Shown here piece by piece: positions 1 to 29,688 of a stretch of DNA of 29,688 nucleotides. This DNA comes from a virus: positions 1 to 29,688 of the IMG/VR virus record IMGVR_UViG_3300025889_000655. One strand, given 5' to 3'. The notes beneath the pieces are model-generated. The model did no database searches. It had not been told where the DNA came from and worked only from the letters and a program-made list of their open reading frames with translations. The translations under genes and the position numbers were made by a program. How positions within the stretch are numbered: position 1 is the first letter of the stretch; the number at the start of each line of letters is the position of its first letter.

Positions 1-127
1 ATATTGATTTAATGTTCTGTACACTTTGTAGCCAGTAATAGATGAACCACCATCATCAACTGGTGCTGTCCAATCTAATTCAATAGGTATTCCAGTTACG
101 GTTTGTAAGTTAGTTGGGGGTTGTGGG
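1..127. repeat. Terminal direct repeat (circular contig overlap), left copy
   Basis: Bases 1-127 are identical to 29562-29688. A 127-base exact end overlap is what a de Bruijn assembler with k=127 leaves on a circular molecule. The reading frame of the giant surface protein is continuous across the join (6,567 nt, divisible by three, no stop). The true unique length is therefore 29,561 bp. Confidence 0.93.
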
Positions 128-1593
128 GCTGTTGGGAGTGAGTAAGTTACTTGTAAAGTGGGGGTTATTTCTATTTCTTGACCTCTAATACTAGATGTTA
201 AAACCTCATCATCTAATTTCATTCCTAATGCAAACCAATCTGTTGAGAGATTATTTTCTAATTCTGTGTCAGCATTACCACCCAAATCATTTACCCCAGT
301 TCCAGTTGTACATTGATTAGTATTATCAACATAAACAAGACCGTTTGTAATATCTGACCATGTTTGAGAATTTGTATTTGTTGAGGGTTGATTTGTTAAT
401 TGAACTATATCACAATTATAAGAACCATAGGTAGTATCAACAATATCATATTCAAACTGTGTATCTGTAATAGTAGCAGAATCAGGGATAGATGATATAT
501 CCCATTCATACCATACTCTAATACAATCGTACGAATGGGCTGTATTGTATGTTCTTACATACCCATTAGATGTAGATGTACTCCCAATAGTGTTTCCATT
601 ACAAACATTATCCCCACTTGTATCATAAAGTGATTTTGCTGAACTAGGTGTTGCCGAAAATGTAGGATCTATTTCCAAATAATTAACAAAGTCACCTGAA
701 GCATAGTCTAGATTTACTTTGTAATTCCCATCAAAGAAAATGTTCACATTACTCAATGAATCAAATCCGTCTTTGAAATCATAATTTACACTTTGAGCAA
801 TTTCAAAGACTTGAGCCTCATTATCTTCCAAGAATTGTTTGTTAAAAGATTGACCGTTTAGTTCGGCAATATTGAGAGTGTTCTCACCAATGGTTATACT
901 TTCCCCAGTATGTACAGTTTGTGAGATTCCAAGTGGCTCATCACTCTCATTCCAAACCTTGAAAGTTTCTTTGATTCCACCGAAAATATCCACCTTTAAT
1001 TCTTGCACAAACTTTTCAGTTTCCACATTAACAAAGTTATCAACATAATATCCAGTTTGATTTCCATTTGATATAACGTTGTAACTTGTACCATTGACAT
1101 TTATAGTTGAACCTGTACCGTTATAACTGAAAAATATTGGTTGATTTTCTTGACCAAACAAAGTCTTGGTACTTGTGATGAATATTCCATTATCACCTTG
1201 TGAATAATTAACCAAACATTCTTCTTGGTTCACTACCATGTTTTGCCAGTTGCCATTAACGTTGTAACTTGCTACTGAACTGACACTTGGGATTATCTGA
1301 TTTCCATCAAACCCGTTTTCGTAAATGGAATAAGAACAACTGGGAATATCATAAATGAATCCACCAACGCTGTTGCTTCTAAAGATTATTTGCTGATCAT
1401 TGGCTTGTAGAAAATAATTTTCCCATTCACCATTCACCATAATTCTTTCAGGGTGTGAAGTCCACTTTGCCTCACCAATGGTAAAATCTTCAATCAGATC
1501 ATAATTTTGTCCAGTTGTTTCAACGACTTGAGCAAAGGCTACTGGTACAAGTCCAACTAAGATTAATGGTATCACCAATAATACCGATTTCAT
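1..1593 (-). CDS. Giant secreted Fn3/LamG surface protein, N-terminal part (residues 1-531 of 2,188)
   Basis: This is the first part of a protein that continues through the circular join into 29561-24588. The ATG at 1593 overlaps the stop of the upstream gene (TAATG), so translation is probably coupled. Residues 1-22 form a signal peptide (MKSVLLVIPL... cut after AFA before Q), so the protein is exported. Residues 23-330 are an unrecognised beta-rich region. Residues about 335-480 (DPTF, WDISSIPDSATI) resemble the DNRLRE/CBM96-like carbohydrate-binding fold. Residues about 492-531 are the first half of an Fn3 domain. Expected to sit on the virion or host surface and contact glycans or S-layer. 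Base-word use differs from the rest of the genome: there is no CCGG in this part. Function is inferred from domains; export is well supported. Confidence 0.9.
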   Translation of the reverse strand, partial: MKSVLLVIPLILVGLVPVAFAQVVETTGQNYDLIEDFTIGEAKWTSHPERIMVNGEWENYFLQANDQQIIFRSNSVGGFIYDIPSCSYSIYENGFDGNQIIPSVSSVASYNVNGNWQNMVVNQEECLVNYSQGDNGIFITSTKTLFGQENQPIFFSYNGTGSTINVNGTSYNVISNGNQTGYYVDNFVNVETEKFVQELKVDIFGGIKETFKVWNESDEPLGISQTVHTGESITIGENTLNIAELNGQSFNKQFLEDNEAQVFEIAQSVNYDFKDGFDSLSNVNIFFDGNYKVNLDYASGDFVNYLEIDPTFSATPSSAKSLYDTSGDNVCNGNTIGSTSTSNGYVRTYNTAHSYDCIRVWYEWDISSIPDSATITDTQFEYDIVDTTYGSYNCDIVQLTNQPSTNTNSQTWSDITNGLVYVDNTNQCTTGTGVNDLGGNADTELENNLSTDWFALGMKLDDEVLTSSIRGQEIEITPTLQVTYSLPTAPQPPTNLQTVTGIPIELDWTAPVDDGGSSITGYKVYRTLNQY

Positions 1594-1862
1594 TAATCAC
1601 GACCTCTAGCACTCGCTGTCATTATTACTTTGATAACTAGAATTACAATACCCAATGTCGGCATTAATGGAACAAGATATTGTACCGTATCCTCATTGGT
1701 TTCATAGATAGTCATCCATGCCGGATTAACAAAGTTCTCAAAGGCTTGACTATCAACTACTGTAAAGAAAGCACCAAAGATCATTGGCATTAATGTAAAT
1801 GCAATACCATAAGTAATTACGAAAAGAATAAGCGATAGTCCAAGATATACGAGACTACTCAT
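1593..1862 (-). CDS. Two-helix membrane protein, 89 aa
   Basis: A small protein with a hydrophobic N-terminal helix (about residues 4-35), a polar middle (DSQAFENFVNPAW...) and a second helix (about 65-83), ending in basic ARGRD. Its stop overlaps the ATG of the giant surface protein (TAATG), so the two are likely co-translated and may work as a pair, for example as a virion membrane or tail partner. It lies just downstream of the candidate major capsid gene, after a T-rich termination tract. The two-helix layout resembles minor capsid proteins of spindle-shaped viruses, but I recognise no specific family. Confidence 0.75.
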   Translation of the reverse strand: MSSLVYLGLSLILFVITYGIAFTLMPMIFGAFFTVVDSQAFENFVNPAWMTIYETNEDTVQYLVPLMPTLGIVILVIKVIMTASARGRD

Positions 1863-1911
1863 AGACTTTGTTTGAATTACGAGTAGTTAAACTTTTGACC
1901 TAATCGAGATG

Positions 1912-1926
1912 AAAAAAAGGAAAAAA
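1912..1926 (-). terminator. T-tract terminator after the capsid gene
   Basis: On the minus strand, TTTTTTCC followed by seven T lies 13-27 nt beyond the stop of the 1939-2208 gene. Such T-runs terminate archaeal transcription. It would separate a highly expressed capsid transcript from the downstream adhesin genes. Confidence 0.55.
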
Positions 1927-1938
1927 GAAGTTATCGTT

Positions 1939-2208
1939 CTAAGATAACATTCTGACTACTGTCAATACAACAACTGCTGCAAGAACAATCAATGTAATGA
2001 TCAATAGATTGTAACCAGCTTGACTCTGTTCATTGTTGTTTAGACATTGTAAAGCCCAACCGGTTGATGAAGCTGGTGTTGTTGCGTCATAACCCTCTAA
2101 GCCTGTACAATCAGTAGCAGCTCCTCCTAAGATGAGTGTACCAATTCCTAGCATGATGGCTACTGCAATAAATGCACCAACATATCCCATTAAGGAATTA
2201 TCTACCAT
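1939..2208 (-). CDS. Candidate major capsid protein, spindle-shaped-virus type (89 aa)
   Basis: The protein has two hydrophobic helices (about 8-30, GYVGAFIAVAIMLGIG; and 67-87, NLLIITLIVLAAVVVLTVV) separated by a short polar loop with two Cys (DCTGLEGYD... LQCLNNNEQSQ). This helix-loop-helix plan, with length near 90, is that of major capsid proteins of fuselloviruses, His1-like viruses and thaumarchaeal spindle-shaped viruses, which line a lipid-containing shell. It has its own strong TATA box (2231-2238) 26 nt before the ATG, a GC-rich hairpin upstream and a T-tract downstream, so it can be a separate abundant transcript. I assign it from architecture and context, not from an alignment; another small virion membrane protein is the alternative. 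Confidence 0.68.
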   Translation of the reverse strand: MVDNSLMGYVGAFIAVAIMLGIGTLILGGAATDCTGLEGYDATTPASSTGWALQCLNNNEQSQAGYNLLIITLIVLAAVVVLTVVRMLS

Positions 2209-2230
2209 TGATTGAATGGAATGATTTCTG

Positions 2231-2238
2231 ATATATAA
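2231..2238 (-). promoter_or_regulatory. TATA box of the capsid gene (leaderless)
   Basis: TTATATAT on the minus strand is centred 26 nt before the ATG at 2208, so transcription would begin at or next to the start codon. Confidence 0.6.
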
Positions 2239-2276
2239 TGATTCGACAAAATCGATAATTGTTTAAACTTTATTAA

Positions 2277-2307
2277 CCAAACAAAGGGGGGTTACCCCTC
2301 TGTTTGG
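2277..2307 (-). terminator. GC-rich hairpin between membrane operon and capsid gene
   Basis: Arms 2277-2289 and 2295-2307 pair over 13 bp around a 5-nt loop. The one mismatch in the plus-strand reading becomes a G-U pair in minus-strand RNA. It follows the stop at 2344 and precedes the capsid promoter, so it probably ends or processes the upstream transcript. Confidence 0.55.
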
Positions 2308-2343
2308 GTTGATTCACAAATATAGAATAATCATTACAGTATA

Positions 2344-2637
2344 TTAAGGTATAAACGGTTCTAGGTATCTATCATTGTCGATACATTCCTGAATGATTAG
2401 ATGGAGTTTGTTATGTTGTTCCTCTGTTAGTTCATTATGTTTTGGGAATCTGTCAGGTACTTTATCATCTTGAACATAGTCATACAAAGTATCACATGAC
2501 CACGAATTGAAAAATTCCTGATCCATTATTACAAACTGCCATGAGATAATGATTAGTGCTATTACAGTTGGTACTGTAACTATTCCTGAAAACCTCCAAC
2601 GGTAATATCGTTTTAGATGTGTTGTTACTTTGGTCAA
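2344..2637 (-). CDS. Single-pass membrane protein with Cys-containing ectodomain, 97 aa
   Basis: Residues 1-16 are basic (HLKRYYRWR), 19-40 form a membrane helix (VTVPTVIALIIISWQFVIM), and the rest is a polar C-terminal domain with two Cys (SWSCDTL ... IQECIDND) and the stretch LTEEQHNKLHLI. By the positive-inside rule, the C-terminal domain would be outside the membrane. I have seen similar short LTEEQH-type domains in thaumarchaeal proteins but know no function. Start ATG overlaps the upstream stop (ATGA), so it is coupled to the 144-aa protein. Probably a minor virion membrane protein. Confidence 0.75.
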   Translation of the reverse strand: MTKVTTHLKRYYRWRFSGIVTVPTVIALIIISWQFVIMDQEFFNSWSCDTLYDYVQDDKVPDRFPKHNELTEEQHNKLHLIIQECIDNDRYLEPFIP

Positions 2638-3068
2638 CTTCTCGTACGATTAACAAACGCATTGTAAAAGTACCCTCCTACAATTACTGCTGCAATTACA
2701 AATCCAAACGATACCCATTCGTCAGGAAATATCTGTGTGCTAAAGGCAAAGAAGAATACTCCAATAATCATGGCATACAAACCGTTTTGGTATTTGACAT
2801 ATACTGCTAAGATTAATACTGACACTAATGCTACTGCAAACCATCCTCCGGTAACATACATGAAACCGGCTGTGGTAGCTCCGATAAAGTCTCTGTCATA
2901 TCCACAATTTTCCCACATTTGTACACCGGCTGTATAATTCATAAAACATGGTTGAGCCGAGTCAGTTGTAAATTCAGTTTGAGCATAAGAAAAGTCGATG
3001 TTACCTAATGTCATTATAATTGTAGAAGCAAAGACTAGGGCGATGTAATTTACTCTATTAGGTAACAT
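2634..3068 (-). CDS. Multi-pass membrane protein with signal peptide, 144 aa
   Basis: Residues 1-30 are an export signal with a typical end (FSYAQ). A short extracellular stretch with two Cys (QPCFMNY, ENCGYD) follows. Then come about three hydrophobic helices (roughly 66-90, 95-112, 116-137) and a basic tail NRTRS. It is coupled by ATGA to the 97-aa membrane protein. It lies in the structural block between the 314-aa membrane protein and the candidate capsid gene, so a role in the virion envelope or assembly is likely. No family recognised. Confidence 0.75.
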   Translation of the reverse strand: MLPNRVNYIALVFASTIIMTLGNIDFSYAQTEFTTDSAQPCFMNYTAGVQMWENCGYDRDFIGATTAGFMYVTGGWFAVALVSVLILAVYVKYQNGLYAMIIGVFFFAFSTQIFPDEWVSFGFVIAAVIVGGYFYNAFVNRTRS

Positions 3069-3100
3069 CTAATTATTAGGTGTGAATCACTCGTTAATAA

Positions 3101-3184
3101 CTATTCATGGCATTGGCACTCACATTTGCCTTTTTTATTCTTACAAGTGGTATGATGATAAGAAAAACAAGCTGATGAGATCAA
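3101..3184 (-). CDS. 27-aa zinc-module protein (C-x4-H-x2-C ... CxCxCH)
   Basis: Very small frame starting at TTG 3184, whose last two bases overlap the stop of the 314-aa gene (TTGA). The product has the pattern C-F-x3-H-x2-C-K-x5-C-E-C-Q-C-H. The same pattern occurs at the N-terminus of the 17470-17787 protein and in the 17766-17891 protein. The match in order and spacing of seven metal ligands makes chance unlikely. It probably folds around one or two zinc ions. Function unknown. Confidence 0.6.
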   Translation of the reverse strand: MISSACFSYHHTTCKNKKGKCECQCHE

Positions 3185-4125
3185 TTCTCTATCTCAACGC
3201 TGTCAACCATATCTTGCATACTAGAAGATAGTTTGTTGTAATCAACCTCTCCTGAATTAATGGCTGCCTTTAATTCCTCCGGAGTATAATTTGCCATGAT
3301 CGAAGCGTCAGAATAATTCACACCTCCGGTAGCCGGTGTGTTAAATCCTCCGGTGGGAGATGGTAATCCACTCAACCCATCTCCTATTGTACTAATGCTA
3401 TCTCCAAACTTGAATATGCCATCAAACATTCCTTGCTCATAGGCAAAGGCTACACCAACTACAAGTACAACAGCAATCAATCCAATAATAGCTACTTTCA
3501 TGAAACTGTTTGTTCCTTTGAGTGGTGTGTTTGTAATCTTCTTATGCTCATTGTCTAGCCTTTGGATTCTTGGAAGTAACTCTCCTAGAAAACTTGGATT
3601 TGTGGCTATCAAATCCTCCTGAATAAAATCAGTAACTTTTCGTACAGGAGTTACGATACTGTCAACATCAAGTTCTGAAAGATAGTTCTTGATACTTCTA
3701 ACTTCGTCAGGGTACTTACCCTCTTGCTGTCCAAACTCTTGAATCAAATCAGATATGCTGTGAGGATTGAAATCGGCTTTCTCACGCTTTCCTAAAACCC
3801 TTAACACATTAAACATCATGCGATTTACTTTTGGTAATGAGTTCTTTTGCAGCACTATTTCAAGTTCCTTTGTTTCGGGTTTGATTGAATTAAAATGAGT
3901 AGTATCATATTGAATAACCCTAAATGATTTTTCTAGTGTAACTCTGTGAATTAATATCCTAGCATTTTTCAAAGAGAAAGCAAAAAACTTGCCATCCAAA
4001 TCGGCAACAAAATAATCTCCTATGGTGTGTTTAATGGGAACATAATGAAGTCGATCTTCGCTGTCGGAGATTTCAGCAGTAATGTATTTAGAAGTAAGTT
4101 TATCCCTCCCATTAAGCACACCCAT
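3181..4125 (-). CDS. Membrane-anchored structural protein, 314 aa
   Basis: Residues 1-200 are a soluble, probably cytoplasmic or virion-interior part with charged helices. A single membrane helix spans about 209-229 (MKVAIIGLIAVVLVVGVAFAY). The exterior tail is rich in Gly/Ser/Pro (GDGLSGLPSPTGGF) and ends in an acidic helical segment (YTPEELKAAINSGEVDY). A TATA-like box (4143-4157) lies 26 nt before the ATG, so the gene begins a transcript. The downstream 27-aa gene overlaps its stop. No family recognised; the position in the capsid block suggests a minor capsid or scaffolding membrane protein. Confidence 0.75.
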   Translation of the reverse strand: MGVLNGRDKLTSKYITAEISDSEDRLHYVPIKHTIGDYFVADLDGKFFAFSLKNARILIHRVTLEKSFRVIQYDTTHFNSIKPETKELEIVLQKNSLPKVNRMMFNVLRVLGKREKADFNPHSISDLIQEFGQQEGKYPDEVRSIKNYLSELDVDSIVTPVRKVTDFIQEDLIATNPSFLGELLPRIQRLDNEHKKITNTPLKGTNSFMKVAIIGLIAVVLVVGVAFAYEQGMFDGIFKFGDSISTIGDGLSGLPSPTGGFNTPATGGVNYSDASIMANYTPEELKAAINSGEVDYNKLSSSMQDMVDSVEIEN

Positions 4126-4142
4126 AGGCTAATCTAAAAATC

Positions 4143-4157
4143 ACGAATTATTAAGTA
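4143..4157 (-). promoter_or_regulatory. TATA box for the 314-aa membrane protein gene
   Basis: Minus-strand ATACTTAATAATTCG is centred about 26 nt upstream of the ATG at 4125, giving a leaderless or nearly leaderless transcript. It directly follows the 4159-4189 hairpin. Confidence 0.5.
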
Positions 4158-4158
4158 T

Positions 4159-4189
4159 TCCCCCCTAATCTTGGCACAAGTAGGGGGGA
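4159..4189 (-). terminator. Perfect 9-bp GC-rich hairpin ahead of a promoter
   Basis: TCCCCCCTA (4159-4167) and TAGGGGGGA (4181-4189) are perfect inverted repeats around a 13-nt loop, which itself contains CTTG/CAAG. It lies between the end of the basic-protein operon (4257) and the promoter at 4143-4157. This is the same arrangement as the hairpin at 2277-2307. Confidence 0.55.
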
Positions 4190-4256
4190 GTCATTTGGAA
4201 ACGAGGATGTGCTTACACAATGACAAAAATAATTTAAGAAAATAATAGATAAAGTT

Positions 4257-4436
4257 TCAACGTTTTTTTATTTCTCTACCGTTTTTGTTGTAGGTATGAT
4301 ACTTACCGTTGAGGTGTGATTGAGTTCTGTAAGAACCATCGGCATAAGTATAGATTCTCTTTTCACTATTCTTTGAGAAAGACTTTGTATCGTCTCTAGT
4401 ATTTCGTTTATGTTTTAGTAGTTTTTTGTATCTCAT
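4257..4436 (-). CDS. Small basic protein, 59 aa
   Basis: The ATG at 4436 lies two nucleotides beyond the stop of the preceding gene, so I take it over a longer frame that would overlap that gene by 77 nt. The product is very rich in Lys/Arg (MRYKKLLKHKRNTRDD at the start, NGREIKKR at the end) with many Tyr and Asn. It is probably nucleic-acid binding or virion-associated, in a run of five or six small basic proteins. A T-rich stretch follows the stop. No family recognised. Confidence 0.65.
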   Translation of the reverse strand: MRYKKLLKHKRNTRDDTKSFSKNSEKRIYTYADGSYRTQSHLNGKYHTYNKNGREIKKR

Positions 4437-4437
4437 G

Positions 4438-4689
4438 TTACCAAGTCCTACAAGCCCAATATCTTGCTTTAGTTTTATCTCTAGGAGGATCAGTATCGCA
4501 TTTATGTCTAGCACGAAAAGATTTCTTTCTGTCAGGTCTATCTCTGTTGTTCCTCATGTTAGGATCTCCAAATCCTACTTTCTTTACTCTGTCTCCATCC
4601 CTGACATAGACTTTGTTTTGTTTGTTTTTTAATTCGGGAGCTCGTGTTGGTTTGTTTAGTGTAACTTTTCTTCCACGATATATTGCCAT
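4438..4689 (-). CDS. Basic virion-type protein with GDPNM...RKSFRARH...C motif, 83 aa
   Basis: The C-terminal half carries the string VKKVGFGDPNMRNN, then RKKSFRARHKCD, then KTKARYWACRTW. I recognise this signature from small proteins encoded beside head or structural genes in many marine dsDNA viruses; their exact role is not known to me. The N-terminal half is basic and disordered (KVTLNKPTRAPELKNKQNK). Two Cys are conserved in the signature. The start ATG directly abuts the previous stop (TAGATG). The context of small Lys/Arg-rich proteins suggests a capsid-internal or DNA-contacting part. Confidence 0.75.
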   Translation of the reverse strand: MAIYRGRKVTLNKPTRAPELKNKQNKVYVRDGDRVKKVGFGDPNMRNNRDRPDRKKSFRARHKCDTDPPRDKTKARYWACRTW

Positions 4690-4773
4690 CTAAAACTTAT
4701 CCTGTGTCTTTTCCCAAACTGATTTGCCTTTTTTCTTTTTGTATGTTCTTGATAGAGTTCCACTATAACCCAT
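4690..4773 (-). CDS. 27-aa basic protein
   Basis: The ATG at 4773 overlaps the preceding stop (TAATG), and the stop directly abuts the ATG of the 83-aa gene, so the frame fits exactly between two neighbours. The product is SGTLSRTYKKKKGKSVW-like, strongly basic in the middle. Probably a short nucleic-acid-binding or virion peptide. Real expression is likely given the tight coupling, but function is unknown. Confidence 0.55.
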   Translation of the reverse strand: MGYSGTLSRTYKKKKGKSVWEKTQDKF

Positions 4774-4862
4774 TAATCACACACATCCTTTGGTTTTACT
4801 TTAACTTGTTTTTTGAATTTTGATACAGGAGATGGTTTAAAGTATCCGATTCCTTTTGGCAT
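4773..4862 (-). CDS. 29-aa basic protein
   Basis: Starts at ATG 4862 with a GAGG ribosome site five nucleotides upstream, and ends in a TAATG overlap with the next gene. The product (MPKGIGYFKPSPVSKFKKQ...) is Lys-rich with two Pro and a single Cys near the end. One link in the chain of small basic genes; function unknown. Confidence 0.55.
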   Translation of the reverse strand: MPKGIGYFKPSPVSKFKKQVKVKPKDVCD

Positions 4863-4893
4863 ATTAACCTCAACACATTATCATTTTTAAAGT

Positions 4894-4986
4894 TTAAACA
4901 ATTCTAGGTCTTTTCTTTTTCTTTTTAGATTTGCTTTTCTTTTTGGCTGTTCTTATAATTGCTATGTTGAGCCATCCTGAATACAT
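4894..4986 (-). CDS. 30-aa protein with poly-Lys/Arg tail
   Basis: A short hydrophobic head (MYSGWLNIAIIRTA) is followed by a continuous basic tail of Lys, Ser and Arg. A TATA-like CATAAATAATATC lies about 26 nt before the ATG, so this could be the leaderless first gene of the basic-protein operon. The composition suits DNA binding or condensation inside the virion. No family recognised. Confidence 0.5.
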   Translation of the reverse strand: MYSGWLNIAIIRTAKKKSKSKKKKKRPRIV

Positions 4987-5010
4987 GAATGGACTTTGAT
5001 ATGATATTAT

Positions 5011-5199
5011 TTATGATTTAAACAATTTATTGCCTGACGCTTTGGCTTCGGCTTTCTTTCTCTTTCTAAATTCTGTAAAGGTTTCCCCTCCCATAGATTC
5101 GGCTCGGTACATATTACCCCATTCGATTTCCTTTTGATACCGAGTAAGCCTGATTGTGATCTTACGCTTAACCAAGAGTAATCTTAAAGTATATGCCAC
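5011..5199 (-). CDS. Small basic protein, up to 62 aa (start uncertain)
   Basis: The frame ends at 5011 with a Lys/Arg/Ala-rich helix (EFRKRKKAEAKASGNK). Possible starts are GTG 5199, TTG 5175 and ATG 5112. A minus-strand TATA (5200-5208) favours TTG 5175 as a near-leaderless start or ATG 5112 with a 60-nt leader, giving 54 or 33 residues. It is the first gene of the minus-strand basic-protein block and is divergent from the plus-strand gene at 5214. Function unknown. Confidence 0.5.
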   Translation of the reverse strand: MAYTLRLLLVKRKITIRLTRYQKEIEWGNMYRAESMGGETFTEFRKRKKAEAKASGNKLFKS

Positions 5200-5208
5200 T
5201 TTATATAA
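5184..5208. promoter_or_regulatory. Overlapping divergent TATA boxes
   Basis: TTAAAGTATAT (5184-5194, plus) is 25 nt before the ATG at 5214. The minus-strand TTATATAAAG (5200-5208) points at the basic-protein genes. The two boxes sit almost back to back, so polymerase binding in one direction should exclude the other. Confidence 0.5.
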
Positions 5209-5213
5209 TATCT

Positions 5214-5687
5214 ATGATTCCGGAGGGCACACCGAAATACAATGACCTTATCGATATAGTAATTCAAGCCTCACAAAAAACAGTTGATGTACAACAAAAA
5301 GACGGTACTATAACTAAGGAACAAATACTCGATGAGGATACAGTATGGTGGAAAACAAACTCTGTTGCAGCAAATACATTTGGTAGATTTGCTTTTGAGT
5401 TAAAAGAGTTGGAGAGATGTGCTTTGAGAGCTCCTGACAATATGTGTGAGGAGAGGGCTAGAAATTTGGGTTATGAAATTATGGAGATTGGAATATCTTA
5501 CCGTAGAAGTATAGACGCTAAATCATCAGAGTCTCAAAGGGATAAACAAAACTCACAGAGTACATTGATTGATAAGATTAACAAGAATAAGGTTGAGAGA
5601 GTCTATACCATGAAAGATAAGGTAAAGGGATCTCTCTTTGATAGTATCATTGGCAGAGACGCAGAGAGGGATAGTGATAATGATTAA
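5214..5687 (+). CDS. Hypothetical soluble helical protein, 157 aa
   Basis: I choose ATG 5214 over ATG 5193 because a TATA box is centred 25 nt upstream of 5214, making it leaderless. The product begins MIPEGTPKYND, is largely alpha-helical and highly charged, has two Cys (ERCALRAPDNMCEE) and ends in a charged tail (RDAERDSDND). It opens a three-gene plus-strand operon with two small membrane proteins and stands alone against the surrounding minus-strand virion genes. No family recognised. Confidence 0.75.
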   Translation: MIPEGTPKYNDLIDIVIQASQKTVDVQQKDGTITKEQILDEDTVWWKTNSVAANTFGRFAFELKELERCALRAPDNMCEERARNLGYEIMEIGISYRRSIDAKSSESQRDKQNSQSTLIDKINKNKVERVYTMKDKVKGSLFDSIIGRDAERDSDND

Positions 5688-5886
5688 CGTTAAGACTCTG
5701 TACAAACTCTCATTAATTGGATGGGGATTACTTTGGTTTTCAGGTGGATGGCTTACATTAAACGCAATACTTGGTACTCCTAGATCATACCTAGACGCTA
5801 TTGGAATTGGCTGTGCTGCAATAGGTTTGGTAATAGTGATAAAGACTTTGGGAACAATAAAGAAAATAGATATTGAGATTGATTAA
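5680..5886 (+). CDS. Two-helix membrane protein, 68 aa
   Basis: The ATG at 5680 overlaps the preceding stop (ATGATTAA), so I prefer it to a longer upstream frame. Helices lie at about 9-29 (LSLIGWGLLWFSGGWLTL) and 38-56 (AIGIGCAAIGLVIVIKTL), with a short loop and a charged end (KKIDIEID). It is coupled to the 157-aa protein and followed within 3 nt by another membrane gene. Role unknown. Confidence 0.65.
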   Translation: MINVKTLYKLSLIGWGLLWFSGGWLTLNAILGTPRSYLDAIGIGCAAIGLVIVIKTLGTIKKIDIEID

Positions 5887-5888
5887 AA

Positions 5889-6005
5889 ATGTGGGATGAA
5901 AGAAAGAAAGAAAAAAGTTACCTGTTCACACAAAAAAGAATGATACTTTTAGTGGGTGGTTGGTTCGGGATTGGTTTCTGCTCGGCTCTTATACTTTTTC
6001 CATGA
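5889..6005 (+). CDS. Single-helix membrane protein, 38 aa
   Basis: The ATG at 5889 is two nucleotides after the preceding stop. A charged head (MWDERKKEKSYLFTQKR) is followed by one hydrophobic helix (MILLVGGWFGIGFCSALILF). The spacing suggests it is the third gene of the plus operon. It overlaps a minus-strand frame (5949-6077) tail to tail by 57 nt; one or both may be real. Confidence 0.45.
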   Translation: MWDERKKEKSYLFTQKRMILLVGGWFGIGFCSALILFP

Positions 6006-6077
6006 TTTGATACCAAAGTATGTCATAGCACCGATACATACAGGGTAAAAAGCCATTACAATATCTGCTAAACACAT
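5949..6077 (-). CDS. Single-helix membrane protein, 42 aa
   Basis: Minus-strand frame from ATG 6077: a hydrophobic helix (about 4-22, ADIVMAFYPVCIGAMTYFGI), then a basic stretch (KSWKKYKSR) and a polar tail (ETNPEPTTH). It follows the HNH cassette on the strand of the virion genes. It would be a normal small virus membrane protein, but it overlaps the plus-strand 38-aa frame. Confidence 0.4.
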   Translation of the reverse strand: MCLADIVMAFYPVCIGAMTYFGIKSWKKYKSRAETNPEPTTH

Positions 6078-6149
6078 GGGTTAAACTAACAATATTTACT
6101 AAATAAACTTTCAGAAATTACTTTTTTTGTGCCTATCTATGCCTAAAAG

Positions 6150-6181
6150 TTCTTTTCCCACATCTTCTTTAGGTCTTTCCA
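6150..6181. repeat. 32-bp direct repeat flanking the HNH cassette, copy A
   Basis: Identical to 6526-6557. On the minus strand it encodes WKDLKKMWEK plus the start of a codon and continues to N-F-stop (TAG at 6143-6145). It is an orphaned copy of the 3' end of the 6519-6677 gene. Confidence 0.9.
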
Positions 6182-6189
6182 ACAGGTGT

Positions 6190-6197
6190 TTTATAAA
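6190..6197 (+). promoter_or_regulatory. TATA box of the HNH gene
   Basis: TTTTATAAAA is centred about 26 nt before ATG 6220 and lies inside the cassette, so the HNH gene carries its own leaderless promoter, opposite to the surrounding genes. Confidence 0.5.
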
Positions 6198-6219
6198 ATT
6201 AGAATTTTTAAAATATTTT

Positions 6220-6522
6220 ATGTCAAGAATTATGGATTTAACGGAGGGATACCCTATAACATCACAAAACAAACATTGTATTCTATGTAGCGTGTACATG
6301 AATAAAAAACATTTACATTTACATCATGTCTCATATTTTCCTGAAAATGTGGTATATACTTGTAAAGATTGTCATGGAGAAATACATCGTGCTTTCAAAA
6401 GGCATAAACATTTAGCACCAAAAAAAGGAGACGCTGAAAAATTCTATGGTATTGCTTGGAATAATAATTCATTGTTTATGAAAAGAAAAAAGATGAATAT
6501 AGTTAATGACTTAAGTGTTTAG
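6220..6522 (+). CDS. HNH endonuclease, 100 aa (free-standing homing type)
   Basis: The core is C-I-L-C ... H-L-H-L-H-H-V-S-Y ... N-V-V-Y-T-C-K-D-C-H-G-E-I-H: two CxxC pairs for the structural zinc and the HH...N...H pattern of the beta-beta-alpha metal site. These enzymes cut DNA, and free-standing forms drive their own spread. I start at ATG 6220 because of the TATA box 26 nt upstream; a longer frame from 6127 would run through the 32-bp repeat and looks non-coding. The C-terminal half is basic (KRHKH, KKGDAEK, MKRKKMN) and may bind DNA. The gene is antisense to its neighbours, bounded by 32-bp direct repeats, and its stop overlaps the stop of the opposing gene. Confidence 0.8.
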   Translation: MSRIMDLTEGYPITSQNKHCILCSVYMNKKHLHLHHVSYFPENVVYTCKDCHGEIHRAFKRHKHLAPKKGDAEKFYGIAWNNNSLFMKRKKMNIVNDLSV

Positions 6523-6677
6523 AAATTCTTTTCCCACATCTTCTTTAGGTCTTTCCATGTAGGGTTTTTGGTATTTACCTTACGCTTTTTGGGATGTTTC
6601 TTTCCAAAACAATCTGCACAGATACCGGCTATGAAAAAGGATTTGTGGTTAAGACATTCCTTACAGAGCCTATTCAA
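6519..6677 (-). CDS. Small zinc-ribbon protein, 52 aa, with duplicated 3' end
   Basis: Starts at TTG 6677, overlapping the end of the ATPase gene. Two pairs, C-K-E-C and C-A-D-C, separated by about a dozen residues make a zinc ribbon. A basic linker (GKKHPKKRKVNTKN) and a Trp/Lys-rich end (WKDLKKMWEKNF) follow. The last 12 codons are duplicated 376 bp away on the far side of the HNH cassette, so the gene seems to have been cut and its 3' end restored. It is probably an accessory to the ATPase upstream. Confidence 0.65.
   Translation of the reverse strand: MNRLCKECLNHKSFFIAGICADCFGKKHPKKRKVNTKNPTWKDLKKMWEKNF
6526..6557. repeat. 32-bp direct repeat flanking the HNH cassette, copy B
   Basis: Identical to 6150-6181 but in use: it forms the last codons of the 6519-6677 gene. 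Beyond the repeat both copies still encode N-F-stop, with different synonymous codons (AAC TTT TAG against AAT TTC TAA). Confidence 0.9.
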
Positions 6678-7734
6678 TTAAAACTCCGTCTAATTTCTTT
6701 TTCATCTTGGTTACTGTTGGTGTAAAGTTGTAATGGAGTGCTAAATCCTCTAGGTTAATTGTTTTCATCTCTAAGGCTTTGTCCAAATATCTCCTACATG
6801 AAACATAGTTCTTGCTATAAGTATTGACTCCTTGTTCCTTTAGAAATTGTTTGATTATTGCTTTGACCACAGGAGGGCTATATTTTTCCTCATACTCTTT
6901 GATGAATCTGTCAACATCAATATCAGAAGCCTCCTGATTAGCCGATGAGCAAATACTACAAATTGGATCTAACCATGCCCTAGTTGGAGATATTATCATA
7001 CGGAGTGTTTGATTATTGTAGAACAGTACAGGAATAAACGGATCTCTCCATTTGTAGGCAAATGTCTTTTTATTTCTCATCTTTGCAGGAGATGGAAAAT
7101 ATTTTTTGATAACTCCTTTCTGTCTAGCCCTTGAAAAGAAATCTACCAACCCCATCATCTTTGTTCCAACGATACCCTCCATGTTTGTATCCTCCTCACT
7201 TCCAACAGTAAGAAATAATCTAAAGTCAGCCATTCTCAAATATTTGTCCAATCCTTTAGAATAGTGATAATTGTAAATTAGAATAATTTTAACATCTTGT
7301 CCTCCCTCCAAATGTCTAATCTTGGTTACTGATTCTTTTACCTTGTTAATTGCTGTCTTGTTATGTTTTGCGTCAAGAAAAGACACATCATCAAAAATCA
7401 GGATATAGTTACATGGTTTGAGATTTTTCAAAGTTTCCTCAAAATTCATTAAATCCCTTTCATAGAATTTTTTGACAGCCCACGCAATACTAGATCGTTT
7501 ATGGATGGAATGTGCCAATGCTTCGGCTAGTGTTGTTTTTCCACTATTCATGTCTCCAACTAGACCGATTCTTGTAACATCGATTTCCATACTCCAATTT
7601 ACAATTTCATCAACTGCTGCAAGAAATGACTCATTCCTTATCATGTTCTCTCCTTTCCATTTTACAATCGTTGGTAAGAATTTGTCTTTCTTTTCAGTAA
7701 CCTGTACAGATACTTCTCTTTCAATTAATGGCAT
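6670..7734 (-). CDS. P-loop ATPase, possible genome-packaging ATPase, 354 aa
   Basis: Walker A G-D-M-N-S-G-K-T-T lies at 60-68 and Walker B I-L-I-F-D-D at 111-116, with a possible sensor region around IYNYHYSKG. The C-terminal third is helical and may be a DNA-binding or winged-helix part (KEYEEKYSPPVVKAIIKQFLK). The FDD form of Walker B and location at the head of the virion gene block recall A32-like packaging ATPases, but an initiator or partition ATPase is possible. The start overlaps the preceding stop (TAATG), tying it to the 202-aa Zn protein. An internal CTGTACAG palindrome (7702-7709) lies in codons for V-Q. The ATPase call is firm; packaging is inference. Confidence 0.82.
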   Translation of the reverse strand: MPLIEREVSVQVTEKKDKFLPTIVKWKGENMIRNESFLAAVDEIVNWSMEIDVTRIGLVGDMNSGKTTLAEALAHSIHKRSSIAWAVKKFYERDLMNFEETLKNLKPCNYILIFDDVSFLDAKHNKTAINKVKESVTKIRHLEGGQDVKIILIYNYHYSKGLDKYLRMADFRLFLTVGSEEDTNMEGIVGTKMMGLVDFFSRARQKGVIKKYFPSPAKMRNKKTFAYKWRDPFIPVLFYNNQTLRMIISPTRAWLDPICSICSSANQEASDIDVDRFIKEYEEKYSPPVVKAIIKQFLKEQGVNTYSKNYVSCRRYLDKALEMKTINLEDLALHYNFTPTVTKMKKKLDGVLIE

Positions 7735-8342
7735 TAGTCATTCTCCTCTCCACCGTCAATCTCCTCTGTCCATTCTCCACTCTCTTTATTCTCTCTATAA
7801 TCCTCTCTGAATTGTGATGATTTTTCCTCCAATTCATTTACAAAGTTCCACGCCCATTGAGTAGCCTTTCTGTCATAAGCTGATCGGTCTTGCAGCCCAT
7901 CTTTACGTCTTGGTGGGCTTGGTACTACTCCCAAAAAATAAGGCTCTTTTAATTTGGTTTCTGCTATTATGGTCTCTGTAATCTTACAATCCTTTTTACA
8001 TTTTTGACATATCCATACCTTTGTTGATTTGGTATTAGTAATGATACCCTCTATCATTGGAACAATCATATCAAATACCTTAATTCTGTTATAGTCAACC
8101 CATGTTTCACAATGGGTACATTGTGCCTCGCTTTTGACTTGGGTTAGTTTCTGATATTCTATGTCAGATACGATTACCCTATACTTTAGATTCCCATCAT
8201 CATCCTTGTATCGAGGTAGTAGAGAGTTCCAACTGTACAGCGATCCAAAAACCTTATCCCAATTCTGTGAGGCTATGCCCTCAATTGCCCCGTTCCTATG
8301 TTTGATGAACGCTGTATTTACGTCAGGAAGTCGGCTCTGCAT
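7734..8342 (-). CDS. Zinc-ribbon protein paired with the ATPase, 202 aa
   Basis: Soluble protein with C-T-H-C and C-Q-K-C pairs about 30 residues apart (a zinc ribbon at roughly 75-120), a basic/proline patch (PSPPRRKDG) and an acidic C-terminus (EEIDGGEEND). First gene of the long minus-strand virion transcript: a TATA box (8371-8379) lies about 33 nt upstream, beneath the 8386-8401 repeat. It is coupled to the ATPase by TAATG, suggesting one complex, for example a DNA-recognition partner of a packaging or initiator ATPase. No family recognised. Confidence 0.75.
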   Translation of the reverse strand: MQSRLPDVNTAFIKHRNGAIEGIASQNWDKVFGSLYSWNSLLPRYKDDDGNLKYRVIVSDIEYQKLTQVKSEAQCTHCETWVDYNRIKVFDMIVPMIEGIITNTKSTKVWICQKCKKDCKITETIIAETKLKEPYFLGVVPSPPRRKDGLQDRSAYDRKATQWAWNFVNELEEKSSQFREDYRENKESGEWTEEIDGGEEND

Positions 8343-8370
8343 ATCCTCTATTTCCTTATCTATGCCTGAC

Positions 8371-8379
8371 TTTTATAAT
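8371..8379 (-). promoter_or_regulatory. TATA box of the virion operon
   Basis: Minus-strand TTATAAAAG lies about 33 nt before the ATG at 8342. Immediately upstream, where factor TFB would contact DNA, lies the tandem CTAAAAGCT unit of the 16-bp inverted repeat, so a protein binding there could block or replace TFB. Confidence 0.55.
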
Positions 8380-8385
8380 TTCCTA

Positions 8386-8401
8386 AAAGCTCTAAAAGCT
8401 C
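8386..8401. repeat. 16-bp inverted repeat, left arm
   Basis: AAAGCTCTAAAAGCTC is the exact reverse complement of 8471-8486. With the preceding bases it forms a tandem CTAAAAGCT doublet (8383-8400). It borders the TATA box of the virion operon. Confidence 0.85.
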
Positions 8402-8470
8402 CCATTTTTAAAATTCTTTTTTTATTTTTTTTTATTTTTGTTTCAATCAAAATACTTTTTCAAAATCATA

Positions 8471-8486
8471 GAGCTTTTAGAGCTTT
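8471..8486. repeat. 16-bp inverted repeat, right arm
   Basis: GAGCTTTTAGAGCTTT pairs perfectly with 8386-8401 across a 69-nt, almost purely A/T spacer, and runs directly into the CCTGTACAGG palindrome (8487-8496). Confidence 0.85.
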
Positions 8487-8518
8487 CCTGTACAGGCTTA
8501 TCCCTTACCTCTGTACAG
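8487..8518. promoter_or_regulatory. Two CTGTACAG palindromes
   Basis: CCTGTACAGG at 8487-8496 and CTGTACAG at 8511-8518 are spaced 23 bp apart. They belong to a seven-copy set confined to 7.7-13.0 kb and are likely binding sites for a dimeric protein. Confidence 0.5.
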
Positions 8519-9036
8519 CCTCACTTGTTCCTCTCTTTTTGCACCTCCAAAAAACCAAACAAACCCTTAGAGTGGAAATTGAGGTCTAATTTTTAGGCAT
8601 GATTTTTAACGCCTTTATTTCGTGTCCATAAAAAATTTTTTGGAAAATTTTTTTTCAAAAATTACTTTGAGAAATTCCAAAGAAATTTTTTAAAAAAATC
8701 TGTCAAGAGTCCATACCGTTAACGTTTGGTTTTTGGCTATTTCGTTATTTCCTATAATTTGACACACAGAAACACCTGACAGATAGTATAGTAGGATTTC
8801 TTAGATAAGGGAGAATAAGAAAAAACTTTGTTGTTTGATTAAATTCTATAAGTATGATTTAGGCTTGATTCAAGCATAGTATTCTTTTGTCTCAAAATCG
8901 TTATTAGATTAACAAGATACTTTGGTAGTTTAAGGGGGGGGGGTATTTGCTAAAAACTATAAGGTAAAACCAATAAAATCGATAAAGTCCAAAATAAAAA
9001 AAATCAAATTTCATTTATAAAGAAAATAGAAAATAA

Positions 9037-9052
9037 TGTCAAATTTGTCATA
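9037..9052. promoter_or_regulatory. TGTCA-N4-TGTCATA operator of the plus-strand operon
   Basis: TGTCAAATTTGTCATA abuts the TATA box of the gene at 9085. It matches 14 of 16 bases of TGTCATAATTGTCATA at 19451-19466, in the promoter of the RHH regulator gene. The half-sites repeat every 9 bp. Probable shared operator for the RHH protein. Confidence 0.6.
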
Positions 9053-9063
9053 AGGTATATTAC
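9052..9063 (+). promoter_or_regulatory. TATA box of the plus-strand operon
   Basis: AAGGTATATTAC is centred about 27 nt before ATG 9085, giving a leaderless first gene. Confidence 0.55.
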
Positions 9064-9084
9064 TAAGGACAATTATCCAATAAT

Positions 9085-9273
9085 ATGATTCACAACACAA
9101 ATTGGAAAATTTCAAACGACTTTCTAAGTCTAATTTCCAAAAAACAAAAAGCCCAAAAATTAGGAGTTTTTTTACCAATGTCTAATAACAAGGGCTTAAT
9201 TTTAGTAGGTTTCACAACCGCTAAAACCGGATTCTCACAAAGAGAATTTCACAACGGAGGTATGAAAAATTGA
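9085..9273 (+). CDS. Hypothetical protein, 62 aa, first gene of plus operon
   Basis: Leaderless ATG with TATA 27 nt upstream. The product is basic in the first half (SLISKKQKAQKLGVFLP) with a beta-like middle (KGLILVGFTTAKTGF) and a short tail. No family recognised. A GGAGG site inside its 3' end serves the next gene, whose TTG overlaps its stop, so this gene opens a chain of at least eight coupled genes. Confidence 0.65.
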   Translation: MIHNTNWKISNDFLSLISKKQKAQKLGVFLPMSNNKGLILVGFTTAKTGFSQREFHNGGMKN

Positions 9274-9593
9274 CATATTTCGAAACCTTACTAAATGAAG
9301 TCTCAACCGGACACTTTAACGCCAATTACAAATTAATTGTAATTTGTAAATTGTCATCTAGTCCAAATTTTACAGAGACTAAAGAAAATCTCGCCATAGA
9401 GTTAAGCCAAAACAATAAGGATAAACCACACCCTTACTTTATGACACATAACACAGTTTTCGATGTGTTATCAAAAAGATTAGGTTTAGTTGAAAAAATC
9501 GATAATTCTTACAAATTAGCCGGTAAGCTAACACCTGATCAAGTAAAAGAGATCAAGAAAGCGTGTAAAAGCAAAATGGAGACGATGGCATGA
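9270..9593 (+). CDS. Possible winged-helix protein, 107 aa
   Basis: Starts at TTG 9270, overlapping the previous stop (TTGA), with GGAGG at 9256-9260. The pattern of helices (ENLAIELSQNN; NTVFDVLSKRLGL) followed by a hairpin (VEKIDNSYKLAG) and a final helix fits a winged-helix DNA-binding fold, which would make it a transcription factor candidate within the early operon. This is a fold guess from pattern only. It ends in ATGA overlap with the 56-aa gene. Confidence 0.7.
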   Translation: MTYFETLLNEVSTGHFNANYKLIVICKLSSSPNFTETKENLAIELSQNNKDKPHPYFMTHNTVFDVLSKRLGLVEKIDNSYKLAGKLTPDQVKEIKKACKSKMETMA

Positions 9594-9760
9594 ATTACCA
9601 AACCCTGTTGGAGTTGGAGTTACAACAGCTTGAAGGTCTCTTAGAGAGTTTGAGAAATCCATCTTTAAGTTATGGAGATTTCCAGAAAACCGCTGAATTA
9701 ATCAAACGTGGCTTAGATTTCGCGATAGCCGATAAAAAAAGGGAAACTGTACAGGAATGA
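9590..9760 (+). CDS. Small helical protein, 56 aa
   Basis: ATG 9590 overlaps the previous stop by ATGA, and its own stop overlaps the next ATG in the same way. The product is helical with leucine-rich repeats of charge (LLELELQQLEGLLESLRN), suggesting a small coiled coil or helical hairpin. Its last codons contain CTGTACAG (V-Q). Unrecognised, but the double coupling makes it a convincing gene. Confidence 0.6.
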   Translation: MNYQTLLELELQQLEGLLESLRNPSLSYGDFQKTAELIKRGLDFAIADKKRETVQE

Positions 9761-9835
9761 TTAATTTTGCACCTGCTGTACATGACCAGCCAGAATTAAT
9801 TGAGGCTGTACAGAAATGACTAAAGGCTGTATAAG
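9747..9835. promoter_or_regulatory. Phased CTGTACA cluster inside the operon
   Basis: CTGTACAG at 9747, CTGTACAT at 9776, CTGTACAG at 9806 and CTGTATAA at 9827 are spaced 29, 30 and 21 bp, near whole helical turns, so proteins would bind on one face of the DNA. They lie across two gene junctions. Possible iteron or operator cluster. Confidence 0.45.
9757..9819 (+). CDS. 20-aa coupled micro-ORF
   Basis: ATG 9757 to TGA 9819, encoding MINFAPAVHDQPELIEAVQK. It overlaps both neighbours by ATGA and so fills exactly the gap between them. It may be a translated relay keeping ribosomes on the mRNA, a functional peptide, or coding cover for the CTGTACA-type sites it contains (9776, 9806). Confidence 0.4.
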   Translation: MINFAPAVHDQPELIEAVQK

Positions 9836-10193
9836 TATGAAGCAATTCATAAACGCTGGTCAATACCTAGAGCAAGAAGTTATCCAGAGAGCCAAAAAAG
9901 GAAGCCCACATTTTTTTAATGAGGATACAATGCGGTTTTTCGCTAGTCGAATTAGTGAGTTAATGTGGGCTAGTGGTGATCGTATGGGCTATAAAATAAA
10001 TCCGATCTACTTGATAACATCCGAAGCCGATAAAGGATATTATCAGCACAAAGGAAGCATTAGAGCCTACACAGTAAGGGTTATTGATATTAATGGAAAT
10101 ATTAAGACCATTGGAGACTTTCAAGGACATCCGACATTATACGAAGCAAGAAAAACGATTAAAGAATTAATCGGGGAGACTTTGATAAGATGA
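9816..10193 (+). CDS. Phage-type conserved protein, 125 aa
   Basis: ATG 9816 is chosen by ATGA overlap. The layout SPHFFNEDTMRFFASRI, then YLITSEADK, then RAYTVRVIDINGNIKTIGDFQG, then a final helix EARKTIKEL matches a small protein family I know from many tailed phages (DUF7447-like); its function is unknown. It may be a regulatory or DNA-associated accessory protein. In an archaeal virus it suggests gene exchange with phages. Confidence 0.75.
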   Translation: MTKGCISMKQFINAGQYLEQEVIQRAKKGSPHFFNEDTMRFFASRISELMWASGDRMGYKINPIYLITSEADKGYYQHKGSIRAYTVRVIDINGNIKTIGDFQGHPTLYEARKTIKELIGETLIR

Positions 10194-10627
10194 CTAGACA
10201 AGATATAACAACCAATCAAATAATTGATTTGATTATAGATAAGGAAATAGATGTACAAGAGGAATTATTGTACACAATTAGGCAAATAATCCCTAAACTA
10301 GATCAATCTCACAAAATAACAAGAAAGCTACAACGGATGTTTAATAATATGGATGAATCTGTTGAGGACTATCTAATATTGTGGGAATTGGAGAAAGAAA
10401 CCGGAAAGAAATACGATGATCTAAAAGACCAAATAGCAAATAGGGAGACTCAATTTAGGGATAAAATCTTATCAACATTTTATATCAATGGTGTAGATTC
10501 TTGTAAATCAGTAAGATTAAAGAAAAAATTAGAATCTCTGTACACATCACTCGATGATCTCCTTGTAACAATAGAGCAATTACACAGCCTCAGAACAAGT
10601 TTTAGCAATGTGGAGGAATTGGTTTGA
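10190..10627 (+). CDS. Hypothetical all-helical protein, 145 aa
   Basis: ATG 10190 overlaps the previous stop. The sequence is almost entirely alpha-helical and charged (IDKEIDVQEELLYTIRQI; LQRMFNNMDESVEDYL; KKKLESLYTSLDDLLVTIEQ), consistent with a helical bundle or coiled coil. One Cys only. A GGAGG at 10612-10616 inside its end serves the next gene. No family recognised. Confidence 0.7.
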   Translation: MTRQDITTNQIIDLIIDKEIDVQEELLYTIRQIIPKLDQSHKITRKLQRMFNNMDESVEDYLILWELEKETGKKYDDLKDQIANRETQFRDKILSTFYINGVDSCKSVRLKKKLESLYTSLDDLLVTIEQLHSLRTSFSNVEELV

Positions 10628-10815
10628 CTAGAATAAACAGAGACCTTGATAAGTGTGATTGTTGTAACTCTGAAAAAACAAGCATATCATATTGTCATGT
10701 TTGTCTAAAAGATGTTTGTGATGATTGTAAAATCAACCACGCTTTGTATCACTTCGATAATGGCTCTCCGGATTGTTCGGATTTGCTTCGTGATGTTTTA
10801 GGAACTGAAGCATGA
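10624..10815 (+). CDS. B-box-like zinc-binding protein, 63 aa
   Basis: Starts at TTG 10624 (TTGA overlap) with GGAGG seven nucleotides upstream. The Cys/His pattern C-D-C-C ... C-H-V-C ... C-D-D-C ... H-A-L-Y-H resembles B-box or ZZ-type cross-braced zinc fingers, which usually mediate protein contacts. The remainder is acidic. It may be an adaptor binding a host or viral protein. Confidence 0.7.
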   Translation: MTRINRDLDKCDCCNSEKTSISYCHVCLKDVCDDCKINHALYHFDNGSPDCSDLLRDVLGTEA

Positions 10816-11099
10816 CTCAATACCCAAACATCGATAAAGAAATTTACCCTGATTTCGTGATCAATGTACAGAAGTTAAACGATGACGATCTTTTGCACCT
10901 GTTAAACGATTGGGTAAATGCGTATCTACTCGATGATCTTAAATCAGCTTCAGGACACATTGAAGTTATCACAAACGAGATCCAAATACGCACAGGTTCT
11001 TTGAAATATGAAATCTGCTGTGAGTGTGGGTGTGCTGTTCCGTTGAATAGATTAACCGATCATCCTATAATCTGTGGAGACTATGCCAAAAATGACTAA
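10812..11099 (+). CDS. Hypothetical protein with C-terminal zinc knuckle, 95 aa
   Basis: ATG 10812 overlaps the previous stop. The first two thirds are acidic and helical (DDDLLHLLNDWVNAYLLDDL). The C-terminal third has C-C-E-C-G-C ... H ... C spacing of a small zinc finger. Last gene of the strict overlap chain; a 34-nt gap follows before the next small gene. Confidence 0.65.
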   Translation: MTQYPNIDKEIYPDFVINVQKLNDDDLLHLLNDWVNAYLLDDLKSASGHIEVITNEIQIRTGSLKYEICCECGCAVPLNRLTDHPIICGDYAKND

Positions 11100-11133
11100 A
11101 GAAAAAATATAATTCATATTGGGATAAATCACA

Positions 11134-11256
11134 ATGAATTGTTCATTTTGTTATAATGAGTTAACAGAAAAAGAGCTAAAATATGGCAAATCTCTTTTAT
11201 TTTCTATAACGTGCCAAAAATGTTATAATAAATATTTGAAGGAGATAAAACAATGA
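11134..11256 (+). CDS. Zinc-ribbon protein, 40 aa
   Basis: ATG 11134; the stop overlaps ATG 11253 by ATGA. The product has C-S-F-C near the start and C-Q-K-C about 25 residues later, a minimal zinc ribbon, with a Lys-rich end that also encodes the ribosome site (GGAG) of the next gene. Coupled to the 164-aa protein and probably functions with it. Confidence 0.6.
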   Translation: MNCSFCYNELTEKELKYGKSLLFSITCQKCYNKYLKEIKQ

Positions 11257-11747
11257 ATCAAAAAGGAATGACTAAAGAAAAATTGTTCCATTGTGTAGAT
11301 TGTAATGTATCAGCATATACATTCAAAGAAATCTATGCTCACACACATAAAAATAACCATGGATGGACTTCAACAAAAATAGAAAATATTCCCAAAGATG
11401 GTATTTGGATTATTGGATATTGTGGGTTTGATAGTGGTTGTTGTATGATAGGCGATCCATGTTATCAATTACCTAATCATCCAGAGCATAACATTGTACA
11501 GGATTGGGATATGTTCTGTAAATTCAGGGATGAGACAGATCACAACCCAACAGAGTTAGGTCTATCAGTTATTTTTTCAACCGGTGGAGATGGGTCTTTT
11601 CCTGTGATTGCAAAAATAAAAGATGGCTCTATTCAATGGGTAAAAATCCAACTTAGCGGAACAACGAATTATCCTGATTTGGAATTTAGTACACGCCAAA
11701 TTGATATAGTCGAAACACGCAGAACTAAAAATTTAACTTGGAAATGA
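11253..11747 (+). CDS. C2H2-finger plus MIGDPCY-domain protein, 164 aa
   Basis: Starts at ATG 11253 with GGAG eight nucleotides upstream. Residues about 12-36 form a C2H2-like finger (C-V-D-C ... H-T-H ... H). The main domain has DSGCCMIGDPCYQLP, then a Trp/Phe/Cys segment, then a Gly-rich turn (FSTGGDGSFPVIAKI). I recognise this layout from small phage and bacterial proteins of unknown function in which D-S-G and G-D-P-C-Y are conserved. A finger fused to it suggests recruitment to nucleic acid. Confidence 0.7.
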   Translation: MNQKGMTKEKLFHCVDCNVSAYTFKEIYAHTHKNNHGWTSTKIENIPKDGIWIIGYCGFDSGCCMIGDPCYQLPNHPEHNIVQDWDMFCKFRDETDHNPTELGLSVIFSTGGDGSFPVIAKIKDGSIQWVKIQLSGTTNYPDLEFSTRQIDIVETRRTKNLTWK

Positions 11748-12052
11748 AATTATTCTATGGTATGAGATATCCAAAGTCTTATACCTATTCGGAGTGGATG
11801 AGATTCAAACAATTCATTCCAAAAGAGATCAACGGTAAAAAATACTATATCGATGTACAGGAAATGATGTGCAAAAAATATGATATTACTATTACTGATT
11901 GGCAACCCAAACATATCAGAACCATTAACAAAATCAATAAAGCAACCACAAAAATACTAGATGGACTTGATAAAGGAATCAAAATGACTAACACATTCGT
12001 TAAGGCATTAGATAGTCCACCAAAGAAAAAACGGAGAAAAAGAAAAACTTAG
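11744..12052 (+). CDS. Basic hypothetical protein, 102 aa
   Basis: I place the start at ATG 11744, overlapping the previous stop (ATGA), rather than TTG 11738. Aromatic-rich N-terminus (KLFYGMRYPKSYTYSEWMRFKQF), helical middle, and a C-terminal nucleic-acid-binding-like tail (PPKKKRRKRKT). A T8 tract follows, ending the operon. No family recognised. Confidence 0.65.
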   Translation: MKLFYGMRYPKSYTYSEWMRFKQFIPKEINGKKYYIDVQEMMCKKYDITITDWQPKHIRTINKINKATTKILDGLDKGIKMTNTFVKALDSPPKKKRRKRKT

Positions 12053-12053
12053 C

Positions 12054-12137
12054 CTATTTCTTTTTTTTATCTTTAACGTCTATTGTTCTGTAATAGGCTT
12101 TTCTCGATGATCCGCTTACTCTAATTTTTTTCTTCAT
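12054..12137 (-). CDS. 27-aa basic protein, divergent from integrase
   Basis: ATG 12137 to TAG 12054 on the minus strand, encoding MKKKIRVSGSS... ending DKKKK. A TATA-like AGATAAATAATT (12158-12169) lies 26 nt upstream, and a CTGTACAG palindrome sits between that box and the start. Promoter geometry supports a real leaderless gene, but its small size keeps confidence low. Confidence 0.4.
   Translation of the reverse strand: MKKKIRVSGSSRKAYYRTIDVKDKKKK
12061..12068 (+). terminator. T8 terminator of the plus operon
   Basis: Eight T residues begin nine nucleotides after the stop at 12052. AGCCTATT upstream of the tract and AATAGGCT downstream of it form an inverted repeat. Confidence 0.45.
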
Positions 12138-12146
12138 GGAATAACT

Positions 12147-12190
12147 CTGTACAGGAATTATTTATCTTTTCAACAATGTTAAATAATTCT
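12147..12190. promoter_or_regulatory. Divergent promoter region of integrase, with CTGTACAG
   Basis: CTGTACAG (12147-12154) lies just downstream of a minus-strand TATA (12158-12169). On the plus strand, TGTTAAATAATTC (12178-12190) is about 24-26 nt before the GTG at 12208. Binding at the palindrome could affect both directions. Confidence 0.45.
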
Positions 12191-12207
12191 AATAACGATT
12201 ACCAATA

Positions 12208-12792
12208 GTGAGAGCAAAATCAAACTATATCGATCCAGAGCAATTCAAACTTATTATCAATAATTTAGGCTCGTTAAATTTACGCAAGTGGTCAACTGTC
12301 GATGTTGAATTTTTATTCAAAATTTCTTATTGGTGTGGTCTCCGTATGCTGGAGGCTACCAAATTAAAAAAGGAGGATTTTGATCTAGTAAATCGTGAGG
12401 TTTATCTTGGTCTCACAAAGGGTAAAAAAAATCAATATGCCCCTATTCCTGTTCCTTTCATCCCTGAACTAAATCAATACCTATTATCAAAACCTAACGG
12501 TCAATTACTCCCAAAATGCAACCCTCAAATCGTTAGACTATGGACTAGAAAGTTAGGTAAATTACTTGATATACCGGCATGGACTACTCCACAGATGGAG
12601 ACAGGAGAAAAAACACGCACTCATATTTTTAGAAAATCTATCGCAAAAGATATGCTCTATGGCACACATGGGCAGAAAGCACCATTAAACGTTGTACAGA
12701 AGCATTTACGACACTCTGATCTCAATACCACCTCCAAGTATCTACAAGTAAGTATTGAGGATGTAAAGAATTATTGGGATACGACAAACTGA
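12208..12792 (+). CDS. int: Tyrosine recombinase (integrase), 194 aa
   Basis: Catalytic residues of the tyrosine-recombinase family are in order: Arg46 (YWCGLRMLEA), Lys71 (GLTKGKKN), His139-x-x-Arg142 (THIFRKS), His169 (HLRHSD) and Tyr178 (SKYLQ). The protein joins and resolves two att sites, inserting the circular genome into the host chromosome. At 194 aa it is short: little more than the catalytic domain, with almost no N-terminal arm-binding or core-binding domain, as in some archaeal integrases. GTG start with TATA about 25 nt upstream, so probably leaderless. No tRNA-like att core is evident nearby, so the integration target is unknown. Confidence 0.93.
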   Translation: MRAKSNYIDPEQFKLIINNLGSLNLRKWSTVDVEFLFKISYWCGLRMLEATKLKKEDFDLVNREVYLGLTKGKKNQYAPIPVPFIPELNQYLLSKPNGQLLPKCNPQIVRLWTRKLGKLLDIPAWTTPQMETGEKTRTHIFRKSIAKDMLYGTHGQKAPLNVVQKHLRHSDLNTTSKYLQVSIEDVKNYWDTTN

Positions 12793-12821
12793 AATAGTGG
12801 CTATCATCTTTATTATTGAGG

Positions 12822-13856
12822 ATGTGGGAAATAATTATTCTTGCAGTAGCAATAGGATTCGAGTTAGACATTGATCAGAACCAAGTAGCATTGGATGATC
12901 TGTTAGTTGAAATCACAGAACAAGAGGAATTGGTGGCAAAGGCTGAAGCCTCTGTACAGAGAGTAACAGATGAATTTATTCAGGCAAAAAAAGATGTTTC
13001 AAAATCATGGGATAACTTTTCAAAACTGACAGAGGTTGAAACAAAACTAAACGAGACTCAACGATTCCTATCAGAGCAGAAAGAAATCCTAGAGGAATTA
13101 CTGATACAGAAATCCCAATTACTACTAAAGATTTCTGAAAGTAAAAAGGCTCAACAAGTAAAGGAAACAAAAGAGTTAATCTCCAATCAAGAAAAAATGA
13201 TAGGCATAAAACTTTCCAAAACCTGTACAACAATGCTAATGAATAATTTTACCACTAACTGTCCAAATTATCAGCAGTTGGAAATCCTAGATACAAGTGA
13301 TAAAAGTATCACAGGGGATTTTGGATGGGAGGATGGATTTTACAAACGACATCCTAGCAGATATGTCAACAGCCAAAATTGGTATGCTCAATATGATTTC
13401 CCAATAGTAGTAGTTGATCCCCCAAACAATATGGAGATACCAACAATTACAATAGAAAACAACTTTGATAATTATTACATGGAGGATGTTGAACCATACG
13501 GATATGAGATTGAAATAATCACAATAAAGTTTGCCAATGGAACAAGTTATGAGAAAGCAATAGGAAACAACCCAATCAAACCAATCTTTAATTCGAGAAC
13601 TATTTACCATGATAGGTATGTCGATAAATGTCAAAAGGCAACAATTAACGCTGATAAATGGGAGTTACTTTTGGCTGACACAATAAACTATTTGAGAAAT
13701 AGATGTGATCCATCATCAACATCATTTATTGAAAAAGAGATTATACCATTCAATAGTACCTCAATAGATGTAAGAACCTCTCCTAATTGGATGGACATAA
13801 AGTATTGGGAGAGTATATCGAATCATTGTATTTTTAAATTCAGGGAGTGCCAATGA
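12822..13856 (+). CDS. Secreted coiled-coil protein with Cys-containing C-terminal domain, 344 aa
   Basis: I start at ATG 12822, not TTG 12816. Residues 1-16 (MWEIIILAVAIGFELD) form a short export signal or anchor. Residues about 20-130 are a long coiled coil (EQEELVAKAEASVQRV ... EQKEILEELLIQKSQ). The C-terminal domain has paired Cys (KTCTTML, TNCPNY, DKCQK, NRCDP, NHCIFKFREC) and the segments GDFGWEDGFYKRHPSRY and PIVVVDPPNN. I associate this layout with extracellular thaumarchaeal proteins of unknown role. It lies 29 nt after the integrase and may be co-transcribed, and so may be expressed from the provirus and act at the cell surface, for example in superinfection exclusion. Confidence 0.78.
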   Translation: MWEIIILAVAIGFELDIDQNQVALDDLLVEITEQEELVAKAEASVQRVTDEFIQAKKDVSKSWDNFSKLTEVETKLNETQRFLSEQKEILEELLIQKSQLLLKISESKKAQQVKETKELISNQEKMIGIKLSKTCTTMLMNNFTTNCPNYQQLEILDTSDKSITGDFGWEDGFYKRHPSRYVNSQNWYAQYDFPIVVVDPPNNMEIPTITIENNFDNYYMEDVEPYGYEIEIITIKFANGTSYEKAIGNNPIKPIFNSRTIYHDRYVDKCQKATINADKWELLLADTINYLRNRCDPSSTSFIEKEIIPFNSTSIDVRTSPNWMDIKYWESISNHCIFKFRECQ

Positions 13857-14089
13857 GACTATCCTGCAAGGGTGGATGTAGAAAATCAACCCTATTGAAA
13901 ATCGGTACTGACTATCAGAAAGGAGTTTTCAATATGTGGTCAAGAAAGAATAATGCCTATTGTAAAGTATGCTGTTATGCTTTGGTAACAACTCAATTAA
14001 AATGTCCTTGCTGTAACAAAGTATTCACAAGGACACCAAGAAATACTTGGGCTAGAAAAAAGGCTGTTGAATTTGTTATCAGATATTGA
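13853..14089 (+). CDS. Zinc-finger protein, 78 aa
   Basis: ATG 13853 overlaps the preceding stop (ATGA), so I prefer it to GTG 13847. Cys groups C-K-G-G-C, C-K-V-C-C and C-P-C-C-N-K-V-F form one or two zinc-binding units, followed by a basic end (RTPRNTWARKKAVEF). Probably nucleic-acid binding. Its 3' end overlaps the opposing 14079-14255 gene by 11 nt. Confidence 0.7.
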   Translation: MRLSCKGGCRKSTLLKIGTDYQKGVFNMWSRKNNAYCKVCCYALVTTQLKCPCCNKVFTRTPRNTWARKKAVEFVIRY

Positions 14090-14255
14090 AAAAGAATCTA
14101 AACAAGATAAAGAAAAAAGTATAAGATACAAAGCCCAACACAATTAGTTTTTTGAGCAGTTTTGGAGACACCCGATAAAGCCATCCAAACATTTTGAATT
14201 GTGATTTAATCACAGCGTCTTTACATTTATCACAAGAATGGTAACCCTTTGTCAT
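14079..14255 (-). CDS. Small membrane protein with CxxC, 58 aa
   Basis: ATG 14255 overlaps the stop of the methyltransferase gene by ATGA, making it the last gene of the long replication operon. N-terminal C-D-K-C, then basic residues (RVSPKLLKK), then one hydrophobic helix (LIVLGFVSYTFFFILFRFFF). Possible membrane tether or holin-like peptide; no family recognised. Confidence 0.55.
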   Translation of the reverse strand: MTKGYHSCDKCKDAVIKSQFKMFGWLYRVSPKLLKKLIVLGFVSYTFFFILFRFFFNI

Positions 14256-14638
14256 TTTATCAGCACCAAGAAGTGTGGTTGAGTGGCATGGTATTGGTTG
14301 TTCTTGAATTTTAACCTGCCTTGAATAAAATGAATCTCATATTTTCCATACAACAAGTGAAACCATTTTTGGTCTGTTTTAGATGGCAATAACATTATCG
14401 AAATACCCCCCCTATCTGACTCTGATATTGCCTTTGATACAAACTCTTTGAGCAGGGTGTAAGGAGGATTGATGTAATTGATCTTTTTCCATTCAATGTT
14501 TAGCCCATCCCATTGAGGATTAAGAGGGCATGGATCAAAGAGTTGATACTTTTGATACCCCCAAATAGTCTCAATCTTATCAAACACTACGTCAGGGGTT
14601 ACATGAATATCTGACTTTGCCGGAGGCATATAGCTCAT
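14252..14638 (-). CDS. DNA N6-adenine methyltransferase (phage Dam-like), 128 aa
   Basis: The sequence has the phage Dam-type signature: FDPCPLNP at 34-41, the catalytic N-P-P-Y at 57-60, then LLPSKTDQKWFH and the end EIHFIQGRLKF. Enzymes of this family methylate adenine N6 in short DNA sites, often protecting viral DNA from host restriction or marking replicated DNA. At 128 aa it lacks part of the usual S-adenosylmethionine-binding region but matches the compact phage form. It is coupled by ATGA to the helicase upstream and the membrane protein downstream, so methylation is produced with replication. Confidence 0.88.
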   Translation of the reverse strand: MSYMPPAKSDIHVTPDVVFDKIETIWGYQKYQLFDPCPLNPQWDGLNIEWKKINYINPPYTLLKEFVSKAISESDRGGISIMLLPSKTDQKWFHLLYGKYEIHFIQGRLKFKNNQYHATQPHFLVLIK

Positions 14639-16509
14639 TGTTTATCCTCCAAGTAGATTCCTATTGCAGCAGAATATGGACTAGGCATATTTGGTTTGAA
14701 TTTGATTGTTTCCTCATTAGCCAATTCTTTATCCTCCTTTATTCTAAAACCAAGATAGGCATAGCATTGAACCTCATCAATCCTAGTTTTGGTTGGTGTT
14801 GTTCCTACTATCTCATCAAAGACTTTGGAAAACTCTTTCTTGTTTTTGGATTGCCATCCCTTTTTGATACAAAAAGAAAGCCATCGGTTGTAAGGCTGAT
14901 TTGATTCAACTCTTTCATCAGCACCCATGACCACATACTTTGTAACAAATTCTCTAATCCTATTACCATAGAGATTCCAAACTTCCTTAACTGTACTAAT
15001 ATGCATTGGATGGTGTATCTTTTCTTGATTATATATCCAAGTGGCATTTTTACAAAGATAAGTGATCAATCCCTCCAACTGATCAGGAGTGGAAACCTTT
15101 TCCATGATTCTCTTTACTTCGGTTGTTTGACCACGATGGGTTTTATCAATTCTAACGATATGAGTTCTTGAATAAATGGCATTAGCGTCATCAGTATTTG
15201 GTATCTCAAAAAGATCATTAGCCATAAACATTAACCTGCTCATTGGTCTAAACGTGGTTGAGTGTTCATAGATACCCCTTGCTGTTATGCTATCTTGTGT
15301 GATCCATTTTTTGATAACATCAATATCTTTAACAGAATCGGTGTTAACATCCTGATCAATATTTACCATTTTTAACGCTGCGTCTTTTTGTGAGGTCATA
15401 TCTTTGGCAAGAAGTTGTATCTTTGCACCATTACAATTATCCTTACCGAGAACATACTCCACCAACTTACAGAGTTGAGATTTGCCTGTTCCTTGAATAC
15501 CAACTCCACCAAACTGTATATCAATTCCATTATACGGATGGAGACACAATGATATAAAGTCATAAAACGATTGTTTGTCTTGTGTATTTGTTATGATACT
15601 TGATACTATTCCATCAATATCTCCATAACTTGCTGATTCGTTAAACTTGTGAGGGATTTGTGTCAGGATAATATAATCAGGAGAAAACTTTGGACTAAAT
15701 ACCCCACTCTTTATATCATAAACTCCATTAAGTAAGCACTTTCTGTGGATGTTTGATTCGATGTCATGCCATGAAATAATATCACAAGAGTCTTCAATCA
15801 TCTTTACGACTTCTGTCATATCAGAATTTTTGGACTTTACTAAAATCTCCCTTGCTTTTCTACGGATTAGGATTTCAGCGTCAGAGGAATAATATTTGTC
15901 ATTAAAGAAAAGCATTTGTCCTGTAAGTTCTAACTTTTTAATATAGAATCTACCCTTGATCCATTCGGCAGCCTCCATTAATTGTGATTTGTCTAAAAGA
16001 ATGTCAGCCTGACTTTGACCTAAATCAAAGGCAATTTTCTTTATCTGTTGAATGTAATCACTATCTGAAAAAACCGTACTAATGGCAACGTCAATCTCAT
16101 TCTCATCAACCCTGTATCTTCTGCACCATTCAAGAAGTGTTTTGGTAATGTCAATTATTGAAACAACATTCTTGACAGTAATGAATAATTTTACCATCTC
16201 TGTCAGGGTATAGACGGATGGATTGTTACCCATGCCATGATCCAAGAAATTCTCTAGTCTTGATTTGTCATGGTCTCTTTGAAGTTGATCTTTCTCTGCC
16301 TGAATTTCCTCCTCACTTCTTTTATCAATAATTACACCATGTCTAATGTTATCACATTTGCAGGGCTTTACACAATTCTCATGGTTGTTTTTCTCACAGT
16401 ATGAACATATCTCTCTCTGTCCATGATTGTCAGAAAAACAAAGGCAATTTTCATCAGAGCATTTATCATGCTCATCAATAACACAATGGGAACAATTAAT
16501 CTTAGTCAT
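14635..16509 (-). CDS. SF3 (D5-like) replicative helicase with N-terminal zinc modules, 624 aa
   Basis: I start at ATG 16509 (ATGA overlap), not GTG 16530. Residues 5-55 hold two tandem C-x2-C-x4-H-x2-C-x3/4-C-x-C units, probably zinc-binding. After a helical linker comes a D5_N-like region and the SF3 core: Walker A G-I-Q-G-T-G-K-S at 337-344, Walker B M-V-N-I-D-Q-D about 381-387, and motif C F-M-A-N-D-L at 428-433, followed by YSRTHIVRID. Such hexameric helicases unwind viral or plasmid DNA. No AEP prim-pol catalytic motifs are visible at the N-terminus, so priming may come from the host. This is the main replication gene of the window. Confidence 0.9.
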   Translation of the reverse strand: MTKINCSHCVIDEHDKCSDENCLCFSDNHGQREICSYCEKNNHENCVKPCKCDNIRHGVIIDKRSEEEIQAEKDQLQRDHDKSRLENFLDHGMGNNPSVYTLTEMVKLFITVKNVVSIIDITKTLLEWCRRYRVDENEIDVAISTVFSDSDYIQQIKKIAFDLGQSQADILLDKSQLMEAAEWIKGRFYIKKLELTGQMLFFNDKYYSSDAEILIRRKAREILVKSKNSDMTEVVKMIEDSCDIISWHDIESNIHRKCLLNGVYDIKSGVFSPKFSPDYIILTQIPHKFNESASYGDIDGIVSSIITNTQDKQSFYDFISLCLHPYNGIDIQFGGVGIQGTGKSQLCKLVEYVLGKDNCNGAKIQLLAKDMTSQKDAALKMVNIDQDVNTDSVKDIDVIKKWITQDSITARGIYEHSTTFRPMSRLMFMANDLFEIPNTDDANAIYSRTHIVRIDKTHRGQTTEVKRIMEKVSTPDQLEGLITYLCKNATWIYNQEKIHHPMHISTVKEVWNLYGNRIREFVTKYVVMGADERVESNQPYNRWLSFCIKKGWQSKNKKEFSKVFDEIVGTTPTKTRIDEVQCYAYLGFRIKEDKELANEETIKFKPNMPSPYSAAIGIYLEDKQ

Positions 16510-17372
16510 ATCATACAGCTTTCCCCACAATAATCCTCATTAACTTCAATACCATCTTTAAGAAAATCATCAAAGGTTTTTTGATCTGATATGTCTTTGG
16601 TACTTGATTTGTATCCCCATTTATTGTAACGTTTTGCCAATGGACTTCCATAAAGTTCAATCTGTTTTTCTAACCACTTTATTGTGTTAAATGCTAGAGT
16701 GTCATATTTTTCTAACAATTTAAGATCCCATTCTTCAGCATGAGCTCCACAATAACATTCCCCTGATCTATTGAGCCATTCATAGACCGGTGTTTTTTCT
16801 AAATCATTATCAATAAAATAATCCCATATCTGACTACCGTTTTTGTAAAGGAATGGTTTTACATAAGGTAGTCCTGAATTAAAATCCAATGGTTTTTTGG
16901 TATATTGTTTAATCTTATTTCTCATTCGTGATTCCTTTTTTCTTACTCCGGAGATAAAACAAGCGTTCTCTCCTGACTTTATTTTTGGGTATAAGAAATA
17001 ATACCAAGTATGCATTTTGAGATAACCCATCCACATTGAATGATTACCTGCAAAAGCAAATCCATATTTTAAAACAATGTTGTAAAATCTTTCTTTCTCA
17101 CTAGCCCATGTCATGTGTATTTTCCATCCTCGTTTTTTGGCATAGTCAACCACAAATTTTCTAGTGGCTTGTGATCCTAGACCGGTGTTGGTATAAACTA
17201 TACCGGCAAAACGATCAGGATAATTCTTTGAGATAAAATCAGCCACACACACCGAGTCCTTACCACCTGAAAATAAAACATAAAATCTATCATACCCATA
17301 TTTTTCAATCACTTCATCCATGATCTGATTAGGTGTTTGAGGCTCATACCATGTTAGACTTTCATCCATCAT
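16506..17372 (-). CDS. PAPS-reductase-like PP-loop enzyme, 288 aa
   Basis: An ATP-pyrophosphatase PP-loop S-G-G-K-D-S lies at 35-40, with ISGVRKKESR at 140-149 as the second conserved block of the adenine-nucleotide alpha-hydrolase/PAPS-reductase superfamily. C-Y-C-G (206-209) and a C-terminal C-G-E-S-C (282-286) could hold an Fe-S cluster or act as redox thiols, as in DndC-like or thiolation enzymes. Viral members are common, and their substrate is seldom known; DNA phosphorothioation, tRNA thiolation and sulfur assimilation are all possible. Dnd partner genes are absent, so full phosphorothioation is unlikely. It is coupled at both ends by ATGA, between a mini zinc ribbon and the helicase. 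Confidence 0.85.
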   Translation of the reverse strand: MMDESLTWYEPQTPNQIMDEVIEKYGYDRFYVLFSGGKDSVCVADFISKNYPDRFAGIVYTNTGLGSQATRKFVVDYAKKRGWKIHMTWASEKERFYNIVLKYGFAFAGNHSMWMGYLKMHTWYYFLYPKIKSGENACFISGVRKKESRMRNKIKQYTKKPLDFNSGLPYVKPFLYKNGSQIWDYFIDNDLEKTPVYEWLNRSGECYCGAHAEEWDLKLLEKYDTLAFNTIKWLEKQIELYGSPLAKRYNKWGYKSSTKDISDQKTFDDFLKDGIEVNEDYCGESCMI

Positions 17373-17473
17373 TTTATTATCTCCTGACCACAGTTAGAGC
17401 ATGGATAATTTACTATTCTCTGTCCACACTTCCAACAGTTCTTTTTGGTATGTTGATAAAAATTAAACATCAT
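17369..17473 (-). CDS. Mini zinc-ribbon protein, 34 aa
   Basis: ATG 17473 and the stop at 17369 both overlap neighbours by ATGA. The product has C-W-K-C-G and C-S-N-C-G separated by ten residues, a minimal zinc ribbon such as those that act as subunits of larger enzymes. Directly coupled to the PP-loop enzyme, it may bind that protein or its nucleic-acid substrate. Confidence 0.65.
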   Translation of the reverse strand: MMFNFYQHTKKNCWKCGQRIVNYPCSNCGQEIIK

Positions 17474-17787
17474 GTCTCCAAATTATAAAATCCGGTCTTT
17501 CTGTTATAAATAATTCTAGCACCGTTACGCCTTAGAAGTGTAATATGTTGTCTAATTGATCTTGGAGAGCAATTACAAAAAGATCGAATCATTCCAATAT
17601 TAGCCGGTTGGGTTGATAACAAATAATGAATCTGTTGAGCCTTTGTTGGTGTGTCTTTTACGTTTGAAGTATGACAGGAACAAGTACATTTGAGAGTCTT
17701 GTTTTTACATCTGCCATGAGAGTTTCTAAAACAAGCGTAACTCACGTTACTCTTTTCTAAGATAACTAATCGTTGTGGCATGGGCAA
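17470..17787 (-). CDS. Winged-helix regulator with N-terminal Cys/His zinc module, about 105 aa
   Basis: Residues about 14-40 have C-F-x3-H-x2-C-K-x5-C-T-C-S-C-H, the same zinc module as the 3101-3184 and 17766-17891 products. The C-terminal half (KAQQIHYLLS ... IGMIRSFCNCSPRSIRQHITLLRRNGARIIYN) is a helix-turn-helix with recognition helix SPRSIRQHITLLRR and a wing. Probably DNA-binding. A GGAG seven nucleotides upstream supports TTG 17787; ATG 17781 is the alternative. It overlaps the end of the 41-aa gene, which carries a paralogous module. Confidence 0.75.
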   Translation of the reverse strand: MPMPQRLVILEKSNVSYACFRNSHGRCKNKTLKCTCSCHTSNVKDTPTKAQQIHYLLSTQPANIGMIRSFCNCSPRSIRQHITLLRRNGARIIYNRKTGFYNLET

Positions 17788-17891
17788 GTACAATCTCCTT
17801 TTGTACGGTTGTTTCTACCTTTACAGGCGTTATGTTGACTATTCCAACATCTGTGAGAATACCCATTTTTCTCTGATACTAATTCAATCAA
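17766..17891 (-). CDS. 41-aa zinc-module protein (C-x4-H-x2-C ... CxCxCH)
   Basis: TTG 17891 overlaps the stop of the nuclease-like gene (TTGA). The ligand order is C-W-x3-H-x2-C-K-x9-C-T-C-P-C-H, as in the N-terminus of the next gene, so the two look like a duplicated module. The two reading frames overlap by about 20 nt. Function unknown; possibly a dimer partner or decoy of the winged-helix protein. Confidence 0.6.
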   Translation of the reverse strand: MIELVSEKNGYSHRCWNSQHNACKGRNNRTKGDCTCPCHND

Positions 17892-18274
17892 GATGAATAC
17901 TCCCTGAAAAATACTTTCCACTTTCCTTTACATTCTTTTAGTTTGTTGGTAACATTAAACACCATGACTTTTCCATTCCTTTTGTTTAGGAAATCCTTTA
18001 TGGGTTTTTCGGCAGCCCAAGAGTTTGTTTTCATTTGCAGGAAATATAGTTCGTCTTTACCCCAACACATTCCATCAAAAAGATTCCATAAATCTGTGGC
18101 ATAATATCCTGATGGTTTTTTGTAATCTTGTGTAGCCTTTTGGGTATAGATGAGATCATTCCTAGCAGTATGTGATTTGAACCAAATCTCATCAAAGCCA
18201 TACTCTAAGAGCATATCCCTTACCATTTTGTTAGTAGCCCTCATTCTTGCTCTGTTATGCACTAGCAACAACAA
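17888..18274 (-). CDS. Candidate PD-(D/E)xK-type nuclease, up to 128 aa
   Basis: A basic N-terminal helix (MRATNKMVRDMLLEYGFDEIW) precedes D-L-W-N-L-F-D-G-M and then ELYFLQMKTNSW. The D ... (E/Q)-x-K order with flanking beta strands fits a VRR-NUC or Holliday-junction-resolvase-like restriction fold. The lower helix (EKPIKDFLNKRNGK) and last strand (VMVFNVTN) agree. The start is unclear: TTG 18268 has GGAG six nucleotides upstream, and ATG 18244 is also possible. In a replication operon it could resolve or trim DNA. Moderate confidence in the fold. Confidence 0.65.
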   Translation of the reverse strand: MLLLVHNRARMRATNKMVRDMLLEYGFDEIWFKSHTARNDLIYTQKATQDYKKPSGYYATDLWNLFDGMCWGKDELYFLQMKTNSWAAEKPIKDFLNKRNGKVMVFNVTNKLKECKGKWKVFFREYSS

Positions 18275-18438
18275 CTCCTATGCTTAGCACCACAGATTAG
18301 ACATTTACGTTCTAAATAGACAAAATGTTTATCGTGGCATATTTGACATAGGAAAGTATCTGATCTATTTACCCATAGAGAATTTACATTATCAAATTTG
18401 TATGCCGGAGTATTCCCACATTCAGCACACTCACTCAT
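18262..18438 (-). CDS. Zinc-finger protein, 58 aa
   Basis: ATG 18438. Cys pairs C-A-E-C, C-Q-I-C-H and C-L-I-C-G plus a C-C-C terminus indicate one or two zinc sites. The GTAAATGAG context overlaps the end of the preceding C2H2 gene, and its own end holds the GGAG and start of the nuclease-like gene. Unrecognised but clearly coding by its Cys pattern and coupling. Confidence 0.6.
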   Translation of the reverse strand: MSECAECGNTPAYKFDNVNSLWVNRSDTFLCQICHDKHFVYLERKCLICGAKHRSCCC

Positions 18439-18538
18439 TTACGTTCTCTCCATGAATTATTATTTTATGCATTAGATAGTTGACTAGAGCATTTGGACTT
18501 TCAGGAAAAGTCTTGGTACAATATTCACAGTTCAACAA
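18431..18538 (-). CDS. Single C2H2 zinc finger, 35 aa
   Basis: TTG 18538 (or 18535) to TGA 18431. The sequence N-C-E-Y-C-T-K-T-F-P-E-S ... H-K-I-I-I-H is a classical C-x2-C ... H-x4-H finger, close to a stand-alone finger, as seen in many archaeal virus DNA-binding regulators. A GGAGAGG ribosome site lies upstream inside the preceding small gene. Confidence 0.6.
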   Translation of the reverse strand: MLNCEYCTKTFPESPNALVNYLMHKIIIHGENVNE

Positions 18539-18635
18539 TTTTGCCCTCTCCTACTCCTAATGATATTTTGGTAGAATAAAAATGGGTATTAGGAGATTCC
18601 TTTTTCATCTCCCAATACATTCGTGGACTAAACAT
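18525..18635 (-). CDS. Hypothetical 36-aa protein
   Basis: ATG 18635 to TGA 18525, overlapping the previous stop by 8 nt and the next start by 14 nt. Sequence begins MFSPRMYWEMKKESPN and ends in a Gly/Val-rich stretch. No motif. Supported only by its exact fit in the overlapping gene chain. Confidence 0.4.
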   Translation of the reverse strand: MFSPRMYWEMKKESPNTHFYSTKISLGVGEGKIVEL

Positions 18636-18702
18636 ATCTAGTCTCCATGTCTAAGTGTAACCCCATTACAGTTTGTTCCGTTCTAGAGGTTATAGACGAC
18701 AT
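18628..18702 (-). CDS. Hypothetical 24-aa protein
   Basis: ATG 18702 overlaps the stop of the 122-aa gene (TAATG). Sequence MSSITSRTEQTVMGLHLDME with a short end. No motif; may be a translational relay. Confidence 0.35.
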   Translation of the reverse strand: MSSITSRTEQTVMGLHLDMETRYV

Positions 18703-19070
18703 TATGCTAGACTCTCCTGTTTTGCCTTTGGCTCTACGTCTTTTAAAACGTAATAGTCATTGACTTTAGGATTGTTGGACTTTACTTTTTCAGTAATACA
18801 ATGGATATAATTTCCTGTATTGATACTTGCAGTTAGTTTTGTCTCAACAATGTTACCGTTTGAATCGGGTTTATAGAATTTGCTTGTGATTGCTTTTCTA
18901 GTAGTATGGAAAACTGTTCCATCATAATCTTCTTTGATGGTTAGTTTTACTCCTAGACTATCATCATAGTCGCTTCGTTCTACTTTAACGATTGTGATTG
19001 GTTTGCCATCTATTTCTTTTAGACTTTTAGAGTCTCCTTGAAAATCGGCTATCTTCATTAGTTCATTCAA
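18702..19070 (-). CDS. Hypothetical beta-rich protein, possible OB-fold, 122 aa
   Basis: The strong ribosome site GGAGG (19081-19085) and TTG 19070 mark the start; ATG 19058 is the alternative. The predicted order of strands (KPITIVKVERSDYDD, VKLTIKEDYDGTVFHTTRKAI, ETKLTASINTGNYIHCITEK) and length would suit an OB-fold single-strand DNA-binding protein, a natural partner for the helicase in the same operon. This is a fold guess; no motif proves it. Confidence 0.65.
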   Translation of the reverse strand: MNELMKIADFQGDSKSLKEIDGKPITIVKVERSDYDDSLGVKLTIKEDYDGTVFHTTRKAITSKFYKPDSNGNIVETKLTASINTGNYIHCITEKVKSNNPKVNDYYVLKDVEPKAKQESLA

Positions 19071-19120
19071 TTCATTTACACCTCCTCTTAACTTCTGTCA
19101 AGTGTAATAAAAATTTCTTG

Positions 19121-19297
19121 CTAGAAAAAGTCAAGATCATTATTATCAATCTCCTTTAGTTCCACTTTTACAATACACTCGTATCCCATTTGTCTAAGTA
19201 GTGATTTGAGTTCCAATATTGCCACGTTGTTATCTTGTAGTAATGAGGTTTTATCCACAATTCTTTTTGTGATAATTTCAACCACACTCAAAGTCAT
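19121..19297 (-). CDS. Hypothetical 58-aa protein after the RHH regulator
   Basis: ATG 19297 overlaps the stop of the RHH gene (ATGA). A helical start (SVVEIITKRIVDKTSLLQDN) and a leucine-rich middle (LELKSLLRQMGYECIVKVELK), ending acidic. Second gene of the operon; may be a partner of the regulator. No family recognised. Confidence 0.6.
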   Translation of the reverse strand: MTLSVVEIITKRIVDKTSLLQDNNVAILELKSLLRQMGYECIVKVELKEIDNNDLDFF

Positions 19298-19449
19298 TGT
19301 GAATCCCTCTCAAACTTTTCAAAGATTGCAGCCCTAATAAATTCAGGATAAGATCGGTACTTACCCATAGGCATTATCTTTTTTTCATACTTGACTTCTA
19401 GTTCTCTAGGTAGTCGGTATGTTTTCCATTCATTAACCTCTGTTTCCAT
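19294..19449 (-). CDS. Ribbon-helix-helix regulator (CopG/Arc-like), 51 aa
   Basis: N-terminal strand KTYRLPRELEVKYEKKI, a short loop with Gly, then a second helix YPEFIRAAIFEKFERD: the RHH plan, in which two chains pair their strands to read the major groove. It heads the 15-gene minus-strand operon. TATA (19471-19480) is 26 nt before the ATG and the TGTCA direct repeat (19451-19466) lies between them, so the protein probably represses itself. The near-identical repeat at 9037-9052 suggests it also controls the plus-strand operon. Confidence 0.82.
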   Translation of the reverse strand: METEVNEWKTYRLPRELEVKYEKKIMPMGKYRSYPEFIRAAIFEKFERDSQ

Positions 19450-19450
19450 G

Positions 19451-19466
19451 TGTCATAATTGTCATA
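19451..19466. promoter_or_regulatory. TGTCA-N4-TGTCATA operator in the RHH promoter
   Basis: TGTCATA occurs twice with 9-bp spacing, between the TATA box and the start codon of the RHH gene, ideal for repression. Matches 14 of 16 bases of 9037-9052. Confidence 0.6.
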
Positions 19467-19470
19467 GGGG

Positions 19471-19480
19471 TATTTATGCT
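19471..19480 (-). promoter_or_regulatory. TATA box of the replication operon
   Basis: Minus-strand AGCATAAATA is centred 26 nt before ATG 19449. Confidence 0.55.
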
Positions 19481-19500
19481 TTTTAGTAAAATCTTATTGA

Positions 19501-22500
19501 CTAGATTTTTACCTTAACTTTGGTATCTCTCTTTACTTGTTTGGATACTTGTTTGTCTCCAAAGATAACAGCCTCTCTCCTGAACAATCCAACGATACTA
19601 TCAAGTTTAGATGATCCCAAAAATTCAATACCGGTATCACTTTTCTTTTTACCCTTTTTCTTTTTACCATTATCAGGAGATGGAAGTCCACCTACAACCC
19701 TACGTCTAGTTGGTACGATTGGAGGATTGTCCAATTTGGTTTTAGCCTTTGCTTGGAATTTGAACATTGGTCTTGATCTTAGTTTAGGTCTTTGAGGTGT
19801 TGGTGTTTTTAGTTGTTGTCTTGTTCCTAGTTTTGGAGTTTGTTTAGTCTCTAGTTTTGGAGTTACTTCGGTAACAAGTTTAGGAGATATTTTTGTTGAA
19901 AGTTTTGGAGATATTTTTGTGGTAAGTTTAGGAGATACTACTGTGGTAAGTTTTGGAGATATGATTGTTTGAGTCTTTGATATAATCTCTGATTTTGTTT
20001 GAAGAATGTTTTCAGCCTTTACCTCTACTTTGGTTTGAGGTTGCTGCAAAGTAATTTCTCTAGGCTTTACTGTTTCTCTCTTTGGGAATGTTGGAATGAT
20101 AGTTGTCGATGATACAGTTTCGGCAGCAGTTGGTTGACTTGTACCTGACAATCCACCTGTGGAAATCAATGGATCTTTACTTGGTTCAGGATCACTTAAT
20201 GCTGACTTTTTCTTGATAATGATCTCTCCTTTACCTTTACCCAAACTGATTTGAGTTGATTTGAATGGGCTTTCCTCTTTTACCACTTGAAGCAAAGTAC
20301 CACCTTTGCCCTCTACCTCCCTTAATCCTCCCTCATCTGATTCTGTAAATTCTCTAGGCTTTTTGAAATCTCTAGGTTTGTTAAAGTCTCTAGGCTTTGG
20401 TGCTGTTGTAGGTCTAGTAAATGATAATGGAGATTTACTTGAAGTTGGTAATCCGAATTTTGGATTCTCGACTCTTTCCTGAAATTCCTTAAAGGCTTTC
20501 ATACCTGTCTCGATTCTTCTTGATGATTCAGGAACAACTTCTCCTGTACCCGTACCTAGTTTGATTGATGTGTCAGGTCTAAAGACTCCTTTTCTTGGTG
20601 TAATCACATTTTCAGATATTGTATCTTGGAATCTTCTAAATGCGTTTAATCCAATTTCAGCTTTTGAAGTATATACTGTTGAGACACCTCTACCAACATT
20701 AACTGATGTGTCAGGTCTAAAGACTCCTTTTCTTGGTGCTGATGGTACAAAGTCAGGAGGCTGTCTTATCAAACTTTGAAAGTCCTTAAAGGCTTTCAAA
20801 CCAATGGCATATTGATTTGTAGCAATTCTACCTACTGTACCACCTAAACTAATGCTAGTTGTTTTCTCGGCTGTCCTAAATGCAGAGGCAGTATATGGCT
20901 GACCACTACTAGCAGTTAATCTTTCATAAGTTGGATTCACTCTTGGAGATTTTACATTCACAGCAGTTTTTGTAAAACTCATTGGAGAGTATCTTGGAGA
21001 TTGACCACCTGTCATTATCTTTTCATAAGTTGGATCAACTCTTGGAGACTTGAATGACACAGGAGTTGGAGATGTACCTTTAACAGTTGACACTCTTTCA
21101 ACAAAAGGAACATCTTTGTATTTGATAGCAGTTCTAGGTACAACATCTCTGTATGGAAAATTACCTGTGGGTTGAACATCATTAACCACTAACTCATCTA
21201 CTTGGAATTTCTTGTATCTTTTTTTATCCAAAATTTCTTGTCCAATCTTTTTGAGATCTAAGATATTAGCTCTTGATACACCTCTAGCAGCGTCAGGAAT
21301 TTCCTGTGATCTTAAACCAACTGTATTGATAATATCACGATCAGTTTCAGCGTAAATTTCATTAGCCCTTGAAATATTTTTTGGTTGAGGTTGTGGTTTT
21401 TCAGAAGCTAGTTTGATTTGTTTGGCAATATCTGACTCACGTTGTAATCTTTGGGCTGTCTTTATTTCTTGTAAGATGTTAAGGTTTGGAGGTTCAGGTG
21501 CTTTTGAGACAGAAGTTATTCCCTTTAGTCTAAAAAGAACCGGACTTTGTGAAGCCTCATTAATAGCTGTAACAGTTGCCTTTGATACAACACCATAGTT
21601 AGGTGCGATAACGGTGTCAGTAATTGGTGCTTTAACTAACCTTTGTGATAACGTACCATAGTCAGATGGCTTTGGTGTAACACTAACAGCAGCCGGTTCA
21701 AATCCTTTTGGTAAGTCTATCTCATTTGCCCTAGAGTATCTAACCAATCCTTGTGGTTTAGCAGCCACTTCGGTTTTAACAGCAGCAGCCACTTTAGGAG
21801 TTATCTTTGCTTCACTAATTGCAGCAGCAGCTAGTGTTGGTGTTATCTTTGGAATTAACTTTGGTGCTATACCTGTACCGATTCTTCTACCAATATCATA
21901 GATACTTTTACCTGTGGGTACAACTAAACTTACTACCTCTCCGGCAAAAGTTCCACCTCCGTATTCTCTTATGTATTGTTGAGATTGAGCAGATACCTCA
22001 CCCCATGATTTGAATCTATTATCCTCAAAAGAGTATGGAAATATTATTGCGTCTCCGGTTTGTCTTACAGGAGTTACAGTATATTGAGTTGGTTTTCTAC
22101 CTAATGCTTGATCAACTAATGGTGCGACAGTTTGTTTTCCTAAATTATCAAGTGTTGATAATCCCTCAACTACTGATCTCGTTACACCAATAGGAAATTT
22201 CAATGGATCAATTATTTGATCCAATACAACATTACCGGTTTTAAATTTGGCTGCCTCATCTAAGAATTTTGATACACCGATTTGAGCCTCCTGTGTTGGT
22301 GTGGTCTTTGGTTCAGGTCTAAAGATGTATGATAAACTACCGGCTACTGTTTGTACCGGTTGATCATATCTTGCAGCAAATTTTTGAGCTGATTCATAAG
22401 TCTTGAAACTTCTTTCTTTGCCATCAGGAGTTGTAACTGTGAACATTGGTTTAGGAGGATAAAATGATCCCTCTTTAGTTGGAGAGATTTGGCTGATAGC

Positions 22501-23682
22501 CTCACCTGATAGTAAAGGACTAACCATACTTTTGTTTGGCTGTTGAGCCTTGAAAGGATCTGTCGTTGTTCCTGTGCCAATATTAGATGAGATTCTTTGT
22601 GATGGTATTGGTTTTGGTATTGGTGTAGGTTTTTGTAATTCAACCATGTTGTAAGCTGACATTACACCTGATTTGTTTAATGCCTCAACATCGATATTGA
22701 TTCCTAAATCTTTTAGGACAGCAATGTTTGTTTGAGTTCTATTATAATCTGCAATTTGCATTTGTCTTAACTTTTCAGCCTCTCCTGTTGTTTGATAACC
22801 AAACATGGCTGTCTCTGTTGTAAATCCAATTCCAAAGTCTTGAGCTTTGGCTGCTGTACCTTGTGCCACAGTAACACGATCAGCCACATTTGTTCCAATG
22901 GTTAATGTTTGTGAAACCATTGTAGCACCTATACCAGCTCCACTCTCTAAAGAGCCTGTACCACCTAATCTTTGTAATTCAGTTACTTGGGCTGCTTTGA
23001 TTTGTGCGTTGCCTGAAGCTCTTAATCCGGCACTCATTCTGCGTGAGGCTTCAATATTACGTCTATCAGCCTCTACAATTTTTGAATATTCATCTGAACT
23101 TCCACCAAAGTAAATGTATTCGGCTCTACCCAAGATTGTGTTATCCCATCTACCTCCACCGGCTGCCTGATAAGCTGATTCAAATCTTTTGTATTCTTGG
23201 AAAGCTTGTTTGGCTTCTGTACTTGCTGTTTTCTCAAAAGCCTCTTTACCATACATTGTCTCCTTGTATTGCCATGCGATTTGCTTGTATTCTGATTGAG
23301 TTAACGCACTAGCTAGTTTTGCTTGTGCCTCCTCATTTTGTTGTCTTAATTGATTAATAGAATTTTCAACTGACTTGTACATTTCAGGACTACCTTTACC
23401 GGCTCTAAGATTTCTTTGAATTAGTTCTGATCTTTTTTGAGATAACCAAGCTTCCTCAATTTTTAATTCGGCTTCAGCCTTTGCCTTTGCTTCGGCTTCA
23501 GCCTTTGCCTTTTGTTCCTGTATTTTTTTTGCCTCTACTTCTTCTTCTGCTTTTAGTCTTTCCAACTCTGCTTGTTGTTGCTCGTATAATGCTAGGTCTT
23601 TTTCATATTGTGCTTTGGCTTCCTGATATTCTATAATTCGTTCTGACTCGTATCGTTGAGCCTTATCTTGAGCCAATACCAT
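19501..23682 (-). CDS. Large repeat-rich coiled-coil protein, 1,393 aa
   Basis: Residues about 8-90 are an Ala/Glu/Lys coiled coil (KAKAEAEAKAKAEAEL). The next 230 residues are helical. Then come long low-complexity Pro/Thr/Lys stretches with repeated units: SPRVDPTYE and SPRVNPTYE near 877-910, two copies of GVFRPDTS followed by GLNAF-R-R-F-Q or GMKAF-K-E-F-Q near 987-1070, a PRDF triplet, and seven short x-PKL-x-T units near 1238-1280. The basic end (KLRSRPMFKFQAKAK, GKKKKGKKK) could bind DNA. No signal peptide or clear membrane helix. TATA overlaps the divergent promoter at 23705-23717. Probably an internal virion, tape-measure-like or assembly scaffold protein; unrecognised. Confidence 0.85.
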   Translation of the reverse strand: MVLAQDKAQRYESERIIEYQEAKAQYEKDLALYEQQQAELERLKAEEEVEAKKIQEQKAKAEAEAKAKAEAELKIEEAWLSQKRSELIQRNLRAGKGSPEMYKSVENSINQLRQQNEEAQAKLASALTQSEYKQIAWQYKETMYGKEAFEKTASTEAKQAFQEYKRFESAYQAAGGGRWDNTILGRAEYIYFGGSSDEYSKIVEADRRNIEASRRMSAGLRASGNAQIKAAQVTELQRLGGTGSLESGAGIGATMVSQTLTIGTNVADRVTVAQGTAAKAQDFGIGFTTETAMFGYQTTGEAEKLRQMQIADYNRTQTNIAVLKDLGINIDVEALNKSGVMSAYNMVELQKPTPIPKPIPSQRISSNIGTGTTTDPFKAQQPNKSMVSPLLSGEAISQISPTKEGSFYPPKPMFTVTTPDGKERSFKTYESAQKFAARYDQPVQTVAGSLSYIFRPEPKTTPTQEAQIGVSKFLDEAAKFKTGNVVLDQIIDPLKFPIGVTRSVVEGLSTLDNLGKQTVAPLVDQALGRKPTQYTVTPVRQTGDAIIFPYSFEDNRFKSWGEVSAQSQQYIREYGGGTFAGEVVSLVVPTGKSIYDIGRRIGTGIAPKLIPKITPTLAAAAISEAKITPKVAAAVKTEVAAKPQGLVRYSRANEIDLPKGFEPAAVSVTPKPSDYGTLSQRLVKAPITDTVIAPNYGVVSKATVTAINEASQSPVLFRLKGITSVSKAPEPPNLNILQEIKTAQRLQRESDIAKQIKLASEKPQPQPKNISRANEIYAETDRDIINTVGLRSQEIPDAARGVSRANILDLKKIGQEILDKKRYKKFQVDELVVNDVQPTGNFPYRDVVPRTAIKYKDVPFVERVSTVKGTSPTPVSFKSPRVDPTYEKIMTGGQSPRYSPMSFTKTAVNVKSPRVNPTYERLTASSGQPYTASAFRTAEKTTSISLGGTVGRIATNQYAIGLKAFKDFQSLIRQPPDFVPSAPRKGVFRPDTSVNVGRGVSTVYTSKAEIGLNAFRRFQDTISENVITPRKGVFRPDTSIKLGTGTGEVVPESSRRIETGMKAFKEFQERVENPKFGLPTSSKSPLSFTRPTTAPKPRDFNKPRDFKKPREFTESDEGGLREVEGKGGTLLQVVKEESPFKSTQISLGKGKGEIIIKKKSALSDPEPSKDPLISTGGLSGTSQPTAAETVSSTTIIPTFPKRETVKPREITLQQPQTKVEVKAENILQTKSEIISKTQTIISPKLTTVVSPKLTTKISPKLSTKISPKLVTEVTPKLETKQTPKLGTRQQLKTPTPQRPKLRSRPMFKFQAKAKTKLDNPPIVPTRRRVVGGLPSPDNGKKKKGKKKSDTGIEFLGSSKLDSIVGLFRREAVIFGDKQVSKQVKRDTKVKVKI

Positions 23683-23704
23683 GAAAGTTTATTCATTTGG
23701 TAAT

Positions 23705-23717
23705 ACTTAATTATTTA
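23705..23717. promoter_or_regulatory. Shared bidirectional TATA element
   Basis: The 52-nt gap between the 1,393-aa gene and the plus-strand gene at 23735 holds CTTAATTATTTA, which reads as a TATA box about 26 nt before both start codons. The two genes appear to be transcribed divergently from one element. Confidence 0.5.
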
Positions 23718-23734
23718 GCATAATATGGATAAGC

Positions 23735-24115
23735 ATGGCTGATATATCACTCCTAGAGTTCATTGTTTATGGATTGGTATGTTATACCGGTATCATAATG
23801 TTGATCATATCAGCCTTTAGAGAAAGTCCTAGCACCGTCTCGCAAAGTATGGTAAGAGTCATTTGGCTCATACCATCAATTATTTGTGCTTTCCTTTTAG
23901 CGTCAGCCGGACAAACAATTACACTTTATGATATTGTAATTGAGACCGATGATGGTACAGCCGGTAGCCATGCCGGACTAACAGTTACAGGACATGAACA
24001 TCACAGTATAACTTTACTTGCACCTGTTTGGGTAACATTACATTTTCTATTCTTTATCGTGATGTTACTGTATGTGATAATAAACGTGCTAATGTTATTT
24101 ATCAAAAGAGACTAA
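23735..24115 (+). CDS. Three-helix membrane protein, 126 aa
   Basis: Hydrophobic helices lie at about 5-27 (LLEFIVYGLVCYTGIIMLIIS), 42-60 (VIWLIPSIICAFLLASAG) and 93-121 (APVWVTLHFLFFIVMLLYVIINVLML). The loop between the second and third is acidic and His-rich (ETDDGTAGSHAGL, GHEHHS), probably outside the membrane. It is the only plus-strand gene among the large minus-strand structural genes and shares a promoter element with the 1,393-aa gene. Possibly a virion membrane or egress protein. Confidence 0.75.
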   Translation: MADISLLEFIVYGLVCYTGIIMLIISAFRESPSTVSQSMVRVIWLIPSIICAFLLASAGQTITLYDIVIETDDGTAGSHAGLTVTGHEHHSITLLAPVWVTLHFLFFIVMLLYVIINVLMLFIKRD

Positions 24116-24181
24116 CCAAAAACAAAACTCACAAGTTTTGATACACTCTAGCCCATCACATTCTTTACAGTTACAGATCAA
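24095..24181 (-). CDS. 28-aa Cys-rich protein
   Basis: TTG 24181 overlaps the stop of the 137-aa membrane gene (TTGA). It has six Cys within 20 residues (L-I-C-N-C-K-E-C ... C ... C-E-F-C), fit for one or two zinc ions, followed by a hydrophobic end. The 3' end overlaps the opposing plus-strand gene by 21 nt. It ends the giant adhesin transcript. Confidence 0.5.
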   Translation of the reverse strand: MICNCKECDGLECIKTCEFCFWLVSFDK

Positions 24182-24591
24182 ATTCCTCTAACGTATCCAA
24201 TGATGGCTCTTGCCAATAATAATACATACAATGCGATAAACAGAGTTACCCAAATTTGTGGTACGCCAAACAATAACAAGATATGGAAAATATATGTTCC
24301 TGTCATTAACTCAATAAGTTCCCAAGCTACAAACGCTGCACTTGTGGTAAATGTTTCTACTTTATTATAATATGTAGAGTTGCCTTGAAAATCAGCACCT
24401 ACAATGTTTTGTGTTCTTGTGTTAAACTCTCCCTCCTGAATATAACCAACTAATGCTGACTCTATTGGCTCTCCGGTTACCGGACTAATCATTGTAACTC
24501 CAAAACTAGAAGCTACTGTATATTGTACCCCTAGCATTGAAAAGCCAATCGCATACATAGCTATTATTATTGTTAGTGCTTTGTCAATCAT
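24178..24591 (-). CDS. Membrane protein coupled to the giant adhesin, 137 aa
   Basis: An N-terminal helix (about 3-25, ALTIIIAMYAIGFSMLG) leads to an extracellular loop with GVTMISPVTGEPIES and NTRTQNIVGADFQGN, then two C-terminal helices (about 85-105 and 108-134) and a basic end (YVRGI). The ATG overlaps the adhesin stop (ATGA), so it is made in ratio with that protein and may anchor or export it. No family recognised. Confidence 0.75.
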   Translation of the reverse strand: MIDKALTIIIAMYAIGFSMLGVQYTVASSFGVTMISPVTGEPIESALVGYIQEGEFNTRTQNIVGADFQGNSTYYNKVETFTTSAAFVAWELIELMTGTYIFHILLLFGVPQIWVTLFIALYVLLLARAIIGYVRGI

Positions 24592-27500
24592 CTAGTGATC
24601 CTCTCTGCACCGGCTACGCCTAACACAATTATCAAAGCTATGATACCTATTATTCCCTCAATATCTCCAATCAGATTAAAGTATCTAGCTCCTCCCATAA
24701 CTACAACAAACATACCGATTCCTATTGCCGGATGGGTTCTGTTAAATCCAATCATACCTATAATACCAACAGCCAAAATTATCAAACTGACACCTCCAAT
24801 ACTATCACTTCCTCCAAGTGTACCATCAGTAAAGTCCTTGATTTGTTGAATTGAAATTATAGAGTCAGTTGTATTATTCCCTACCTCATCAGTTCTAAGA
24901 GTGTATGAGGCTGTTATTGTGTTATCGGTTGTATCATGGCAATCAATCTCAACTATGTTACCGGCTGAATTGTTAATTGTAAATTCGTGATAAGCGTCAA
25001 CACCGTCAAGTGTCTCTGATATTGATGGGTATTCTTGTGTTGTTCCTAATGCCGGTTGACTAATCTCACAGTTTAATTCTAAAGCCGGATCAAATGTTGC
25101 AGTAATAACATTAGTAGTATTGTCTAATGACTCCATTGTGAAAACAATGTCTCTAGTGTCAGGAGTAGCTTGACCGGATACTGTAATATCTCCAATCTCA
25201 ATTTGGCTTGTAACCTGTCCGGTTACAATATTACCCGTTGCATTTGTTCCATGAATTGTAATTGGTGCTACTCTAAATGAAAACTCTACGGTAGGATCAA
25301 AGCCTGAAATCTTTGTGTTAGTATCCTGTATGCTACTAGAGTAAATCGTTTGAGGTACACCGGCAGGGGTTGTATAGTTTAGTTGGTATCCTGTGAAAGT
25401 ACCATAGAGAGTTGGTTGACTCCAATTAAGGACAAACTGAAGCAAGTTGTTTGTGGTTACTGTCAAATCAGTTACAGCGTTAGGAAGATAATATGTTGTC
25501 ATGGAATAGGTGTTGGAATAGTTTGACTCTCCAAATGGTGTGATTGCAGCCACACGATAAACATAGACTATGCCTTGTGTCAATCCGGTATCAGTATATG
25601 TTGTATTTGTGTTACCGGTGTCGGCTACTATTGTGGCATAAGCATTACCAACACCGTCAGCCCTCTGTATGTGATAGCCGGTTACACCGGTAGATGGGGA
25701 TGGTGCTGTCCAACTCAAATCCATGTTACCGGTTATGGTTGATGAAGCTGTCAACCCTGTTGGAGCTGGAGGCAAAGTTGTGTAATTGATTGTTGCCGAA
25801 ACACCATCCCCAATGCTAGACAATGGCGTGATACGGTAATTGTACTCAACCACAGGTGATAGTCCTGTGTCGGTGTATGTTGTAACGATTCCAATGTTTG
25901 CAGATAAGACAGTAAAGCCTCCTCCAACCGGAGATTCTCTTTCAAGTTTGTATCCGGTTACAGGATAGCCATAAGGAACAGCAGCGTCATAATTTAGAGT
26001 GATTGATGATAGTGTGGATGAGGCTGTAAGGTTTGTTACAGCGTCAGGTACACCCCATACAGTTTCGTTTAATGTATTGGATGAGTTTGAATCTCCAACG
26101 TTATTTGTTGTAACTACGGTAAAGTCATAATTTGTTTTAGTGGTTAATCCTGTGAAAGTGTATGTGGTAAATGTTGTAGTGTCAACCTGTATCCCATCAA
26201 CAAACATCTTGTAAGTCGTGATGGCTGAACCTCCGTTATCCGGTGCTGTCCAATTTACAGATAATGTTGTTGGAGTGCTAGAAGTAAATGCCAAATCAGA
26301 AACAGCACTAGGTACTGTTGGAGTACCAATCAAATTACTAGGTGATAGATTACCCTCACCTACACCGTTAACGGCTGACGCTTTAAAGTACCATACCCCT
26401 GCACTTGGTACTGTGATGTTTGATGGGTTACTGACGTTACTTGCTTGTAGGGTATATGTAACATCATCACTTGAAGTGTAAATATTGTAACTTCCAACAG
26501 CACTACCACCGTCATTTAGTGGGGGTGATACGGTAACGGTTACGGTTAAGGGGTTTGGATCAGGGTTGTCGATTGAGAGTGTCAATCCTTGTGGTGCGTC
26601 AGGTAGGTTTGGTGTTGTAACTTGTGCAGAATTTGAATCAACAGAAGTACCATGAGTTGATACTGCCTTAACGGTGTATGTGTAAGTACCGGCTGTTGGT
26701 ACAATATCCACATAACTTGAAATTAGCCCAACTGTTGTTACCAAAGAACCGTCACGCCAAATCTCAAAGCCTGTAAGAGTTCCACTACCAACATTCGTTG
26801 GTGCTGACCATTGTAGGAAAACATCTCTAGGTGCTGTGGCTGTGTTTTGGATTGTTGCACTTAATCCAGTTGGTGCGTCAGGGGGCGTACCAGCTAAACC
26901 TGTGGCTTGTGCTGAAAAGCCAGAATCACCAACGGCGTTAGTGGATTTTACATAATAGTAGTAAGTGTTACCACCAACAACACCCGAATCATCATAACTT
27001 GGGGTTGTTCCAGTTGTTGCAATTTGTGTTGGCTCAGTTCCCATGTCATAAACAGTTTGAATTTCATTTGAAGTTAATGCGGTGGAATCGATAAAGTATT
27101 CATCTATTGCACCGTCTAAGTTAATTTTATGACTACCTGAAACTGTACCCAAATCAGTTGAATCAGTTGCTGTTGCTACTGATTGTCCGTTTTGGTATAG
27201 TGTCCATGATGAGCCATCACGAGTGAGTGCATAGTGTTGGAAATCTGAAGTGTTGTCAGTTAGACCTGTGGCTGAGATGATTGTTGATTCCATACTGTTT
27301 GTTGGTGTAACTGCCAAGTTTTCAAATTCAATTACAACATTATTAACAGAAGAATTTGTGTTATCTCTATCAGAAATGATGATGTATCTAGCGTTTGACA
27401 TATCAACACCTGACACTGTTGCTGAATGTGAAAGACTGACACTTGTTCTTGAACTGTTCATCAAATCACAGGTAAAAGTTGTTCCGTCATAAGATAGTCT

Positions 27501-29688
27501 AACATAATTTGTTACACCGTTACTTGTTGTATGAGTGCCAATATCAGTTGAGGTTGCTGTTCCGTCATAATATCTACAATTCATATTATTATTTGCCTGT
27601 GTGGTTATACCGATTGCATTTTGAGCTACACCAACCCCACCAAGTGTGTCAGTGATTAAGAACTCAGTTCTGTGTGAGAGATTGTTATTACTTATTTTTG
27701 TAATATCAATATCAACTGTCCATGTTTGCAAGTTAGCACCTTGACTTGTATAGTAATCATAATATGCAGAAGTGTCAGTTGTGTCCAAATCCCCATTATA
27801 ATAAATTCTATTATTTGCAGTATCGATACTTATTTCTGAATCAGTTACAGTCCAGCCAGTTGAAGTTCCAAAGTTAGTTGAGTATGATGGTGCAGTTGCT
27901 AGTTTAACAAAATTTGCACTTGTTGTTCCAACATTGAAAACGGCACCACCATTTGAATTTGTGAATCCGAATAGTTTGGTGTTGGTTGGTGGGTTGTAAA
28001 TTTGGTTTTCTAAAGTTGAACCTGTTTGTTCAAAATTATAACTCATCACTAAATTAGTAGTTGGTACTGTGGTTGTACCACTGCCTGAATTATAAATTGA
28101 AGAAATTTCAGAACTTGATAATGCTCTTGAATATGTTAATGTTTGATCAATTTGACCATTCCAAAAAGCCGTTCCAGATGTTAATCGTGCACCAATAAAA
28201 TGATCAGTGTTTGTAAAGTACCCTGCACCACTTGTCACTAATGATGTATCTTGAGCTTTTTGTACACCATTAACGTACAATGTTAATGTATTTGCTGTTG
28301 AATCTCTAACACACGCTACATGATACCAAACCCCTACACTAGATGTGGCTGAATCATAAATATCATCTACCGTAGTACCTGTACCATAAGAAACACAATA
28401 GAATTTCCCTGCACTATTCATTCCAAAAAATTGATCACCATTACTACCGTCGCCTGTTTTAAAGAATATATTATCTTCAGTATTAGTATCGGTATTTACC
28501 CATGTTGAAAGTGTATATGAGTTTGAATTATCAAATGGGTTTGAGGGTAAATCTACATAATCATTACTTCCGTCAAAATCCCAAGCATAGGAATCTACTT
28601 TGCCTGTTGCACTTGTTGTTACCCCACCAATTTGTGTACCGTCTAAAGTTGAATCTCTAGTCAATGCTTGTTTCACCCAACTACCAACCGTAAATGAATC
28701 AGTAGCGTCAGGCAATAGGCTAGATGTTACTTCGAGGTTTGGTGTGGAAATTGCGTCAGAGATTTGACCTGTGGTTGTTGTTCCAGCATTTGCTGTAACT
28801 GAAATATTGTTAGTTGATTTATCTGGAATTATATCTTCTGTTGTGGTAGTCATATCATTATAGAATTTGATATTAGAAACTGAACCGATTAATTCTGAAT
28901 CAGAAAATCCTTGTATACTGGTCACTTTGATATACCGTAATCCTGTAAGACTAGACGGAATTGTTATTGTTTTTGACTCTAATAATGTTGAATATCCTGA
29001 ATCAGAATAAAGATTAATTGTAAAAGATGTTGCTGAATCTCTTTTCATTTCAACATAAAGTGTTTCTGCTTGTGCTTGTCTTGTAAACAATGTTGTTGTT
29101 TCATTGTTAGGTGCTGAACCGTCAGTTTCTACTGCAAATATGTCAGTCTTTGTATTATCAACTCTAATCATCAATCCCAAAAAGTCTTGTGAATCATTGA
29201 TGTTGCTATTTATACTTCCAATTCCATGTGAAAAGAAAACATCATTGACAGCACTACCTTGTGTAACTGTATCAATGTCTAACTGTGAACGAATTATCCA
29301 GTTAGTATTTGAAACAGTTGTCAAATCATAATATGCTTGTGCTAAATGTGAATTGGTTGACGGTACTGAAAAATCAATTTCTTCATTTGTTGTATCTATG
29401 GTTACTTGTGTTCCAGTTCCACCAGTTGTCCATGAACTCGTTGACAGGTCAGCAGTATATGTTGGTGTTGCTGAAACTGTTTCAAATCCATGTAACAACA
29501 ATTCATTATCAGTAAAGTCAACTGGTGTTGTACCACCATTGTTTGGTAGTTCGGTCATAACATATTGATTTAATGTTCTGTACACTTTGTAGCCAGTAAT
29601 AGATGAACCACCATCATCAACTGGTGCTGTCCAATCTAATTCAATAGGTATTCCAGTTACGGTTTGTAAGTTAGTTGGGGGTTGTGGG
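24588..29688 (-). CDS. Giant secreted Fn3/LamG surface protein, remaining part (to residue 2,188)
   Basis: Continuation of the gene that starts at 1593. The GTG near 29585 is not a start; it is Val524 inside an Fn3 strand. Residues about 854-1025 form a LamG/concanavalin-like domain (DGSNDYVDLP, TWVNT, WYHVACVRD, NGQID, SRALSSSEI). A second, partial LamG-like unit ends near 1370. Residues about 1372-1420 (NTYYYYVKSTNAVGDSG) are the second half of the Fn3 domain begun at 492, so the LamG block is inserted inside an Fn3 fold. About six Fn3 repeats follow (PPDAPTGL, LPDAPQGL, VPDAVTNL, PPAPTGLTAS, LPNAVTDL). The last 75 residues hold about three membrane helices and the end AERITR, anchoring the protein. 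Probable receptor-binding adhesin or spike. The next gene overlaps by ATGA. Confidence 0.92.
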   Translation of the reverse strand, partial: PQPPTNLQTVTGIPIELDWTAPVDDGGSSITGYKVYRTLNQYVMTELPNNGGTTPVDFTDNELLLHGFETVSATPTYTADLSTSSWTTGGTGTQVTIDTTNEEIDFSVPSTNSHLAQAYYDLTTVSNTNWIIRSQLDIDTVTQGSAVNDVFFSHGIGSINSNINDSQDFLGLMIRVDNTKTDIFAVETDGSAPNNETTTLFTRQAQAETLYVEMKRDSATSFTINLYSDSGYSTLLESKTITIPSSLTGLRYIKVTSIQGFSDSELIGSVSNIKFYNDMTTTTEDIIPDKSTNNISVTANAGTTTTGQISDAISTPNLEVTSSLLPDATDSFTVGSWVKQALTRDSTLDGTQIGGVTTSATGKVDSYAWDFDGSNDYVDLPSNPFDNSNSYTLSTWVNTDTNTEDNIFFKTGDGSNGDQFFGMNSAGKFYCVSYGTGTTVDDIYDSATSSVGVWYHVACVRDSTANTLTLYVNGVQKAQDTSLVTSGAGYFTNTDHFIGARLTSGTAFWNGQIDQTLTYSRALSSSEISSIYNSGSGTTTVPTTNLVMSYNFEQTGSTLENQIYNPPTNTKLFGFTNSNGGAVFNVGTTSANFVKLATAPSYSTNFGTSTGWTVTDSEISIDTANNRIYYNGDLDTTDTSAYYDYYTSQGANLQTWTVDIDITKISNNNLSHRTEFLITDTLGGVGVAQNAIGITTQANNNMNCRYYDGTATSTDIGTHTTSNGVTNYVRLSYDGTTFTCDLMNSSRTSVSLSHSATVSGVDMSNARYIIISDRDNTNSSVNNVVIEFENLAVTPTNSMESTIISATGLTDNTSDFQHYALTRDGSSWTLYQNGQSVATATDSTDLGTVSGSHKINLDGAIDEYFIDSTALTSNEIQTVYDMGTEPTQIATTGTTPSYDDSGVVGGNTYYYYVKSTNAVGDSGFSAQATGLAGTPPDAPTGLSATIQNTATAPRDVFLQWSAPTNVGSGTLTGFEIWRDGSLVTTVGLISSYVDIVPTAGTYTYTVKAVSTHGTSVDSNSAQVTTPNLPDAPQGLTLSIDNPDPNPLTVTVTVSPPLNDGGSAVGSYNIYTSSDDVTYTLQASNVSNPSNITVPSAGVWYFKASAVNGVGEGNLSPSNLIGTPTVPSAVSDLAFTSSTPTTLSVNWTAPDNGGSAITTYKMFVDGIQVDTTTFTTYTFTGLTTKTNYDFTVVTTNNVGDSNSSNTLNETVWGVPDAVTNLTASSTLSSITLNYDAAVPYGYPVTGYKLERESPVGGGFTVLSANIGIVTTYTDTGLSPVVEYNYRITPLSSIGDGVSATINYTTLPPAPTGLTASSTITGNMDLSWTAPSPSTGVTGYHIQRADGVGNAYATIVADTGNTNTTYTDTGLTQGIVYVYRVAAITPFGESNYSNTYSMTTYYLPNAVTDLTVTTNNLLQFVLNWSQPTLYGTFTGYQLNYTTPAGVPQTIYSSSIQDTNTKISGFDPTVEFSFRVAPITIHGTNATGNIVTGQVTSQIEIGDITVSGQATPDTRDIVFTMESLDNTTNVITATFDPALELNCEISQPALGTTQEYPSISETLDGVDAYHEFTINNSAGNIVEIDCHDTTDNTITASYTLRTDEVGNNTTDSIISIQQIKDFTDGTLGGSDSIGGVSLIILAVGIIGMIGFNRTHPAIGIGMFVVVMGGARYFNLIGDIEGIIGIIALIIVLGVAGAERITR
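29562..29688. repeat. Terminal direct repeat (circular contig overlap), right copy
   Basis: Exact duplicate of the first 127 bases. It lies inside the coding sequence of the giant surface protein and should be collapsed when the genome is circularised. Confidence 0.93.

Follow-up and report, generated by a model that had tools for sequence, protein, structure and literature searches.

Duplicated zinc-ribbon gene ends around an HNH-type nuclease gene in a candidate virus of ammonia-oxidising archaea

The locus and its viral setting

The window, by which we mean the whole stretch of DNA that was analysed, comprises all 29,688 bases of the record IMGVR_UViG_3300025889_000655. On its minus strand an ATPase gene is followed by a zinc-ribbon gene, an insert and a small membrane-protein gene (Table 1). 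The HNH ORF, on the opposite strand, is the sole gene of the insert's 344-bp unique part, which contains neither an integrase nor a transposase. With a GC content of 27.3%, as compared to 36% for the genome, the insert belongs to the lowest 1% of segments of the same size. At its two borders lie two versions of the 3' end of the zinc-ribbon gene, one in use and the other orphaned.

Table 1. Features of the window discussed in the text
Feature	Position	Strand	Remarks
Small membrane-protein gene (MCLADIV...)	5949-6077	-	downstream neighbour of the zinc-ribbon gene in the relative L002 (empty site)
Native spacer, 65 bp	6078-6142		downstream of the orphan stop
Orphan, most simply the displaced native 3' end	6143-6181	-	WKDLKKMWEKNF-stop; ends AAC TTT TAG; core 6150-6181
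Unique part of the insert	6182-6525		344 bp; with one 32-bp core, a 376-bp insert
Predicted TATA box TTTATAAA of the HNH gene	6190-6197	+	exact; 30 to 23 bp upstream of ATG 6220
HNH-type nuclease gene	6220-6522	+	100 aa; ATG 6220, TAG 6520-6522; CxxC (20-23), HHVSYFP (35-41), CxxCHxxIH (48-56), GDxxKFY
Added 3' end, in use	6519-6557	-	WKDLKKMWEKNF-stop; ends AAT TTC TAA; core 6526-6557
Zinc-ribbon gene in use	6519-6677	-	52 aa; TTG start overlaps the ATPase stop; terminates in the added 3' end
ATPase gene	6670-7734	-	upstream of the zinc-ribbon gene; anchor in the searches for relatives
Tyrosine recombinase of the virus	12208-12792		outside the HNH insert

The first 127 bp of the window are repeated as its last (1-127 and 29562-29688), which indicates that the genome, of 29,561 bp, is either closed or terminally redundant. 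Apart from the ATPase, its proteins include an 89-aa capsid-like protein with two hydrophobic stretches, a tyrosine integrase, a D5-like primase and a PAPS-reductase-like protein. This protein set and the relatives found, among them a contig of a Nitrosopumilaceae MAG (L008), indicate a virus whose hosts are ammonia-oxidising archaea (Nitrosopumilaceae). By gene content and genome size it resembles the proposed Nipumfusiviridae, spindle-shaped viruses of Nitrosopumilaceae with genomes of 27-38 kb (PMC10866085), and it is a candidate member of that family: the ATPase, a zinc-binding protein and the 89-aa two-helix capsid-like protein are shared, as is the lack of a recognised family B DNA polymerase, none being recognised among the window ORFs scanned. 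Elsewhere in the window, a 1393-aa minus-strand ORF (19501-23682) contains a 35-bp exact direct repeat (20566-20600 and 20704-20738) that probably reflects internal protein repeats.

The duplicated gene end and the empty site in a relative

Among the direct repeats found in this region, the highest-ranking one extends, imperfectly, over 6144-6192 and 6520-6568. Its exact core, 32 bp at a spacing of 376, lies on either side of the plus-strand HNH-type gene, as the earlier note had described, and ranks third among the exact direct repeats of the window, behind the 127-bp terminal and the 35-bp coding repeat. Since the longest repeat obtained in 50 first-order Markov shuffles measured 17 bp, a chance origin was rejected.

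Each core forms part of a 39-bp segment that encodes, on the minus strand, the same 13 codons including the stop. In the copy in use these read TGG AAA GAC CTA AAG AAG ATG TGG GAA AAG AAT TTC TAA, and the orphan matches them codon for codon until its final AAC TTT TAG; the earlier note's statement that both copies encode the end of the zinc-ribbon gene, with these different endings, is exact. The two segments are 92% identical (36/39), the three differences being all synonymous and all situated in the final three codons. By tests picked post hoc, the probability that three of three differences fall at third positions is P = 0.031, and that of finding all three in the last 3 of 13 codons under a random spread is P about 0.0035. 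For N-F-stop to follow the core in random sequence of the same composition, P is about 0.002 (0.0018). As N-F-stop is nevertheless retained by means of other codons, the added end goes beyond an exact target-site duplication. Transposon-type exact duplication of a target site was hence rejected: homology continues past the core through the stop by synonymous changes, and there is no transposase. Judged from its codons, the added segment is a homologous 3' end under coding constraint, either borne by the insert or duplicated and subsequently drifted. The orphan was matched by tblastn with the zinc-ribbon protein as query, as residues 38-52 with 87% identity, and three codons ahead of its Trp codon the reading frame is closed by a TAA.

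Assemblers fail at repeats of read k-mer length, and the record is metagenome-derived, hence population variants with and without the HNH gene might have been stitched together at their common 32 bp. We consider such an artefact very improbable, given that the record closes on itself via the 127-bp terminal repeat and that a chimera would still require an HNH-bearing variant that ends in AAT TTC TAA, by which only the orphan side would become doubtful.

IMG/VR scans with the ATPase and neighbouring proteins identified only one relative, the 38-kb record IMGVR_UViG_3300025655_000107 (hereafter L002), with an ATPase 63% identical to that of the window (tblastn) and a zinc-ribbon homologue at 5740-5889 that is 52% identical. 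Here the order is ATPase, zinc-ribbon gene, small membrane gene, with no HNH gene between and no member of the HNH family anywhere in the 38-kb record. The site is therefore empty at the level of gene order, as known from this one relative, which is about 35% diverged in protein; the earlier note had proposed a search for exactly such an empty site in related viral contigs. The small membrane gene of L002 (MCLEPID..., ATG at 5983) was equated with that of the window by position and first residues (MCLADI and MCLEPI), with no BLAST match between the two genes.

The distance between the zinc-ribbon stop and the next ATG is 63 bp in L002. The corresponding distance in the window is 65 bp if the orphan stop is taken as the starting point, as against 441 bp for the stop in use. 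Most simply, then, the orphan would be the displaced native 3' end with the insert upstream of it, and the end in use the added one. This assignment is based on length and gene order, the spacers of the window and L002 having no convincing sequence conservation. The LKKxWE motif at the C-terminus of the zinc-ribbon protein is also conserved in L002, which suggests that retaining the C-terminus matters.

L002 has an additional 32-aa ORF with CxxC...CxxC (5659-5757; MFNPICTRCKKPFKGYYTKCNECIKEIFENDL) between the ATPase and zinc-ribbon genes. It is absent from the window, where the latter two genes overlap. Adjacent zinc-ribbon genes thus occur, and the orphan could in principle be all that is left of a degenerated tandem paralogue whose other parts were entered or replaced by the HNH gene. 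We think this improbable. The extra ORF of L002 is situated on the upstream, not the downstream, side and terminates in KEIFENDL, which does not resemble the repeat; the orphan has no zinc-ribbon coding ahead of its Trp codon, the in-frame TAA being only three codons away; and the spacing from the orphan stop to the ATG fits the single-copy order of L002.

Further searches for close relatives, with the zinc-ribbon protein, with a 24-bp DNA pattern derived from the repeat and in a phage collection, yielded nothing, and no close relative of the window was found in any of these screens, either with or without the insert. Genome contigs provided L008, in which no zinc-ribbon gene was recognised, and L007, which is cut before the zinc-ribbon gene. 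L007 (NYTT01000055.1) belongs to the same virus group, with an integrase 72% identical to that of the window, and is filed in a Flavobacteriales MAG; it is probably mis-binned. ATPase homologues of 33-35% identity in Nitrosopumilaceae genomes had no zinc-ribbon match alongside. Two of these loci, in Nitrosopumilaceae contigs of 209 and 520 kb (L013 and L014; G118 and G122), also have weak similarity to the 202-aa protein of the neighbouring gene and are likely integrated relatives of the virus group of the window.

The HNH-type gene and its family

Profile matches of the HNH protein to Pfam and PHROG are weak (HNH_5, E 0.018; endonuclease VII, E 0.0037) and lie below the Pfam cut-offs. The HNH catalytic and zinc motifs CxxC, HHVSYFP and CxxCHxxIH are conserved in the best-matching relatives, and those from Nitrosopumilaceae display the pattern CxxC...HHVxYFPE...CHxxIH...GDxxxFY (alignment A5). 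Structure prediction from the single sequence was unusable (pLDDT 44); a model based on eight sequences reached a mean pLDDT of 66. A PDB fold search with the latter gave no significant match, the best being a Geobacter HNH nicking endonuclease (E 0.59), which is no evidence on its own.

Upstream of the gene, the TATA box claimed in the earlier note is present as an exact motif. TTTATA occurs at the same distance, 30 to 23 bp, upstream of only two of the 1,120 ATGs of the window, and the predicted promoter would be suited to a leaderless transcript that begins near the ATG of the HNH gene. At the other end, the HNH stop codon (6520-6522, plus strand) overlaps that of the zinc-ribbon gene (6519-6521, minus strand). 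The HNH stop is therefore furnished within the added 3' end, which makes the HNH gene and the added end one physical unit.

The family is patchily distributed and rare. The alignment has eight rows, from the window and Nitrosopumilaceae genomes, to which three viral contigs (L046-L048) can be added, and members were detected in 9 of 400 genomes of the class. In L047 and L048, which are identical across the 8.1 kb compared, an HNH relative (3983-4225) together with two small ORFs intervenes between the genes for an ATPase and a VWA protein, which directly adjoin, without HNH, in L065 and L066. Counting also the window and its empty counterpart in L002, there are at least two sites at which the HNH family is present in one genome and missing in relatives.

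Flanking repeats like those of the window were sought at other HNH loci. A loose screen with fixed coordinates of 14 Nitrosopumilaceae loci revealed none, its sole hit being 17 bp in a GC-rich stretch of one locus (L023). Neither were any found at the three viral loci of the same HNH family, nor at 11 viral loci with a different HNH type, three of which lie near a contig end.

Origin of the insert and comparison with known systems

We propose that the HNH gene probably entered the 3' end of the zinc-ribbon gene as a unit ending in a homologous copy of the last 13 codons, by which the native end was displaced. According to this model a compact HNH gene with its own promoter would have inserted, in a Nitrosopumilaceae virus, into the zinc-ribbon gene as follows. 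The HNH nuclease, or another break, would open the empty gene near the Trp codon; the gene-side end would be repaired from an HNH-bearing relative, so that the 3' end of that relative and the HNH gene are copied in; and the far end, without homology, would be joined to the other side of the break, whereby the old 3' end would remain. The body of the zinc-ribbon gene would thereby run in frame into the added copy, and the original end would be pushed 376 bp downstream, to be kept as an untranslated orphan beside the native spacer. Because the insert brings a second copy of the last 13 codons, the zinc-ribbon gene stays whole. The earlier note's proposal that the cassette arrived with a replacement 3' end, keeping its target intact, is in large part supported by the duplicated ends, the empty order in L002 and the spacing; the copy itself may have come from a donor virus or from repair of the same genome. 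In favour of the model count also the low GC content of the insert, the predicted TATA box, the patchy distribution of the HNH family and the fungal mitochondrial precedent discussed below.

What speaks against this model is that the empty site is known from a single diverged relative, that the other HNH loci screened have no flanking repeats, that all short stretches of the inferred empty site persist in the HNH-bearing genome (see below), and that the 30 bp of the core upstream of the differing codons are identical. As the differences cluster in the last three codons, the 32-bp core could be recipient sequence, either duplicated or later homogenised. An alternative is thus that the recipient's own end, some 40 bp, was duplicated during insertion, by widely spaced nicks or by template switching between replicating copies, with the HNH insert being non-homologous and the synonymous changes arising later under coding constraint on the used end. 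The identical core would then indicate that the duplication is recent or has been homogenised, and the clustering of the differences at one edge is compatible with it. Nickases can leave nicks far apart, and the best fold match, although not significant (E 0.59), is a nicking enzyme. On the other hand, three changes within nine bases beside thirty unchanged ones would be an odd outcome of later drift. The known overhangs of homing endonucleases are much shorter than 32-40 bp. Overall we regard duplication of the recipient's own end as rather unlikely, and retain the entry of a unit with a homologous end as the preferred model.

A similar organisation is known from fungal mitochondrial DNA. Beaudet et al. 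2013 (PMC3630166) described that atp6, atp9, cox2 and nad3 of Glomus hold endonuclease ORFs with a foreign C-terminus fused in frame while the native one is displaced, and they cite an earlier case in atp6 of Allomyces macrogynus as well as Rhizopus atp9 and Mortierella cox2. Like these mORFs, the window has an endonuclease ORF in a protein gene, an in-frame replacement end with the native one displaced beyond the ORF, predominantly synonymous divergence and an insert-free relative, in this case L002 only. The fungal mORFs, however, encode LAGLIDADG or GIY-YIG enzymes, reside in organelles and replace 51-238 bp (Table 2 of PMC3630166) with C-termini that are 64-81% identical, whereas the window combines an HNH-type gene on the opposite strand, its own promoter, a replaced segment of 39 bp that is 92% identical, and an archaeal virus. 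Given the precedent in Allomyces and Glomus, the combination of a protein-gene 3' end with a free-standing homing nuclease, by which the earlier note set the insert apart from elements that restore a tRNA, is not unprecedented and no new principle.

The same note's comparison with elements that restore a tRNA gene holds by analogy, in that the 3' end of the interrupted gene is restored. Unlike tRNA-targeting integrative elements, the insert has no integrase, involves no tRNA and lacks an att core for a recombinase, and integration of the tRNA or integrase type was rejected since the insert is without an integrase. Free-standing endonucleases of T4 (seg and mob; PMC2988022) are located between genes or split them, as do mobE in nrdA of Aeh1 and mobA in gene 60. 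They share with the window a small free-standing nuclease gene beside or within a core gene that is missing in relatives; the portion of that source drawn on here describes no copied 3' end, and the nuclease of the window is a putative one, known from sequence. A literature search revealed no report of an end-replacing nuclease insert in a virus. As far as searched, the novelty lies in the archaeal-virus setting, an enzyme of HNH type, a gene placed on the opposite strand under a promoter of its own, and a replaced end that is very short.

The inferred empty site was also evaluated as a target. Its flanks were joined by script and stretches of the product were sought in the HNH-bearing genome. 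The shortest stretch missing from that genome is 34 bp (ATGGAAAGACCTAAAGAAGATGTGGGAAAAGAAC); all stretches of up to 33 bp persist, in the gene or in the orphan. If the insertion protects its carrier by disrupting the target, the predicted enzyme must therefore read at least 34 bp; if it does not, its target lies elsewhere, or it lacks activity or is no homing enzyme.

The 32-bp direct repeats should permit precise, scarless loss of the insert that leaves the native gene, and both alleles are hence expected in one population. More tentatively, the HNH gene may be a scarless mobile unit that bears the 3' end of its target, such that both entry and precise loss spare the gene, and a strategy known from fungal mitochondria may have arisen independently in a virus. 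Selfish nuclease genes usually spare their host gene by residing in introns, in inteins or at sites between genes. In a virus of abundant marine archaea, the locus would show a fourth route, whereby a protein gene has its end restored, and its 32-bp repeats offer a direct test of the mobility of the cassette.
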